DNA of 64,000 nucleotides from Sulfurospirillum diekertiae (GTDB lineage: Bacteria > Campylobacterota > Campylobacteria > Campylobacterales > Sulfurospirillaceae): contig NZ_CP023275.1 in the NCBI RefSeq assembly GCF_002309535.1, positions 868,001 through 932,000 of the forward strand. The letters are read 5' to 3'. Numbering within the stretch: the stretch's first letter is position 1; each line of letters starts with the position of its first letter. Of the stretch, positions 1-64,000 are shown piece by piece. The translations under genes were made by a program, and so were the position numbers. The notes beneath the pieces were generated by a model that worked only from the letters and a program-made list of their open reading frames with translations, made no database searches and was not told the DNA's origin.

Positions 1-381
1 CATTTAGAGCAGTACATCATCAAACCGGTGACACTCAATGGCCTTTTAGAGGCACTTTCACGCTGCCTCAAACGTATTACTCAAACGCATACGATTGTCT
101 ATGAACTTCCTTGTGGCTACTTGTACGATGTTGATCATAAGTTACTGACGTATGAGGGAGAGATCATTCATCTCAATAAAAAAGAGGCGGGATTTTTAGA
201 ATTACTGTTGCATAATAAACAACGCATTGTCTCCTACGATGAGTTACAAGCCCATGTGTGGCAAGACGATGTGATGACCGATAGTGCGCTTCGCTCACTG
301 GTGCGTAATTTACGCAAGAAGTTACCGAAAGATTTTATTACCAATTTATCAGGGGTTGGGTACCGATTTGAGATGTGCTAG
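1..381 (+). CDS. OmpR-family response regulator, C-terminal part (5' end outside window)
   Basis: The frame is open from base 1, so only the end of the receiver and the full output domain are present. The first residues include a Lys-Pro pair (YIIKPVT), the conserved end of beta-5 of a receiver, followed by the last receiver helix. The rest (about residues 30-126) is an OmpR/PhoB winged helix with the typical HLNKKEAGFLELLL start, the recognition-helix region SALRSLVRNLRKKL and the GVGYRF wing. It overlaps the downstream binding-protein gene by 14 nt. It is presumably the partner of the kinase at 2031-3701, since the three genes overlap in one operon. Confidence 0.9.
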   Translation, partial: HLEQYIIKPVTLNGLLEALSRCLKRITQTHTIVYELPCGYLYDVDHKLLTYEGEIIHLNKKEAGFLELLLHNKQRIVSYDELQAHVWQDDVMTDSALRSLVRNLRKKLPKDFITNLSGVGYRFEMC

Positions 382-2038
382 ACTCTTACTTTTAGTGCTT
401 GTGTGTGTGACCTTTGGTAGGGCACAAGAGTGGAAAAATCCTTTTTATTACCGCAGTGATGATACCACTTTGGTACTCATCAATGAACGTGTCAAAGGCT
501 CTCACATCAAAGTCTTTTTACCGACCATGCCTTATTTATATGTCTCAAAACTGGTCAATGGTACGCTGGTTCGCTCCAGTGGTAACCATGAAGGATGGGA
601 GTATATGATGGCAACATCGTATACCAAGATAGACGATCTTACTTATGAATTTTCCTTGCGTAAAGGGGTTCTATTTCAAGATGGAACGCCGTTTAACGCG
701 GATTCAGTGGTTGAAAATTTCACCTATTTTATGAAAGATCCTGTGGTTTATTCGGATATTCATAAGCGACTTAAAAGTGTGAGTAAAGTGGATGATCATA
801 CCATTCGTATTCACCTGTATAAACCCTATGGGTTGCTCTTTAGCGATCTGACTTCTATCAATTTGTACACATCCGCCTACCTCAAACGTTATGGATGGAG
901 TACGAAAGAGGGCTCTACGTGTAACAGCATGCAAGCTCCAGGTCCTTATGGATTGGGTCCGTATATCTTAAAGCAAGGCTACGCAACAGGGCGGTTTCAA
1001 ACGCCTATTTTAGAGCTTCAAGCCAATCCAAACTATTATGAAGCGGGTTTGCCTTACATTGAGAATGTAACCATTTATACAGAACTGACATCTGCCCAAT
1101 CGGTCAGTATGGCGTTGGAAGAAGAGCGTTTGGATATAACACCGATTCCTTTCAATAAAAAAGTAGAGACCGTTCTTTCTAAGTATGCAAGACTCTATAC
1201 GAAACCTTCAACGCACAGTATTTCGATCTATTTTAACCTGCTTAAGCCCAACAGTAAATTGAGAAATCAAAAAATACGTATAGCGCTTAATAAAGCGGTC
1301 AATCAAGCCAATTTGCTTAATTTTGTCTATAAAAAAGAGGGTGAACTCGCACCTACAGAAGCTTCCGTGAATTATCGTTCTGTAAAACTGGCAACGGCAA
1401 ACCTTCAAACATGGGGTGAACATACACTTCATAATCCAGATGAGGAGAAGGAACTTAAAGCGATTTTAAATGGGTTGGAGCTGGATGTCATTACGATGGA
1501 TCGTTTTATGTTTTTATGGCGAGGCATTGAGTATCAGCTCAAAAAATACGGTGTTACGCTTCATTACACCACAACACCCAATGAAAAAGAGATCTATGAG
1601 CAACTTCTCACGAACCGTCAGTCACCTAAAACATGGGATATTTTAACATGGGGTAATGACGATTGGAGCAGTAACAATCCTTGGACAGCGTTCTTTGCGT
1701 ACCGCATCTCCGATAAATGGTCGGCGATTGATAAAGACGATATTATGCAAGAATATATTGAACATTTTTTTGATGTTGAATTTCAAAGTGAGGCTTTTGA
1801 TGAGGTCGTCGCAAAGATTGTCAAACGGGCATATGAAAAAGCGTATATGCTTTTTGTTCCATCTCCAAACATTGTGTTAGCGGTCAATAAAGAAGTACGT
1901 TATGAGCCTTCATCGGTTTTATTGATGCCTCTATGGAAGGCAAAATTGACCAAGTATCACTGGTCGATTAGGGGTAATGCTGCTTATCCTAAAGAGCGTG
2001 AAGCACCCATGTTACCTTTAAGGTTTGATTATGATTAA
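368..2038 (+). CDS. Periplasmic solute-binding protein, SBP_bac_5 (peptide/nickel) family, inside a two-component operon
   Basis: 556 aa from a TTG start at 368, chosen because it gives a clean signal peptide (M-RCARLLLLVLVCVTFGRAQ) and lies after a GGGG-rich stretch; longer in-frame starts run back through the regulator gene. Family hallmarks are YEFSLRKGVLFQDGTPFNA, VDDHTIRIHL, YGLGPYILK and LQANPNYY. No ABC permease or ATPase genes follow. The gene overlaps the regulator upstream by 14 nt and the kinase downstream by 8 nt. By context I infer a ligand-sensing accessory protein for the kinase, as the unrelated TorT is for TorS, rather than a transporter subunit. The ligand is unknown. Confidence 0.85.
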   Translation: MRCARLLLLVLVCVTFGRAQEWKNPFYYRSDDTTLVLINERVKGSHIKVFLPTMPYLYVSKLVNGTLVRSSGNHEGWEYMMATSYTKIDDLTYEFSLRKGVLFQDGTPFNADSVVENFTYFMKDPVVYSDIHKRLKSVSKVDDHTIRIHLYKPYGLLFSDLTSINLYTSAYLKRYGWSTKEGSTCNSMQAPGPYGLGPYILKQGYATGRFQTPILELQANPNYYEAGLPYIENVTIYTELTSAQSVSMALEEERLDITPIPFNKKVETVLSKYARLYTKPSTHSISIYFNLLKPNSKLRNQKIRIALNKAVNQANLLNFVYKKEGELAPTEASVNYRSVKLATANLQTWGEHTLHNPDEEKELKAILNGLELDVITMDRFMFLWRGIEYQLKKYGVTLHYTTTPNEKEIYEQLLTNRQSPKTWDILTWGNDDWSSNNPWTAFFAYRISDKWSAIDKDDIMQEYIEHFFDVEFQSEAFDEVVAKIVKRAYEKAYMLFVPSPNIVLAVNKEVRYEPSSVLLMPLWKAKLTKYHWSIRGNAAYPKEREAPMLPLRFDYD

Positions 2039-3701
2039 GTATCTTTCCATGCGTTATAAATTTTTTCTGATGGCCTCTTTGGGCATTTGTGCGATTGTTA
2101 CGCTCTCTTTTTTAGCGTTTGACATTACTAACAAAGGGGTAGTGAATGTCAACAATGTTTTTGAAGGCTCGAAGCGGGTTCAAACGATTCAGCAGACCTA
2201 CATTTTGCCACTGTTTAAACTCAGGGAACAATCCCTTTCATTGATTATGGCGCCAAATGAAGACTTACGTAAGGATATTCTCAAAAAAATAAATGAGATG
2301 CACACGCAAATGGAAGAGCCCTTTAGTAAACTGCCAGCAACGCTCTATTATCAGTGGAAAAACTATGTCACACTCATCTTAGCCAACCAAGCCTACCTCA
2401 AAGATGATTTTGAAGAGGGTGCATTTATCAATGCCAATACGGTTGAACGTGATCAGTTTTATGCGCTGATGGATTCACTCGAAGTATTACAGCAAAATGA
2501 GCTGACACACTCTTCTGAGACCTATGCCAAAGCCAATAAAGAGGCGATCAATTCGCGTTATTTTATTGCCACTTGGTTGATTATTATCGTGCTTTTGACT
2601 TTTTTAGTGGGCTTTTTTATTGCCAAAAATATTGTCGATTCTATTTTACATGTAAGGCATGGACTAAGAGAATTTTTTGACTACCTCAAATCTCCTTCCA
2701 CCGAAGAAGCCACACGTATTCATATTCCTCTGATGAACAAAGATGAGTTGGGTGACATGGCACGCCAGATCAATCAAAATATTGAGATCATTCAAGCCAA
2801 TTTGGAACAAGACAGCCAACTCATTGAAGATGCTACGAATGTCGTGGAAGATTTAAAATTAGGTAATCTCAACCGCAGACTCGTGGCTTCAGGCAATTCC
2901 GATCAGCTCAACTTACTCAAAGCCGTGATGAATGAGATGCTGGATAATTTGGAGCTTCGCATTCAACAAGAGATCGATGAGCGCACTCGTCAAGAACAGC
3001 TCTTAATTCAGCAAAGTAAACTCGCCGCAATGGGCAATATGATCGGCAATATCGCCCATCAATGGAGGCAGCCTCTTGGTGAGATCAATGCACTTTTGAT
3101 GATCATTCAAGTCAGGCAACACTTTGATGACTTTAATGAAGCCTTTTTAACCGAGAAGATTGAAGAGTGTAACCGTATCACGGCGTACATGTCCAACACG
3201 ATCAGCGACTTTCAAAACTTTTTTAAACCCTCTAAAGATAAAGAGATTTTTGAAATCAATCATGCGTGTGAACGGGCGAGCTCCATCATACAAGCTTCGC
3301 TTCGTTATCACTCCATTGAGTTTTCATTTAATGCCATTGAAAAGATCAAAGTACTTGGCTATCCCAATGAGTTTGCTCAAGCATTGTTAAACATACTCTC
3401 CAATGCCAAAGATGTTTTAACCGACAGGCAGATAGAAAACCCTTTCATTCGCATGAATGTCAAAAATGGGGAACAATACACCCTCATTAAGATCGAAGAC
3501 AATGGCGGTGGCATTTCTGAAGAGTATTTGGAGCGTATTTTTGAGCCTTACTTTACGACCAAACACGCTAAGCAAGGTACGGGAATTGGACTGTATATGA
3601 CCAAGATGATTATTGAAAACAATATGAATGGCATCGTGACCGTTAGTAACACAGAGCATGGTGCACTCTTTACGATCAAAATAAAGCACCATTTAAAATA
3701 A
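2031..3701 (+). CDS. Membrane sensor histidine kinase
   Basis: 556 aa. ATG at 2031 is preferred over the upstream TTG (2025) because AAGG lies 7 nt before it. Two membrane segments (about 10-31 and 182-203) flank a roughly 150-residue helical periplasmic domain; a HAMP linker follows (to about 270), then an H-box of the HWRQP type (His343, GNIAHQWRQPLGE), an N-box (LSNAKD), a G1 box (IEDNGGGI) and a G2 box (GTGIGLYMTK). It carries one copy of the TTACATGTAA core (2645-2656), read as L-H-V. It probably receives the signal of the binding protein encoded just before it and phosphorylates the regulator at 1-381. Confidence 0.9.
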   Translation: MIKYLSMRYKFFLMASLGICAIVTLSFLAFDITNKGVVNVNNVFEGSKRVQTIQQTYILPLFKLREQSLSLIMAPNEDLRKDILKKINEMHTQMEEPFSKLPATLYYQWKNYVTLILANQAYLKDDFEEGAFINANTVERDQFYALMDSLEVLQQNELTHSSETYAKANKEAINSRYFIATWLIIIVLLTFLVGFFIAKNIVDSILHVRHGLREFFDYLKSPSTEEATRIHIPLMNKDELGDMARQINQNIEIIQANLEQDSQLIEDATNVVEDLKLGNLNRRLVASGNSDQLNLLKAVMNEMLDNLELRIQQEIDERTRQEQLLIQQSKLAAMGNMIGNIAHQWRQPLGEINALLMIIQVRQHFDDFNEAFLTEKIEECNRITAYMSNTISDFQNFFKPSKDKEIFEINHACERASSIIQASLRYHSIEFSFNAIEKIKVLGYPNEFAQALLNILSNAKDVLTDRQIENPFIRMNVKNGEQYTLIKIEDNGGGISEEYLERIFEPYFTTKHAKQGTGIGLYMTKMIIENNMNGIVTVSNTEHGALFTIKIKHHLK

Positions 3702-4049
3702 ATTGTATTTTCATAGAGGTTGTACCAAAATAAAAATCTTTATACTTTTTTTATACTTTTCATTTAGTATTTTCACTGTACTATAAAATGTAAAATGGAT
3801 CATTGATGCTTCGATACATTCTAATACGCTATAAAAGAATTAGAAATATGTATTTGGAATGTCGATATTAATCAGGTAAGTCAATGAGTGTGATTTTATT
3901 TATCGTTAATTATTTGTGTTATTAAAAATGTGTATGGAGTAGTCATATACAAGGTTATTTGACTTGTTTTGATAAAAAGCATAGGAGTGAAACAATTGAA
4001 ATTGTATGATCGTATAAGGTGTTTTTACACTTTAAAATCAAGTTGAATC
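3702..4049. other. A+T-rich intergenic region with regulator boxes
   Basis: 348 bp without a convincing gene. It holds a run of TTTATACTTT boxes (3739-3773), a possible -10 (TATAAA, 3782-3787) just after them, and a solitary TTTACACTTT box at 4024-4033 close to the next start codon. If the -10 is used, the downstream kinase mRNA has a leader of about 260 nt. I see no ORF with a ribosome-binding site in it. Confidence 0.6.
3739..3773 (+). promoter_or_regulatory. Three-box direct repeat, putative response-regulator operator
   Basis: Boxes begin at 3739 (TTTATACTTT), 3750 (TTTATACTTT) and 3763 (TTTAGTATTT), so the offsets are 11 and 13 bp. The same pattern with the same offsets occurs at 6844-6877. 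Direct repeats about one helical turn apart are typical of OmpR-family binding. Which of the two regulators in this region binds is not shown. Confidence 0.55.
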
Positions 4050-6092
4050 ATGAATTATTTTAAGCGAAAATATCTATCGACTATCCTCTTTATTCTTGTT
4101 TTTTTCTTTTTAACCTTTGCCTATATTGTTCTTGTTTTTATCAACTATGATGCTAACAAAACGATGATGCAAGAACTCGTTAAGACAAATCAATTGAATA
4201 TTGTCAAAGGGTATAAGCGTCAAATTGATGAATGGCTTTCCGTTAAAAAACGTATTGTCTCTTCTGCCTCGACCTTTCTAGAAAAGTTAGACCCTGAAAA
4301 AAACTACCACGACATTAGACAAATTTTACAAAGTGCCATTACAACAGGGGAATTTCGAAGTGTTTATATTGGTTATGCCAATAATTCTTTTATTACAGGT
4401 ATTAATTGGATAGCGCCATTAAATTATTTTCCTACCGAGAGACCATGGTATAAGGTAGGAAAAGAGCGTCAAAGTATTGCTATTACACTACCTTATATTG
4501 ACTCTGATCTTTTAAAAGAAGTAGTTTCCATTGTTGCTCCTATCTATAATCACAATAATGGAGAGTTAATAGCTGTTCTCTCAAGCGATTTAATTTTAGA
4601 TTCTATTCAAAAAGAGATACTTTCCATAAATCTACCATTTAATGGATTTGCATTCCTAGTCAGTAAAAATGGCAAAATTCTTGTGAGTCCTGATGGATTT
4701 AGCGAACAAAAGTGCAATGGCTGTGAACCTGCAATCTCTGCTATCCTTTCGAATAATGAGATGGTTGGAACGACAACATATATATACAATGGAAAAAAAT
4801 ATTTAGTCTTTTATGAGCCTTTGGAAAATAGTGATTGGATTTTTGCGACTGTATTGAATGAGGAAAGTATCTTTGGGGAACTCAATGAGCAACTCTTCCA
4901 AAATGTCATTATGGCGGTCAGCTTTAGTGTATTTGGTATTTTAGGACTGCTCTTATTTCTCTTTTTATCGCGAAAAATATTTGAGCATAAACGGCTTTTA
5001 GATTCTTTTGCGCATAGCAGTAGTCATGCAATGGCAATTATTGATAAACACAAAAATGTTCTTTTAATCAATGACCCACTGAGAAAATTATTAGTAATCA
5101 ATGAGCCCGTAGAACTGGGTGACGCAATTACCCATTTAAAAGAGATAGCTGGAAATATAGAATTACTTCAAACGCTTATTGAAGCTGTATACGAGGTCAT
5201 GGATTGTACGTTTACTGCAAAAATTATTAAAATACCTAATGATGATACGACGGAATGCCTTTTAGTTCAAATAATGCCTATTATTGAAAAAGGTTCAAAA
5301 ATAGAAGGTTGCATTTTAACGATTAATGATATTACCAATGAATACCGCTTAGAAACGCATGCAAAAGAGCATGAACAGATTATGATTCAGCACAGTAAAA
5401 TGGCTGCTATGGGCGAAATGGTAGGGGCTATTACGCATCAGTGGCGGCAACCATTAGCGGCACTTTTGGTTTTGATGGGAATGTTAAGAGTTCAAGTCAA
5501 AGATAAAATTATCAGTGAAGATAGATTGATTGAAAGTTTTGATAAAGCCGTTGAAATTGTAAAGTTCATGGAACTAACGCTACAAGCATTTAAATCATTT
5601 TATAAAACAGGGCAAGAAAAAGAGTATTTTGACAGCGCCACCGTTGTTGAAGAAGTCGTCAGTATCATGAAACCCATAGCGCGTATTCATAATATTGATC
5701 TTTCATTTATTTATGATTACAAAAAAGATTATCCAATGTTTTCATACTCTAATTATGTGAAACAAATTTTAGTTAATCTCATTTCCAATGCAAAAGATGC
5801 CATTTTAGAAAAAAACAGCACATCAGCTGAGGGGCATATCATCATTACTTTAGATGAAACATCTGAGCGTTATGTCGTTCGAGTGGAAGATGATGGCGTT
5901 GGTATTCAAAAAGGATTTGAAGAAAAACTTTTTAAAGAAATGCAAACAACGAAAGGTCATAAAGGTACAGGACATGGTCTTTATTTGTGTAAATTGTTGA
6001 TTGAAAATAAGTTAAATGGTACGATTAACATCATTTCTTATGCCAATCCTACTGTATTTGAATTGACTTTTCTAAAGGAAATTAATGGATAA
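4050..6092 (+). CDS. Sensor histidine kinase with dCache-type periplasmic domain and PAS domain
   Basis: 680 aa. A membrane segment at about 10-32 and another at about 288-308 enclose a large double-Cache-type sensor domain (typical TERPWYKVGK and LDSIQKEIL stretches). A PAS-like domain (about 320-435) is followed by an HWRQP-type H-box (His463, GAITHQWRQPLAAL), an N-box (LISNAKDAI), a G1 box (EDDGVGI) and a G2 box (GTGHGLYLCK). The stop overlaps the next regulator gene by 8 nt. Being directly upstream of a TorA-like reductase and its cytochrome, it probably controls their expression in response to an extracellular molecule; the ligand is unknown. Confidence 0.9.
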   Translation: MNYFKRKYLSTILFILVFFFLTFAYIVLVFINYDANKTMMQELVKTNQLNIVKGYKRQIDEWLSVKKRIVSSASTFLEKLDPEKNYHDIRQILQSAITTGEFRSVYIGYANNSFITGINWIAPLNYFPTERPWYKVGKERQSIAITLPYIDSDLLKEVVSIVAPIYNHNNGELIAVLSSDLILDSIQKEILSINLPFNGFAFLVSKNGKILVSPDGFSEQKCNGCEPAISAILSNNEMVGTTTYIYNGKKYLVFYEPLENSDWIFATVLNEESIFGELNEQLFQNVIMAVSFSVFGILGLLLFLFLSRKIFEHKRLLDSFAHSSSHAMAIIDKHKNVLLINDPLRKLLVINEPVELGDAITHLKEIAGNIELLQTLIEAVYEVMDCTFTAKIIKIPNDDTTECLLVQIMPIIEKGSKIEGCILTINDITNEYRLETHAKEHEQIMIQHSKMAAMGEMVGAITHQWRQPLAALLVLMGMLRVQVKDKIISEDRLIESFDKAVEIVKFMELTLQAFKSFYKTGQEKEYFDSATVVEEVVSIMKPIARIHNIDLSFIYDYKKDYPMFSYSNYVKQILVNLISNAKDAILEKNSTSAEGHIIITLDETSERYVVRVEDDGVGIQKGFEEKLFKEMQTTKGHKGTGHGLYLCKLLIENKLNGTINIISYANPTVFELTFLKEING

Positions 6093-6795
6093 GAGTGTCT
6101 TAAAGCGGTTTAACGATTTGCGCATTTTGTTAGTTGAAGATGACGACCTTTTGCGAGGTATTGTTTTTGATGCGTTAAGCCTTTATTGCCAAGATGTAAA
6201 ATGTGCAAAAGATGGGGAAGAGGGATTATCGTGTTTTCATAGTGATAATTTTAATGTCATTATTACGGACATTAATTTGCCTAAGATGAGTGGGCTTGCT
6301 ATGGCACGAGAAATTCGCAAAGTCAATTCAGAAATCTCCATTATTATTTTAACGGCGTATGATACTTCTGATAATATATATGCTTCTATCGACATTTGTG
6401 CATGTGCTTTTTTACATAAGCCGTTTGAGTTAGAACAACTTTACAATACATTACTCATGTGTGTTGGAAAAATTGTATCAACCAATCAATGGCTTGATTT
6501 AGCGCGAGGCTTCTCCTATAACATCAAACTTAAAGAGCTTTTTTTTGAGGACAAAGAGATTCATCTTACAAAAAATGAGTCACGATTATTATCTATTTTG
6601 ATTGATCATGTGGGTAAAACTGTTAGTTTTGAAAATATTGAGGGGAATGTTTGGTACGATAAAAGTGCTACACCTGAAACTATTCGAATGCATATCAATA
6701 AACTCCGTTCTAAAACGTATTACGAACTTATTGAAAATATACAAGGATATGGATATAAGCTTCTCCCTAAAGCAAACATTCCTTTAGAAAAATAA
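6085..6795 (+). CDS. OmpR-family response regulator, partner of the preceding kinase
   Basis: 236 aa. Receiver with the acidic pair (VEDDD), phosphoacceptor Asp62 (ITDINLPKMSG), Thr90 and Lys112-Pro113 (HKPFE); the winged helix starts with HLTKNESRLLSILI and ends NIQGYGYKL. AAGGAAA precedes the start, which lies inside the kinase stop region (ATGGATAAG). Likely activator of the cytochrome/molybdoenzyme pair that follows; the three-box repeat at 6844-6877 is a candidate target. Confidence 0.92.
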   Translation: MDKSVLKRFNDLRILLVEDDDLLRGIVFDALSLYCQDVKCAKDGEEGLSCFHSDNFNVIITDINLPKMSGLAMAREIRKVNSEISIIILTAYDTSDNIYASIDICACAFLHKPFELEQLYNTLLMCVGKIVSTNQWLDLARGFSYNIKLKELFFEDKEIHLTKNESRLLSILIDHVGKTVSFENIEGNVWYDKSATPETIRMHINKLRSKTYYELIENIQGYGYKLLPKANIPLEK

Positions 6796-6843
6796 TTCTT
6801 CTTTTTCTAATCACTCAATTCCTTTCAGATCATTTCTCTAATA

Positions 6844-6877
6844 TTTATACTTTCTTTACACTTTTTTTTTACACTTT
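6844..6877 (+). promoter_or_regulatory. Three-box direct repeat in front of the TorA-like operon
   Basis: Boxes start at 6844 (TTTATACTTT), 6855 (TTTACACTTT) and 6868 (TTTACACTTT), offsets 11 and 13 bp, about 30 bp before the cytochrome start codon. The same arrangement is at 3739-3773 and a single TTTACACTTT is at 4024. I read it as an OmpR-type regulator site in the promoter of the reductase operon. No clear -10 element is visible between the boxes and the gene. Confidence 0.55.
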
Positions 6878-6907
6878 TCTTGAAATTCAATTACAAGGAG
6901 ATAGCGT

Positions 6908-7498
6908 ATGAAAAAAGATGTAGGGTTGAAGGCACTACTTTGTTTTAGTGCTTTACTGATCGTTTCTTCCATGAATGCGGCAGATGTTTTCCCCAAAACA
7001 ACACTTGAGTTGACAAGTGATTCTGGAGAAGCACTAGGGAGTATAACGCCAGGAACAAAGCTTACCAAACTTGATGAAAAGAGCGATAAGAGTTTCGTTA
7101 TGGTAAGTGGTTGGAGTGCGTATGGGGAAGAGAGTGTTATCTTTCAGAATATTGGGCAAAGAGTTGTGTATGCACTTTTAAAACCTAATGCTTTTAAAGG
7201 TATTGAAAAAGGTCAAAGTAAAACCGATGACTATGATGCCGAGTGGATACCCAGCCAAATTAAAGGATGGGTCAAAAATTCAGACGTAACCTCTAATCAA
7301 GAAGATGTTTGGAAAGAAGGTGCCAAATTATTTGGTGAGAGATGTGGTTCTTGCCACCAAGCGCACCCATCCGATGAATTTACCGTCAATCAATGGCCTA
7401 ATATTATCAAAGCAATGAAAGATCGAGCGGGACTTTTACCAGAGCAACAATGGCAATTAACGAAATATATGCAAGCTCATGCAAAAGATGCAAAGTAA
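6908..7498 (+). CDS. Monoheme cytochrome c, electron donor of the TorA-like reductase
   Basis: 196 aa. Signal peptide (about 1-24, cut after SSMNA), an N-terminal domain without heme and a C-terminal heme domain with CGSCH at 146-150 and a Met at about 170 as possible distal ligand. This arrangement and the position directly before a TorA homologue match the Campylobacter jejuni Cj0265c-Cj0264c pair, where a single-heme protein replaces the pentaheme TorC. AAGGAG lies 5 nt before the ATG. It should pass electrons from the quinol or cytochrome pool to the periplasmic molybdoenzyme. Confidence 0.88.
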   Translation: MKKDVGLKALLCFSALLIVSSMNAADVFPKTTLELTSDSGEALGSITPGTKLTKLDEKSDKSFVMVSGWSAYGEESVIFQNIGQRVVYALLKPNAFKGIEKGQSKTDDYDAEWIPSQIKGWVKNSDVTSNQEDVWKEGAKLFGERCGSCHQAHPSDEFTVNQWPNIIKAMKDRAGLLPEQQWQLTKYMQAHAKDAK

Positions 7499-7508
7499 GG
7501 AGATGAAA

Positions 7509-9977
7509 ATGAAAAATAATTCTAGAAGAGATTTTCTTAAAACAAGTCTTATGGGTAGTGCAGCTGTTGTTGGCAGTGTCAAGAGTTTAAATGCTATTGA
7601 TATCGCTAGTGGACCTATTTTAAATGAGTCACAAAAATTTAGTGCAACACACTTTGGTGCTTTTAAAGCCTATATAAAAGGTGGTCAGTTTACAGGCGTG
7701 AGTGATTTCGTGGATGATGCTTCCCCTACACCTATGTTACAAGCACTCCCTTCACGTACGTATGCTCCAACGCGCGTGAAGTATCCTTATGTGCGAGAAG
7801 GTTTCCTCAAAAAAGGGCATCAAAGTGATACTTCTAAAAGAGGCAGTGAAAAATTTGTACGTGTTTCTTGGGATGTAGCGTTAGATCTTGTGGCTAAAGA
7901 AGTGATGCGTGTTCAAAGTACCTATGGTTATAAAAGTATTTATGCTGGAAGTTATGGTTGGTTTTGTGTTGGAAAACTCAATAATCCACAACGTCTTATG
8001 AACCGTATGATGAAAATTGCAGGTGGATATGTGGGGAGAGCGGGTGATTATTCTACGGGTGCAGCACAAGTCATCATGCCTCATGTTTTGGGAACCAATG
8101 AAGTATATGAGCAACAAACATCATGGGATATGGTTCTTAAACATGCTAAAAATGTTGTTTTTTGGGGTGCTGATCCTATGACAACGAACCAAATTGCATG
8201 GGAAATACCAGCGCATGAATCCTACAGTTATATGAGTGAATTAAAAAAACTCAGTGATGCCAATAAAATTAATGTCATGTCTGTTGATCCAGTTGCAAAT
8301 GATACCCAGCGTTATTTTGAGGGCGAACATATTCGTGTTAGACCCAATACAGATGTTGCTATGATGTTGGGAATGGCGTATCATCTTTATAGTAATAAAT
8401 TATACGATCATGAATTTATCAAAAAATACACGGTTGGATTTAAACAATTTGAGCAGTACCTTATTGGCGAAAAAGACAATACGCCAAAAACCCCTGAATG
8501 GGCAGAGCGAATTTGTGGTGTTTCAGCCAATACAATCAAAAAATTTGCTGAAAAACTTATGAAAGAGCGTTCTTTATTGATGGCCGGTTGGGCAACGCAA
8601 AGAGCCGATCATGGTGAACAATTCCATTGGATGATGGTGACACTTTGTGCAATGTTAGGACAAATAGGACTTCCTGGTGGAGGTTTTGGCTTTAGTTACC
8701 ATTATGCAGGTGGTGGAACACCAACAGCGGATGCTCCTGGGCTTACGGGTATTTCTACTAATATTGTTAGTGATAAAGAAGGACCTTGGACCAAGTATAA
8801 ACCCTTTAATATCCCTGCAGCGAAAGCGTTTGATATGATTGCTAATCCTGGTAAAAAAATTGCATTTAATGGCAAAGAGATTGTTTATCCTAATATTAAA
8901 ATGGTTTATTGGGCGGGTGGAAATCCCTTCCATCATCATCAAGATCGAAACGCTATGCTTAAAGCATGGAAAAGATTAGAAACGGTCATTGTTCATGAGC
9001 CTTTTTGGACATCAACAGCACGTATGGCAGACATCATTCTACCAGCAACGACTGAAATAGAGCGTAACGATATTGAGAGAATTGGAGATTATTCATCAAC
9101 GCATTTCCTAGCACTTCAACAAGGTATTGAGCCAGTAGGCGAATCAAAAAATGACTTTGAAATTTGTCGTGAAATCTGTAAACGATGGGGTTATGAAAAA
9201 GAATTTACAGAAGATAAAACACCCATGCAGTGGTTAGAGCAATTTTATAATGAAGCGCTTTCCCAAGGAGTTGAAAAAAATATTACTATTCCAAAATTTG
9301 AAGAATTTTGGAAGCAAGGCTATACAAAATTTAAAACGCCTCAATCGGCAAAAGAGTTTGTTAGACATGCTGATTTTAGGGAAAATCCTATGTTAAATCC
9401 ATTAGGAACGCCTTCTGGAAAAATAGAGATATTTTCAAAAATGGTTGATAGTTTTAAATATGATGATTGTAAAGGTCATCCTATGTGGTTTGAGCCAATT
9501 GAATGGTTAGGAAGTCATAAAGCTAAAAAAACATCATTACACTTACTTTCTCCTCATCCAAAGTATCGATTACATTCTCAACTAAGCAATACATGGTTGA
9601 GAGATCTTTACGAAGTGAGTGGAAGAGAACCTATTTGGATTAACCCTGAGGATGCTAAAAAAAGAGGTATCAAAAGTGGTGACGTTGTTAAAGTCTTTAA
9701 TGAAAGAGGCACAACCCTTGCAGGTGCTATTGTAACTCAAGCTGTATCAGAAGGTGTCCTTCGAATGTGTGAAGGCGGATGGTATGACCCAATGGAGCCT
9801 GGTAAAATTGGAACGATGTGTAAGCATGGTGATGTCAATCAATTAACGATTGACAAAGGAACATCTAGCCTTGCCCAAGGTAATATTGCTAATACTGCCT
9901 TGGCTGAGATCGAAAAATACACAGGTGAAATTCCAGCTGTCACTATTTTTGATGAACCAAAAATTGCAAGAAAATAG
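7509..9977 (+). CDS. torA: TorA/DorA-type molybdopterin S- or N-oxide reductase
   Basis: 822 aa from ATG 7509, chosen because TAAGGAG ends 6 nt upstream; earlier in-frame ATGs lie in the cytochrome gene. A Tat signal (SRRDFLK, then VVGSVKSLNA) sends the folded enzyme to the periplasm. The Mo-ligand serine is in GDYSTGAAQVI (Ser182); the Tyr-Gly-Trp of DMSO reductase is present (149-151, GSYGW). There is no N-terminal FeS cysteine motif, as in the DMSO/TMAO/BSO reductase class. Substrate could be TMAO, DMSO or another S/N-oxide; the sequence alone does not decide. Paired with the cytochrome at 6908. Confidence 0.9.
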   Translation: MKNNSRRDFLKTSLMGSAAVVGSVKSLNAIDIASGPILNESQKFSATHFGAFKAYIKGGQFTGVSDFVDDASPTPMLQALPSRTYAPTRVKYPYVREGFLKKGHQSDTSKRGSEKFVRVSWDVALDLVAKEVMRVQSTYGYKSIYAGSYGWFCVGKLNNPQRLMNRMMKIAGGYVGRAGDYSTGAAQVIMPHVLGTNEVYEQQTSWDMVLKHAKNVVFWGADPMTTNQIAWEIPAHESYSYMSELKKLSDANKINVMSVDPVANDTQRYFEGEHIRVRPNTDVAMMLGMAYHLYSNKLYDHEFIKKYTVGFKQFEQYLIGEKDNTPKTPEWAERICGVSANTIKKFAEKLMKERSLLMAGWATQRADHGEQFHWMMVTLCAMLGQIGLPGGGFGFSYHYAGGGTPTADAPGLTGISTNIVSDKEGPWTKYKPFNIPAAKAFDMIANPGKKIAFNGKEIVYPNIKMVYWAGGNPFHHHQDRNAMLKAWKRLETVIVHEPFWTSTARMADIILPATTEIERNDIERIGDYSSTHFLALQQGIEPVGESKNDFEICREICKRWGYEKEFTEDKTPMQWLEQFYNEALSQGVEKNITIPKFEEFWKQGYTKFKTPQSAKEFVRHADFRENPMLNPLGTPSGKIEIFSKMVDSFKYDDCKGHPMWFEPIEWLGSHKAKKTSLHLLSPHPKYRLHSQLSNTWLRDLYEVSGREPIWINPEDAKKRGIKSGDVVKVFNERGTTLAGAIVTQAVSEGVLRMCEGGWYDPMEPGKIGTMCKHGDVNQLTIDKGTSSLAQGNIANTALAEIEKYTGEIPAVTIFDEPKIARK

Positions 9978-9987
9978 TTTCTATACT

Positions 9988-10016
9988 AAGTAGCCTTTTA
10001 TAAGGCTACTTCTTCT
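9988..10016 (+). terminator. Rho-independent terminator after the TorA-like gene
   Basis: Perfect 8-bp stem AAGTAGCC / GGCTACTT (9988-9995 and 10004-10011) with an 8-nt loop and a T-rich tail, 11 nt after the stop codon. Confidence 0.8.
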
Positions 10017-10129
10017 TGAGATAAATTTATTCTCAAAAAAATCGCAAAAATTATTGATTTTATTTCCTTAACATTTTTTTGCCATTTTTTTTTAATATCA
10101 TTCATTTCAAAATTATTAAGGAGTATCAA

Positions 10130-10423
10130 ATGAAAACATTAACTAAATCAATCGTAGTGGCTACATTACTCTGTGGTATAAGTGCACAAGCAACCCCATT
10201 GTACACCAAATGTGTCGCGTGTCATGGTGCTGCGGGTGAGAAATCCGCTTTAAACAAAAGTCTTATCATTAAAGATATGAGCAAAGTAGATTTTATCGCT
10301 GCTATGAAGGGCTATAAAGATGGCAGTTATGGAAAAGACCAAAAAGCGTTGATGAAAGTCCAAGTGGCACCACTCAGTGATGCTCAGATTGAAGAGATCG
10401 CCTCTTTTATTACAAAAAAATAG
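10130..10423 (+). CDS. Small class I cytochrome c (c553-like)
   Basis: 97 aa from ATG 10130 with AAGGAG 6 nt before it. Signal peptide about 1-21 (LLCGISAQA), one heme site CVACH (28-32) and a C-terminal Met region (ALMKVQVAPLSD) for the sixth ligand. It resembles the soluble periplasmic cytochrome c553 that carries electrons from the bc1 complex to terminal oxidases or reductases in Campylobacterota. It sits 11 nt before petA and is probably co-transcribed with the bc1 genes, its likely electron source. Confidence 0.85.
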   Translation: MKTLTKSIVVATLLCGISAQATPLYTKCVACHGAAGEKSALNKSLIIKDMSKVDFIAAMKGYKDGSYGKDQKALMKVQVAPLSDAQIEEIASFITKK

Positions 10424-10434
10424 CGGTCTTTACG

Positions 10435-10941
10435 ATGGAAACTTGTCAAAAAAGACGTGATTTTATTGGCATGGCACTCGCAGGCGTTACCACAGTGGGC
10501 GGTGTCTGTGCATTGGGTGCGATGAAAAAGAGTTGGGATCCACTCCCGAGTGTTCAATCGGCGGGTTTTGTTACGGTGGATATTTCCACGATAGAAGAGG
10601 GTGAAGCACGCAGTTTTGCTTGGCGTGGAAAGCCCATCTTTGTATTACGCAAAAGCGCAGACACCCCTAAAAATGCAAGCCGTGATGTGATCATTGGCGA
10701 GAAAGTCTTTACTCTCGTCATTGGTTTGTGTACCCATCTTGGTTGTATTCCTTCATATGATGCGAAAAAGAAAAGTTTTGTCTGTGCCTGTCATGGTGGC
10801 GTTTTTGATGCGAGTGGCATGAACACGTTTGGACCACCACCGCGTCCTTTGGATATTCCTCCCTTTAAAATTGCCGGTGAAACACTTGTCTTAGGCGAGG
10901 AAGGCGAAGAGTACAAAAAATTAACCGCGAAAAAAGCGTAG
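10435..10941 (+). CDS. petA: Ubiquinol-cytochrome c reductase, Rieske iron-sulfur subunit
   Basis: 168 aa. Twin-arginine motif and membrane anchor at the N-terminus (KRRDFIGMALAG), then the 2Fe-2S ligands CTHLGC (99-104) and CACHGG (117-122) with the PPPRPLDIPP Pro loop after them. It takes electrons from quinol at the Qo site of cytochrome b and hands them to cytochrome c1. First of the three bc1 genes; petB follows after 9 nt. Confidence 0.95.
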   Translation: METCQKRRDFIGMALAGVTTVGGVCALGAMKKSWDPLPSVQSAGFVTVDISTIEEGEARSFAWRGKPIFVLRKSADTPKNASRDVIIGEKVFTLVIGLCTHLGCIPSYDAKKKSFVCACHGGVFDASGMNTFGPPPRPLDIPPFKIAGETLVLGEEGEEYKKLTAKKA

Positions 10942-10950
10942 GAGTAGGGT

Positions 10951-12201
10951 ATGGCAGAAATACGAAAAAGCGAAGGCTTTATGGACTGGCTTGACCAACG
11001 CTTAGCAGTGAAAGCATTTATGCGCGTGATGATGACTGAGTACTGGATTCCTAAAAACATCAATTTCCTTTGGGCAATGGGTGTGGTTTTGGTCGTTTTA
11101 TTTGGTGTATTGTTAGTCACAGGTCTTTTGTTATTGATGTACTATAAACCAGACATCAACTTAGCGTTTGATAGCGTGAACTATACGATCATGCAAGAAG
11201 TAGAATACGGTTGGTTGTGGCGCCATATGCACGGTGTTGCAGCGTCTGCGACGTTTCTTATTATTTACATTCACCTTTTTACGGGTATTTACTATGGTTC
11301 GTACAAAAAAGGGCGTGAGATGATTTGGATTACGGGCATGGTGCTGTTTATTGCGTTTTCCGCCGAAGCGTTTAGTGGGTATATGCTTCCATGGGGGCAG
11401 ATGAGCTACTGGGCGGCGCAAGTCATTACCAATCTGTTTAGCGGTATTCCCGTCATTGGGGATGATGTCGTCATTTGGATACGCGGTGATTATGTGGTGG
11501 CGGATGCAACGTTGACACGTTTTTTTATGCTTCATGTGGTACTTTTGCCTTTGGTCATTATCATGGTGATTGCGGTGCATTTTTACTCGCTTCGCTTCCC
11601 GCATGTGAATAATCAAGATTCTGCTGAGTTTGACTTTGATAATGAGTCAAAAAAGTTTCTAGAAGGGCGCAAAAAAGAGTCTAAAGTCGTGCCATTCTGG
11701 CCTGTTTTTCTCTCAAAAGACTTCTTTGTGGTTGGCTTTTTTATGACATTTTTCTTTTTCCTTGCGTGTTATCACTTTGATTTTGCGATGGATCCGATCA
11801 ACTTTGAGCCAGCCAATTCAATGAAAACGCCTGCACATATCTACCCTGAGTGGTACTTTTTATGGAACTATGAAGTGCTTCGAGGTTTTTTCTTTGACAT
11901 TGGTGGCATTGCGGCAATGAATATTGGTTTGGTTGCTTTTGTGATCGCTAACATCGTCTTTATGATTTTGCCTTTTTTAGATCGCAATCCGATGAACACG
12001 GCTCCTGCGCACAAACGACCTATCTTTAAATACTGGTTCTGGCTTTTGGTGTGCGATATGATCGTCCTTACCGTCTATGGTAAGCTTCCTCCCACAGGCA
12101 TAAATGCGTGGGTTGGTTTTGTGGCTGCTATTATTTTTTTAGGACTGTTTATCGCCCTGCCATTTATTACGAAACATGAAGCCAAAGGAGATGCCCAATG
12201 A
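10951..12201 (+). CDS. petB: Cytochrome b of the bc1 complex
   Basis: 416 aa, multi-spanning. Heme-ligand histidines lie in WRHMHGVAASATF and in the later FMLHVVLLPLVIIMVIAVHF helix; the Qo-site P-E-W-Y motif is present (YPEWYFLWNYE). Full length for an undivided N- plus C-terminal cytochrome b. It overlaps petC by 4 nt (ATGA). Acts in the inner membrane, oxidising menaquinol and driving proton translocation. Confidence 0.95.
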   Translation: MAEIRKSEGFMDWLDQRLAVKAFMRVMMTEYWIPKNINFLWAMGVVLVVLFGVLLVTGLLLLMYYKPDINLAFDSVNYTIMQEVEYGWLWRHMHGVAASATFLIIYIHLFTGIYYGSYKKGREMIWITGMVLFIAFSAEAFSGYMLPWGQMSYWAAQVITNLFSGIPVIGDDVVIWIRGDYVVADATLTRFFMLHVVLLPLVIIMVIAVHFYSLRFPHVNNQDSAEFDFDNESKKFLEGRKKESKVVPFWPVFLSKDFFVVGFFMTFFFFLACYHFDFAMDPINFEPANSMKTPAHIYPEWYFLWNYEVLRGFFFDIGGIAAMNIGLVAFVIANIVFMILPFLDRNPMNTAPAHKRPIFKYWFWLLVCDMIVLTVYGKLPPTGINAWVGFVAAIIFLGLFIALPFITKHEAKGDAQ

Positions 12202-13052
12202 GAGAGATCAAAATTTTAGCCATTGTGATTTTCTTTACCGCTGTGACCTATTGGGGTGTGGAGCCTTATGCACATTCACAAATGCACCCACATGTCGCCC
12301 CTGCTGACTTTAGTTTTAAAGACATGGAACCTTTACATGTAAACGGAAATATTGACAATGGCAAAGCCCTTGTCGAAGCCAATTGCATCGCGTGTCATAG
12401 CATCAAAAGTTTAGGACTTGAAGCGCCTATGAGTTTTGAAGAGGCTGCAAGTGCCTATGGTGTTGTACCACCGGATCTCAGTCATGCTGGCGTCATTTAC
12501 GATAAAAATTACCTTGCAGGCTTTTTAAAAGACCCTGTGAATGCGACCAAACTTTCGCATAAATTTGGCGATGCAAAGCCTTACGCGATGCCCAGTTTTG
12601 CTTTTTTAAGTGAGCAAGAGATCGCTGATGTGGTGGCGTATCTAGGCAATATTGTCGCTACCAAAGCTTCCAACAAAATGGTGTTTGAAGAGGCATGTGG
12701 CAGATGCCATAGTATGAAATATGATGGACTTAAAGCGCAAACGCCTACGCTGTCTATTCAAAACTATCTTGGAGCCGTTGCTCCTGATGTGTCGATGATG
12801 ATTCGTTCTAAAAAAGCAGAGTATTTAAACACGTTTATCAACGAGCCACTGAAGATGGTTGAAGGCATTGCCATGCCTCGTGTGGGTCTGACCGAAGCGT
12901 CTCAAGAGCAAGTGATCGCTTACATGGAAAGTGTGGGAGATCGTAAAAAAGCTGAGCGTGAAAGCTTAGGCTTAAAGCTCATTGGATTTATGGCTATTTT
13001 TACCCTAATAGCGTATCTGTGGAAAGTTCAAATTTGGAAGGAGGTGGAGTAA
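12198..13052 (+). CDS. petC: Diheme cytochrome c1-type subunit of the bc1 complex
   Basis: 284 aa. N-terminal membrane segment, two c-type heme sites (CIACH 63-67, CGRCH 167-171) and a C-terminal anchor (about 257-277). The diheme form is the usual epsilonproteobacterial replacement for monoheme cytochrome c1. The stop codon lies in the loop of a terminator hairpin. An exact TTTACATGTAAA (12332-12343) is read as L-H-V in the coding frame. Confidence 0.92.
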   Translation: MREIKILAIVIFFTAVTYWGVEPYAHSQMHPHVAPADFSFKDMEPLHVNGNIDNGKALVEANCIACHSIKSLGLEAPMSFEEAASAYGVVPPDLSHAGVIYDKNYLAGFLKDPVNATKLSHKFGDAKPYAMPSFAFLSEQEIADVVAYLGNIVATKASNKMVFEEACGRCHSMKYDGLKAQTPTLSIQNYLGAVAPDVSMMIRSKKAEYLNTFINEPLKMVEGIAMPRVGLTEASQEQVIAYMESVGDRKKAERESLGLKLIGFMAIFTLIAYLWKVQIWKEVE

Positions 13053-13065
13053 TCCACCTCTTTTT
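13041..13065 (+). terminator. Terminator overlapping the petC stop codon
   Basis: Perfect 8-bp stem GAGGTGGA / TCCACCTC (13041-13048, 13053-13060), loop GTAA containing the TAA stop (13050-13052), followed by TTTTT. Confidence 0.85.
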
Positions 13066-13461
13066 ACTTCGTTTTCTCATTAGAGTTCTTACAGAACTCT
13101 AAACACGCTTTTAAAGCCAAGCTCTAAAAGCTACGCTAACACTGTGTTTTCTTCGGCAGAATGCCCACGCACCTTGGGTGCTTTTACTTCTTCTAAATTT
13201 AATTTTGCAAAAAATCTACTAATTTTTTTCGTCAATAAAACTCTTTTTTCCTGCGATTATTTTGCTCTTTTTTTTATTTAAAATTTTCCTTGAAGCTTCA
13301 AATTAATTATTAAAACAACGGGCATATTAAAGGTTATAGGCAGATGCGTTTATGGGTCTGTCTGGATGCGGTTTTGCTTGAAAATAGCGCATCATTTTTG
13401 GCATAAATTAACGTCATAAATACTTTACATGTAAAGTGTTTTTACTACAAAGGAGAAACGG
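13053..13461. other. Intergenic region with inverted repeat and palindrome, before the porin
   Basis: 409 bp without a supported gene. After the petC terminator there is a perfect 10-bp inverted repeat with 3-nt loop (13080-13089 / 13093-13102, TTAGAGTTCT) and further short hairpins up to about 13180, possibly decayed or structured RNA. The porin promoter must lie in the second half. An extended palindrome ACTTTACATGTAAAGT (13422-13437) sits 25 bp before the porin start. Confidence 0.45.
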
Positions 13462-14661
13462 ATGAAATTGGCAAATCTTAGCTTGGCAGCTCTTTGTGTT
13501 GCAGGACTTAGTACCTGTTCTTTTGGTGCAGATACGTTGGCTGATGCCTTTAAAGAGGGTAAAATAAGTGGTGAGTTAAAAGCATTTTACTGGGATCGCG
13601 ATCGAAATCCTTCCATTCCGAGTGATTCAATTTTTAATATGGGTGTTATGCTCAATTATAAAACAGGCTCTTTGAATGGCTTTAGCCTTGGCTTAACAGG
13701 ACAATCCAATAATGCTCCCTTTGCGAGTTCCAATGCAAAACAACAATTTGGTTGGGATGAGTACGGCTCTGGCGCACAGCTTTCAGAAGCATATCTCGCT
13801 TACCATGCGGGTAAAACCACCGTTCAAGTGGGTCGAATGTTCTTAGATACACCTCTCATCGCCTCATTAGGCAACCGTATCATCAAAGAGTCCTTTGAGG
13901 GTGCAAGCATCGTCAATACCGATCTTCCTAATACCACATTAACCGCAGCCTACGTTCAAAAGTTTCAAGCGCAAACCGATGGGGCTGGAAACGTCGGCAA
14001 ATTTACGACCTATAGCAACCCTTACGGTACTTCCCCTCTTTTAGAAGATGGCGCGTATACCCTTGTCGCGGTGAATAAATCCATTACAGGCTTGACCTTA
14101 ACCGCAGCGTATGCTGAAGACATTAACACTAAAGGATCCATGGCGTATGCTGAAGCAGCGTACAGTGTTGCCGTGAATGCGTTTACCTATGGCTTGAGCG
14201 CGCAATACTATTACAACGACAAAGAGATCACGGGTACGAAAAGCTCTGACTTGTACGGACTCAAAGCAAGCCTAGGATACGGAGCAGTGAGTGGATATGT
14301 GGCCTACACCAATGTGAGTAAAGACGCAACCGTCACACCTGGTATTGGTTGGGGTGCCGATCTTGCTTACACGGGTACGATCATACTTTCTAGTAGCTAT
14401 CCTGCCAATACGGAAGCGTATGCTATAGGGCTCGGTTATGCGTTTAGCCCAACCACGACGCTAAATGTTGCGTATACGGTAACTGACGATGATGACCTCT
14501 CGTATGGCAAAGCATCCTATATTTCGTTGACAGGTAATTATGCCTTTGATGGTGCTCTAAAAGGGCTTAATTTCTTAGCGATGTACGATAAAGAAAATCG
14601 CGATTATGCAGGGGCTAAAGATAAAGATGAATTTAGATTTAGTGCGGTGTATAAGTTCTAG
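13462..14661 (+). CDS. Outer membrane porin, OprD family
   Basis: 399 aa. Signal peptide about 1-22 (cut after CSFGA), then a beta-barrel of alternating short strands ending in a terminal aromatic (FRFSAVYKF). N-terminal features of Campylobacterota OprD-type porins are visible (ISGELKAFYWDRDRN, QLSEAYLAYHAGKTTVQVGR). AAAGGAG precedes the ATG. It is monocistronic, closed by the compound hairpin at 14671-14705. Probably a general or small-anion porin; specificity cannot be read. Confidence 0.85.
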   Translation: MKLANLSLAALCVAGLSTCSFGADTLADAFKEGKISGELKAFYWDRDRNPSIPSDSIFNMGVMLNYKTGSLNGFSLGLTGQSNNAPFASSNAKQQFGWDEYGSGAQLSEAYLAYHAGKTTVQVGRMFLDTPLIASLGNRIIKESFEGASIVNTDLPNTTLTAAYVQKFQAQTDGAGNVGKFTTYSNPYGTSPLLEDGAYTLVAVNKSITGLTLTAAYAEDINTKGSMAYAEAAYSVAVNAFTYGLSAQYYYNDKEITGTKSSDLYGLKASLGYGAVSGYVAYTNVSKDATVTPGIGWGADLAYTGTIILSSSYPANTEAYAIGLGYAFSPTTTLNVAYTVTDDDDLSYGKASYISLTGNYAFDGALKGLNFLAMYDKENRDYAGAKDKDEFRFSAVYKF

Positions 14662-14670
14662 AATCGATCA

Positions 14671-14705
14671 ACTCTTTTACATGTAAAGCTTACATGTAAA
14701 AGAGT
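14671..14705. terminator. Bidirectional hairpin built from two copies of the TTACATGTAA palindrome
   Basis: A perfect 15-bp stem (14671-14685 / 14691-14705) with loop AAGCT lies between the convergent porin and PAS-EAL genes, which end 10 nt and 4 nt from it. Each arm contains one palindrome (TTTACATGTAAA 14676-14687; CTTACATGTAAA 14689-14700). A short T-rich tract follows on the + strand. Confidence 0.7.
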
Positions 14706-14708
14706 CTT

Positions 14709-16697
14709 TTAAAACATCTCTGGTCTTCCGAAGTAATATCCTTGTGAATAATCAATGCCCATTTCACGCACAATCTCATAAATTGCTTCATTTTCAACAA
14801 ATTCAGCGACCGTCGTGAGATGCTGTTTTTTTGCAAAAAGAACCATTGTCTCAACAATGTGTTGATTGAGTTCGTTGTGTTGAATATTTTTAATGATGCT
14901 TCCATCAATTTTCAGGATATCAGGCTCATAAGAGAGCAATCGCTCAAAATTTGAGTAACCTGTACCAAAGTCATCAATCGCAATTTTGACTCCTTGGGCT
15001 TTAACCGTTTGAATGAATTTCTTAATCATTAAAAAATCTTTGATATCTTCGCTCTCTAATAGCTCGAAAATAATGCGATGTGCTTCTGTGTGGTGTTGAT
15101 GAAGAAGGGTTAAAATGTACTGGGTGATCTCTTCACGTTCAATGTCATGCATGGAAAGATTGATAGAAATAGAAGCTTCGGGTATTTTGTAGAGTGCTGC
15201 AAATGAATTGTCTAAGACGATTTTAGTAATTTTAGTATAGTAACGCCCTTTTTTGGCGGTTTCTAAAAAGTACGCAGGTGTTAAAAGCTGCCCATCTTCG
15301 GTAATAAGGCGCACTAAAGACTCATATTTTTCAATTTTTTGGGTTGTATTGTTGATGATAGGTTGAAAATAAGAGATGATTTTACCTGTATCAATCGCTG
15401 TTTTGATCATATGAATGGTCTCTATATTTTTCAGAGCATTGTCATACTCAATACCTGAGAGTCCATCGGCATAGACGATAGATTGTTTATTTTGAATCGC
15501 ATGGTCGATACCGATTTTAGCGTCTTCAAAAACTTTAAAAATACCATAGGTAAAACTGCAAATAACGGAAATATCATATTCGATAGAATCGATCTTGACG
15601 ATGTGCTCTTTGACATTGAGAAGAAACTGCTCTAACACTTCGTGGATCTCTTCTTTATTAGCGCGGCAACTTCGCCTATCGATGGCAAAGGCATAAAGAC
15701 CATTTTCAAGATTGTAAACGCGCTGAAATCCCCAACGATTGGGCATCAGATAGAGCATAGCTCTGCCAAATGTATCTTCGATTTTACCGACACTGGCTTT
15801 GTCGTAAAACTTTTCCAAAATGGGATAGTCTTCAATTTGCACTAAAATGAGAACGGAAAGACGGTTCGCTTCCAAAAAATCAAAAAGCTGTTTTTTATCG
15901 CTCATGATAGCAGTAATATCATGGCGTAAAGAGATGTACTCTTCAACCTCACCCTCTGGGTTTAAAATGGGCTGGACAGTTGTTTTATCATAGTACGTAT
16001 CACCGTTTTTTGCGCGGTTTTTGACAATGCCTTGCCATGTTTGTTTCTCATCTTTAATCGTTTTCCAAAGGTCTCGAAAAGCAGCTTTGGGCATATCGGG
16101 ATGACGAATGACGTTATGCGATTTACCAAGAAGCTCTTCTTTGGTGTACCCTGAAATTTGACAAAATTTATCATTGACAAAAGTGATAACACCCTTAGGA
16201 TCGGTTTTAGAGATGATTGAACTGACGTTGGTAATGTTTTCGTACTGTTTGAGTAAAAGTGAATTTTTCTTGTTTTCATAGCGTAAATGCAGTTTTTCAA
16301 GAACACGGTTGAGTGTTTGTGTCAGTTGTGTTTGATGCAGAGGTTTGAGCAGGTATCCATCGACACCTATTTCGATGGTTTGAGTGAAATCATGTGCCTC
16401 ATCCTGTGAAGAAAGGACAATAATTGCAACTTCAGGATTAACCTTTCGTATACTCTGAATCATCTGAATGCCGTTCATGCGAGGCATCGTAATGTTGGTT
16501 ATAACAAGATCGATAGTATCGTGGTAGCGTTCATATAAATGGACACCATTTTCTCCATCGACACCTACGATTATTTTGCTAAAAAACTCTGAAAAAAGGT
16601 TTGTTGCAGCCTCTCTATCGTGGGCGTTGTCTTCAATGTAAAGAAGCGTCATCTCTTGACTCGACTGTTTGAGAGGCGCTGTTTGCATGAATTCCAT
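14709..16697 (-). CDS. Receiver-PAS-(degenerate GGDEF)-EAL c-di-GMP phosphodiesterase
   Basis: 662 aa. Order: receiver (about 15-135), PAS (about 160-270), a GGDEF-like region without a GGDEF motif (about 285-400) and EAL (about 415-660). The EAL domain keeps the metal and catalytic residues (YESLVRL, FELLES, IDDFGTGYSNF, LKIDGSII, AEFVEN), so hydrolysis of c-di-GMP is likely. The receiver phosphoacceptor position is Asn (VITNITMP) instead of Asp. AGGAGG is 8 nt before the ATG; the gene overlaps the end of psd by 65 nt. Confidence 0.85.
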   Translation of the reverse strand: MEFMQTAPLKQSSQEMTLLYIEDNAHDREAATNLFSEFFSKIIVGVDGENGVHLYERYHDTIDLVITNITMPRMNGIQMIQSIRKVNPEVAIIVLSSQDEAHDFTQTIEIGVDGYLLKPLHQTQLTQTLNRVLEKLHLRYENKKNSLLLKQYENITNVSSIISKTDPKGVITFVNDKFCQISGYTKEELLGKSHNVIRHPDMPKAAFRDLWKTIKDEKQTWQGIVKNRAKNGDTYYDKTTVQPILNPEGEVEEYISLRHDITAIMSDKKQLFDFLEANRLSVLILVQIEDYPILEKFYDKASVGKIEDTFGRAMLYLMPNRWGFQRVYNLENGLYAFAIDRRSCRANKEEIHEVLEQFLLNVKEHIVKIDSIEYDISVICSFTYGIFKVFEDAKIGIDHAIQNKQSIVYADGLSGIEYDNALKNIETIHMIKTAIDTGKIISYFQPIINNTTQKIEKYESLVRLITEDGQLLTPAYFLETAKKGRYYTKITKIVLDNSFAALYKIPEASISINLSMHDIEREEITQYILTLLHQHHTEAHRIIFELLESEDIKDFLMIKKFIQTVKAQGVKIAIDDFGTGYSNFERLLSYEPDILKIDGSIIKNIQHNELNQHIVETMVLFAKKQHLTTVAEFVENEAIYEIVREMGIDYSQGYYFGRPEMF

Positions 16698-17523
16698 TGA
16701 TTAATCCTCCTATAGGTTGCCCAAATTGGACGTGTGTGATACCACCAAGTTCGAGATTGATAGATTCTTTTTCAAAAAGCATAACAATGGTTGAACCCAT
16801 TTCAAAATGACCAAGTTCATCGCCTTTTGAAATGAAAAGATCGTCATAAAGATAGCATTGCTGAAGGCTTTCTTTAGCATTGGTTTGGATGGTTTTATCA
16901 AATGTAAATGTTATTTTTCCAACATTTAAAGCACCAACAAAGACCATGTAAAAAAGGGTGTTTTCTTTCGTATAACATTCTAACACAACACGCTCATTTT
17001 CAAGAAACAATCCCTGTACTTTTTTTAACCAACAAAAATTGACAGGATACAGTTTACCCGGAATATGTAACGCTTTTGTAACACGCATATCTATTGGAGC
17101 ATGGTAACGGTGGTAATCACGAGGAGAGAGATAAAAATTAACATAAGCACCACCCTCTAAGCGGTCTTTCTCCTGTTTTGAAATGTAATCACCCAACAAT
17201 TTTTTTATGTTGTAGCTAAAACCTTTAATTTGAAGGGCTAACGCATTTTCTATGATTCCAAAAGCACTGATAAGGCTATCGCATGGGGAGATGACGGTTT
17301 CTTTATTGATATTAAAAAGACGTCTGGTTTTAAACTTTCGGGTAAATAGCTTATTTAAACTTTTGTAAGCAGTAGCTTCTTCAAATTCCATCAGATCAAC
17401 CTTCATTATGGATACATAGGTTTGATTGATGATGCGTTGTATTGGACTTGGAAACTCTTTGGATGCAAAAACACCAAAAAGACGAGACGCAATAGAACTT
17501 TTAAAGTTAGGATAACGTTGCAT
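16633..17523 (-). CDS. psd: Phosphatidylserine decarboxylase proenzyme
   Basis: 296 aa. The Gly-Ser self-cleavage site that makes the pyruvoyl group is in HFEMGSTIVMLF; catalytic Asp (VISPCDSLIS) and His (YHRYHAPID) motifs are present. It converts phosphatidylserine to phosphatidylethanolamine at the inner membrane. The last about 20 residues, after GGITHVQFGQPIGG, are encoded within the start of the PAS-EAL gene and look like a non-conserved tail. Co-transcription with that gene is likely. Confidence 0.9.
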   Translation of the reverse strand: MQRYPNFKSSIASRLFGVFASKEFPSPIQRIINQTYVSIMKVDLMEFEEATAYKSLNKLFTRKFKTRRLFNINKETVISPCDSLISAFGIIENALALQIKGFSYNIKKLLGDYISKQEKDRLEGGAYVNFYLSPRDYHRYHAPIDMRVTKALHIPGKLYPVNFCWLKKVQGLFLENERVVLECYTKENTLFYMVFVGALNVGKITFTFDKTIQTNAKESLQQCYLYDDLFISKGDELGHFEMGSTIVMLFEKESINLELGGITHVQFGQPIGGLINGIHANSASQTVESRDDASLH

Positions 17524-17709
17524 AGGACCCTTTTATAGAACCTTTTTCACCTTTTAGGAACGGTAAAAAAAGTATAAATTTTTTAAAAGAATAGATTATA
17601 CCAAATGAAATAACTTTTTTGTTGTTGAAAGAGTATACAGGCTAAAATTATGCTACGATTTGACATCTTAGAAAGAATAAATTTTATTTAAAATTATGCA
17701 AAGGTTTCC

Positions 17710-19080
17710 ATGTTTAACGCGTTTATTACTGAGCCTAAAATGCTCCAAAATCTCAATGATTTGGGCTATGTGTCCATGACACCGATCCAAAAAGCATGCA
17801 TCCCTTTAGCGCTTGAGGGTAAAGACCTTGTTGCCAAAGCCAAAACAGGCAGTGGAAAAACAGCAGCGTTTGGAATACCGCTTTTGATGGCGTTACATGT
17901 AAACTCTATGCGCATCCAATCGGTTGTACTTTGCCCCACACGTGAGCTTGCTGAACAAGTCAGCGCAGAGCTAAGACGACTTGCCAGATTTGCCCATAAC
18001 ATCAAGATCGTCACCCTATGCGGTGGTGCGCGTTTTGTGCCACAGTGCATCAACCTAGAACATGGCGCGCACATCGTGGTTGGAACTCCGGGGCGACTAT
18101 TGCAGCATTTGCAAGAGAAAACCATCAACTTTGAGCAGATCAAAACGCTCGTTCTCGATGAAGCGGATCGCATGCTCGACATGGGTTTTTACGAAGACAT
18201 CGAGAAGATCATTGCTCAAATGCCACAAAAGCGACAAACCTTGCTTTTTTCCGCAACATTCCCTAAAGAGATCGAGCGCATGTGCAATGAAGTGCAAAAT
18301 GACGCTTTACATGTAAGCATCGAAGAAGAAGCCACTACGTCACCGAACATCACGCAAGTATGCTACACCGTCGAGCCACGCGAAAAAGAAGCGGCACTCA
18401 AAGGTGTTTTACTCGAAAGTGACGCTAAGTCGGTCATCATCTTTTGCAAAACCAAAGTGGGTGTGGCTGAGCTTCAAGGCTATCTCTTAGATGAAGGCTT
18501 TGATGCGCTTTCTTTGCATGGTGATTTAGAGCAGATCGACCGTGACGAGCACCTGCTTCTCTTTGCCAACGGCAGTGCCCAAATCCTCGTAGCGACCGAT
18601 CTTGCCTCACGCGGGCTGGACGTCAAAGATGTCGAAATGGTCATCAACTACGAACTCCCTCAAACGATGGAAATCTACACGCATCGCATCGGTCGAACAG
18701 GACGTATGGAAAAAGAAGGCATGGCGGTAAGCTTTGTCACGCCAAGAGAAGAGGGCTTCTTTGAAGAACTTAAAGAGTCCAATTTTGCCTTTACATGTAA
18801 AGCCATCAGCGACCTAAATCCAACCCTCTCAAAGCCCAAAAAAGCCCTCTACATCACACTTTGCATCGACGCAGGCAAAAAGCATAAAATGCGTGCAGGC
18901 GATATACTAGGAACGCTGACCAAAGACCTAGGATTGGAAGCAAGCGTCATTGGAAAAATCGACATTTTAGAGAAGTTTTCTTACGTTGCCATAGCAAGGG
19001 AATATGCTGATAAGGCCTTTGAAGGACTAAGTGCGACGACTATTAAAAACAGACGGTTTAAGATTTGGAAGTTGGGATGA
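17710..19080 (+). CDS. dbpA: DEAD-box ATP-dependent RNA helicase, DbpA-like
   Basis: 456 aa. Q motif (MTPIQKACIPLAL), Walker A (AKTGSGKT), PTRELAEQV, GTPGR, DEAD (LVLDEADRM), SAT, and HRIGRTGR in the second RecA domain. The C-terminal about 75 residues (KKHKMRAGDILGTLTKDLGL) match the DbpA RNA-binding domain that targets 23S rRNA hairpin 92, so a role in 50S ribosome assembly is likely. Three copies of the TTACATGTAA core lie inside the gene (17892, 18306, 18790), the densest cluster in any gene here. Confidence 0.88.
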   Translation: MFNAFITEPKMLQNLNDLGYVSMTPIQKACIPLALEGKDLVAKAKTGSGKTAAFGIPLLMALHVNSMRIQSVVLCPTRELAEQVSAELRRLARFAHNIKIVTLCGGARFVPQCINLEHGAHIVVGTPGRLLQHLQEKTINFEQIKTLVLDEADRMLDMGFYEDIEKIIAQMPQKRQTLLFSATFPKEIERMCNEVQNDALHVSIEEEATTSPNITQVCYTVEPREKEAALKGVLLESDAKSVIIFCKTKVGVAELQGYLLDEGFDALSLHGDLEQIDRDEHLLLFANGSAQILVATDLASRGLDVKDVEMVINYELPQTMEIYTHRIGRTGRMEKEGMAVSFVTPREEGFFEELKESNFAFTCKAISDLNPTLSKPKKALYITLCIDAGKKHKMRAGDILGTLTKDLGLEASVIGKIDILEKFSYVAIAREYADKAFEGLSATTIKNRRFKIWKLG

Positions 19081-19083
19081 TAA

Positions 19084-19656
19084 ATGCCGCATATTCTCAT
19101 AGCTACCGACATTTTTGGTTATACAAAAGCCACTGAAGCGTTCAAATACCGTTTAGAGTTTATCTGTGAAGCAGTGCATATCATTGATCCTTACGATGCA
19201 AAGCAAACGGATTTTCAAAATGAAGATGAAGCGTATGAGGCATTTAACCGATTGTGTGGGCTTGAAAATTATGCCAAAATGTGCATGAAAGCACTCGATG
19301 CACATGCTAATGAAACGCTAATTTTAATTGGATTTAGCATGGGAGCTTCAGCATTTTGGAACGTACTTGCTGGGCGAAAAAGTGCAAATGTAAAAAGTTT
19401 TTTTGGATTTTACTCTTCGCAGATTCGCCATTTTTTAGATGCAAAACCGCGTGTGCCGTGTACACTTATTTTCCCCACACTTGAGAAACATTTTGATGTG
19501 GACGATGTAATAACTGAACTTGCGAAACAAGAGAATATCACCTGTGTAAAAACAGAGTATTTACACGGTTTTATGAATCCATCATCTATTCATTATAATG
19601 CCAAAGGTTATGCTGAGTATTGCGAATGGATAGAAGAAAAAATCAAAGCGGTTTAA
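19084..19656 (+). CDS. Dienelactone hydrolase-like alpha/beta hydrolase
   Basis: 190 aa. Short alpha/beta hydrolase with the nucleophile elbow GFSMG (ILIGFSMGASAFW), a later Asp (HFDVDDV) and a His near the C-terminus (EYLHGFMNPS), so a complete Ser-Asp-His triad is plausible. It starts 3 nt after dbpA and may be translated from the same mRNA. The 3' end overlaps the convergent regulator by 4 nt. Substrate not predictable. Confidence 0.7.
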   Translation: MPHILIATDIFGYTKATEAFKYRLEFICEAVHIIDPYDAKQTDFQNEDEAYEAFNRLCGLENYAKMCMKALDAHANETLILIGFSMGASAFWNVLAGRKSANVKSFFGFYSSQIRHFLDAKPRVPCTLIFPTLEKHFDVDDVITELAKQENITCVKTEYLHGFMNPSSIHYNAKGYAEYCEWIEEKIKAV

Positions 19657-20264
19657 CCTCTCACCGCTTTCAACCAGTTATAAATCGTAGCCTTCGAGAC
19701 ATTTAAAACCGAGCAGATATACCCCACAACATTGCGAATAGCGAAGATGCCTTCACTTTCTAAGAAAACCACCAACTCTTTTTTATCCTCACTCGAAAGA
19801 CCTGATAGGGCGATGTTTTTGGTACTTAAATATTTTTCTATCGTCTCATCGGTGTGTTCTCTCCAACTTTGGGAAAAAAGTACGGAAGGTTTGGGTGCGG
19901 AGTCGTTTACATGTAAAAAGCCTTTGAGGGATTCAAACAGCGATGCAATGGGCTCTGTGTTGTAGTTAATGCAGATCATCCCGATGGGTTTTTCATCGAC
20001 GTCTCGTACGATGATGCTGACGGCTTTGAGGCGTTTACCTTCACTGCTGGTTTTATCGTACGGTCCAACCCAGTTTTCTTTGATGCTATTTAAGTCTTTT
20101 AGTTCACTAATCATCGCATCACCCACGCGACGTTTGGAAAAAGCATTGACGATGTGAACGAGCTTTTTGGCTTCCAAATCGTGCATGACGACTTCAACAT
20201 TGGGGTAAAACAGTTTGCCGATGGCATCGCAAAGTGCGACATAAGGTTTGAGTTCTTTTTTCAT
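19653..20264 (-). CDS. YheO-type PAS/HTH transcriptional regulator
   Basis: 203 aa. The N-terminal YheO-like PAS domain (about 10-120, LCDAIGKLFYPNVEVVMHDL) is followed by a C-terminal helix-turn-helix (about 170-200, VVGYICSVLNVSKATIYNWLKAV). The family includes DauR-like regulators. It is divergent from the dehydrogenase at 20343, which it may regulate. An exact TTTACATGTAAA at 19906-19917 is within the gene. Confidence 0.8.
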   Translation of the reverse strand: MKKELKPYVALCDAIGKLFYPNVEVVMHDLEAKKLVHIVNAFSKRRVGDAMISELKDLNSIKENWVGPYDKTSSEGKRLKAVSIIVRDVDEKPIGMICINYNTEPIASLFESLKGFLHVNDSAPKPSVLFSQSWREHTDETIEKYLSTKNIALSGLSSEDKKELVVFLESEGIFAIRNVVGYICSVLNVSKATIYNWLKAVRG

Positions 20265-20342
20265 CCGTAAATTATAACACTCATTTAAAGATAATTTGTC
20301 TAATTTAGACTATAATTCTAAAAATTACCACAAGGAATGAAC

Positions 20343-21194
20343 ATGGCAATCGGTTTTATAGGACTTGGAAATTTAGGCTCAGCCATCGCAAAACGCTTAA
20401 TGAGCATGGGCGAAGAGGTCATTGTTTGGAATCGTACAAAATCCAAAGCAGAGGCCAAAGGCTTTGTGTGTGAAAGTTCACCCAAAGCACTCTTGGAGAA
20501 GTGTGACATGGTGCTGATGTGTCTGTTTGACTCAGTGGGTGTTCGTGATGTGCTTACAATGGAAAATGGACTTTTAAGCGCCAATCTTCAAGGCAAAACC
20601 ATCATCGACCTTACAACCAATCATTTTAACGATGTCCTTGAATTTCATGCCATGGTTGAAAAACACGGGGGCAATTACCTTGAATGCCCAGTGCTTGGCA
20701 GTGTTGTGCCAGCAAGCAAAGGTGAACTCACGGCTGTGTGCGCGGGGAATGAGAGTGTTTATCTTACATGTAAACCGTTACTTGCAAAATTTGCTTCTAC
20801 CATTTTCCATCTCAAAGAGGCAGGGTTTGCAGCAAAGATGAAACTCATCAATAACCTTTGTTTGGGTTCTTTCATGGCGACGATTGCTGAGTGTACGGCG
20901 CTTGGAGAAGCGTGTGGCATTGATAAAAAAGAGTTGTTGGACATTTTAGGAGCAGGTGGCGGAAAGTCACTGGTGTTGGCAGCAAAAACGCAAAAGCTCA
21001 TCGATGAAGACTTTAGTCCGCATTTTAGCACCGCTGCCATCACGAAAGATTTGCATTGTCTGCAAGACTTGGCGTACAGTTTGAATCGTCCACTGTACAC
21101 CGCAAGTGTTACCAAAGAGCTTTTTTGCAAAGCGAAGATGAGCGGCTATGGTGATGAAGACTTTAGCTCGATCTATCAGCTTTTCAAAGCGTAA
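20343..21194 (+). CDS. NAD(P)-dependent beta-hydroxyacid dehydrogenase family oxidoreductase
   Basis: 283 aa from ATG 20343 (AAGGA 7 nt upstream; the ATG at 20337 is too close). Rossmann motif GFIGLGNLGSAIAKRL at the N-terminus, substrate-loop region LECPVLGSVVPASKGEL and catalytic lysine region KLINNLCLG, as in 3-hydroxyisobutyrate/tartronate semialdehyde/GLYR-type reductases. The actual acid is not identifiable. It ends at the hairpin shared with the MCP gene. CTTACATGTAAA at 20763 is read L-T-C-K. Confidence 0.82.
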   Translation: MAIGFIGLGNLGSAIAKRLMSMGEEVIVWNRTKSKAEAKGFVCESSPKALLEKCDMVLMCLFDSVGVRDVLTMENGLLSANLQGKTIIDLTTNHFNDVLEFHAMVEKHGGNYLECPVLGSVVPASKGELTAVCAGNESVYLTCKPLLAKFASTIFHLKEAGFAAKMKLINNLCLGSFMATIAECTALGEACGIDKKELLDILGAGGGKSLVLAAKTQKLIDEDFSPHFSTAAITKDLHCLQDLAYSLNRPLYTASVTKELFCKAKMSGYGDEDFSSIYQLFKA

Positions 21195-21203
21195 TTTCAC
21201 CCT

Positions 21204-21231
21204 AAGAGAGTTTTACATGTAAAGCTCTCTT
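21204..21231. terminator. Hairpin centred on TTTACATGTAAA between convergent genes
   Basis: 28-bp inverted repeat (one G-T wobble) with arms AAGAGAG and CTCTCTT around the 12-bp palindrome at 21212-21223, between the dehydrogenase stop (21194) and the MCP stop (21254). Confidence 0.65.
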
Positions 21232-21253
21232 TGAGGGGAAAACAGAAACGCTC

Positions 21254-22855
21254 TTAAATCGTTTTAAATTGAGCGAGAGAAAGGTTTAGCTCTTCGGAGA
21301 GTTTTGCAAGGTGCTCTGCCGCTGCGGCAATTTCTTCAACACTTCTAGCATTCGTGTTTGAAATAGAACTGATGTGTCGAATGCGCTCAATGACATGAAT
21401 GGCTTTTTCACGACCCATATTGGCATCACTTGCTGTTTGAATCGCTCCTGTTTTGGCATTATCCATATTGGTAACCGTTGTTCTCATCAGCGTTTGTGTT
21501 GTTTCTGCACGATCTCCCAACTGTTGGATCTCTGTTGCACTTTTACGCATCATTTCTGAAGCGGCGCTGACGGATTGGACAATGACCGCAACGGTTGCAT
21601 TACTCTCAACGAGGCTTTTTTGGGTACGTTCTGCCAATTTTCTGACCTCATCCGCGACAACCGCAAAACCACGACCATGTTCACCTGCACGGGCGGCTTC
21701 TATGGCGGCATTGAGCGCTAAAAGGTTGGTTTGCTCGGCAATATCGGCTATAACGGAAAGCACTTGTCTCACTTGCGCAACGTCTTGATCCAAATGATCC
21801 AGTCTTGAAGAGAGGTCTGTTTGATTGACAACGACGTTTTTGAGTTCATCTGAAACGGCAAGTACCTCTTCTGAAGCATTGGTGAGTTCGTTTGAAACAG
21901 TGGCAATAACTTGACCTGATTGTTGAGAGCTATTGGAACTTACTTCTAAAATAGAGACAACCGATTCTGTTTCTTGCGTTGTCTCTTCAATCTCACGTGC
22001 GGCATTTTCTGTGCTTCGACCAATTTGAAGTGACGTGCTTGAAAGCTCTTCCGCAACCGCGGCATTTTCTTGAGCACTCTGTTTTGCTTCATCAATCGCT
22101 TTGGCAAGTTGGACTAACAGTGCATTGAAAATGTTCATCATTTGTGCAATTTCATCTTTTTCACCCGTTTGTATTTTATAATTGAGATCTTTATTCTGAG
22201 CGATGTAGGTACAACCATCGGATGCTTTTTGGATTGAAAGACGAATTTTGCTGATAATAAATAAAAAGAGTGAAGTGACCACTACCATTAAAATAACGGA
22301 AGCAGTAATGCCAATTACTTTAGAGGTTTCCAGTGATTTAAATTCAGATTCTTGGAGGGTTCTGCTTAATTCTTTGATCATCGTTAGAAGTTTAAAATAG
22401 TGACCCGCTCCTTCTTCACTCAGCTTTTGAAGCAGTTGACCGTCTTTAGAATCAACAAATTCGGGTGCATGAATTTTATACGTATGCTCTTTGATAATAC
22501 GAAAACGTGTTTCATTGCCTGTATGATAGGCAACAGTGCTTTCTTTGATCGTATCCAGATTTTTGACATACACTGGATTTTTGACTTCTTCCTTTAAAAT
22601 ATCAATGGTTTTTATGATTTCTTTATACGTTTGATCATAGCCATCGTAATTTTTTGTGTCATAGTTAAGTTGGTAACCTCTAGCGTAGGTTCCAAGCGTA
22701 GCACTCAAAGAACGCAATGCACCAATGGTTTCTATCGTAGTTGCCGTCTTTCTAGCGCCTGTTGTATTTGAAATGAGAAGATAGGTGAGACTTCCTGTGC
22801 TCAGGATGAAAAGTAATAATAAAAATATCATTTTGGATTTGATGGTTAATAACAT
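21254..22855 (-). CDS. Methyl-accepting chemotaxis protein
   Basis: 533 aa. TM1 about 5-25, a four-helix-bundle-like periplasmic domain, TM2 about 188-210, HAMP and the MCP signalling hairpin with its conserved tip ([20 protein letters not shown]). No CheR/CheB pentapeptide follows the C-terminus ([11 protein letters not shown]). It lies alone. A perfect 8-bp inverted repeat (AAGTGTTA, 22887-22894 / 22903-22910) lies about 35 bp upstream of the start and may be an operator. Confidence 0.93.
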
Positions 22856-23117
22856 GTGCTGCCTTTATAAGAAATCATATAGCCTGAAGTGTTATAAATC
22901 AGTAACACTTTAAGTCATTTTTAGCCAGTTAAACTGGAATCTAAGCCCTTTATATTTCATATTAAAAATTTTATAGCAAGTTTATAGCATGAGAGTAGCA
23001 CACTCAAAAATAGCACACAAGTAATATTGTATCAATAAAAATTATTTTTAATGTATTTTGCGATTTTTCAACTTCTGTGCTATACTACGCATTACAAATT
23101 TTCTTAAAGGAGAACAG
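22856..23117. other. Intergenic region between MCP and leu leader
   Basis: 262 bp. Contains the 8-bp inverted repeat at 22887-22910, a TAGCACAC direct repeat near 23000, and the leader promoter with extended -10 TGCTATACT (23078-23086). No gene seen. Confidence 0.5.
23078..23086 (+). promoter_or_regulatory. Extended -10 promoter of the leu leader
   Basis: TGCTATACT in a T-rich context, about 30 nt before the leader peptide start; AAAGGAG (23106-23112) serves the leader. Campylobacterota promoters commonly rely on an extended -10 without a clear -35. Confidence 0.6.
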
Positions 23118-23219
23118 ATGGAAACTTTTATCACCCATCAAACCATACACCAACCTCAGAGCATTGCGCAATTTTCTAACGCATCACTCGTCGTCGTCCT
23201 CCTCCTGAAGCTCCGTTAA
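23118..23219 (+). CDS. leuL: Leucine/valine-rich leader peptide (attenuator)
   Basis: 33-codon ORF with a strong ribosome-binding site AAAGGAG, too short for routine gene calling. Near its end it encodes SLVVVLLLKLR: five Leu and three Val in nine codons, using CTC and GTC codons that neighbouring genes use sparingly. The stop is 192 nt before leuA. This is the layout of branched-chain amino-acid attenuators: ribosome stalling at Leu/Val codons when charged tRNA is low decides whether the downstream RNA terminates. Confidence 0.8.
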   Translation: METFITHQTIHQPQSIAQFSNASLVVVLLLKLR

Positions 23220-23411
23220 TACTTCACTCTTAACCCCATTTATTTTCACTGTTGATTTTTAAATTGGCTTTTTAGCCCTGAGGATACCTCTACCTAATCA
23301 GCTCAATTTTTATCATTTTCATTGTTGTTTTTCTTGTCCTAACACAAGATTTTCTGCCTGATTTTGGCATGTATGAGCCTATAGCTCATTTGAACACTTA
23401 AGGATATTTCT
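23220..23411 (+). promoter_or_regulatory. Putative attenuator region between leader peptide and leuA
   Basis: After the leader stop the RNA can form several pairings: AAATTGGCT (about 23261) with AGCTCAATTTTT (about 23300), the latter running into a T-rich tract, which is a candidate terminator; GAGG/CCTC inside it; and ATGAGC/GCTCAT about 25 nt before the leuA ribosome-binding site AAGG. Which are terminator and antiterminator needs a folding calculation. Confidence 0.5.
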
Positions 23412-24728
23412 ATGCAAACTGAACAAACTTTTAAAAAATACAAACCGTACCCGTTGGTACATTTAGCACACCGCGAGTGGTCAAGTAACGTTATCACAAG
23501 AGCGCCTATTTGGGTTAGTACGGATTTAAGAGATGGCAACCAAGCTTTGGTTGAGCCGATGAATGCGACCAAAAAATTGGCGTATTTTCAAAAATTGGTC
23601 GAGATGGGATTTAAAGAGATCGAGATCGCGTATCCGAGTGCGTCGCAAACGGACTTTGACTTTTGTCGAACGTTGATCGAACAGAACTTAATTCCTGAGG
23701 ATGTTAGGGTTGCGGTTTTGATGCCTTCCATCAAAAAACACATCAGAAAAACGTTTGAAGCGATGAAGGGGGCTAAAAAAGTAACGATGCACCTTTACAA
23801 CCCGACCGCGGACAATCAGCGCAAAATTGTGTTTGACAAAAGCAAAGCGGAGATCATCGCTTTAGCGGTTGAAGGGACACGCATTATCAAAGAAGAGGCG
23901 GCAAAATTTAAAGGTGATGTGTTGTTTCAATATTCACCTGAGAGCTTTTCGCAAACCGAGTTGGAGTTCGCACGCGATGTGGTGAATGCGGTTATCAGCG
24001 AGTGGATGCCCACGAAAAATGCACCGATGGTCATTAACTTGCCGAACACCTTGGAAGCCTGCACGCCGAACATTTATGCCGATCGAATCGAGTGGATGAG
24101 CAAACAGATGTTGGAACGCGACTCCGTTATTTTAAGCGTTCACCCGCACAATGACAGAGGGTGTGCGGTAGCAAGTGCCGAGATGGCGATCTTAGCAGGG
24201 GCACAAAGAGTAGAGGGAACGCTTTTGGGCAATGGCGAGAGAGCGGGCAATGTTGACTTGATTACCTTAGCGTTCAATCTTTACTCGCAAGGGATCGATC
24301 CGATGTTAGACATCTACAACATCGATACGATTTTACAGGAGATCATTACATTGACGCACAGTAGCATTCCTCCCCGTCACCCTTATGTAGGCTCCATGAT
24401 TTACACGGCTTTTTCGGGTACCCATCAGGACGCAATAAAGAAGGGTATGGAGTACCAGAAGGTGGCGTTAGATGGTTATTGGCACGTACCGTACCTTGTG
24501 ATCGACCCCAAGGATATCAAGCGGGATTATCGCGATGTGGTGCGCATTAACTCCCAATCGGGCAAAGGGGGCGTGGCGTATGTGCTGAAGGAGTTTTACG
24601 GCATTGAGACGACCAAAAACATGCAAATTGAAATTGCGTTGGAAGTCCAAAGGCTTTGTGATGAGAAGGGTATTGAAGTTACGGCAGAAGAGATTTTTAA
24701 AGTCTTCAGGCAAATATGCAAGCTTTGA
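23412..24728 (+). CDS. leuA: 2-isopropylmalate synthase lacking the C-terminal regulatory domain
   Basis: 438 aa. Catalytic TIM barrel of the longer LeuA type: DLRDGNQALVEPM near the start, the HPHNDRG metal-ligand motif, GNGERAGNVDL and the subdomain with SGKGGVAYVLKEFYG. It condenses acetyl-CoA with 2-ketoisovalerate in leucine synthesis. Relatives of this type run to about 550-600 aa with a C-terminal leucine-sensing domain; here the protein ends about residue 438, just after the linker. The sequence following the stop does not continue that domain, so this is not a simple frameshift. Control probably rests on the attenuator upstream. Confidence 0.88.
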   Translation: MQTEQTFKKYKPYPLVHLAHREWSSNVITRAPIWVSTDLRDGNQALVEPMNATKKLAYFQKLVEMGFKEIEIAYPSASQTDFDFCRTLIEQNLIPEDVRVAVLMPSIKKHIRKTFEAMKGAKKVTMHLYNPTADNQRKIVFDKSKAEIIALAVEGTRIIKEEAAKFKGDVLFQYSPESFSQTELEFARDVVNAVISEWMPTKNAPMVINLPNTLEACTPNIYADRIEWMSKQMLERDSVILSVHPHNDRGCAVASAEMAILAGAQRVEGTLLGNGERAGNVDLITLAFNLYSQGIDPMLDIYNIDTILQEIITLTHSSIPPRHPYVGSMIYTAFSGTHQDAIKKGMEYQKVALDGYWHVPYLVIDPKDIKRDYRDVVRINSQSGKGGVAYVLKEFYGIETTKNMQIEIALEVQRLCDEKGIEVTAEEIFKVFRQICKL

Positions 24729-24751
24729 GCTTTACATGTAAAGAGGAGAAA

Positions 24752-25519
24752 ATGATGAGTGGACAATGGAAAGCAGATGCCTACGCGGCAAATTCAAAAG
24801 GGCAAGCGGTTTGGGCGCACGAGTTAATTGAAAAGATGGAGCTTATGGGTGATGAATCCATTTTGGATATTGGGTGTGGTGATGGAAAGATTACGGATAC
24901 GCTCAGTCGCCGCACCCGTGGCGAAGTGGTTGGCATTGACTTTAGTAGCGAAATGATTGCGTATGCTAAAGCGGCTTTTTCAAAGCCTACGTTTATGCAG
25001 ATGGACGCACAAGCTCTAAGCTTTAACGAGCGCTTTGATGTGGTATTTTCCAATGCCGCGTTGCACTGGGCAAAAGACCATCACGCCATTTTAGAAGGTA
25101 TCTATCAAGCGCTAAAGCCAAAGGGCAGAGCGATTTTACAGATGGGAGGAGCGGGGAATGGCGAAAAAGTGTTTGAAGCCTTCACCCAAATTCTTCCAGA
25201 CTATGCAGCATATTTCGGAAGATTTGAGTCACCTTATACCTTTCATTCGGACATTACGTACGAGGCATTGTTAAACAGTATAGGTTTTAGTACGCATCAA
25301 GCGCATTTAGTGTTTAAAGATATGGTACATGAAAATCTTAAAGCATTTCGCGGTTGGCTTGAAACCGCGTGGTTTCCATTTATCAATCCTGTGCCACATG
25401 CGCTCAAAGAGACATTTGTTGAGGCGTGGATAGAGGCGTATAGTGCGCTTTGCCCACCCGATCATGAGGGTAGGGTGCATGTAGGTATGATGCGTCTTGA
25501 AGTGCGATTGAGCAAGTAA
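24752..25519 (+). CDS. SAM-dependent methyltransferase, trans-aconitate methyltransferase-like
   Basis: About 255 aa; AGGAG precedes two ATGs (24752, 24755), the second better spaced. Class I methyltransferase fold with motif I DIGCGDGKIT, then DFSSEMIAYA, and FDVVFSNAALHW typical of the Tam/UbiE-like group. The overall pattern matches trans-aconitate 2-methyltransferase but the substrate is unproven. Separated from leuA by one TTTACATGTAAA (24731-24742), possibly in the same transcript. Confidence 0.72.
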   Translation: MMSGQWKADAYAANSKGQAVWAHELIEKMELMGDESILDIGCGDGKITDTLSRRTRGEVVGIDFSSEMIAYAKAAFSKPTFMQMDAQALSFNERFDVVFSNAALHWAKDHHAILEGIYQALKPKGRAILQMGGAGNGEKVFEAFTQILPDYAAYFGRFESPYTFHSDITYEALLNSIGFSTHQAHLVFKDMVHENLKAFRGWLETAWFPFINPVPHALKETFVEAWIEAYSALCPPDHEGRVHVGMMRLEVRLSK

Positions 25520-25560
25520 AAACGTTTACATGTAAAGATAAGGATTAAAAGGATGAAGCG

Positions 25561-25956
25561 ATGATGATCAGTGAAAGTCAACACGAAAAGTATCTCACAC
25601 GTTTTACCAATGGTATGTTGAGTGCCTACGCCGATACGACAAAAAACAAAGGAGGTTTAGAGCAAGGCTTTAGACCTCATGAACTCTTGGAAGCGGCGTT
25701 GGCGTGTTGTATGAATATGTCACTTAGAATGAATGCCGAAAAACTTTGTATTCCCCTTAAAGAGATGAAAGTGCAGGTTTCTTTAAATCGAGAAAACTCT
25801 GAGCAGTCAACATTTGAATACAGTGTATCGTTTGGAGAATCACTCTTATATGAAGACGAACAAAAACTGTTGACAGCGCTTGAGTATAGTTCGGTTCGTT
25901 CGACATTATCAAAGCCATTAGCGTTTAAGCTGATCAATGAAAAAGCGAATCTGTGA
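25561..25956 (+). CDS. OsmC/Ohr family protein
   Basis: 131 aa. OsmC core with GLEQGFRPHELLEAALACCMN, where the cysteine pair corresponds to the first catalytic Cys of the family; I do not see the second conserved Cys in the C-terminal half, so thiol peroxidase activity is uncertain. An AAGG-type site precedes it. The reading frame ends inside the upstream part of the LysE gene region. Confidence 0.75.
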   Translation: MMISESQHEKYLTRFTNGMLSAYADTTKNKGGLEQGFRPHELLEAALACCMNMSLRMNAEKLCIPLKEMKVQVSLNRENSEQSTFEYSVSFGESLLYEDEQKLLTALEYSSVRSTLSKPLAFKLINEKANL

Positions 25957-25993
25957 TAAAATCGTTCTACTCTTTTACTCTAAAGGTCGTGTC

Positions 25994-26611
25994 ATGATAA
26001 GTGTTGAATTTTTGATTACCGCTTTAATTGTAGTGCTAATTCCTGGTACGGGCGTTCTTTTTACGATTTCCACGGGATTAGCGCAAGGGAAAAAAGCGAG
26101 TATGTATGCGGCTCTTGGGTGTACAGCAGGGATTGTGCCGCATCTTTTAGCGACGATTTTTGGGCTTGCGGCTATTATGCACACGAGTGCCCTCGCATTT
26201 GAAATTCTAAAAATTGCGGGTGTTATGTATCTGTTTTATCTGGCGGTTATGACATGGAGGGACAAACGTGGTTTTGAAACAGAGGCGATTTCAGCGCGCA
26301 CCAGTGCTTTTTCGCTAGCGTCTAAAGCGTTTTTACTGAACATCCTCAATCCCAAATTAACGATTTTCTTTTTAGCTTTTTTACCGCAATTTATTGCACC
26401 AGAGACACCATCTCCGGTGTTGGATATGATGGTGTTAAGTGTTGTGTTTATGCTAATGACCTTTGGTGTATTTGTTCTCTATGGACTTTTAGCGCACGTC
26501 TTTCGCCAGCGTGTCATAGCGTCACACCGTGTCCAAACATGGCTACGACGTGGGTTTGCATTGACGTTTGCAGGACTTGGTATCCAACTAGCTTCTTCTA
26601 CTCAGAAGTGA
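25994..26611 (+). CDS. LysE/RhtB family amino-acid exporter
   Basis: 205 aa from ATG 25994 (AAAGG upstream; the longer frame from 25937 adds a charged leader unlike the family). The N-terminal signature FLITALIVVLIPGTGVLFTISTGLAQGKKAS is split around the first two membrane helices; about six helices in total. Probably exports amino acids or related metabolites. Ends at a TTTACATGTAAA hairpin before the convergent HD-GYP gene. Confidence 0.85.
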   Translation: MISVEFLITALIVVLIPGTGVLFTISTGLAQGKKASMYAALGCTAGIVPHLLATIFGLAAIMHTSALAFEILKIAGVMYLFYLAVMTWRDKRGFETEAISARTSAFSLASKAFLLNILNPKLTIFFLAFLPQFIAPETPSPVLDMMVLSVVFMLMTFGVFVLYGLLAHVFRQRVIASHRVQTWLRRGFALTFAGLGIQLASSTQK

Positions 26612-26614
26612 CGA

Positions 26615-26636
26615 AAAACTTTACATGTAAAGCTTT
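26615..26636. terminator. Palindrome-centred hairpin between convergent genes
   Basis: CTTTACATGTAAAG (26619-26632) flanked by AAA/TTT with one mismatch, between the LysE stop (26611) and the HD-GYP stop (26692). No long T-run, so terminator function is likely but not certain. Confidence 0.5.
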
Positions 26637-26691
26637 GTGAATTTCGAATGATCGTCTTTTAAAGAGGTCAATGCCTCTTGAGCATTCTTAA

Positions 26692-28896
26692 TTAGATAGC
26701 ATAGGTAAGAGCATCTTTAAGACTATCGCGGATGGCTAAAAAATCCTCTTTAGCATTCAGGAAAAGATCAACAATTTGCGGGTCAAAATGTTTTCCACGC
26801 TCATTTTCAAAAAATTCAAAAATAGCCGCATCTTCCCATGCTTTTTTATAACAACGGTCATGGCTCAGAGCATCAAAAACATCGGCAACACTCACAATGC
26901 GTGCATAGAGATGAATCTCTGTGCCTTTAAGATTCATGGGATAACCTGAACCATCGTATTTTTCATGGTGCTCTTTAGCAATGGTCGCGGCTGCTTTAAG
27001 GAGTGGTCGCGTAGAGTTTTGTAAAATGGTGTAGCCAATCATCGAGTGTGTACGCATAACCGTCCACTCTTCGTCGCTTAAAGAACCTGGTTTATGTAAA
27101 ATAGCATCGGGAATCCCCACTTTTCCTATATCGTGCATAGGTGAAGCTGATGCGATGAGGTCGGATTCTTTTTTATCAAGACCGTATTTTTGAGCTAATA
27201 GGTGAGAATAGGCCGCGACACGCCTGACATGATTGCCTGTCTCTTTACTGCGGCTTTCTGCAATCTCGCCCATGCAGTAAATAACCTCTTGTTGCGTTGC
27301 TTCAAGCTCTACATGTAAGGTAATGATTTCGCTGACATCACGCCGTATTGCCATGTATTCTAAAGGGGTATTGTTCTTGTTGAAAATCGGTAATATCGTT
27401 GAATAAACCCAATACGCTTGACCATTTTTCTTCTGATTTTTCAAAACGCCTTTCCAGACTTTGCCTTTTTTAAGCGTATCCCATAAATCAATAAAAACTT
27501 CGTTAGGGGTATCGTTATGGCGGGTAATGTTGTGATTTTTCCCAATGACTTCTGCTTCTTTAAAACCGGTTGTTTTATAGAAATTTTCATTGGCAAAGGT
27601 GATGTTACCATCCAAATCCGTACGCGTCAGGATAGTACTTTTATTGATGGCATTTTCATATTGTTTGGACATATGGTACGCATCTTCAAAGTTCTTTTCA
27701 GAAATTTTAAGTTGATTTTGAAGAGAGTCATGAATTTCACGCACATTGCTAATATCGGTTCGAATGCTGATGAATTCAATAATGTTGCCATTGTGGTCAA
27801 CAATGGGATTAATCACCGCATTGACCCAATATGCTGTACCATCTTTGCGTCTATTTTTGACCACACCTTCCCACTTTTCACCTTTTAAAAGGGTGTCCCA
27901 CATCTGTTTAAACGTCTCTTTGGGCACACTTGGGTGACGCACAATGCTATGCGGTTGTCCTATCAGCTCTTCATAACGATAGCCTGAGATTTTACAAAAT
28001 TTATCATTGGCGTAGGTGATGATGCCTTCTTTATTGGTCTTTGAGACAATCGTACTGCGATCAACCGCATTTTTATACTCTTGTAAAATCGTTTTTTGAT
28101 AGAAATTTTCTTTGGTTTTTCGCCCAAAATCAATCCAATAATCGACTTTTTGTAAAAGCTCTTCTTCAATAAAAGGCTTATGAAAAAACTCATTAGCACC
28201 TTGTTTAATAAGCTTTCTCACCGTATGCGCATTGTACTGTTCTGTAAGAATAAAAATAGGGATGTGCATACTTTGGGGCATAGATCGAAACTCTACCAAA
28301 AAGGCTTCACCCATAGCGTTTGAAGAGGAAAAATCAAGGATTATAAGATCAAAGGGTGTGCTGTTGAGGAGTTCTTGCGCACTGGGACTATCATATGCAA
28401 TCTCTACGTGATAGTTTAACGGTTCTAAAAGTTCTTGAATATGCTGTGCACTTGTAGGTGAATCGTCAATGACTAAAATGGAGTTGGTTGTATTTTTTAA
28501 AAGGGCTTTCATGGTTCTTTCAATCTCTTGACCCACAAATGAAAGGGGGGAAGTTTTACACAAATAGCCTAAAACACCATAATGCGCCCACTCATCACAT
28601 TGTTTGGTTGTAGCATCGGACGTATAAACAAGAATCTTATGTTTTTCAAAAATATGAAGATTTTGTAAAATAAGCTCCCCTTCACCATCAGGAAGTGTGA
28701 GATCTAAAACAATCAAGTCAAAGGATAAAAAAGTGAGAAGTTCTATCGCTGCGTGTAACGTGTTCGCATGTCGTATTGTATAACCCAAAGTTTTGAGTTC
28801 TTTTTGAAGCATTTTTGAAAACATTCGTGAATGATCAATGATAAGAATTGAGCCAACATTGGCTTCCGTTGGAATTGATTTTAGATCAATTGTCAT
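26692..28896 (-). CDS. REC-REC-PAS-PAS-HD-GYP protein, likely c-di-GMP phosphodiesterase
   Basis: 734 aa from ATG 28896 (GAGGG 7 nt upstream). Receiver 1 with Asp (LIVLDLTLPDG), receiver 2 with LIILDFSSSN and FHKPF, two PAS domains each with the TNKEGIITYAN / RTDLDGNITFAN start, then HD-GYP with ASPMHDIGKVGIPD and KEHHEKYDGSGYP (GSGYP in place of GxGYP is within the family). It should hydrolyse c-di-GMP under control of a kinase not encoded nearby. A weak palindrome variant (CTACATGTAA) lies near 27309. Confidence 0.85.
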   Translation of the reverse strand: MTIDLKSIPTEANVGSILIIDHSRMFSKMLQKELKTLGYTIRHANTLHAAIELLTFLSFDLIVLDLTLPDGEGELILQNLHIFEKHKILVYTSDATTKQCDEWAHYGVLGYLCKTSPLSFVGQEIERTMKALLKNTTNSILVIDDSPTSAQHIQELLEPLNYHVEIAYDSPSAQELLNSTPFDLIILDFSSSNAMGEAFLVEFRSMPQSMHIPIFILTEQYNAHTVRKLIKQGANEFFHKPFIEEELLQKVDYWIDFGRKTKENFYQKTILQEYKNAVDRSTIVSKTNKEGIITYANDKFCKISGYRYEELIGQPHSIVRHPSVPKETFKQMWDTLLKGEKWEGVVKNRRKDGTAYWVNAVINPIVDHNGNIIEFISIRTDISNVREIHDSLQNQLKISEKNFEDAYHMSKQYENAINKSTILTRTDLDGNITFANENFYKTTGFKEAEVIGKNHNITRHNDTPNEVFIDLWDTLKKGKVWKGVLKNQKKNGQAYWVYSTILPIFNKNNTPLEYMAIRRDVSEIITLHVELEATQQEVIYCMGEIAESRSKETGNHVRRVAAYSHLLAQKYGLDKKESDLIASASPMHDIGKVGIPDAILHKPGSLSDEEWTVMRTHSMIGYTILQNSTRPLLKAAATIAKEHHEKYDGSGYPMNLKGTEIHLYARIVSVADVFDALSHDRCYKKAWEDAAIFEFFENERGKHFDPQIVDLFLNAKEDFLAIRDSLKDALTYAI

Positions 28897-28965
28897 AAAC
28901 ATCCCTCATAAAACATTAAAGATAGAAAGCAATCAAATAGGATCAAACGATCATTTGTCAATACG

Positions 28966-29008
28966 TTTACATGTAAAGTAAGGAAGCTTTCCTTTCTTTA
29001 CATGTAAA
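28966..29008. repeat. 43-bp near-palindrome made of two TTTACATGTAAA copies
   Basis: Two exact 12-mers (28966-28977 and 28997-29008) flank AAGGAAGCTTTCCTT, so the whole stretch is nearly its own reverse complement. It lies just after the MCP stop (29019, minus strand) and before the HD-GYP gene start, and could terminate the MCP mRNA. Confidence 0.75.
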
Positions 29009-29018
29009 AAATATAATT

Positions 29019-30626
29019 CTACTGAAACTGTCCTAATTTTAGATTGAGATTTTCGGCCAATTTAGAGAGATGATCCGCAGCAGAGGCGATTTCTTCAACA
29101 CTTCTCGCATTTTCACTGGTAATGGAGTTGATGTTGGTAACAAGATCAACAATTTTATCCGTATCTTTTGCAATTTGATGCGAATTATTAGCACTAATAG
29201 TGACAGATTCCACGCTCTCGTTCATAACCGAAGTTGTGCTAATAATGCTCTCTTCCACATTGGTGGAAACAGAAGCTAATCGCCTGATATTTTGAGCATT
29301 CTTGGTCATCTTATCGGAGGAATCGATAATGGATTGAACAATAATATTGATGGTTGCATTAATCTCTTGTAAACTTCTCTGTGTGCGTTCAGCCAACTTT
29401 CGGACTTCATCGGCAACCACGGCGAAACCACGTCCATGCTCACCCGCACGTGCCGCTTCAATCGCCGCATTGAGGGCGAGTAAGTTGGTTTGATCAGCAA
29501 TATCAGAAATGACTGTTAATATTTCTTTAACCTGTTCTGCATCTTTGCTCATTTGCTCTAATTGTCCTGCTAAAGTTGTTTCTGCTTCACTGGCAAGTTC
29601 CACATCGTCTTTCAACATAATGACCTCTTTCTTCGCTGATTCCAGTTTATCCCCAGCAAGTTCAATACTTTTTTTCATCTCTTCTGAGAGAATAGCCGTT
29701 TCTTGGACAAACTTTTTAATGGTGACAATCTCTTCAATCGTATTATTGACAATCACGGTGCTGTTTTCAGCATTACGCCCAATTTGCATACTGGTGGTCG
29801 AGAGTTCATGAGAAACAGAAGCATTTTCAGACGATGAATGTTTGACATCATCAATAATGGTTTCTAGGGTATCGACTAAACTATTAAAGCTATTGACGAT
29901 CTCTTGAATCTCATTGTTTTTGCCATATTTGATTCTAAACTTAAGCTCTTTATTTTGAACAAAGCCTGAAATGCCATCACGAATAAGGAAGACTCCATTC
30001 ATGATGTTATTGCGTATGATAATGACAAGAACAATGACAGCAAGCGTGACCATCAGGGATAAACCTATCATGATGGTTGTTGCACTACTTTTGGCACTCA
30101 TTGCTTCTTTGGCATCATTTTGAGCTAAAGTTTGGTTATATGCCATGTGCGCTTCAAGTGTTTTTACCATATCACCAACGATTGAGCCATGATCGTAAGC
30201 AGATGTTTTTGCTTCAGCATTTTTTCCGTCATCAGAAAGTTTAAAAATTTTATCGACCACGGGAATATAAATAGCCATTATTTCTTGTTCTTTTTTGTAA
30301 AATGCTTTGTCTGTATCGTCGGAAAGCATGACTTCATATTTCTTAAAATAGGTATCAAAAGAGGCATGATACTCTTTGAATTTGGCTTCAAGTTTTTTTT
30401 GTTCATTTCTATCCTCTGTCGCTAGATGCTCCCACATCGTAACACGCATCGTGCTAAAATCCTGTAGCATATTGCCCATTATTAATACGCTAGGTAATGA
30501 ATTGACATTGCATGTATTTGTCTTTTCGTAGACTTGCTCCATCTTCTGGATACTTATGATAAAAACTGCCCCAATACCTAAAATGGCAATAGCTAATATT
30601 GCCATCAACTGTTTTGATATACTCAT
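29019..30626 (-). CDS. Methyl-accepting chemotaxis protein
   Basis: 535 aa. TM1 about 8-25, a four-helix-bundle-type ligand-binding domain (4HB_MCP pattern, [24 protein letters not shown] is split over its first helix), TM2 about 185-205, HAMP and the signalling tip [26 protein letters not shown] lies 9 nt before the ATG. Ends in LNLKLGQFQ without a pentapeptide tether. Confidence 0.93.
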
Positions 30627-31053
30627 AGTCGACTCCTTTTTTGGCTTAGTGTATTTTTAGTTTTTAGTGTAAGTATTAAGGACTTTGTGAGTTTTTTTTA
30701 ATTTTCATACTAATGAGTGGTTTTGCAAAGAGGGAGTTTTAAAAAGATAACGAATGCATATAATGACTTCTTATCAATACGTTTCACACTAAAATCCTTC
30801 TATATATTGCTAATAAACCTAATAATTATAAAAGATGTTAAAATTCCTATTTGTATTGAGATTCCCTTGAAAATTCAAAATAACTAAACAATGATAGAAT
30901 AAGAATTGATTAAAAATTAATACTATGAGTATTGTAAGCCAATACAAAAAATACATCAATGTCCCATGGGACATTGATGCAAAAGAGTTATCAAAGTAAA
31001 CTCATAAAAAAGTCACCCTATGTCAGGAACTGTTTAGAAAGAGCAAGAAGGTC
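30627..31053. other. A+T-rich intergenic region before the XRE gene
   Basis: 427 bp between the divergent MCP and XRE genes. Apart from A+T-rich promoter-like sequence it holds a perfect 26-bp palindrome (30954-30979). No supported gene. Confidence 0.5.
30954..30979. promoter_or_regulatory. Perfect 26-bp palindrome upstream of an XRE regulator
   Basis: CATCAATGTCCCA and its exact reverse complement meet without spacer at an NcoI-like centre. It ends 74 bp before the XRE start codon. Probable operator of that regulator, or a hairpin in its mRNA leader. Confidence 0.6.
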
Positions 31054-31296
31054 ATGAATTCATATGATGCTGAAGCAATTCATGCTCAAATACGCCATAA
31101 TGTAAAGCTATTGAGAGAAAAAAGAGGTAAAAGTCAGCTTGAGATGGCTTTGGCGATTGGACATTCTTCAGCAGCATTTTATGCCAAGGCGGAGCTTGGT
31201 ATCCAGCATAAAAAATTTAATGTTGAGCACTTATGTAAAATTGCCAATGTATTGGAAGTCGATATTCGTGATTTTTTTGAAAATATGGAGGAGTAG
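31054..31296 (+). CDS. XRE-family helix-turn-helix regulator
   Basis: 80 aa consisting almost only of the HTH (about 14-70: LREKRGKSQLEMALAIGHSS, then FNVEHLCKIANVLEVD). AAGG precedes the ATG. It is clearly related to the XRE protein at 61308-61565 (same SQLE.AL.IG and FN..HL pattern), including an unusual FYA insert after helix 3. Likely autoregulated through the 26-bp palindrome. Confidence 0.82.
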   Translation: MNSYDAEAIHAQIRHNVKLLREKRGKSQLEMALAIGHSSAAFYAKAELGIQHKKFNVEHLCKIANVLEVDIRDFFENMEE

Positions 31297-31316
31297 GGCT
31301 TTACATGTAAAGCCCT
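31295..31316. terminator. 22-bp perfect palindrome between convergent genes
   Basis: AGGGC + TTTACATGTAAA + GCCCT is perfectly self-complementary, starting at the XRE stop codon and ending before the yebC stop (31325). A hairpin would need to open at the centre; the GC-rich outer arms make it a plausible bidirectional terminator. Confidence 0.6.
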
Positions 31317-31324
31317 TGGAAAGG

Positions 31325-32035
31325 TTATCCGATGTTGGTATAAACGGCTTGTACGTCGTCATCATCTTCGATTTTTTCGATGATTTTTTCGACATCAACC
31401 ATTTGTTCTTCCGTAAAGGTGATAGGTGTGTTTGCAATGCGCTCTAGGTTTGCTTTGGTTAAGCTAATTCCAAGACGATCAAATGCGGCTGAAAGTGTTC
31501 CAAAATTGGTGTAGTCAGCATAAACAAGTACCACGCCATCTTCTTCCTCAATCTCTTCAAGACCTGCATCAATCAGTTCAAGTTCTAATTCTTCAATGTC
31601 CATATTTGCAGTCTTAGCAAACTCAAAAACAGCCTTACGAGAGAACATAAACTCCAATGAGCCGTTATTAAGCATCTCACCGCCCGCTTTTTTAAAGGCA
31701 CTTTTGATGTTAGCGACTGAGCGAGTATTGTTGTCCGTTGCACACTCGACAAAAAAGAGTGAACCATGCGGTCCTTTGCCTTCAAACGTAACTTCATTCA
31801 GGGTCTGTGCATCTTTGCCAAGCGCTCGTTTAATCGCGGCATCGATGTTATCTTTAGGCATATTTTCCGCTTTAGCATTGAGGATAGCTGTGCGGAGTTT
31901 TGCATTACTCTCAGGGTCTCCACCGCCTTCTTTAGCCGCCATCATGATCGTACGGCCCAGTCTTGGAAATACGCGTGACATATTTCCCCATCGTTTCATT
32001 TTCGCTGCTTTTCGGTATTCAAACGCTCTTCCCAT
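31325..32035 (-). CDS. yebC: YebC/PmpR family protein (translation factor/regulator)
   Basis: 236 aa from ATG 32035 ([16 protein letters not shown], the usual N-terminus of the family). Signature regions [28 protein letters not shown] and [14 protein letters not shown] are intact and the length is normal. The family binds DNA and/or the ribosome; recent work points to relief of ribosome stalling. Confidence 0.93.
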
Positions 32036-32156
32036 AGGGGTCAATTCCTTGTATGATATTCTAAATAGTGCATTATTATAGCTTGTTTAACCCTTGTTTA
32101 AAATAAGAGTTTTTTCTATAATGCTTCAGCACTTCATGCATTCAAAGGATAGTAGA

Positions 32157-32753
32157 ATGGAAAATCTCAAAAAAATTTACATGAAACATGGGTTTGAACT
32201 CATTTGTGTTCCCACAAAAGAGGAAGCACTTAGTGTTGCGATGAGTTTCATTAAACCGCATATGAGTATAGGTTTGGGTGGATCAACGACAGTGAAAGAG
32301 GTAGGTTTGTACGATCATGTTACTTCTCGTAAGGATATTACACTTTTTAATCAGTACGAATCTGGAATTAGTATGGAAGAGAATAGCAATCGTAGACACA
32401 AAGGAATACTGGCTGACTTGTATATTACGAGTACAAACGCACTGACTAAAAACGGTGAGCTTGTCAATGCCGATGGCAGTGGAAACCGAGTCGCAGCACA
32501 GATTTTTGGACCTAAAAAGGTGTTAATTATCGCAGGAATCAATAAACTGGTTGAAAATGTGGAAGAGGGCTTTAAGCGTATTCATGATGTGGCAAGTCCT
32601 AAGAATATTGAACGTATCAATAATCTTGCCATTAGCATGGGAAAAGAACCTCGCTATAACATCAATAATATTGGTAAAAAATTCACGTATATCAATGGTG
32701 ATGATGAAGGTCGTACCACGATTATTTTAGTGGATGAAGTGCTTGGCTATTAA
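32157..32753 (+). CDS. LUD domain protein (LutC/YkgG-like, DUF162)
   Basis: 198 aa from ATG 32157 (AAAGGA upstream). Contains GLGGSTTVKEVGLYD and ALTKNGELVNADGSGNRV, typical of the LUD family that in other bacteria supports lactate utilisation complexes. No lutAB neighbours, so it belongs to the stand-alone group whose role is unclear. Confidence 0.8.
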   Translation: MENLKKIYMKHGFELICVPTKEEALSVAMSFIKPHMSIGLGGSTTVKEVGLYDHVTSRKDITLFNQYESGISMEENSNRRHKGILADLYITSTNALTKNGELVNADGSGNRVAAQIFGPKKVLIIAGINKLVENVEEGFKRIHDVASPKNIERINNLAISMGKEPRYNINNIGKKFTYINGDDEGRTTIILVDEVLGY

Positions 32754-32930
32754 AATGTTTCTATACGAAGTATTTTACATATACTAAACGGGTATTTTTG
32801 TTAGATTCTCCAAGGAAATTTGCATTAACGTAAAATTATAAGAAGTTTATTAAGCTCCTATCGTTAGCATAAGACAAATAGGGCTTAATAACTCATTTTT
32901 GTAATATTAAAATTTCATAAGGAGTCATCA

Positions 32931-33872
32931 ATGAGAAGATCACTTTTAGTAAGTGCAGCAGCGGTGTGTCTTGGGGCATCTCTCTATGGGGCAGAGTTTA
33001 TCAACGTTTTGACGGGTGGAACAAGCGGTATTTACTATCCCCTCGGTGTTGCGCTTTCGCAAATGTATGCTAAAGCAATTCCCGATTCTAAAACAGCGGT
33101 TCAAGCGACAAAAGCCAGTGTTGAAAACCTCAATCTCCTTCAAGCAGGGCGCGGTGAAGTTGCGATCTCTTTAGGCGACTCTTTTTCGGATGCGTACAAA
33201 GGTGATGCCGATGCTGGTTTTAAAGCTCCCCTTTCTAAACTTCGTACTATTAGTGCTTTATATCCTAACTACATTCACTTTGTTGCAGCAGCCGATTCGG
33301 GTATTAAATCGTTTGCAGACATTAAAGGAAAACGTATCTCTGTGGGTGCACCAAAATCAGGTACCGCATTAAATTCTAAAAAGATTTTAGAAGCTGCAGG
33401 GATTAAATACGAAGATTTTTCTAAAGTTGAGTACCTCTCCTATGCTGAGTCTGTAGAACTTATGAAAAACAGACAACTGGATGTCACTTTACTCTCATCA
33501 GGTGCGGGTGTTGCAGCCCTTCGTGATCTTGCAACTTCACAAAAAGTCGTCTTTTTGAGTATTCCTGAAGAGATCGTAAAAAAAATTGACGATCCTGCAT
33601 ATCAAGTAGGCATTATTCCCGCCAATACCTATGAAGGTCAAACAAGCGATGTTCAAACTATTTCTGTTCAAAATTTCCTTGTAACTCATTCAGGGGTGTC
33701 TGAAAAAACGGTTTATACCATGACAAAAACAATGTTTGAAAACTTAGACCAGATGGTAGCAGCACATGCCGCAGCTAAAGGAATTAGTCTTGCGAATGCG
33801 GCTAAAAATCCTCCTGCACCTTTGCATCCCGGTGCTGAGAAATACTACAAAGAGATGGAAATTATTAAATAA
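32931..33872 (+). CDS. TAXI-family TRAP transporter substrate-binding protein
   Basis: 313 aa. Signal peptide about 1-20 (ASLYGA), then the family signature VLTGGTSGIYYPLG, the GRGEVAISLGDS stretch and DIKGKRISVGAPKSGT. AAGGAG precedes the ATG. It binds a substrate in the periplasm for the fused permease encoded 20 nt downstream. TAXI substrates are often dicarboxylates or glutamate-like; not decidable here. Confidence 0.92.
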   Translation: MRRSLLVSAAAVCLGASLYGAEFINVLTGGTSGIYYPLGVALSQMYAKAIPDSKTAVQATKASVENLNLLQAGRGEVAISLGDSFSDAYKGDADAGFKAPLSKLRTISALYPNYIHFVAAADSGIKSFADIKGKRISVGAPKSGTALNSKKILEAAGIKYEDFSKVEYLSYAESVELMKNRQLDVTLLSSGAGVAALRDLATSQKVVFLSIPEEIVKKIDDPAYQVGIIPANTYEGQTSDVQTISVQNFLVTHSGVSEKTVYTMTKTMFENLDQMVAAHAAAKGISLANAAKNPPAPLHPGAEKYYKEMEIIK

Positions 33873-33892
33873 AAATTGTTGAAGGAATCAGT

Positions 33893-35959
33893 ATGTCTGC
33901 CTTAGTAACCGAAGAAGTTCACGAAGATACTTCCGATTTTGAAGAGCACGGTCACCAACGCCAACTTATAGGCTGGGCATCACGGCTAGTGATGTTTGGT
34001 GCGCTCACATTTTCTGCCTATCAGATATCTGTTGCAGCATTTCATCCGTTTTCGAGTTTGATTATTAGAGCTTTACATGTAAGCTTTTTGATGTTTCTTA
34101 TCTTTATGCTTTATCCCGCTACTTCAAAGGGACGTACACAAAAAAGTATCCCTTGGTATGACCTTTTACTCGCACTTCTTGGGTTTGCGCTTGGTTTTTA
34201 CCATTTGGTTTTTGAAGCAGACCTCATTGAGCGTTCAGGCGATCCGACAACCGCCGATCTCGTCGTTGCAACACTCGCTTCACTGTTGGTATTTGAAGCG
34301 GCACGCCGTGTAGTGGGGTTTGCTTTAACGCTGGTGTGTGGACTTTTTTTGGCATATGGATTTTTTGGGCAGTATTTGCCTCTTTCCATTGCACACCGTG
34401 GATTTGGTTTTGATCAAATTGTGAGTCAACTCTACCTTGGAAGCGATGGCATTTTAGGGACACCTACATTGGTTTCTGCTACCTATATCTTTTTGTTCAT
34501 TCTTTTTGGCACATTTTTGGAAAATGCGGGCATGATTCGTCTTTTTAATGCGCTTGCTCTTGGACTCGTAGGTCGCGCACAAGGAGGACCTGCAAAGGTT
34601 GCCGTTATCTCTTCTGGACTTATGGGGACCATTTCAGGCTCAGGTGTTGCCAACGTCTTAACCGTAGGGCAATTTACAATTCCATTGATGAAGCGCTTTG
34701 GCTATAGCTCCGTTTTTTCGGGTGCGGTTGAAGCGACTTCCTCCATGGGTGGACAGATTATGCCTCCGGTTATGGGTGCAGTTGCCTTTATTATGGCAGA
34801 GACGTTGAATGTAGCATATTCGGACATTGTTATGGCGGCGATTATTCCTGCTATGTTGTATTATTTTACCGCTTTTTGGATGGTTCATCTTGAAGCAGGA
34901 CGTTTAAAGCTTTTAGGAATTCCTGCCGATCAATGCCCAAATCCTTGGAAAGAACTCAAAGCAAGCTGGTATTTAGCGCTACCTTTGGCAGCATTGGTTT
35001 ATATGCTTTTTCATGGTTTTACACCGATGTTTGCAGGTATGATGGGCTTGACACTCACTTCGGTGTTAATCTTAGGCGCGGCTCTTGCCGCCCGCATTTC
35101 TCAAGTTGCATTGCGTTATGTCTTTTGGATCGCCATTGCCCTTGGAGCATCAACCTTTTTACAATGGGGCATTGTTCCAGTTTTAGGTGTGATTGCTCTT
35201 TTGGTTGTCCTTAACTTTGTGGTTCAAGGGGGGCGTGATACGCTTCGTACCATGAAAACGGCACTGGTTGATGGTGCAAAACAAGCATTGGGCGTGGGAA
35301 TCGCTTGTGCAATTGTCGGTGTCATCATCGGTGTTTTAACCCTTACGGGTGCTGCATCAAACTTTGCAGGGTTTATTCTTGAAATTGGAGAAAAAAGCCT
35401 CTTTCTTTCATTGCTTTTAACGATGGTGGCGTGTTTGATCCTAGGTATGGGCATTCCAACCATTCCTAACTACATTATCACCAGTTCTATCGCGGCACCC
35501 GCACTTTTAAAACTGGGTGTTCCTCTTATCGTCAGTCATATGTTTGTCTTTTACTTTGGTATTATGGCAGACCTTACCCCTCCCGTCGCCCTTGCCGCTT
35601 TTGCCGCTGCTTCCATTGCGAAAGCTTCTGCTATGAAAATTGGCTTTAAAGCAACACAAATAGCCATTGCAGGGTTTGTTGTGCCGTTTATGGCGGTGTA
35701 TGATCCTGCTTTAATGCTTCAAGGTGATCCAACGATTATGGCTGTGGTGTATATTGTTATCAAAGCTTTGCTGGCGATTTATCTTTGGGGTTGCGCGGCG
35801 ATTGGATATCTGTGGTCACCTCTGCATGTGTATGAGCGTGTGATAGCCGCATGTACGGCGGCGCTCTTGGTAGCGGCACTCCCTGCAACGGATGAAGCTG
35901 GATTTGCGTTAGGATTCCTATTTATTGCATGGAATTGGTGGAAAAATCGTAAACGATGA
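33893..35959 (+). CDS. TRAP transporter permease, 4TM/12TM fusion
   Basis: 688 aa, hydrophobic throughout: small-subunit (DctQ-like) helices in the first 200 residues fused to the large DctM-like part. Large-subunit motifs include GTISGSGVANVLTVGQFTIP, EATSSMGGQIMPPVMGA and GMGIPTIPNYIITSS. Works with the TAXI protein in Na+-driven uptake. TTTACATGTAAG at 34072 is read L-H-V. Overlaps the DUF1850 gene by 4 nt. Confidence 0.92.
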   Translation: MSALVTEEVHEDTSDFEEHGHQRQLIGWASRLVMFGALTFSAYQISVAAFHPFSSLIIRALHVSFLMFLIFMLYPATSKGRTQKSIPWYDLLLALLGFALGFYHLVFEADLIERSGDPTTADLVVATLASLLVFEAARRVVGFALTLVCGLFLAYGFFGQYLPLSIAHRGFGFDQIVSQLYLGSDGILGTPTLVSATYIFLFILFGTFLENAGMIRLFNALALGLVGRAQGGPAKVAVISSGLMGTISGSGVANVLTVGQFTIPLMKRFGYSSVFSGAVEATSSMGGQIMPPVMGAVAFIMAETLNVAYSDIVMAAIIPAMLYYFTAFWMVHLEAGRLKLLGIPADQCPNPWKELKASWYLALPLAALVYMLFHGFTPMFAGMMGLTLTSVLILGAALAARISQVALRYVFWIAIALGASTFLQWGIVPVLGVIALLVVLNFVVQGGRDTLRTMKTALVDGAKQALGVGIACAIVGVIIGVLTLTGAASNFAGFILEIGEKSLFLSLLLTMVACLILGMGIPTIPNYIITSSIAAPALLKLGVPLIVSHMFVFYFGIMADLTPPVALAAFAAASIAKASAMKIGFKATQIAIAGFVVPFMAVYDPALMLQGDPTIMAVVYIVIKALLAIYLWGCAAIGYLWSPLHVYERVIAACTAALLVAALPATDEAGFALGFLFIAWNWWKNRKR

Positions 35960-36333
35960 TGGCTTTATGTATGAGTTCAGGAGCAGTTACGGTGACACTG
36001 TTCCTGAACTCTTTTACCCTTGCATGGATGCATTCCGTTGAGAAGATTCGTTGGGAAGAGCAGTGGAGAATAGAAGGAAACTCTTTACATGTAATCTCTG
36101 CAAGTATCCGTGGAAGTGGGGCAGGGATGGAACCACCGCTAGATTCTATCTTCAAAGAAGGTGCTTGGCACTACACGCCTCATGTTCCACCCCAAAAAGA
36201 ACTTAGACTTGCCCATTCACCTTTTACCAAAGAGTATGAACTCTGCTTTGATGAGCGATGTACCCCTTTAAATGAGTTTTTTACTTCGCTTCCTCAAATC
36301 GACCCTATTGTTCTTGAAGCCTGCGAACGCTAG
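35956..36333 (+). CDS. DUF1850 protein linked to the TAXI-TRAP transporter
   Basis: 125 aa. N-terminal hydrophobic segment, then the DUF1850 pattern FTLAWMHSVEKIRWEEQWRI and GAGMEPP. The start overlaps the permease stop (ATGA). DUF1850 genes recur next to TAXI-TRAP permeases, so an accessory role in transport is likely. TTTACATGTAAT (36084) is inside the gene. Confidence 0.8.
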   Translation: MMALCMSSGAVTVTLFLNSFTLAWMHSVEKIRWEEQWRIEGNSLHVISASIRGSGAGMEPPLDSIFKEGAWHYTPHVPPQKELRLAHSPFTKEYELCFDERCTPLNEFFTSLPQIDPIVLEACER

Positions 36334-36367
36334 AATACCGCCACTTTTTATTTGTAAGGCAGTTTTT

Positions 36368-37201
36368 GTGAAATCAGAATTTAAAAATTACAGTTATATC
36401 TTTTTAGGCTCACTTTTTTTGAGCTTTGGCGTAGTCTCTTTATTTATTCCCAATGCGTTAGTAACGGGTGGAACATCGGGTATGGCGCTTTTGGGGCACT
36501 ATATTTTTCAACTCCCAGTAGGTGTGTTGATGGTGGCGATTAACGTACCACTGTTGTTCTTAGGCACCAAATATTTTGGCAAACACTTTACGGTTCGAAG
36601 TATCATTGCCATTGGGTTTACCTCTTTGTGTATTGACTTCATGGTAGAGTATTTACATGTAAGTGCTCTCAGCCATGATGTGATTTTGGCGGCTATCTTT
36701 GGTGGTATTGCGGTGGGTATTGGCTTAGGATTTATTTTAAGTGGCCATGCTTCAGCAGGTGGATCGACTATCATTGCTAAAATTGTGGCATCCAAAACGA
36801 GTATCAAAGCCTCATCGGTGATGTTTTTTATCGATATGCTGATTATTCTCTCTATTGCATTGATCTCCCAAAATATAGACCTAGCCCTTTGGAGTATGGT
36901 GAGTATTTATATTAGTGCTAAAAGTATCGACATGTTTTTAACGCGTGGCCCTTCTAAAAAAGTAGTTCATATCGTCTCCACAAAAATCGAAGAGCTCTGT
37001 GCAGAGATCGTACTGCATTTAGGCAAAAATGGCACCATTGTGGAAGGTGATGGTATCTATGCGCATGAAAATAAACGTATGATCTTTTTGGTGGTGGAAA
37101 ATCATAAAATTCCAACGCTTAAAGAATTGATTCAAAAAGTGGATAACGAGGCATTTATGGTCGTGATGGAAGCATCAGAACTATTGGGGCGTGGACACTA
37201 A
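36368..37201 (+). CDS. YitT family membrane protein
   Basis: 277 aa from GTG 36368 (AAGG upstream; longer frames overlap the DUF1850 gene and add a non-family leader). Five to six membrane helices with ALVTGGTSGMALLG and SGHASAGGSTIIAK, then a soluble C-terminal DUF2179 domain (about 210-275). Function unknown. 3' end overlaps the convergent beta-barrel gene by 4 nt. TTTACATGTAAG (36652) is read L-H-V. Confidence 0.85.
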   Translation: MKSEFKNYSYIFLGSLFLSFGVVSLFIPNALVTGGTSGMALLGHYIFQLPVGVLMVAINVPLLFLGTKYFGKHFTVRSIIAIGFTSLCIDFMVEYLHVSALSHDVILAAIFGGIAVGIGLGFILSGHASAGGSTIIAKIVASKTSIKASSVMFFIDMLIILSIALISQNIDLALWSMVSIYISAKSIDMFLTRGPSKKVVHIVSTKIEELCAEIVLHLGKNGTIVEGDGIYAHENKRMIFLVVENHKIPTLKELIQKVDNEAFMVVMEASELLGRGH

Positions 37202-37983
37202 AACTTACTTTTAATGTTAATACTAAACTGGTCACTCTGCTTATCAATCCCTGTTTTATCGTACGACAAACCAAGGTTGAGTCCTTTGGCAATTTCATTA
37301 AGTTGAAAGTTGCTGTAAATACCCGTGTAGGAAAGATTTGTTTGCACCTCATTGGCGATAACATAGCGAGAACCTAGCGTAATGTCTTTTCGAGGCGAAT
37401 AGTTGACATCAACAGCATAGGCAGCGGTATTGGGTGTGTAATTGTTGGAGCTGAGCACTGAAGAGGTTGGCAAAAGGTGGTCTTTCCCCTCTAGGTCACC
37501 GTTGGCACCGCGAGCACCACTCAACACTTTAGAGTAGGCGATATAGCTCCCAAAATTCTCATAATTCATTTGCGCTTTGGTTCCAAATGCGTTGGTTGTT
37601 TCAAAACCACCTTGCATCAAACTTTGACGGTAGGTGTCAGCATAATAGTTAGCACTCAGTTTATACCCAATATCTTCGGTATTTCCATGGTAAAGAGCTT
37701 CTGTGTAGTAGATCGTATTATCGGTACTAGTTTGATGTGTTTCTGTGGCAAAGGATTGGGTAGCAACTTCCAATTTTAATCCCCCAATCGGAGCTGTTTG
37801 ATAATGAAAAAGAATTTTTTGTGTTTTGGTGCTCGAAAAGGGTGTCTCTTCCTCTTCATCACCTTCTTTGTAATTAGAGCTAATTTTATGGGTAAGATTG
37901 CCATCTAAGAGAGCATCCATAAGCGAATCTGCTGCGAAAAGGGAATGAGATAAAATGATGAGAAGGAAAGTGGATTTTTTCAT
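37198..37983 (-). CDS. Small outer membrane beta-barrel protein (porin-like)
   Basis: 261 aa. Signal peptide about 1-17 (LSHSLFA), then alternating amphipathic strands ending in an aromatic residue (FSINIKSKF). The opening DSLMDALLDGNLTHKISSNY resembles the start of Campylobacterota OprD-like porins, but the protein is much shorter than the 399-aa porin at 13462, so it may be a reduced member. Lies downstream of groEL on the same strand. Confidence 0.7.
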   Translation of the reverse strand: MKKSTFLLIILSHSLFAADSLMDALLDGNLTHKISSNYKEGDEEEETPFSSTKTQKILFHYQTAPIGGLKLEVATQSFATETHQTSTDNTIYYTEALYHGNTEDIGYKLSANYYADTYRQSLMQGGFETTNAFGTKAQMNYENFGSYIAYSKVLSGARGANGDLEGKDHLLPTSSVLSSNNYTPNTAAYAVDVNYSPRKDITLGSRYVIANEVQTNLSYTGIYSNFQLNEIAKGLNLGLSYDKTGIDKQSDQFSINIKSKF

Positions 37984-38042
37984 GGTATGATAAAGCGTAA
38001 AGTCACCGAAATGACTTTACATGTAAAGCAGGAGGGAATGAA

Positions 38043-39698
<1,656 letters not shown>

Positions 39699-39709
39699 CT
39701 AGTGATTGA

Positions 39710-39976
39710 TTATAAAACGCCTAAAAGGTCGTCAATGTTCATTACAAGGTATGTTTTACCATCTATGGTAAGCTCAGTACCAGCATATTTAGCAAATACT
39801 ACTTTATCACCAACTGAAACAAGACCTTTCTCTGCAATTTTTGGACTTATCGCTCTAACAATACCGCTTAGAGGTTTTTCCTTAGCATTGTCAGGGATGA
39901 TAATACCAGAAGCAGTGGTAGTCGCTTCTTCGATTCTTTCAAGAAGCACTCTTTTTCCTAATGGTTTGAAAGTCAT
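39710..39976 (-). CDS. groES: Co-chaperonin GroES (10 kDa)
   Basis: 88 aa. Typical [17 protein letters not shown] start, mobile loop ([17 protein letters not shown]) and C-terminal [15 protein letters not shown] region. First gene of groESL; controlled by the CIRCE element at 40002-40028. Confidence 0.97.
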
Positions 39977-40001
39977 TTGTATGTCCTTTTAACTAAAATT
40001 T

Positions 40002-40028
40002 TTAGCACTCGTTTGTTTTGAGTGACAA
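40002..40028. promoter_or_regulatory. CIRCE (HrcA) operator of groESL
   Basis: TTAGCACTC-N9-GAGTGACAA: one arm is the exact CIRCE half-site, the other (consensus GAGTGCTAA) differs at two positions. It lies 26 bp upstream of the groES start, as expected for HrcA repression of the heat-shock operon. Confidence 0.88.
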
Positions 40029-40162
40029 AATTTTACACAAATATAGTAAAAAAGTCAAGAAAAAAGAGCTTAACGTTTAGTCCTATATACTCAATGTTTT
40101 TTAATTTTTTGCATGTTCTTAGAATGGGGCTATAATTAACCAAAGTATAAGTTTGATGACTA

Positions 40163-40168
40163 TATAAT
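40163..40168 (+). promoter_or_regulatory. -10 box of the tRNA-Met gene
   Basis: TATAAT, 20 nt before the mature tRNA 5' end. Confidence 0.6.
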
Positions 40169-40187
40169 GCCAACCTCTTTTAACCAT

Positions 40188-40264
40188 GTCAAGGTAGCTC
40201 AGCTGGTTAGAGCGCTGGTCTCATAAGCCGGAGGTCGAGGGTTCGAGTCCCTCTCTTGACACCA
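40188..40264 (+). tRNA. tRNA-Met (anticodon CAU)
   Basis: 77 nt including encoded CCA. Acceptor GTCAAGG pairs with TCTTGAC; T arm GAGGG-TTCGAGT-CCCTC; anticodon loop CTCATAA with CAT at 40222-40224. The Ala-like D arm GCTCAGCTGGTTAGAGC is normal. Its 3' half is the integration site of the elements to the right. CAU could also be an Ile tRNA after lysidine modification or an initiator; the first pair G-C argues against an initiator. Confidence 0.93.
40219..40264 (+). repeat. attL: 46-bp attachment site in the tRNA 3' half
   Basis: 46 bp from the anticodon loop to CCA are repeated exactly at 50822-50867. Insertion keeps the tRNA intact. Confidence 0.92.
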
Positions 40265-40332
40265 CTCCTAAACCCCTAAAATACGATGTTTTAATCAAAT
40301 AATCAACTAATAAAAATCTTTAAGCTTTGTTC

Positions 40333-40354
40333 GGGACATACTTTGGGACATACT
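40333..40354 (+). repeat. Tandem GGGACATACT sites, left end of element 1
   Basis: Two exact copies at 40333-40342 and 40345-40354, 12 bp apart, 69 bp from attL. The same 10-mer occurs twice near the right end (50693-50715). Probable arm-type integrase binding sites. Confidence 0.7.
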
Positions 40355-40434
40355 TTTGAGATTTTTTCTTGCAGTATTGGGTTGGGTATAGTATTGCAAA
40401 AAATATATTTAAACTACTTGGAATGACCCCACAT

Positions 40435-40746
40435 TTATGGAAATTCAATTCTGATGTTTTCTGTATATTTGCATTTATATTCTTTTTTTGAAAAATTAGA
40501 ACAGCCTAAAAATTCTCCACCATCACTTTTGCGATTTCGTTTAACTAAAAAGCCACCACACTTAGGACAAGCTTTTTGTGTATTAGTACATGCTTTATTG
40601 CTACAATGGTATTTTTTATCATTTTCAACAAAATACATTTTCCCTTCCCTGCAGGCTGTACAAAGAATTATATCAATAGTATAAGTACATCCTATTGATG
40701 CAAAAGCACTACATGCTAAAAACTCTTTTCCTTGCTCAAAGGACAA
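40435..40746 (-). CDS. Small zinc-finger protein, topoisomerase C4 type
   Basis: 103 aa with eight or more Cys in zinc-binding spacing: FLACSAFASIGCTYT, CTACREG, CSNKAC, CPKCGGFLVKR and FLGCSNF. The CPKCGG...F.GCS.F pattern is that of topoisomerase I C-terminal zinc fingers. It could be a free-standing DNA-binding protein or a remnant of a larger topoisomerase/nuclease gene; the start has no strong ribosome-binding site. First gene inside attL. Confidence 0.65.
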   Translation of the reverse strand: MSFEQGKEFLACSAFASIGCTYTIDIILCTACREGKMYFVENDKKYHCSNKACTNTQKACPKCGGFLVKRNRKSDGGEFLGCSNFSKKEYKCKYTENIRIEFP

Positions 40747-40767
40747 ACTATTTTGCTTAATTCTATT

Positions 40768-41805
40768 TTAGTTAACCCACATTGTATATTCAATGCCATT
40801 GCCAATTAGTGAAATTACATTTGCTTGATTCTCAGCACTCTCACTAAAAGAGGCTAGTACACCAGCTCTATGACTAATATCATTTTGGCTTAGTTCGTTT
40901 AGCCAGTAATTCATACCTCCATCATCAGGAGCTCTATTTAGTATGTTGTTGTATAGAAGTGTTACAAATGTGCTATTAGATGCATTAGTGCCATACATAC
41001 TTTGAAATTCTGTACTTGCCAAAAATGAACTAGCTACATTTTGTAAAGATGTTCCACTGTTCATAGCGCTTATCCAATACCCAAGTCCTGCTTTATCTGG
41101 CGTTCTATCAAATGCAGCTTGATATAGTCTGTAAGCTTGAGCCTCGATACCTGTTGTGCTGTATGAAATAGATACATCATTAAACTGAAGTATTTCAATA
41201 TCGAACAATGTATCATTCCCCTCTATGCCATTTATTGTAAATCCTGAGCTAGTTTTGAGAATTGAATATGAATTTTTTGCACCATGAAATACGCAAATAT
41301 CATTACCATTGCCTCCATTAAGAGTATCATTACCATTGCCTCCATCAAGGATATCATTTCCATAATTACCTATTATTGTGTCGTTTCCATTGTAGCCATA
41401 AAGCTTATCGTTGTAATTAGTTCCATAAATGACATCAGCTTGACTTAATGCGTCTTGTATGAATCCACTATAGTTATTAGCACTAATATATGCATCATGG
41501 TCATAAATTGTGAATTTTGCGGAAGAAGCATTTTCATAAGTAAATATACTTTGAAAAGCTCCAAATGCAGCATCGTAGCCAAAAGGTACATATCTTATTA
41601 TTGAATAATCAGCTTTATCAACTGTCAAATCTAAATAAACAGATGCATCATTTGATTTAGTTAACTTTACATGAACTTGTGTTGAGTTTTGACCTATTAA
41701 AGTTGTTTCATCCCAACCACTATTCTCACCAAATCCAAAACTATTACTTTGGCTTAAGTCAACTCCATTGCTATAAAAAGACTGGTTAAAAGATAATGTG
41801 GACAT
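40768..41805 (-). CDS. RTX-repeat protein with DUF4214 domain
   Basis: 345 aa. N-terminal part without known domain, then nonapeptide Ca-binding repeats (about 130-170: NGNDTIIGNYGND, DGGNGNDTLNGG), then a DUF4214 domain (about 220-330) with two copies of the LYQAAFDRTPDKAGLGYW / LYNNILNRAPDDGGMNYW repeat. Such proteins are normally exported by type I secretion; no exporter is encoded on the element. Probably secreted cargo, adhesion- or S-layer-like, function unknown. Confidence 0.8.
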   Translation of the reverse strand: MSTLSFNQSFYSNGVDLSQSNSFGFGENSGWDETTLIGQNSTQVHVKLTKSNDASVYLDLTVDKADYSIIRYVPFGYDAAFGAFQSIFTYENASSAKFTIYDHDAYISANNYSGFIQDALSQADVIYGTNYNDKLYGYNGNDTIIGNYGNDILDGGNGNDTLNGGNGNDICVFHGAKNSYSILKTSSGFTINGIEGNDTLFDIEILQFNDVSISYSTTGIEAQAYRLYQAAFDRTPDKAGLGYWISAMNSGTSLQNVASSFLASTEFQSMYGTNASNSTFVTLLYNNILNRAPDDGGMNYWLNELSQNDISHRAGVLASFSESAENQANVISLIGNGIEYTMWVN

Positions 41806-41885
41806 CAGAGCTCCAAATTTTAAGGTAAGGTATGAATAAAAATAGCCTATACATGTTAATTAACAGGCGAAATTTAATGATAACA

Positions 41886-41917
41886 CAAAATTACTTTAAA
41901 GGTTAAAAGTAATTTTG
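41886..41917 (-). terminator. Terminator after the ArdA gene
   Basis: Perfect 12-bp stem (CAAAATTACTTT, 41886-41897 / 41906-41917) with an 8-nt loop, between the ArdA stop and the RTX gene start. Confidence 0.65.
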
Positions 41918-41961
41918 CAAACGAAGCAGACAAGACTAAAATATTTGTCTGCTATTCTATT

Positions 41962-42501
41962 TTACCCACAATACTCAAACACATCCCCATCCACTTCAAA
42001 GTAATTCCCATCATAATCTAGCTCCCTCGCCACTCCTTCATAATCAATATGATTAGCAATAATAGGAGGAAGCTTGTCCCCTTCATAACACTCTTGAAGT
42101 AATTCATACGCCACATCCTCAAGCGTTTGGTTCTCATGAATAATCACATCATCTGCTTTTCCAATAGCATCTTCCATATCATAGGTAAACTGTTCACCGA
42201 GGAGAAATGCCACTGCTTTTTGTTGAGTAACACTCAGTTCCGATAATTTTATAATATCATCATTAGGGTCAAAAACATTATCGTACTCACCCACTTCCAT
42301 AACGCTAATACCTTTCCATGAATAATCAGTGATAAATATTTCTTCATGGGTTGAGTCGGACTTACAAGCATATTCTCCTTCTTGCAATATCTCCCAAATA
42401 GCATAAGTGAGTTCTTGATTTCCAAGTGGCAAATTGATCCATTTGCCAATCAGAAAGCCATTGTTGTAGGCACTAAGGTCTGTTATAAATATTTCTAGCA
42501 T
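41962..42501 (-). CDS. ardA: ArdA-like antirestriction protein
   Basis: 179 aa, very acidic. N-terminal IFITDLSAYNNGFLIGKWI and EEIFITDYSWKGI blocks, central AVAFLLGEQFTYDMEDA and C-terminal HIDYEGVARELDYDG correspond to the three ArdA domains. ArdA mimics B-form DNA and blocks type I restriction enzymes when a mobile element enters a new host. Confidence 0.88.
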   Translation of the reverse strand: MLEIFITDLSAYNNGFLIGKWINLPLGNQELTYAIWEILQEGEYACKSDSTHEEIFITDYSWKGISVMEVGEYDNVFDPNDDIIKLSELSVTQQKAVAFLLGEQFTYDMEDAIGKADDVIIHENQTLEDVAYELLQECYEGDKLPPIIANHIDYEGVARELDYDGNYFEVDGDVFEYCG

Positions 42502-42570
42502 TAGGTATCCTTTTTGATTTTGTTATTGATTGTAGAGCCACTGGAGAGTTTCCAATGGCTTATGAAATCG

Positions 42571-43071
42571 TTACGCTGCTTTATCCATGTAAGTCACTAC
42601 AAAGTAGTTTATAACTGAACCAAACAAAGTTTCAATCGCTCGCTTAAGTGCTCTTGTCTCTGCCCTTGCATTCATAAAGTGCATGCCACCATTTCCCTTG
42701 AGCTCACTAAGCTCACAAATACCAAACGATTCTGATTGCCTTGAGAGTGAACCAGTAGTGATAGTGAGTACACCTAGTATTTTTGAATAAGCTGTTGTCA
42801 TTTCTGCTTCTTTAATATGCCAACTGTAGCTTAGTGGTAAGCTTGAGAGTATTTTAATTAAAGCATCTCTCTTGGCTTCCCACACACCGTTGATTTGGAC
42901 AAAGTCTGTTCGAGCCAATAAGTTAAACGCTTTAACTTTGGTGGTCTTGATAAGCTCTGTATCTTTTGCATCGGCGGAGAGAATAATCTCTCCTGTTTTG
43001 TAATCGATTTCTAAAATCTCTGCTTGAGCCTTTTCTTGTTGTTCGCGATAGTGTTCACTTACTTTTCCCAT
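42571..43071 (-). CDS. Phage-type protein, possible single-strand annealing or DNA-binding protein
   Basis: 166 aa. Not firmly recognised. The C-terminal MHFMNARAETRALKRAIETL resembles the conserved region of small phage and plasmid DNA-processing proteins; the middle (KILGVLTITTGSLSRQSES) looks like a beta-sheet core. Translationally coupled to the Gp157-like gene (ATG at its stop). By position with ArdA and the Gp157-like gene it probably acts in DNA maintenance after entry; the annealing role is a guess. Confidence 0.5.
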   Translation of the reverse strand: MGKVSEHYREQQEKAQAEILEIDYKTGEIILSADAKDTELIKTTKVKAFNLLARTDFVQINGVWEAKRDALIKILSSLPLSYSWHIKEAEMTTAYSKILGVLTITTGSLSRQSESFGICELSELKGNGGMHFMNARAETRALKRAIETLFGSVINYFVVTYMDKAA

Positions 43072-43640
43072 TAGGCTACCTCCAGTAGCGTATCATCTAG
43101 GTCTGTTATAGTGGTTCTGCGCTTATTGATTTTCAGTTTCTTGGCTTGAGATTCTTTTATCATCTCGATGGTGCAATACTGACTTATCAATTCCACATAA
43201 TCGCCCGTCTTATAAGATTCTAGTAAGGCATCTGTATCGATAACCTTTTTATAAAATCCTGCTTCAATGAGTGGTTTATCGTTAATGACAGTGAGTTTGA
43301 GTTTAGATGAAGGTATTGGATTAGTGATGGTAATAGAGCTAATTCTTGTTCCCTCTAGTCTTGAAATACCATAGTCAGAAAATATCTGAGCACCAAGTGT
43401 AAGCGATATTTCTTTGGCACTTTTAAGCACATCTTTGAGGGCTCTAAGCTCTTTTACCTCTTCGTCAATACTCTGTAGCCTATCATCAATGGAAGCGATA
43501 CTAAGCCCTAGATAATCACATTTACGGGTGAAGTCCTTATCGGACTCCAACACTTCTTTAAACCTCATTTTAAGCCAATCGACATTGTTTGCATTGGCAC
43601 TCTCGATGTCTTTTTCTAACTGATAGCGAATGGTTTTCAT
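43071..43640 (-). CDS. Gp157-like phage protein
   Basis: 189 aa. Central coiled coil (IDDRLQSIDEEVKELRALKDVLK) followed by the beta-rich motif ISSITITNPIPSSKLKLTV, then a helical tail; this order is that of the siphovirus Gp157 family, some members of which help resist other phages. Overlaps the preceding DUF2958 gene by 4 nt. Confidence 0.6.
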   Translation of the reverse strand: MKTIRYQLEKDIESANANNVDWLKMRFKEVLESDKDFTRKCDYLGLSIASIDDRLQSIDEEVKELRALKDVLKSAKEISLTLGAQIFSDYGISRLEGTRISSITITNPIPSSKLKLTVINDKPLIEAGFYKKVIDTDALLESYKTGDYVELISQYCTIEMIKESQAKKLKINKRRTTITDLDDTLLEVA

Positions 43641-43945
43641 AGGGTATTCCTTTGCATTAATGTTGATAGTTTGGTGGGAGAGAAATAGATATCTCGCTCA
43701 ACGCTTAAACCAAGTGAGCCTTTGATACTTTGCAGTTCATCTAAACTAAAATAGCCTAGTTCCATTTCAAAGCCATCTACCAAACCAAAGAATATACGCT
43801 CCTTTGCGTCATACTCTGTGGCATACCATGTCCAAGACGAATCTGGCGTAAAGAACTTCACTAAGGCTATGGCTTCATCACCTCTGCCATCTTGAGAATA
43901 CAGTGGTGGTAGTTTGGCTTCAAGCTCTTTGGTTAAGAGTTTCAT
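43637..43945 (-). CDS. DUF2958 protein
   Basis: 102 aa from ATG 43945. Family pattern is clear: MKLLTKELEAKLPPLYS, VKFFTPDSSWTWYATE, FGLVDGFEMELGYFSLDEL and ERDIYF. DUF2958 is common on conjugative and integrative elements near replication and antirestriction genes; function unknown. Member of the same overlapping minus-strand operon. Confidence 0.85.
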   Translation of the reverse strand: MKLLTKELEAKLPPLYSQDGRGDEAIALVKFFTPDSSWTWYATEYDAKERIFFGLVDGFEMELGYFSLDELQSIKGSLGLSVERDIYFSPTKLSTLMQRNTL

Positions 43946-44244
43946 ACGACACCCCCTAAGCCACAATAGGTACTGTTGTTGATTGGTTCAATGCCTCTTC
44001 TTTGCAAGATGGTAACAACATCATCTTGAATGATTTCATTGAAAGATAAATCATTAAGTCCTAAGCCATACTTGGCTAAACTGTGTTCAAATATACTTGA
44101 ATGTGTATCCGTAGTAGGTGCTCCAACACCTGCTACAACTTTTGGTTCAAACTTCTCATACCACCCAAACAGCTCATCCAAATACTTCTGTAAGGTCATA
44201 TTCTGATACTGTTTTGGTATCAACGCTAAATCTTGTGCATGCAT
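43942..44244 (-). CDS. Hypothetical element protein
   Basis: 100 aa, not recognised; AGGAG before the ATG and overlap with the DUF2958 gene support it. It contains an SIFEHSLAKYGLGLNDLSF stretch and ends CGLGGVV. First gene of the five-gene antirestriction/DNA-processing operon that runs to ArdA. Confidence 0.65.
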   Translation of the reverse strand: MHAQDLALIPKQYQNMTLQKYLDELFGWYEKFEPKVVAGVGAPTTDTHSSIFEHSLAKYGLGLNDLSFNEIIQDDVVTILQRRGIEPINNSTYCGLGGVV

Positions 44245-44502
44245 AGCATACGCTCCTATGATGAGATAGAGAAAATAAATTTCTCTTCATCACACTAGCT
44301 AAAATATTACTCATGATAAATATAAATGGTTTTTCAATAAGAGGTTGATTGTAGAGGGTAAGGTTTTATGTTGAGGGAGGATATTTCAAATTAATTGCAA
44401 AGCAATTATACGCTTATTTGCTTAAAGTAATATGATATCAATTATCAGTAAAGTAACTAAAGAGATGTACTATCCTTGAGCGTTTAAGTGTAGAAGGAGA
44501 TA
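44245..44502. other. Intergenic region in element 1
   Basis: 258 bp; holds a small hairpin (AATTGC/GCAATT about 44396-44410). No gene seen. Confidence 0.4.
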
Positions 44503-44658
44503 TTACTCTCCCTTTACTCTTGCCTCCAAATCATCTAAGATTCGATTAGCACTGTTGTCATAAATCTTCTCGATTCTTCCTTGTGTTGGCTTTGAGCCAA
44601 ACATGTATAAAACCAATAGAACAGGTGTTGCTACTAAAAGCGTGATAATAGTAAACAT
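44503..44658 (-). CDS. Small membrane protein, 51 aa
   Basis: AAGGAG lies 5 nt before the ATG (44656-44658). The product has one N-terminal membrane helix (TIITLLVATPVLLVLYMFG) and a charged cytoplasmic tail (RIEKIYDNSANRILDDLEAR). No homology recognised. Its strong ribosome-binding site and helix pattern make it more likely real than chance. Confidence 0.6.
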   Translation of the reverse strand: MFTIITLLVATPVLLVLYMFGSKPTQGRIEKIYDNSANRILDDLEARVKGE

Positions 44659-44918
44659 TGGAACTCCTTGTGATTTAATTTCATCACACTAGACAGATAT
44701 ATTGATGGTAAGTAATTCTTTTTATGGATGAGACCTAGAGGGGTGGGGAAACTTATGTTTTGTGACATAGGAGTATATGCCTACAAAAACTGCGTGATGT
44801 ATTTTTGAAAAGATTTCTCTTTATATTAAGGATAGCTTCATACATATTGCAATAGCATTATCATCTTAGACTGACAATAATTATATGATGAGAAAATAAA
44901 ATTGATAGGAATATTTGT
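44659..44918. other. Divergent promoter region in element 1
   Basis: 260 bp, A+T-rich, between the small membrane protein and the divergent 444-aa gene; promoters for both must lie here. No gene seen. Confidence 0.4.
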
Positions 44919-46253
44919 ATGTTTGACAAAATAAAGTTCTTACTCGCTATTTTATGGGGGATATTAATTTTTGCTATAGCTGTATCAGTTGAAATAGCTT
45001 GGCTTGGTTTTTTAATTGGGTCTGTTCTTGGGGTAATTCTAATGTTAATTTTTTTCCCCACAGGTTTTTTATTGCCATTTAATTTCATAATGAGTTTCGG
45101 TTTGTTTAGTGGAGCTCTTGGTTATGGACTTTTGGATGGAATGACAAAAAAATATCAGAAATATGATGAAAATATAGTTATAGATTTACCTCCTGAAAAT
45201 ATTCACAGTAAAATTGACAACGCCTTCATAGAAAGCAAAAAACTTCTTCAAGAAGATACAAAATATTTGAATCAAGAAAAAAATGAGAAAAGCGAACCTC
45301 TCTGTGAAATAAATCCAATCTATAATGATGATTTACGAGAAAGTGAAATAGAAAAATTACAAACAAAATTAAACGAATTTAATAACGCAAAAAAAACTCC
45401 AATTGAATGGTCTAGCGTAATGAAATCTTGGATAATTGCGATATTGATTGCTCTTTTTTTTGCGATATTGATTATTTCAACTAACAGTAAAGAATCTTTA
45501 GATAAGAAAATTGGTACAACTGATTATCAAAAACAGTCAAATTCAGAAATAGATAATAAACTAAAACAAGAGACCATAAAAGTATCTTCTGAATCTATAA
45601 GCCAAAATTATTTTAGTATTGGTTCTTCAAGAAGTCTTGTTGAAAAACTACAAGGTACACCAAAAAATATTTTAAATAACAATGAATGGGCATATCCAGA
45701 AGGCATAGTTTATTTTCAGTCTGATAAGGTTACGGGTTATTATAATAAGGGTGGATTAAAAGTTAATGACAATAATGTTAATAATAAAGAAGTAGAATAT
45801 ATCGAAAAAAAACCAACTTTGAAGAATGAAAATGAGATTATGTCTCTTGCTGAAACTCGTTGGTGTCAAGCCGAAAACATAAGAATTGAAGCTATTCGTG
45901 AAAAATATGGTAATCAATTTCCAAACCCTGATTTAGAAATATTTAATACATTAATAAAAAATAAAAATTCTCTCTGTAACGCAAAATCATTTATTGTTGA
46001 TTTAGAACAAACAAAAGTTGAAATAGAAAAAAGAAAAACCAGTATTAAGAAAGAAGGTATAGCTAGCTTCACAAGTAAGATTGAATGTTATTCTGTTCAA
46101 GAGAAGCTAAACCAGTTTGGTTTCGATACGGGATTACCAGATGGAATTTTTGGTTCAAAAACTCGTGCAGCAATTATTTCTTTTCAAAAACAAAATGGAC
46201 TTAGCACAACAGGTGTTATTGATAAAAAATTGTTAGAGGTGCTTAAAATTTAA
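44919..46253 (+). CDS. Membrane protein with C-terminal peptidoglycan-binding domain (cargo)
   Basis: 444 aa. Two to three N-terminal helices (about 7-70), a cytoplasmic coil (about 85-160), another helix (about 172-192), an OmlA-like fold (FSIGSSRSLVEKLQGTPKNI ... VYFQSDKVTGYYN), a helical part, and a PG_binding_1 domain at the end (SVQEKLNQFGFDTGLPDG, GSKTRAAIISFQKQNGL). So it spans the inner membrane and may grip the cell wall. Transcribed opposite to the mobility genes, typical of cargo. Function unknown; an envelope or defence role is possible. Confidence 0.7.
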   Translation: MFDKIKFLLAILWGILIFAIAVSVEIAWLGFLIGSVLGVILMLIFFPTGFLLPFNFIMSFGLFSGALGYGLLDGMTKKYQKYDENIVIDLPPENIHSKIDNAFIESKKLLQEDTKYLNQEKNEKSEPLCEINPIYNDDLRESEIEKLQTKLNEFNNAKKTPIEWSSVMKSWIIAILIALFFAILIISTNSKESLDKKIGTTDYQKQSNSEIDNKLKQETIKVSSESISQNYFSIGSSRSLVEKLQGTPKNILNNNEWAYPEGIVYFQSDKVTGYYNKGGLKVNDNNVNNKEVEYIEKKPTLKNENEIMSLAETRWCQAENIRIEAIREKYGNQFPNPDLEIFNTLIKNKNSLCNAKSFIVDLEQTKVEIEKRKTSIKKEGIASFTSKIECYSVQEKLNQFGFDTGLPDGIFGSKTRAAIISFQKQNGLSTTGVIDKKLLEVLKI

Positions 46254-46346
46254 TATTCATATTGAATCACAGCGTCGCATCGCTATCGCTCTGCTCCTTG
46301 TGGTTACGGCATGAGAATTATACATAATAAAATTTTCTAAAAGGAC

Positions 46347-47006
46347 ATGAACATGAGCTTATCAATTAAGTTGTTATCTTTGGTTTTGGTATTTTTCTTT
46401 ACAGGATGTATGGAAAATGTTAAAGTATTACAAATACCAAGTGATTACAAAAGTCAGTCAATGCCACTGCAAGTATGTAATATTAGCGGATTGTCTGCAT
46501 CTGTGGTTTGTGATGAATTAAAGGACTATGAGTATAAAGGAAGCAGTACCTTTGTCCTTAGTATTGTAGAGAAAAGAAGATTTCCTGAAAGTCCAGCAAA
46601 TAGTCGTAATATACTTGCTCTTCAAAGTGCCGCTGAAGTTAGTTTAAAATATGGATACTCTTATTTTGCATTTGACTTTCCTAGAGAAATAGCCAATACA
46701 AAAGGCAACACACTACACACTGCTGAAGAATTTATAAAAGCTTGTAATACGACAACTATAGCGTCAGATATTCTCAGTTTAAATACTTACAAGGATGGTT
46801 GTGGCATCCCGATGTCAGGGAAGCTTGTTGTAATAGCATTTACGGAAAAGCCATATCAGCTTTTTACATATGATGCTAAAGAGGTTATTGCTTATTTGAA
46901 GAAAGAAGAGAAAAGTTTTAGTATGAGTGAAAGTGATTATTATTTTTCTAACAAATGGGATATGAGTGAAAGAATTAGATTTAATATTTTTGATAATAAA
47001 AAATAA
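46347..47006 (+). CDS. Predicted lipoprotein (cargo)
   Basis: 219 aa. Lipoprotein signal with lipobox FTGC (about 17-20: VLVFFFTGCMEN), remainder soluble with four or more Cys; no family recognised. Follows the membrane protein in the same direction after 93 bp and could work with it in the envelope. Confidence 0.65.
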   Translation: MNMSLSIKLLSLVLVFFFTGCMENVKVLQIPSDYKSQSMPLQVCNISGLSASVVCDELKDYEYKGSSTFVLSIVEKRRFPESPANSRNILALQSAAEVSLKYGYSYFAFDFPREIANTKGNTLHTAEEFIKACNTTTIASDILSLNTYKDGCGIPMSGKLVVIAFTEKPYQLFTYDAKEVIAYLKKEEKSFSMSESDYYFSNKWDMSERIRFNIFDNKK

Positions 47007-47023
47007 CTAATTACCGTAGGCGC

Positions 47024-47061
47024 GGCATCCAAGCGAAGCGTAAGCGTAGTGCGGGGATGCC
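47024..47061 (+). terminator. Hairpin after the lipoprotein gene
   Basis: GGCATCC (47024-47030) pairs with GGATGCC (47055-47061) across a loop made of AAGCG repeats, 18 nt after the stop. Its G+C content is well above its surroundings. Confidence 0.45.
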
Positions 47062-47110
47062 AAAGCCAAATGGTTATGGGTTTTGTCTTAAAATAAATAT
47101 ACTATATATA

Positions 47111-47297
47111 GAGACGAAACCTCTATGACGAAACCAGTGCCCTCACAAAGTGCCATTTTATAGGCAATGTAATAAGGTAGGTTTCGTCATGAAGAGATTT
47201 CGCCGTACAGTACATATGACGAAACTAAATGCTTTAAAACCCCCAAGTTTAGGTCTTCCACATTTCGTCATAGAAGTTATGCTCTCTACGGCGAAAC
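47111..47297. repeat. Iteron-like cluster, putative replication origin of element 1
   Basis: Seven copies of TATGACGAAAC or close variants in 187 bp: + strand at 47113 (core), 47124, 47215, 47287; minus strand at 47181-47190, 47197-47206, 47262-47272. Variants change GAC to GGC. The last copy overlaps the end of the RepA-like gene. Iterons next to a helicase-type gene are typical of plasmid oriV. Confidence 0.6.
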
Positions 47298-48143
47298 TAA
47301 AACTTCTTTTTTTGGTTCAATAAGCCTTACAATATCTTTTGGTCTGCCACCACCTGTAGCTTTTACCGACTCTATAAAAAAGACTATTCCTTTAAGCGAA
47401 TCAATTTCACTTTCAAGACCGGACATGCCTGATATCTTTTTGAGGTCTCTAAGGCTAATATTCGGTTCTTTCACAACAATACTTCGGATTTCACTTTCAA
47501 GCCATGATTTATCGGTGTATGTAAACTCATTGCCTGCTTGCACCATTCTATCTCTTGAGCACTGTACTATTAATTTGGAATATGTATCCGTTCTCTCAAA
47601 CTTGAATAAAAAATCCATATTGGATTCAATAACATCCTCATTACCTTTAACTTTGATGCCAACAAGCGTTCCGTTCTCCCTTAGCTTAGTAGCATGAAAG
47701 ATAACTATTAAAGTTGCACCTTTGTCTAGTAGCTTTTGATACATATCAAAAATACTTTGACAACCTGCATTATCGTCAGTGCTATATCCAAAGGTAAAAT
47801 TTTTAAAACTATCAATAATCAAAATATGATTTGTCAAATCAATGGTTTTATCAATTAGACTTTGGATAGCTTCAGCTCGCCTGCCAAGTGGAAGATGGCT
47901 TATGTTTGGATACTTCCCCATTAGTTCTCCATTTCTATCGCCATCAAGCCAGTGGATTTGATAGTCATGAGGTTTTAAAAGAGAGTTTAGCATCTCTAAA
48001 ACAAAAGTTGTTTTTCCAACTTTAGCTAAGCCATATATACCATTCAAAGCATTTAGCCTAAATGGAGTATCACAAAGAGGCGTAAACGCCTCTAGTGTGA
48101 CTACATATGGTGCTAAAATACTTTTGATAGTAGGCTTACTCAT
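47286..48143 (-). CDS. RepA-like RecA-fold ATPase/helicase
   Basis: 285 aa. Walker A GIYGLAKVGKTTF (about 33-45), Walker B HILIIDSFKNF (about 103-113) and a RecA-like core, followed by a small helical C-terminal region. Length and motifs resemble hexameric RepA-type helicases of mobilizable plasmids. Its start overlaps the 158-aa gene by 8 nt, its end touches the iteron cluster. Likely unwinds the origin of the excised circular element. Confidence 0.7.
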   Translation of the reverse strand: MSKPTIKSILAPYVVTLEAFTPLCDTPFRLNALNGIYGLAKVGKTTFVLEMLNSLLKPHDYQIHWLDGDRNGELMGKYPNISHLPLGRRAEAIQSLIDKTIDLTNHILIIDSFKNFTFGYSTDDNAGCQSIFDMYQKLLDKGATLIVIFHATKLRENGTLVGIKVKGNEDVIESNMDFLFKFERTDTYSKLIVQCSRDRMVQAGNEFTYTDKSWLESEIRSIVVKEPNISLRDLKKISGMSGLESEIDSLKGIVFFIESVKATGGGRPKDIVRLIEPKKEVLVSP

Positions 48144-48612
48144 TGCATATCTGTGTTTTCAACCTGTATGTCCTTGGTTGAAAGCAACTTGAGTGCTTGT
48201 TTCTAATAATTCTACTAGCCTCAGGTTTTGAAATATTAAAGGTGTCTGCATAAATATTTGACAGACTTCTTTTCTGTTTATCAACCTGTACTTGGGTTGG
48301 ATTTGAGGAATTTTTACCTGTAATAACTTCGACTAGAGAAAAGTTTCCGTTATTATCAACTACAAACAAATCGCCATCTCTGCTTAGAGCATAGTCTTTA
48401 AAAAAAGTATCATTAAGTTTGATTGGCATAATGATTTCAATCGTATGCGATATGGTCTTAGCCCGTACATCACAAAACAGAGTCCCATGTTTTTTCGTTT
48501 GGTTTAAATTAGATACAATATCAGTATCAACTTTGTTCGCCATCGTTGTGACTGAAGCAGAAGCTTTTGCCAGCGATTCTGCTTCAGTATTTTCATATAT
48601 ATTACTATGCAT
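48136..48612 (-). CDS. Hypothetical protein upstream of the RepA-like gene
   Basis: 158 aa, not recognised. Possible helix-turn-helix in NIYADTFNISKPEASRIIRNK near the C-terminus, so it may bind DNA, perhaps the iterons. Lies between the excisionase-like and RepA-like genes with 4-nt spacing and 8-nt overlap. Confidence 0.6.
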   Translation of the reverse strand: MHSNIYENTEAESLAKASASVTTMANKVDTDIVSNLNQTKKHGTLFCDVRAKTISHTIEIIMPIKLNDTFFKDYALSRDGDLFVVDNNGNFSLVEVITGKNSSNPTQVQVDKQKRSLSNIYADTFNISKPEASRIIRNKHSSCFQPRTYRLKTQICNE

Positions 48613-48616
48613 ATTA

Positions 48617-48820
48617 TTATCCTTGTATTTGATGTTTTTCTAACCAACAATCAATTAAATTTCGGTCGTACCTTATATATTTTCCTCCTATCTTTGAAAA
48701 AGGTAATGTTGAGCTAGTGTTAGCCATTCTCATTTTTGCTTGTGCTGATTTTGAGAAGCCATATTCTACTTCCAACTCTTCAGGTGTTAACCATCTTTTT
48801 TGTTCTAAACTTAATGACAT
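48617..48820 (-). CDS. Excisionase/AlpA-like HTH protein
   Basis: 67 aa. MerR/excisionase-type winged HTH: WLTPEELEVEYGFSKSAQAK, then FSKIGGKYIRYDRNLIDCWL. Such proteins direct integrase toward excision or activate element genes. AAGGGG lies before the ATG. Confidence 0.75.
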   Translation of the reverse strand: MSLSLEQKRWLTPEELEVEYGFSKSAQAKMRMANTSSTLPFSKIGGKYIRYDRNLIDCWLEKHQIQG

Positions 48821-48977
48821 TTTGTGCCCCTTATGATAAATTTAGAAATCGATTCCTAGTAATCAGCGGAAACAAGGTGTTGAGCTCGTTTGTCTCCTAT
48901 TGATGATGAAATTGTAATGGTTTTTTTGGAGTTGGAAAAGAGCTTATCCCTTGAGAAAATAAGGGATAAGATGTATG

Positions 48978-49568
48978 CTATTTAGTAGGGTTGTATCGTA
49001 GTTTTTGTATAGATTTTTTGTGCTTTAATCGTTGTCTGAGATATTCTTCTGCCGCTTCTTCATAATCGCGCATTTTGGCTCTTTCTTTTGGTGTGATGCC
49101 TATAATCTTGTCTTGTTCTTCCTGCCCCATATCGTACCACTCTTGATAGTCTTTCTCGGTTGGGACTATAACATCATCGGGTAGTGAAAGGAATATACTA
49201 TTAACACTATCCTTTTGTTTTGGAGCTCGTTTGCGTATTCCTGTTGAGCTGTAAAACTTTGTCATCTGCTCCTTGCTCAATCCAGCGTTTACCAGTATTT
49301 TTTGTATCTTGCCCCATAGATTAGTTGGGTCATCAAAAGGACATGTGTCACTGATTTCTATGCCATACTCCTGCCATGCTCTACTGACGAAATTGCTATA
49401 TTGCTTGACTTTTGTGCCATAAGTATCCTTGGTTATCCCATTTTGACCTAAAGCATCAATAGTTTGGTGTATTGCTCCAATTTCAGAGAGCTCCATTATG
49501 GATAATTGTCCTGCTCCGTGTGCAAAAATGTCTTCATTAATCTCTTTCAATAGTTCGTCTATACTCAT
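48978..49568 (-). CDS. Hypothetical protein coupled to the integrase
   Basis: 196 aa, mostly helical and charged, not recognised. Overlaps the integrase gene by 4 nt (ATGA), so the two are translated together. A basic C-terminus (RLKHKKSIQKLRY) suggests nucleic-acid contact; possibly an integrase cofactor. Confidence 0.6.
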   Translation of the reverse strand: MSIDELLKEINEDIFAHGAGQLSIMELSEIGAIHQTIDALGQNGITKDTYGTKVKQYSNFVSRAWQEYGIEISDTCPFDDPTNLWGKIQKILVNAGLSKEQMTKFYSSTGIRKRAPKQKDSVNSIFLSLPDDVIVPTEKDYQEWYDMGQEEQDKIIGITPKERAKMRDYEEAAEEYLRQRLKHKKSIQKLRYNPTK

Positions 49569-50677
49569 GACAACAACTCTTCAATCGCCTTGTTTGCTGT
49601 AGCAGATGATTTTTTATGGTTAGCGGATAGATAAAATTGATTGACGGTATCCAAATTGGTATGCCCCAATGAAGCGCTAAGGACTGTTCCGGCAACACCG
49701 CTTTCGCCCATTGCAGAAACTAATATATGCCTAAAATAATGCATGGTAAGTTCTTTAATTTGTGATGCTTCTTTTATCTTTGCAAGTTGTTTTTTAGGGG
49801 TAAAGAGTTCCTTATTTGTTATCGGTGATTCAAAAACTAAACCACTGTGGCTTTTGATATGTGATAAAGCTTCTGCAATTGGAGTGGGTAAATCATAAGT
49901 TTGGTCAATGCTTATTTTATTATTATCAGCTCTAATGGTATATGTATTATCTAAGAAGTTTATATCTGTCCATTTCAGAGTTCTAATTTCATTCCATCTT
50001 CTACCATAAAGGGCAAAGAGAAATAGAGCACGATAAAAAGCATCATCTTCATAAAGCGCAAAAATCGTTTTATAGAGGAGTGCTAATTTTGTACCGGCAT
50101 CACTAACAATCTTTTTTTGGCGATTTTGCTTTGGGATATTAATTTTAGGCATATCACTAATTACTTTGTTGTCTATCGCATATTGTAAAACTGGCTTAAG
50201 TGATTGCATAAGAACTTTTTTAATTGTTCTTGGGCTACATCCATTAGCAGTTTGTTTTGAGTGTCCTTTTGTCTCCATTTCTTTGCGTAGCCTATCAATG
50301 TCAAGGATTTTTATATCTTTAATTTTCTTTTTGCCTATACCTTTGCGACAATAAAGATTGTAAGCATTTAATCTTTCATTCGTCCAATCAGCCTTGCCAT
50401 TGCATACAGTCTCAAAATAAATATCTGCTACTACATTTAAAGGGCTATTCTCTGTAAAGCTAACTTTTAAACCTATATCTTTTTCATATTCCTCAGCAAG
50501 GCATTTTTTTGCCATAGATATTCTTGTTCTTTTGTCCCAATCCCTAGATGTAAAGTCTAAAGCAATTTGTTTTAGCTTATTGTTTTTTTTGAAATTTATA
50601 TAGAATTTAGTGAAATCACTATTTGCTCTTAACCCTTTGTCTACAATGTTCACAAATTGGCTTCTATCTACTGCCAT
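49565..50677 (-). CDS. int: Tyrosine recombinase/integrase of element 1
   Basis: 370 aa. N-terminal arm-binding and SAM-like core-binding regions, C-terminal catalytic domain with Arg (LYGRRWNEIRTLKW), His-x-x-Arg (MHYFRHILVS), GH (SLGHTNLD) and the nucleophile Tyr (VNQFYLSAN). AAGGAG precedes the ATG. Next to attR, reading away from it; matches the tandem arm-type sites at both ends. Confidence 0.93.
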   Translation of the reverse strand: MAVDRSQFVNIVDKGLRANSDFTKFYINFKKNNKLKQIALDFTSRDWDKRTRISMAKKCLAEEYEKDIGLKVSFTENSPLNVVADIYFETVCNGKADWTNERLNAYNLYCRKGIGKKKIKDIKILDIDRLRKEMETKGHSKQTANGCSPRTIKKVLMQSLKPVLQYAIDNKVISDMPKINIPKQNRQKKIVSDAGTKLALLYKTIFALYEDDAFYRALFLFALYGRRWNEIRTLKWTDINFLDNTYTIRADNNKISIDQTYDLPTPIAEALSHIKSHSGLVFESPITNKELFTPKKQLAKIKEASQIKELTMHYFRHILVSAMGESGVAGTVLSASLGHTNLDTVNQFYLSANHKKSSATANKAIEELLS

Positions 50678-50692
50678 TTAAACTCCTTTTTT

Positions 50693-50715
50693 GGGACATA
50701 CTGTAGGGACATACT
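50693..50715 (+). repeat. Tandem GGGACATACT sites, right end of element 1
   Basis: Copies at 50693-50702 and 50706-50715, 13 bp apart, between the integrase start and attR; same sequence and orientation as at 40333-40354. Confidence 0.7.
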
Positions 50716-50821
50716 CTTTTATGAATTAATTATAGCATAATAGGAATTCAAATGAAATATAAATATCGTATTTAAGGGGTTAGTGTAATGATAGGTATTT
50801 AAATATTTGATAGACTTCTTC

Positions 50822-50867
50822 TCTCATAAGCCGGAGGTCGAGGGTTCGAGTCCCTCTCTTGACACCA
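50822..50867 (+). repeat. attR of element 1 / attL of element 2 (46-bp tRNA-Met 3' copy)
   Basis: Exact copy of 40219-40264 (anticodon loop to CCA) without the tRNA 5' half, so no functional tRNA. Confidence 0.92.
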
Positions 50868-50933
50868 TTCTGAAAACCCTAAATCAAGCGATTGTTGCTA
50901 ACAATCAAAACTTCTGAAAAGCTTTTTAAATGT

Positions 50934-50954
50934 TAGTGTCACTCATAGTGTCAC
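50934..50954 (+). repeat. Tandem TAGTGTCAC sites near the left end of element 2
   Basis: Copies at 50934-50942 and 50946-50954, 12 bp apart, 66 bp from att: same layout as GGGACATACT in element 1 but a different sequence. Probable arm-type sites of the second integrase. Confidence 0.55.
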
Positions 50955-50968
50955 CAAGTAATTTCAAC

Positions 50969-52162
50969 TTATCCATGTTTACTGTACGCATTTTCAAATA
51001 GATTAATACTTGTACTTGCGTACATTGCTTTATCTTTGAGCCATTTCGCATAATGCTCTAGGAGCATTTTAAGACTACCATGACCTAAGATGTTTGCAAT
51101 TTGCTGAGGAGTAAATGCTTTACTCTCAAGTGCAGCAACTGCAAATGTATGCCTACAATTTTTAATCCCTCTATATTCGATGCCACAGTCTACTAGAAGC
51201 TTATACCACTTAGTGTTTTGTCTCAGAACTTTTCCATCTTTAACAAGAATCCTATTTCCTCTAATATCTTTGATATCTTCAAAATTTTTACCATCTATTC
51301 CAGAAAATAGCCAAAGAGAAGTTTTTCTCTTAGCTTCCCGTATAAGATTTTCAAAATGAGCCATTGAAGCATCAAAGAGAGGTATAGTACGATCTCTATA
51401 GACAGTCTTTGTTTCTTTGATCTTACCTTTTGTGATATCTCGACGAATTGTAATTGAACGTTTTACAAGATCAATATCTCCAATTTGAAGTCCAATAATC
51501 TCGCTAGGTGACATACCTTGATTAAAAGCTATACCTAAATAATCATATAGGTATAATCCATATTCAGTATTTTGAGCCTCTTTAAGAAGCGTATTAACCT
51601 CATAAGGTGAAAATGGCTTGACCACATCAAGATCTCTTTTTACCACTTCTTTTAGTTTGATTTCATAGGTGAAATTTCGATCAATTGCCTCGCCATCAAC
51701 AGCAATCTCAAAAACACCATGAAATACACGGAGGTATTTGTTTTTAGTGTTTTTTGATATCTCATTTTTTGTTTGTGTATTTTTTAAAGAATTTAGAAAT
51801 TGTTTAATTTCTAGCTTGGTTATACTAGCAATGCTTTTTTCCCCAAATTCTGTAAGAATGCGATTCACACGATACTCAATATTCTGATAATCATGCCATT
51901 TTTCGTAATCTTTTAAGAAGATTTTTGCAAAATAACTAAATTCTTTAGATTGAATTTTTGTTACCTTCCTCGCTTCAAACTTTCGAGCTATCCATGCAGG
52001 CAGAAATCTAGTTTGCATGTAGGCAAGTGTTTTTTCTACTTTTTTTACACCTGTGCTTTCCTCTATCTTTGATACAGTACCATCTTTAGTTGTTATAAAA
52101 TAGCGTATGTACCAAAATTTACGATTTGAGCGATTTAAGATAATCGCTCTTATATCTTCCAT
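50969..52162 (-). CDS. int: Tyrosine recombinase/integrase of element 2
   Basis: 397 aa. AGGAGG before the ATG. The C-terminal half has the catalytic-domain layout: LGIAFNQGMSPSEIIGLQIG (Box I), CRHTFAVAAL, NILGHGSLK and the Tyr in LLEHYAKW. Box I has Ser-Pro where the first catalytic Arg is expected, and Lys at the usual His before the second Arg. Either an unusual active subfamily or weakened. Its gene ends 100 bp from att. Confidence 0.85.
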   Translation of the reverse strand: MEDIRAIILNRSNRKFWYIRYFITTKDGTVSKIEESTGVKKVEKTLAYMQTRFLPAWIARKFEARKVTKIQSKEFSYFAKIFLKDYEKWHDYQNIEYRVNRILTEFGEKSIASITKLEIKQFLNSLKNTQTKNEISKNTKNKYLRVFHGVFEIAVDGEAIDRNFTYEIKLKEVVKRDLDVVKPFSPYEVNTLLKEAQNTEYGLYLYDYLGIAFNQGMSPSEIIGLQIGDIDLVKRSITIRRDITKGKIKETKTVYRDRTIPLFDASMAHFENLIREAKRKTSLWLFSGIDGKNFEDIKDIRGNRILVKDGKVLRQNTKWYKLLVDCGIEYRGIKNCRHTFAVAALESKAFTPQQIANILGHGSLKMLLEHYAKWLKDKAMYASTSINLFENAYSKHG

Positions 52163-52222
52163 ATTTTTCCTCCTTGATTTACAAAAGAGGATTTTGAAGT
52201 ACTGACAAATAACATAGTTATT

Positions 52223-52459
52223 TTATCGTTTTTGCGCGCGAGATAAAAGCTCATCAAGTTCTTGATCAACTTGATGGCCTTTCATCCAATTAATTAGTGC
52301 ATTTATATCCCAGAGAATTGCTTTTTTTGTCTTACTAGAAGAAGGTGGAACCAGATAATGAATGCCTTCCACTAATTCTTTGCCCATACGTTTTGTAAAA
52401 TAATCATCACTTAGATCAAAAATTTCTTTGAGATTTTTTGTTTGTTTGAATGTTAACAT
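52223..52459 (-). CDS. Small HTH/excisionase-like protein
   Basis: 78 aa. Pattern LKEIFDLSDDYFTKRMGK ... HYLVPPSSSKTKKAILWDINALINWM resembles excisionase/AlpA-like winged HTH proteins with the C-terminal WDINALINW helix. Same strand as and next to the integrase, fitting a directionality factor. Confidence 0.6.
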   Translation of the reverse strand: MLTFKQTKNLKEIFDLSDDYFTKRMGKELVEGIHYLVPPSSSKTKKAILWDINALINWMKGHQVDQELDELLSRAQKR

Positions 52460-52470
52460 TATGGGCTCAA

Positions 52471-52887
52471 TTATTGATTGATAATGTTTTGATCTCTATA
52501 TGATTTACTCAACGCATGAATCATATATTTCCTATCCTGCCAGTATGTACGTACAGAGCTGGCAAGAATTGAAGCTATTCGTGACAAATCATCTTTTTTC
52601 AAAGCGTAAAGTAATTTTTTGTCTCTGCCATTTTTTCGCATTTTGTGCATAGGTATGATAAGAGCTTTATACAAAACCATATGAGCCGATCGCTCAAGAC
52701 ATACTTCTCTATCTACAATATTAGTACATTTTGGTCGAAATAAATAATATTTGCCACAACTCACATGTTGTATCCATGTACTTAATTGATCATAATCCAT
52801 ATAAAGTAGTGTTTTTAGCAATTTTTGGCTAAAATTATCCCCTCCTGCGGGAGAAGGGAGATGACTGATTGGGCCGCTGAAACTCAT
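52471..52887 (-). CDS. Hypothetical element protein
   Basis: 138 aa, not recognised. Contains a Cys-rich middle (HVSCGKYYLFRPKC...VCLERS) and a basic helical C-terminus. First gene of the int-side operon, just before the A+T-rich divergent promoter region. Confidence 0.5.
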   Translation of the reverse strand: MSFSGPISHLPSPAGGDNFSQKLLKTLLYMDYDQLSTWIQHVSCGKYYLFRPKCTNIVDREVCLERSAHMVLYKALIIPMHKMRKNGRDKKLLYALKKDDLSRIASILASSVRTYWQDRKYMIHALSKSYRDQNIINQ

Positions 52888-53292
52888 CGTTGTCTCCTTT
52901 TATAATAATATAATATATTTAACTTTCCGTTAACGTTGTCTCACAATCAACTCTTTTTTAAACCTAGTTTGTATTTTTCCTCCCTTCCTAAATAAGTCAT
53001 GCTGAAATACTATCGTTTTCTATGATGTATTGTCAATTATAATCTTTATTTTGTTTATATTTGTCTATTTTGTAATATATTTAAAACTATAATATGTTTA
53101 ATTTTAATTATAATTACGTTTTAATTTATTTTTAGAACTAAAATATAGTACCTTTTATCGTTTAATTTTGATTTTAATCTCTTTTTTCATTGTTTTATTC
53201 GTAAATATAAACAAAATAACAATAATATGTTTATTTTATATCTTCATTTTGATATAATGATCGTATTAACAACTAATTTTTGGGATAGCAAC
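52888..53292. promoter_or_regulatory. Divergent control region with 17-bp inverted repeat
   Basis: 405 bp, extremely A+T-rich. A perfect 17-bp inverted repeat (TTATTTTGTTTATATTT, 53046-53062 / 53203-53219) and a direct repeat AATATGTTTA (about 53091 and 53223) lie between the int-side operon and the divergent repressor. Likely operators of the repressor. Confidence 0.55.
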
Positions 53293-53967
53293 ATGAATGA
53301 ACGACTAATTACACTCCGAAAAGCTCTCGGATTTAAGTCTCAAAAAGACTTTGGAGAGGCATTAGATATGCCTGCACGTACTATTCAAGCCTATGAACAA
53401 GGGACTTCACCCAATATCCCTTCTTCTTTTCTGCAAAAGTTGATGGGACAATTTGGCGTATCTACTGATTGGTTATTGTTAGGTCGAGGCGATATGTTTG
53501 CTAAGAATAATTTTATTATTAAAAGTTTTGAAAATTGTGAATTGTTATACGATGAATTGAATAACGAAGACATCTATAATGCTTTAGTAGGCGCATATAT
53601 TCAAAAGAAAATAACGCCTTTATTTAGAGATTTAGGAGCTGAAAAATCGTTTTGGAAACAAATGGTTTATGGACATAGAGATCGTATAGGTGCTATTTTT
53701 ATTCTCTTACGTACATTACAAGAATCTCAATTAAATGAGATTACCGTAGATAATGCAAAAGAAACGCTTAAAAAAATCGTCGAAAAGCATATCATTACAA
53801 TCAAGGATCATATTCAATATGTATATCTTGATAAGGAGAATTTACTGAAAGCTATTGAAAAATTAGATGATATTGGATGTTTTTTAATTTTAACCAATGC
53901 CCCAAAAATCGCTGGGTCACTTTTACCTTTTTTGAAAGAAGCTCATATCAAGGCACTTACAAATTAA
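53293..53967 (+). CDS. Phage-type (C2-like) XRE repressor
   Basis: 224 aa from ATG 53293. N-terminal HTH (ERLITLRKALGFKSQKDFGE, MPARTIQAYEQG) followed by the GVSTDWLLLGRGDMF linker typical of lambdoid/C2-type repressors. The C-terminal part is helical, without the LexA-like Ser-Lys protease motif, so relief of repression is unlikely to be by self-cleavage. Divergent from the int-side genes, as in a lysogeny switch. Confidence 0.82.
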   Translation: MNERLITLRKALGFKSQKDFGEALDMPARTIQAYEQGTSPNIPSSFLQKLMGQFGVSTDWLLLGRGDMFAKNNFIIKSFENCELLYDELNNEDIYNALVGAYIQKKITPLFRDLGAEKSFWKQMVYGHRDRIGAIFILLRTLQESQLNEITVDNAKETLKKIVEKHIITIKDHIQYVYLDKENLLKAIEKLDDIGCFLILTNAPKIAGSLLPFLKEAHIKALTN

Positions 53968-53993
53968 TATTCAAATTTAGTGACAATCGAGCA

Positions 53994-55025
53994 TTACCGA
54001 AGGTAATGCTCCGTAATACTCGCCCGTTCATGTTTCATCTCCCAACTTACTTGCTGCAATGCTTGATCATAGGTTAATCCTCCAATCACTTGAATATTTG
54101 TAAAACGTTCCCTAGCAAAGTTCCATCTAAAGCCATGACTGCCTTGATACTCTTGATTGGTGATTTGCGCAGCCTCTTTAAGAGCCGCTCTATATTTGTT
54201 AACATCGATGCAAAAAACATCATTTTTTAATAAATGAGCTTTTAATTGTTGATAGGTATCAACATGCACAAGTAAGATTCCAGGTTTTCCACCTTTTTCT
54301 ATGTCAAATATACGGCCTTTTTGCATGGCTTCTAAACTATCGTATTCTATTCCTTGCAGTTGTTCTACTTTACAAACTACATCATCTATTCGTATATAGT
54401 CAATAATATCGCCAAGTCGATTATCGTGTAGCTTTTGTGTTTTGATGCTAAGAAAAGGATCAATACGCTCAATTCCTTCTAATCTTGCTCCACTTTCATA
54501 CTGAATTTTTGCAGCAAGTTTGTAGATAGGATCTGTGATTGTGTCAATAAGAGCTTGTGGATCAGTATAGGCTCTGCAAAAGGTTGGCTCATCACTTGTT
54601 TCTACTACCAGTAGATTCTTACGTGCTTCATCAAGAATTTCATGACGAATTGAAAAATCATACTCTCTATCGTGGATTGCACCATCATGTGAGCTTTCAA
54701 GGAAATATTTTGCATTGAGCTTACGCAAGGCTGTCTCTAATTTTCCTAACGCGCTCGATATGAGTTCTAGGCGCTGTTCGCTAATATGCTGATACGCTTT
54801 AAAATACATATAGTGTACGATATGCTTCTCATTCAACTTTTGTAGGTCTTTGAGTGCAAAATTTTCTTTGGCATATATCCCGAGTTCGTTCCAAACTTCT
54901 CTGTATGTTTTAAGTGTTTCAGTATTTGCTATAAAACCTGTAGATTTTTGCTCACGTTTTGACATTCCTGGAGAAAAGAGAACTTTGGCGAGTTCTCCTG
55001 TTTGATAATGTATTGAGCCTCTCAT
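53994..55025 (-). CDS. Diverged tyrosine recombinase-like protein
   Basis: 343 aa. Near the middle YESGARLEGIERI matches Box I with its Arg; the C-terminal SHGFRWNFARERF supplies H-x-x-R-like residues and VSWEMKHERASITEHYLR ends with a candidate His and nucleophile Tyr two residues before the stop. Between them is a Lys-rich beta region. So it appears to be a complete but distant recombinase, not close to either integrase here. Overlaps the 176-aa gene by 4 nt. Confidence 0.65.
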   Translation of the reverse strand: MRGSIHYQTGELAKVLFSPGMSKREQKSTGFIANTETLKTYREVWNELGIYAKENFALKDLQKLNEKHIVHYMYFKAYQHISEQRLELISSALGKLETALRKLNAKYFLESSHDGAIHDREYDFSIRHEILDEARKNLLVVETSDEPTFCRAYTDPQALIDTITDPIYKLAAKIQYESGARLEGIERIDPFLSIKTQKLHDNRLGDIIDYIRIDDVVCKVEQLQGIEYDSLEAMQKGRIFDIEKGGKPGILLVHVDTYQQLKAHLLKNDVFCIDVNKYRAALKEAAQITNQEYQGSHGFRWNFARERFTNIQVIGGLTYDQALQQVSWEMKHERASITEHYLR

Positions 55026-55552
55026 TCTGGTATCCTCAGTGTAAAACTCTTGCCACTATAATTGCATTTAACATCGCCTGGAAAATAATCTTCCTCTTTG
55101 ATCTCACCTTTATGTAGATAGTTATTCAGAACCCTTACGATGATGCAACATTCTAGTTTGGAGAAACTCTGCGTAAAGACAAAGCTATTAGTTTTTAAAT
55201 CATATACTTCCATCAAAAGATCATGCTCTTTTATCTTTCCATAGTAAAGTTTTACACCATAGCCTTCTTTTTTATTTAAAATGAGATGCTCTTGTTCACT
55301 GCGCAGACGATTGTGTACGTAAGCAATGATAATTTCATGAAAATGGTGGATAAAAAAGCCACTTACAAGGCGTGTGTTTCCCCAAGAAATGGCCTCAAGA
55401 ATAAAATGATCTCGAGATTTTACAAGCAATTGAGCCTTTAACACTTTGCCGTAATTACTAACCTCTGTAGGGATAATTCTATTTTCTGGAATTTCAATTC
55501 TTTCTGCTTCCAGATACAACTCATGAATAAGAGGGATCTTAACACTAGACAT
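55022..55552 (-). CDS. Hypothetical protein coupled to the diverged recombinase
   Basis: 176 aa, mainly beta, not recognised; no Cys motif or membrane segment. Its stop overlaps the recombinase start, so the two are probably made together and may act together. Confidence 0.6.
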   Translation of the reverse strand: MSSVKIPLIHELYLEAERIEIPENRIIPTEVSNYGKVLKAQLLVKSRDHFILEAISWGNTRLVSGFFIHHFHEIIIAYVHNRLRSEQEHLILNKKEGYGVKLYYGKIKEHDLLMEVYDLKTNSFVFTQSFSKLECCIIVRVLNNYLHKGEIKEEDYFPGDVKCNYSGKSFTLRIPE

Positions 55553-55633
55553 ACTAACTCCTTTTAAGATAATTAAAATTTGGTATAAAACATAATGCTT
55601 TATAGATACTATTCGTTTTGCAATGATGGACTT

Positions 55634-56140
55634 TTAAAAAATGCTGTTTTCTTGCAAAGAGATAGCCTTAAGATCTTCAACCTTTTGTTTTATTTTTGGA
55701 TAGATTTTGCAGATATACGTTCTATCAACTTTTAATTTCTTTGATTTTGCGAGGTAGTGACAAATCTGAGAATAGCTTTGTCCATTTTCCTCTTTTAACT
55801 GATAAATAAGGGGTGCATATTGATCAAGCAGTTTGGAGCGTTTTTGGGGACTTCTTTTTTTAGATTTATCGAACATTTTTAGTTGCAGTTTGTTTTTTTC
55901 ATTCAGGCTATCAAGTTCTCTAGAGTTCTTTTTAACTGAACCAATCGTTAACGTATCATAATAGTTTTCAAGAACAAACAGCAATGCTTGATGGTAAAGC
56001 ATTGAACGATTAAGACCTTCAGTGTTTCTACTTTTCAGGGTGTAAAAACGTTCAAATGTTTTTTCTAGCGCTTCCTGCTGGAGAGGCTCTGGCATTCTGG
56101 CATAAAAATGCAACAACTGTTTAGAAGAAATTGGTTTCAT
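55634..56140 (-). CDS. Putative DNA-binding protein, first gene of the recombinase operon
   Basis: 168 aa, basic. The C-terminal half has a helix-turn-helix-like stretch (SQICHYLAKSKKLKVDRTYICKIYPKI). CGTTGAA repeats lie 60-115 bp upstream and may be its binding sites. Confidence 0.55.
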   Translation of the reverse strand: MKPISSKQLLHFYARMPEPLQQEALEKTFERFYTLKSRNTEGLNRSMLYHQALLFVLENYYDTLTIGSVKKNSRELDSLNEKNKLQLKMFDKSKKRSPQKRSKLLDQYAPLIYQLKEENGQSYSQICHYLAKSKKLKVDRTYICKIYPKIKQKVEDLKAISLQENSIF

Positions 56141-56203
56141 AGTAGTATCCTTTTTTTAATTGAGATACTACTATTCGTTTTTGTTTTGAAATGAAATACA
56201 AAA

Positions 56204-56255
56204 CGTTGAAAAAATCGTTGAATTTAGCCGTTGAATTCAAAAATTAAATTCAACG
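56204..56255. repeat. CGTTGAA repeat cluster
   Basis: CGTTGAA at 56204, 56216 and 56229 (offsets 12 and 13 bp) and its inverse TTCAACG at 56249-56255, upstream of the 168-aa gene. Operator or small iteron array. Confidence 0.55.
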
Positions 56256-56449
56256 TATACTGTTTTTTAAAAGATCGATAGAGTGGTACTTTTCAACACT
56301 TCAAACTGCTCTTTTCTCTTCATACCAAAACGGGTAAAAATGCAAGAGCATCTTTTTTTGGTGCTATACTTTCACCATCTTCTAATTTAGAGATTCTTGT
56401 TATATAGCTTACTTAGCTATGGGTTGTAATGCATTGAGCATTCGCCCAC

Positions 56450-56519
56450 TTTTTATGCACACGAGCTGCATAAAAAACGCTAACCTTCGTTTAAAAAGGG
56501 GATAAGGGGTTACCTTATC
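56450..56519. other. Two strong hairpins, possible oriT or structured RNA
   Basis: A perfect 10-bp stem (TTTTTATGCA, 56450-56459 / 56467-56476, 7-nt loop) and a perfect 7-bp stem (GATAAGG, 56501-56507 / 56513-56519, loop GGTTA), followed by further GCAC/GTGC and CGGT/ACCG pairings to about 56590. Base composition is less A+T-rich than the flanks. Confidence 0.4.
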
Positions 56520-56677
56520 AAGCACGATGCAATGCTATAAAAGTGCAGATTGTATTCAACGATTTATCGGTCGCTACAACCGGAAGTGTAGAAAAAATTA
56601 TTTAACGCTATATACTCTAGAAGTTTTTGTATAAAATGAGTGGGTGTATGCTACAAGCAATCTAATATGATTTTAGG

Positions 56678-57090
56678 TCAATGGTTTGCAAAATCTAAAT
56701 ATTCTTTTGCTGACTCCATTAAAGCAATTTCATTCTGATAAATTGCCATTAAATCTTCATTGCCAGCAATAGTAACAAGTGTATTTTTAAATGTCTCAAT
56801 ATGCTCTTGGGATAAAGCTTCAGATGAAATGCATGCTTGAAAGAAATCTGGTATCTTTGAGACTCTTACTGCATATCAAAGATATCTCTTGTATTACCTC
56901 TATGCGCTCGGTAATAAATCTTTTTCACCAAAATTTCTTCAACTCTTTCTATATAGATATCCTCAAAACCCCAAATAGAAGTTAAAATACGACCTTGTGG
57001 CATTCTTGTCAAACGAAGTGCACTTTTGGACATGTATCGCTTTGGTAGAAGTCTAAATGATAGATATAGCTTAAAAAATATCTGTACATT
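56678..57090 (-). pseudogene. AbiEii-type nucleotidyltransferase toxin remnant
   Basis: The minus strand reads RMPQGRILTSIWGFED ... VEEILVKKIYYRAHRGN and TRDIFDMQ, then stops (near 56872); the adjacent frame continues VRVSKIPDFFQACISSEALS to a stop at 56678. The VEEI..KK......RG.TRDIFD block matches the C-terminal half of AbiEii/AbiGii toxins. The 5' half and the antitoxin are missing, so this is a decayed defence gene. Confidence 0.7.
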
Positions 57091-57184
57091 TTAACACTTC
57101 GTCTGACAGCTAAACCTATGGCAAGTATTCACTGATCTCAATTCCCATAAAATGACTCCTTTTAATTTACGCTAATTGTTGATG

Positions 57185-57370
57185 CTAAACTTTGTGCACT
57201 CTCTTATATCTTCTAAGCTGTGGATTCTTCCACCTATGGGTATGATAACTACGGCTAAAATGGATTAATGCTTTATGCATTAATGCAGATACACCACACT
57301 TGAGTATCTTGGCAGTACGTTGCATCTCTTGTCTCTCTTTGAGACTCATAATGATCTGTATACGTTTCAT
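57185..57370 (-). CDS. Small ribbon-helix-helix-like protein
   Basis: 61 aa. The N-terminal KRIQIIMSLKERQEMQRTA followed by ILKCGVSALMHKAL matches a ribbon-helix-helix (strand, helix, turn, helix); a very basic tail follows. Last gene of a seven-gene minus-strand run of tiny genes. Probably a DNA-binding regulator. Confidence 0.6.
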   Translation of the reverse strand: MKRIQIIMSLKERQEMQRTAKILKCGVSALMHKALIHFSRSYHTHRWKNPQLRRYKRVHKV

Positions 57371-57373
57371 AGA

Positions 57374-57583
57374 TCAATCCTTCTTCTTCCCAAAGAGTGT
57401 ATACGCCTCAAATGCAATCTTGGCAATCACCTCTTTAGGAAGATGCAGCTCTTGGCTTAGCTCCTCTAAGAGTGTTTGTGCTTTTAACGAAAGCTTCGAT
57501 TCATCCAAACGAAACTCACTACTTGCTTTAATCTTCTTCGTAAGCTTCTCCATCTTCTGCTCCATAGGTTGCTTTTTAGCCAT
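57374..57583 (-). CDS. Small basic helical protein
   Basis: 69 aa from ATG 57583. Lys-rich N-terminus and a helix pair SLKAQTLLEELSQELHLPKEVIAKIAFEA that could be an HTH-like or RHH-like fold. 3 nt before the next gene, 8-nt overlap with the previous one. Unknown role. Confidence 0.5.
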   Translation of the reverse strand: MAKKQPMEQKMEKLTKKIKASSEFRLDESKLSLKAQTLLEELSQELHLPKEVIAKIAFEAYTLFGKKKD

Positions 57584-57743
57584 GACGGAGCCTTTTAACA
57601 TAAAGACGAACGGCTTGAAACAGAGAAGCTCTTTGAACATAAGCTGCTGAAAAAGGCATAAACGCCAAATGTTTGCTTCTTAGACTTCGGATCTTCATCA
57701 TGTGTTGTCCATTAGGGCTATAGGTATATGATTGTTGTTTCAT
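57576..57743 (-). CDS. Hypothetical 55-aa protein
   Basis: Starts at ATG 57743 with AGGAG 6 nt before it. Basic, no membrane helix certain (FMPFSAAYVQRASLFQAVRL is weakly hydrophobic). Overlaps its downstream neighbour by 8 nt. Confidence 0.5.
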   Translation of the reverse strand: MKQQSYTYSPNGQHMMKIRSLRSKHLAFMPFSAAYVQRASLFQAVRLYVKRLRHG

Positions 57744-57751
57744 CGCATCTC

Positions 57752-57982
57752 CTAAAACCAACGATTCAGCCACTGCTGAAACAAAGTTGACTGACTAAAA
57801 TAGTCAATCAATCCAGCGAGGAGGGCAAAGAGAACCAATAGTCCTAAAAAAGCAAGTTCTGTGTTACTTATTCCTTTATGATAAAGAAGATAAGCCCCTA
57901 AGAGTAAAAAGAGTGAATAACCATATTTCGCTGTTTCTCTCTTTCTTGGAGAAGGAAGTGTCATTCCATTACGATGTATCAT
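57752..57982 (-). CDS. Small membrane protein, 76 aa
   Basis: Two predicted helices (YSLFLLLGAYLLYHKG and LAFLGLLVLFALLAGLIDYF). Unknown. 11 nt after the preceding gene in the same run. Confidence 0.6.
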   Translation of the reverse strand: MIHRNGMTLPSPRKRETAKYGYSLFLLLGAYLLYHKGISNTELAFLGLLVLFALLAGLIDYFSQSTLFQQWLNRWF

Positions 57983-57993
57983 GACATACTCCT

Positions 57994-58176
57994 CTAACTT
58001 AACACTGCAAGATAGAGCAGGATAAGTATTCCAAGAACCATAAATCCTAAGCCATAGGTTTTTAAAGCAACACTGACTCTAAAACTCTTTGGATGAAACA
58101 TCACAGGAAGCTTTAGCATGAGCATCATCATTAAACACGCAATCAGTACATAAGTGTAATTGGTATGTTGATTCAT
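57994..58176 (-). CDS. Small membrane protein, 60 aa
   Basis: Two helices (YVLIACLMMMLMLKLPVMF and YGLGFMVLGILILLYLAV). Overlaps the preceding gene by 4 nt. Unknown. Confidence 0.6.
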   Translation of the reverse strand: MNQHTNYTYVLIACLMMMLMLKLPVMFHPKSFRVSVALKTYGLGFMVLGILILLYLAVLS

Positions 58177-58448
58177 TGCTCATCCTTCATCTTTTTATAG
58201 ACTTCCTCTGCAACATCTCGTGCAAAGAGTTTTTGCTCAATCCTCTTGATCTCTAAACACAGAGGTCTAATCCAAAGATACAGTGCTGTGGCAATGCATG
58301 CAATGACACAGCACATAATAAGAAGATCACTGGTAAAAAGATTCGAATCCCCCCGTGAGATTCCTCCCCCTTCCTCATTAGGTGATAATGTTTGAGTAGT
58401 GGTTGTATTCATTTCTTTGTTATGTTTCAGAAGAATATAGGATGACAT
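58173..58448 (-). CDS. Single-pass membrane protein, 91 aa
   Basis: AAGGAG 9 nt before ATG. Hydrophilic N-terminus, one helix (LLIMCCVIACIATALYLWI) and a charged C-terminal helix. Unknown. Bitopic shape resembles phage or conjugation accessory proteins but no family is recognisable. Confidence 0.6.
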   Translation of the reverse strand: MSSYILLKHNKEMNTTTTQTLSPNEEGGGISRGDSNLFTSDLLIMCCVIACIATALYLWIRPLCLEIKRIEQKLFARDVAEEVYKKMKDEQ

Positions 58449-58465
58449 AGCTCTTTTCTCCTTAC

Positions 58466-58888
58466 TTAATTGTGATTGTTAATGCAATAGGTTGGTTTGG
58501 TTTCAGAGAACAGAGCCAACAGTCCTAATACAATAATCGCACCAACAACCGCAAGTGCTGAGAGAATGCCTATTTGAAACAAAGAACCAAGGAGTCCTAT
58601 TGTCCAAGAGCTCTTTTTACAATTGTGATAGATAATCCAACAAAGACCTATCACTCCAAAGCTTATGAGTAAGATACCATTGAGAATATCTCCACCACTG
58701 CTTTGTGCACTTAGAAACCATTGAATCCCAAAGTAGAGTAATCCATCACATAAACCAATGAGAAGATAGTTACTCCAATCAAAGAACTGATAACGATAGG
58801 TTCTATACACATACCCATCAAACTTCTCCACTAAGAACCAAATGAATCCTAATCCTAATACCCCACCGATAAATGATAAAACGCTCAT
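58466..58888 (-). CDS. Multi-pass membrane protein, 140 aa
   Basis: GAGGA 7 nt before ATG. Four to five helices (FIGGVLGLGFIWFLV, YLLIGLCDGLLYFGIQWFL, ILLISFGVIGLCWIIYH, LSALAVVGAIIVLGLLALF). First gene of the run 58888-57185, divergent from the HTH genes at 59028. Unknown. Confidence 0.6.
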   Translation of the reverse strand: MSVLSFIGGVLGLGFIWFLVEKFDGYVYRTYRYQFFDWSNYLLIGLCDGLLYFGIQWFLSAQSSGGDILNGILLISFGVIGLCWIIYHNCKKSSWTIGLLGSLFQIGILSALAVVGAIIVLGLLALFSETKPTYCINNHN

Positions 58889-59027
58889 GTTCGTATCCTC
58901 TTGTTTTTTTTAGATACGAAAATTATAGAAAAAGAGAGAAGAAAAAGCAAATCAAAGAATATTTTAAAACATATCTATATATAATTAAATATATTTCAAT
59001 AAATACATAAAAGAAGGAAAAAGTCAA

Positions 59028-59270
59028 GTGGAGAAAATCTATCAACGAGAGCGACTGAACACCCTTTTTAAACACGCAGGACTGAGTAAAAAAGAGTTTG
59101 CAGCACTGTTAAGCATTCATTACCAAAGTGTCAATGCATGGGAATCTACTCAACCTGCTCCTTATTGGGCATGGAGTTGGTTAGAGAATTATGCTAAGGC
59201 TAGGTTCTTTGATAAGATGATGGAATTAGGTCAAGCATTACATGGGAGAGTTGATGAACGTGATGCATAG
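59028..59270 (+). CDS. Small HTH protein
   Basis: 80 aa from GTG 59028 with AAGGA 9 nt upstream. HTH: LFKHAGLSKKEFAALLSIHYQSVNAWE. Overlaps the HigA-like gene. Probably regulates itself and perhaps the divergent small-gene run. Confidence 0.65.
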   Translation: MEKIYQRERLNTLFKHAGLSKKEFAALLSIHYQSVNAWESTQPAPYWAWSWLENYAKARFFDKMMELGQALHGRVDERDA

Positions 59271-59517
59271 AGAACCTACTCATCCTGGTGTCTTTTTAGA
59301 GGAAGATTATCTTAACCCTCTTGGATTAACGCATGAAGAAGCTGCAAGGCTTTTAGGGATAGATATCTCTATGTTAGACGCTTTACTCCACAAAGAGCTT
59401 AGTGTATCTCAAGAGCTTGCCATGCGTTTGGAGAGGGTCTTTAAGACAGAGTGGGAGTTCTGGATGAATGCTCAAAGAGCGCATGATGGGTGGAAGGATG
59501 AAATAAAAACTCAATAG
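59254..59517 (+). CDS. HigA/VapI-type HTH antitoxin-like protein
   Basis: 87 aa; ATG 59254 chosen (GGGAG upstream), ATG 59263 also possible. Signature REPTHPGVFLEEDYLNPLGL, then the HTH and the typical VSQELAMRLERVFKTEWEFW end. No HigB toxin lies before or after, so it is an orphan or pairs with the small HTH protein. Confidence 0.75.
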   Translation: MNVMHREPTHPGVFLEEDYLNPLGLTHEEAARLLGIDISMLDALLHKELSVSQELAMRLERVFKTEWEFWMNAQRAHDGWKDEIKTQ

Positions 59518-59567
59518 TATAATGACATACTCAAGTTTTCTAAACTATGCATACCCTAAATGATAGT

Positions 59568-60860
59568 TCAAAAATATTCTGAAAAATTAGTGCGTTTGAA
59601 CTCTTCAACCACCTTTTGTAAATGATCCATACGTATTGTAACATCGTGTATGTACTTTTCATAAAAAATAGCGTTGATCTCTTTGATGTTTGTGAGAGCA
59701 TTTTTGTTTTCCAACTCTTTTTTAATATTCGTTGCGATGGTATTAAAGCTTAACACTAATTGCTGTTGTTTAATATTTAGAGTATGACAATGGGTTGCTA
59801 AATCATAAGGCTTAACGTTTTCAATTTCAAATTCATCACCAATTGCCATCGCTAAATCTTGATCATAGGTATCGTATAGTTTTACGTTGACAATATCATA
59901 GAAGGGGGCTAGGGTTAAAGTTGATTTGTGCACAAAAAAAGAGATGTTTTTTCCATGAGCATCGCTATTACCAAGACATAAATTGACAAGTGACCAATCC
60001 AGCAGTGCCTTTTTAAACAAGACGGGAATGTCCATTTTTGTTTCATTTTGAATCAATTTTCTAAAACTGGCACCTTGCCTAATGTTTTGGACATCGCGTG
60101 CACTTCCAAAATTTCTTTCATACTTATAGCTTGGTGCTAACGATAGAAGTTGACATCCATCTATGACATGTAACTTTTGAACCTCAGTGCCATTGGCTAG
60201 AATTTTTCGATCAAATCGTTCAACCACTAAGACAGGCTCATGATCGAAGAAATTAATCTGTGCCTTAGTGACAACTAATCCTGCTTTTTTCGCAAGATGT
60301 AAGGATAGAAACTCATTTAATACCAAATGCGTATTGCTCGTATCAAATTTTAAGATGTGTGTGGAAGCAAGGTTGCCTTCTGCAAACCCAAATTTCCCAT
60401 TTAAAATAGCGATAGGAAGCTTTTCTTGCACACCTGCTAATGAGAGTCTTACTTTGCCATCCCAAATGGTAATGGGAGTATTTTTCCTCTCTTTAATACG
60501 CACTCTCAGCTCTTCTTTACTCACCTCTCGAAAGCTTGTTTCGATAAATCCTGATGTCCCAAAGGATAATGCACCTGATGTCTCGTTACCAATAGCGTGC
60601 AAGAGGGCAAAAGGATTTGCTTTACTGATATGAAAAAGCTTACTAAGCGCTTCAAGTCCATCTCCTTCTGGTAATAAGTTCAAAATGAATTTTTTGACAT
60701 TTCTTTTATCAATGGCTTCGTGTAAAGGTAAAAAAGGAGAGAGTGCGAATCCTTGTTGTTTCCATTCATCCGTATAGAGTAAATCTAAATCATCATTATT
60801 GGATAACGTGAGCTTAGCAATCACTTTGTTATTGTAAAAAATATTCATGCTAGAGCTCAT
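59568..60860 (-). CDS. hipA: HipA-family serine/threonine kinase toxin
   Basis: 430 aa from ATG 60860, overlapping the hipB stop (an ATG 12 nt later is possible). Couple_hipA N-terminus, FILNLLPEGDGLE, ATP-binding LAGVQEKLPIAIL, kinase loop LGNSDAHGKNISF and metal-binding YDIVNVKLYD are all present, so an active kinase that phosphorylates a tRNA synthetase or similar target is likely. Confidence 0.9.
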   Translation of the reverse strand: MSSSMNIFYNNKVIAKLTLSNNDDLDLLYTDEWKQQGFALSPFLPLHEAIDKRNVKKFILNLLPEGDGLEALSKLFHISKANPFALLHAIGNETSGALSFGTSGFIETSFREVSKEELRVRIKERKNTPITIWDGKVRLSLAGVQEKLPIAILNGKFGFAEGNLASTHILKFDTSNTHLVLNEFLSLHLAKKAGLVVTKAQINFFDHEPVLVVERFDRKILANGTEVQKLHVIDGCQLLSLAPSYKYERNFGSARDVQNIRQGASFRKLIQNETKMDIPVLFKKALLDWSLVNLCLGNSDAHGKNISFFVHKSTLTLAPFYDIVNVKLYDTYDQDLAMAIGDEFEIENVKPYDLATHCHTLNIKQQQLVLSFNTIATNIKKELENKNALTNIKEINAIFYEKYIHDVTIRMDHLQKVVEEFKRTNFSEYF

Positions 60861-61113
60861 CACTATTGCCTTTGATTGTAAATTGAATCTCAATGCCTAG
60901 AGCATTAGCAACTTTTAATGCATTATTCAGTCCTACAGCTTCATTGCCTTTTTCAATTTTATCCATGGTTCGCTCATTAATATTGCATAAATTGGCGGCT
61001 AATTGCCTTGTTAATCCTAGTGAAGTGCGTCTATACTGAACAGCTTTCCCAAAATCCTTAGAACAGGTAAGATGCTCAGAATCAGGTTCCTGACTTATTT
61101 TAACTTTCTTCAT
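60850..61113 (-). CDS. hipB: HipB-type XRE antitoxin
   Basis: 87 aa. HTH with FGKAVQYRRTSLGLTRQLAANL, then NERTMDKIEKGNEAV. Precedes and overlaps hipA by 11 nt. Should bind HipA and repress the operon; A+T-rich 194 bp with short inverted repeats lie upstream. Confidence 0.85.
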   Translation of the reverse strand: MKKVKISQEPDSEHLTCSKDFGKAVQYRRTSLGLTRQLAANLCNINERTMDKIEKGNEAVGLNNALKVANALGIEIQFTIKGNSDEL

Positions 61114-61307
61114 AAGGTTCCTTTATAAACTGTACTATTGTGTAGTTATATCATATTTATATTAAAAGTATTTTAAAAAAAGCATATTCATACATTTTTA
61201 TAAAAACATAGATTAATTATTGTTTAAAAAGTATATAGTTGTACATGTTTAGAGCAGAGTGGATGAATAAAACTTAGGAGTGCTATGAAGTAAAGCGTAA
61301 CATAAAT

Positions 61308-61565
61308 CTACACTTCTTTAAACAGCTCCTCAATACTGACATCAAACAATTTAGAGAGTCTAAACAGATGTGAGATATTAAAATGCTTTCCATGGGCATA
61401 GTTCTCCATATTGGCATAAAAGCCAGGCGCTTTTTGCCCAATAGAGAGTGCAACTTCGAGTTGACTCATCTTTTTTTCTTTACGAAGACGCTTCACATTA
61501 TTCGAAATGATTCTAAAAAACGCATCTTCCTCTTCTTCGGTAACAATATTTGGAATATTGAACAT
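61308..61565 (-). CDS. XRE-family regulator, relative of the one at 31054
   Basis: 85 aa from ATG 61565. HTH: NNVKRLRKEKKMSQLEVALS, FNISHLFRLSKLFDVSIEEL. Shares the FYA insert and overall pattern with the chromosomal protein at 31054-31296. Divergent from the lipoprotein gene at 61742; inverted repeats between them are likely operators. Confidence 0.8.
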   Translation of the reverse strand: MFNIPNIVTEEEEDAFFRIISNNVKRLRKEKKMSQLEVALSIGQKAPGFYANMENYAHGKHFNISHLFRLSKLFDVSIEELFKEV

Positions 61566-61572
61566 TTTTATC

Positions 61573-61648
61573 CCTATAGATAATTTTTCTATAAGGTTAG
61601 TTGGATTATAGTTTTCCTTCAATCCTCTATGGAGATACTTTCTATAGG
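61573..61648. promoter_or_regulatory. Inverted repeats between divergent XRE and lipoprotein genes
   Basis: CCTATAGA-N7-TCTATAAGG (61573-61596) and a second, weaker CCTCTATGGAGA...TCTATAGG (61624-61648). Candidate operators of the XRE protein. Confidence 0.5.
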
Positions 61649-61741
61649 AATATATTTAAAACCATACAGTTTGGTGAAAATACTACTCTTAAAGTAAACA
61701 GTGAAAAGAGATTGATCATTTTAAGACACAAAAGGATGGCT

Positions 61742-62767
61742 ATGAAGTATTGGGGGCATGTTATTTCAGTAAGTATGGCAGTTATATTAAGTGGTTGTGC
61801 ATCATCGTATTCTGATAGTGGCACCTTTATTCCAAGTCCTAAAGACGTTGGAAATATGTTATCTAAAAAAGAGACTCCGCAAGAGTTGATTGCTAAAAGT
61901 CAAGATAAGGAATTAACCAAAACCTTCGTAGAGGGTAAATTCACAAAAGTGACCAGTATTAATGCACTGCCTTATGGATTATCCTTAGAGTGTAAACGCT
62001 TGTATGAAACCGATAGTTTTATTTATCTGAGTAAATCACGTCAATTTTATAGAGATCTAGCCGCTGATTTTTTACAAGATGATGTTGCAAAAGCCTATAT
62101 TGATACCATTCAAAAAAGAGGCAATGGATATAGTATTTATAACGGGGAGGGTAATCAAGCACTTCTAAAAGCTTATGTGGGTGGCGCCCTTAAAGAAAAC
62201 ACTAAAACTGAAATCTACATGTACGACTCTGACTTTGCGATTGTTGAGTATAACAAGGCAGGCGAGAAAGTCAGTGCCTTAATTAGACAAGCACGCATTG
62301 AGCCAAGTCAATTAGGTTCAGCAATGGGACATAATGATCCAGCTGTGACCATTCATCAAAATATTTTCGTACTCTTTGCGGGAGAAATGAAAAAAGTAGC
62401 ACTGAATTTAAACAATGCTACCTTGCAAAACAATCTCTATAAGAGTGTTGGACTAGAGGCCTCTTCTCCAACTTCAACACAAACAGCCACATCACCTTCA
62501 ACTTCCAAAGCCGATAAGATCCAAGAGTTGCATGAGCTCTACAAATCAGGAGCTCTGAGTGAAGATGAATATAACAAAGAAAAAACAAAAATACTCAACA
62601 GTGACGCAACCCCAACTACGCCAACATCTACTACTCCTTCAAACCCTTATGTTGGTACACCGATGGAAGCAATGCTCGTTCAAAAGTTCAATCAACAAAA
62701 TGGTACCAATTTTACCAGTATGAAAGAGATTCAAGAGTATGCCATTGCTAAAAAGCAACAACAATAA
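61742..62767 (+). CDS. Lipoprotein with C-terminal SHOCT domain
   Basis: 341 aa from ATG 61742 (AAGGA 7 nt upstream). Lipobox ILSGC (about 16-20). The body (about 30-245) is not recognised; after a Thr/Ser/Pro-rich linker comes a SHOCT segment (KIQELHELYKSGALSEDEYN), followed by a second Thr/Pro linker and helical tail. SHOCT usually mediates oligomerisation. First of four envelope genes with TraT. Confidence 0.75.
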   Translation: MKYWGHVISVSMAVILSGCASSYSDSGTFIPSPKDVGNMLSKKETPQELIAKSQDKELTKTFVEGKFTKVTSINALPYGLSLECKRLYETDSFIYLSKSRQFYRDLAADFLQDDVAKAYIDTIQKRGNGYSIYNGEGNQALLKAYVGGALKENTKTEIYMYDSDFAIVEYNKAGEKVSALIRQARIEPSQLGSAMGHNDPAVTIHQNIFVLFAGEMKKVALNLNNATLQNNLYKSVGLEASSPTSTQTATSPSTSKADKIQELHELYKSGALSEDEYNKEKTKILNSDATPTTPTSTTPSNPYVGTPMEAMLVQKFNQQNGTNFTSMKEIQEYAIAKKQQQ

Positions 62768-62778
62768 AAGGAAGTGAT

Positions 62779-63105
62779 ATGAAAAAATTATTAATAGTAG
62801 GGGGCATTCTCCTTGCTAGTAACATTTATGCAGGGGATAAAGTCATTATTAGTGGTAATACCAATTATCCAACAGCTTCAGGATGCGTCTCAAAAGCAGA
62901 TAACGCTAAAAAGAGTGATTGTGTTTTATTAGCCAATGGAACGTTAGGGGAAGTGGTTGAATGGGATGCCAAATACTCTAAAGAAGGTAAAGGTATTTTT
63001 GCACAAGTGGATATGTTTACACTCAATAAAGTTTCTATCCTAACTGGTCCAGCCACAGGGAAAGTAGTGTACGTAGATCATGTTTATCTCACCCTCAAAA
63101 ATTAA
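62779..63105 (+). CDS. Small periplasmic protein
   Basis: 108 aa. Signal peptide (LLIVGGILLASNIYAG), then a small beta-rich domain with two Cys (SGCVSKADNAKKSDC), possibly a disulfide. No family recognised. Lies 11 nt after the SHOCT lipoprotein. Confidence 0.65.
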   Translation: MKKLLIVGGILLASNIYAGDKVIISGNTNYPTASGCVSKADNAKKSDCVLLANGTLGEVVEWDAKYSKEGKGIFAQVDMFTLNKVSILTGPATGKVVYVDHVYLTLKN

Positions 63106-63118
63106 ATAAAGCTATTCT

Positions 63119-63754
63119 ATGAAAAGCTTTATTTGTGCAATAGCATTTATGGCTACTATCACACTGTCTTTGAGTGGTTGTGCAACATCGACGCTTCAAA
63201 CTCAAGCCAAGATGACACGAACCATCTCTCTAAGCCCTGATCAGCTTAAAGAAAAGAGTGTTTATCTCAGAGTCACTGGGACTCAGGCTAGCAAGATTGA
63301 GTTAGAAGCACCTTTAAAAAAAGCTTTGCAAGATCGAGGTGTTCATATTGTGGATAACGCCGATGAGGCACGGTTCTATTTACATGTCAATACACTCTTT
63401 GCAGATAACCTCAAAGAAGCAGCAAGATTAGATGTGGCACTCTTTGGTGGTGTCGCAGCGGGTGCTATTGCTACTGTGAATAACAGTGGAGGGGATAGTC
63501 TTCTTATTGGAGTTGGTGTTGCTCTTGCTATGGGTGTTGCAGATCGTGCACTCGCCGATGAAACTTATAGGGCAGTGATTAGTGTGAATCTTAAAGAGAG
63601 AATTACGCCAGAAGGTAATTCACCATGGAGTCATACAAAAGAAGATGAGACACGTCTTTTTATAGAGGCAGTACGAATGGGTCTGAATCTTGAAGAGGCT
63701 AAGCCTATCATGGAAGACAAAGCAGTCTATCAGATTGCAGAAATATTTAAATAA
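63119..63754 (+). CDS. traT: TraT-like surface exclusion lipoprotein
   Basis: 211 aa. Lipobox LSGCATSTL (about 17-22), then the TraT pattern: LRVTGTQASKIELE, LKKALQDRGVHIV, the hydrophobic VALFGGVAAGAIA and GVGVALAMGVADRALADETY, and a C-terminal ETRLFIEAVRMGLNLEEAKP. In F-type plasmids TraT blocks entry of related plasmids and gives serum resistance. Suggests conjugation genes beyond the window. TTTACATGTCAA (63379) is a one-mismatch palindrome relative. Confidence 0.88.
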   Translation: MKSFICAIAFMATITLSLSGCATSTLQTQAKMTRTISLSPDQLKEKSVYLRVTGTQASKIELEAPLKKALQDRGVHIVDNADEARFYLHVNTLFADNLKEAARLDVALFGGVAAGAIATVNNSGGDSLLIGVGVALAMGVADRALADETYRAVISVNLKERITPEGNSPWSHTKEDETRLFIEAVRMGLNLEEAKPIMEDKAVYQIAEIFK

Positions 63755-63787
63755 TCACAACAGATAAAATCAAATCAAGGATCTCGA

Positions 63788-64000
63788 ATGTTCTCTAAAT
63801 CACTTTTCGTTTCAGGAAGTCTAAGTCTACTAGCAATATTAACCCTCAGTGGATGTGGTAGTGCTCCCTATGCAGCAGGACTCAGTTCAGAGTTACCTAT
63901 GCCCAATGATGTACCGGGTAAAATCTTCTATGTAGAAGGTAAAGAAGCATGGCGTTCACCTTCTGGTGGATACAATGCAAAAACCAGAAATATCCATATC
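63788..64000 (+). CDS. Lipoprotein, 5' part (continues beyond the window)
   Basis: 71 codons to the window end. Lipoprotein signal with lipobox LSGCGSAPY (about 23-27). Follows traT by 33 bp in the same direction, probably the same operon. Not identifiable from this part. Confidence 0.75.
   Translation, partial: MFSKSLFVSGSLSLLAILTLSGCGSAPYAAGLSSELPMPNDVPGKIFYVEGKEAWRSPSGGYNAKTRNIHI

Follow-up and report, generated by a model that had tools for sequence, protein, structure and literature searches.

Among the closest described systems, PhoB binds head-to-tail to two 11-nt direct-repeat units and makes contact with the sigma subunit (PMC4415409). TorR of Salmonella recognizes a tor box, CTGTTCATAT, and four numbered boxes are described at torCAD (PMC9239176). 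The genus Sulfurospirillum itself has PceP (RR2), a regulator of the OmpR family with repeated CTATW-N17-CTATW sites before its own operon and before a terminal reductase operon; these sites overlap the -35 box at most promoters, and at its own promoter the site lies 85 bp upstream of the start (PMC7755780). RacR of Campylobacter jejuni, also of the OmpR type, acts with alternative electron acceptors and binds a defined consensus (PMC4456614). For the tor and nrf genes of Campylobacterota, no published operator motif was found in the literature that we searched. Here we propose such a motif with a fixed geometry, name its regulator and predict which genomes bear the regulon.

The window, a stretch of 64,000 nucleotides from a single-contig genome of 2.81 Mb (G000:C1:868001-932000), has a sensor kinase, a response regulator and a reductase pair encoded one after the other:

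4050 to 6092, plus strand: sensor histidine kinase with a dCache sensor domain (Pfam dCache_1, HATPase_c)
6085 to 6795, plus strand: response regulator of the OmpR/PhoB family (Response_reg and Trans_reg_C), predicted binder of operators A and B
6908 to 7498, plus strand: torC-like c-type cytochrome (TIGR02162, positions 209-382 of 387, below the curated cut-off)
7509 to 9977, plus strand: torA-type molybdopterin N/S-oxide reductase (NF011682 and TIGR00509, above the cut-offs)

The sensor domain of the kinase resembles the dCache ligand domains of chemoreceptors in the PDB (best 6iop), and no receiver domain was found in this kinase with Pfam. Its gene overlaps that of the regulator by 8 bp. 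The regulator combines a receiver domain (PF00072, 3.1e-22) with a C-terminal winged helix (PF00486, 2.2e-13), which places it in the OmpR/PhoB family, and the Asp, Thr and Lys positions of its receiver align with those of its relatives. The cytochrome resembles TorC only in the latter's C-terminal part. The reductase falls within the TorA/BisC family by its scores with NF011682 (1029.8 bits, cut-off 909) and TIGR00509 (1113, cut-off 1018); with TIGR02164 it reaches 985.7, below 1465, so that its substrate may be TMAO, DMSO or another compound. From the gene neighbourhood we infer that the signal of the kinase is TMAO, DMSO or a related compound.

Two operators, A and B, each contain a tandem of TTTAYACTTT boxes, 11 bp apart and 21 bp in all:

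3739 to 3748, plus strand: operator A, box 1, exact TTTATACTTT
3750 to 3759, plus strand: operator A, box 2, exact TTTATACTTT, 11 bp downstream of box 1
6844 to 6853, plus strand: operator B, box 1, exact TTTATACTTT
6855 to 6864, plus strand: operator B, box 2, exact TTTACACTTT

Operator A follows the stop (3701) of another kinase gene and lies ahead of the kinase and regulator genes, and operator B lies ahead of the genes for the cytochrome and the reductase. The first-pass annotation had pointed out these shared boxes and their equal 11-bp offset, and both are borne out exactly. The whole genome was searched with TTTAYACTTT-N-TTTAYACTTT, the same pattern reversed being the control. Many unrelated matches, which would have spoken against the motif, were not seen: the tandem is exact only at A and B, 3.1 kb apart, and none with one or two mismatches occurs in the whole genome. 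The 13 others among the matches listed all have three mismatches, a number at chance level (7 for the reversed control), and one of them is the overlapping 6855 register of operator B. Since the reversed control gives only 3 exact matches across 399 genomes of the order, two exact ones 3.1 kb apart are far beyond chance. When the region upstream of torC was dinucleotide-shuffled 500 times, no shuffle equalled the best tandem there. The operator is genuinely duplicated, and it is specific.

Outside the family, the 399 genomes contain 7 exact tandems, which are mostly noise, the reversed control giving 3. Exact TTTATACTTT-TTTACACTTT tandems in G174 (L105/L134, 5146) and G233 (L106/L135, 5616) lie 50-111 bp before a gene for a small secreted protein, beside another two-component system, with TATAAA or TATTAA at +5. 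In G062, from an unrelated family, three tandem boxes with single mismatches lie near the end of a kinase gene (L093, 3969-4000), and single-mismatch boxes are found again 3.7 kb away (7702-7722).

A third TTTAYACTTT box, at +24, had been proposed for both operators. At B the sequence from 6868 is indeed an exact TTTACACTTT; at A the sequence from 3763 is TTTAGTATTT, with mismatches at 3 of the 10 positions, so A and B do not have three boxes in common. Each of these supposed boxes contains a hexamer at the same offset:

3765 to 3770, plus strand: predicted -10 hexamer of promoter A, TAGTAT, within the supposed third box at 3763-3772 (TTTAGTATTT)
6870 to 6875, plus strand: predicted -10 hexamer of promoter B, TACACT, within the supposed third box at 6868-6877, with the offset seen in A and in relatives

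In an alignment of 18 distinct related operators, some of which share descent and are thus not independent, 17 have TANNNT at a distance of exactly 5 nt downstream of box 2; no other offset between 0 and 21 yields it in more than 4 of the 18, and about 7% is expected from base composition. The sites were picked by their boxes, the 11-bp spacing, present in all 18, was required by the register search, and the hexamer played no part. Its fixed place, +26 from box 1, makes the element common to A and B most likely a -10 hexamer. The predicted operator is two boxes in the -35 region plus this -10, the look-alike of a third box at B arising because TACACT happens to be framed by Ts. Given the -10 assignment, the two boxes cover about -38 to -18. 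When the search pattern was extended by the -10, still only two matches in the genome had 0-1 mismatches and one had two, those with three being at control level. No further members of the regulon were found in the genome, its three-mismatch tandem matches having no -10 at the right offset.

A single box further downstream had also been put forward as a site of the same kind:

4024 to 4033, plus strand: isolated box, exact TTTACACTTT, lacking both a partner at 11 bp and a -10 at +5

The sequence is there as described, and it is found in the close relatives G015 and G013. As a lone operator it was rejected, because it is unpaired, has no -10 in place and is missing from G016, so that deep conservation is lacking; it is probably not an operator and is compatible with chance. 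Another lone exact 10-mer lies at 17569.

The distribution of the boxes among genomes follows that of the regulator. A regulator at least 57% identical to the one at 6085 is encoded in 6 of 44 genomes of the family (G000, G015, G013, G016, G008 and G030), and the exact tandem box occurs in these same six and is absent from the other 38. Taken as a random draw, this coincidence would arise once in about 7 million, a figure that relatedness makes too small. G150, assigned to the same species as the window, has no such regulator, no torA and no boxes, and the block that it lacks can be delimited by blastn:

3694 to 10070, no strand assigned: cassette of (lost porin)-kinase-regulator-torC-torA, holding A and B; absent as a block in G150 and three further Sulfurospirillum genomes

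The flanks, window positions 1-3693 and those from 10071 on, adjoin each other in G150, G019, G008 and G004 with 41-143 bp in between (blastn). In G150 they match at 98% and 94%, respectively, and are joined with 143 bp between them, which argues that the cassette was gained or lost as a block. No relatives were found in viral contigs.

Across the order, regulators that share 36-57% identity with the one at 6085 were located and their loci read. The 16 regulators of this type that stand beside torCA or nrfHA form one clade (support 95/90), apart from 30 paralogues. At 15 of these 16 reductase-linked loci, in three families of the order, boxes are found before torC/torA, nrfH, porin or kinase genes. 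At the reductase-linked locus L128 the best candidate has 5 mismatches (shuffle p 0.096) and is not convincing, and the boxes at L087 and L088 are matched only if 4 mismatches are allowed. The box is lacking at more distant torA genes (43-65% identical) that stand beside other regulators. The earlier idea that one OmpR-type regulator governs its own operon and torA gains from the co-occurrence in 44 genomes, from the single clade and from the different box that goes with relatives of the other local regulator; it loses its three-box form and the operator at 4024. On this comparison, the regulator at 6085 is probably in charge of torCA as well as of its own operon.

We consider it most likely that A and B are two operators of one autoregulated two-component system, in which the kinase at 4050 would act on the regulator at 6085 and the latter would activate both promoters. 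The membrane kinase, with its dCache sensor, would phosphorylate the regulator, which would bind as a head-to-tail dimer to the two boxes spaced by 11 bp. The boxes would stand in for the -35 element, 5 nt upstream of the -10, and the bound regulator would activate RNA polymerase. Promoter B would then turn on torCA and promoter A would supply more of the regulator's own operon; in relatives, promoter A would also make the porin, and a sister system would drive nrfHA. PceP and TorR are precedents for one OmpR-type regulator over the operon of a terminal reductase as well as its own, autoregulation of torR having reportedly been described by Ansaldi in 2000 (cited in PMC10662104). Genome comparison contributes to this scheme the sequences of the boxes, their specificity and geometry, their joint occurrence with the regulator, and the loss of the porin.

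The same binding could also mean repression, with the regulator at 6085 blocking the -35 region until the signal releases it. The boxes do overlap that region, with 5 nt between them and the -10, and a protein bound at such a position can keep polymerase out. However, the sites of PceP also overlap the -35 box and its authors argue for activation (PMC7755780), and TorR of Salmonella activates torCAD (PMC9239176). Moreover, sigma-70 promoters of Campylobacter have no conserved -35 (PMC4456614), so an activator in that place fits. We therefore regard repression as unlikely and retain activation by the regulator at 6085.

A periodic signal reportedly takes the place of the -35 box in RpoD promoters of C. 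jejuni, as Petersen et al. are said to have found in 2003 (cited in PMC4456614), and the repeats might be a general T-tract signal of this sort in Campylobacterota, with no dedicated regulator. Such a signal would account for the T-rich frame, the 11-bp period and a -10 at a fixed place. Yet it is the ATAC core that is kept and not the T frame alone: box 1 has its A, T and A unchanged at all 18 distinct sites and its C at 17, and its columns TATACTT hardly vary from family to family. A general signal would be expected at many promoters per genome, whereas here there are only two, and no exact copies occur in the 38 genomes of the family that lack a close regulator. A general promoter signal is thus very improbable.

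The other local regulator, RRup, an OmpR-type protein whose gene ends at 381 and is followed by genes for a solute-binding protein at 413 and a kinase at 2031, is scarcely credible as the binder of A and B: it is of the right type and lies immediately upstream, but it is present in G150 (100% over the part compared) and in other operator-free genomes and so does not track the boxes, it is absent from the G016 locus, where the operators are present, and its relatives adjoin other torCA genes bearing tandem TTTYGCCATTTT or TTTCCAATTTT boxes.

Other Sulfurospirillum genomes carry a sister tor cassette (L147, L148, L149, L150 and L152) of regulator, solute-binding protein, kinase, torC and torA, with a porin too in L147, L149 and L150. 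Its boxes are T-framed and of a GCCA type, mostly tandem TTTYGCCATTTT, and stand before the regulator gene and before torC. The GCCA word is also found at torCA genes adjoining RRup relatives. At L146 (6644, genome G025) torA is 65% identical to that of the window, the boxes are tandem TTTCCAATTT and regulators of the RRup/HKup type adjoin, so that a conserved enzyme here goes with another regulator and another box. A fixed -10 spacing is not general in the sister GCCA-type systems, in which the boxes are farther from the likely -10. An exception is the promoter of the cytochrome c/bc1 operon in the window (10064-10097, the operon running from 10130 onward), which reads CTTAACATTT-T-TTTGCCATTT-TTTTT-TAATAT and has the same layout of two boxes, 5 nt and TANNNT with a GCCA core. 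RRup may control this operon.

The surroundings of operator A differ among relatives. In G013 and G016 a porin gene of the OprD family (PF03573) begins about 60 bp after it and is followed by kinase and regulator, and a contig of G007 has the order porin-kinase-regulator-torC-torA as well:

3794 to 3936, plus strand, in the window: residual 3' end of an OprD-type porin gene (scoring 90 in a local alignment with the G013 gene; 200 shuffles reach at most 49)
5069 to 6217 in L081 and 5181 to 6335 in L082: intact OprD-type porin genes of relatives (PF03573)

In the window and in G015 the body of the porin gene is gone and about 140 nt of its 3' end are left right after promoter A. The similarity is at the DNA level only, tblastn having given no convincing protein match for the remnant. 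Together with the intact porin in relatives, the remnant indicates that operator A is in origin the predicted promoter of a porin-sensor-regulator operon that has lost its porin in the window, and this loss would explain the leader of about 270 nt before the kinase gene.

Degenerate boxes of the same geometry stand before torCA at L124, L125, L126, L127, L129/L142, L087 and L088, and before nrfHA at L083, L076 and L085; at L124 they also precede the kinase gene. Degenerate copies with torCA, nrfHA or a kinase gene downstream occur in two other families of the order. The NrfH and NrfA calls rest on TIGR03153 (above cut-off) and PF02335. An nrfH-nrfA-kinase-regulator operon with an exact TTTATACTTT tandem is found at L083 (3487-8491, genome G008) and L076 (2649-7654), and in G008 it lies at 2.08 Mb. 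By eye, the five NrfA haem motifs at these loci are all CxxCH, with no CxxCK. With this operon, G008 may have a second nrfHA in addition to the known nrfHAIJ.

It is possible, and we suggest it tentatively, that the regulator clade and its two-box ATAC operator form a portable control module, attached to torCA, nrfHA or a porin across Campylobacterales, with whole cassettes gained or lost within a species; sister tor systems, which use the same 11-bp T-framed tandem but a GCCA or CCAA core, would leave neighbouring cassettes insulated from one another. Since the enzyme under control changes from locus to locus but operator and regulator stay together, the set of loci offers a clean way to test how substrate control is extended to new respiratory enzymes.

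In summary, the first-pass annotation is mostly right. It is corrected to two boxes plus a -10, with no operator at 4024, and extended by the porin operon and the nrfHA relatives. The resemblance to RacR is that of an OmpR-type regulator tied to electron acceptors in Campylobacterota; the RacR site at ggt, however, lies some 80 bp ahead of the start, and its known targets are in fumarate and glutamate metabolism. As in E. coli and Salmonella, where TorR is reportedly autoregulated, an OmpR-type regulator would control a TorA/TorC operon through repeated 10-bp boxes, but the tor boxes CTGTTCATAT are not found here and two TTTAYACTTT boxes lie directly before the -10. The regulator at 6085 scores 69.5 bits with the TorR equivalog NF008034 (cut-off 275). 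TorS is a hybrid kinase, unlike the dCache kinase at 4050, which scores 53.9 bits with TIGR02956 against a cut-off of 676.5, in the kinase part only, and no TorT was recognised beside it. PceP is likewise an OmpR-family regulator of the same genus with sites before two operons, its own and that of a terminal reductase, but its enzyme and motif are others: the boxes of A and B contain no CTATW and stand 5 nt from the -10. The predicted site is like the pho box of PhoB in its two 11-nt direct repeats where the -35 would be and in its OmpR/PhoB-family regulator; box sequence and regulon differ, and the protein at 6085 is far below the PhoB cut-offs. The system most likely belongs to this known type, represented by TorR, PhoB and PceP.
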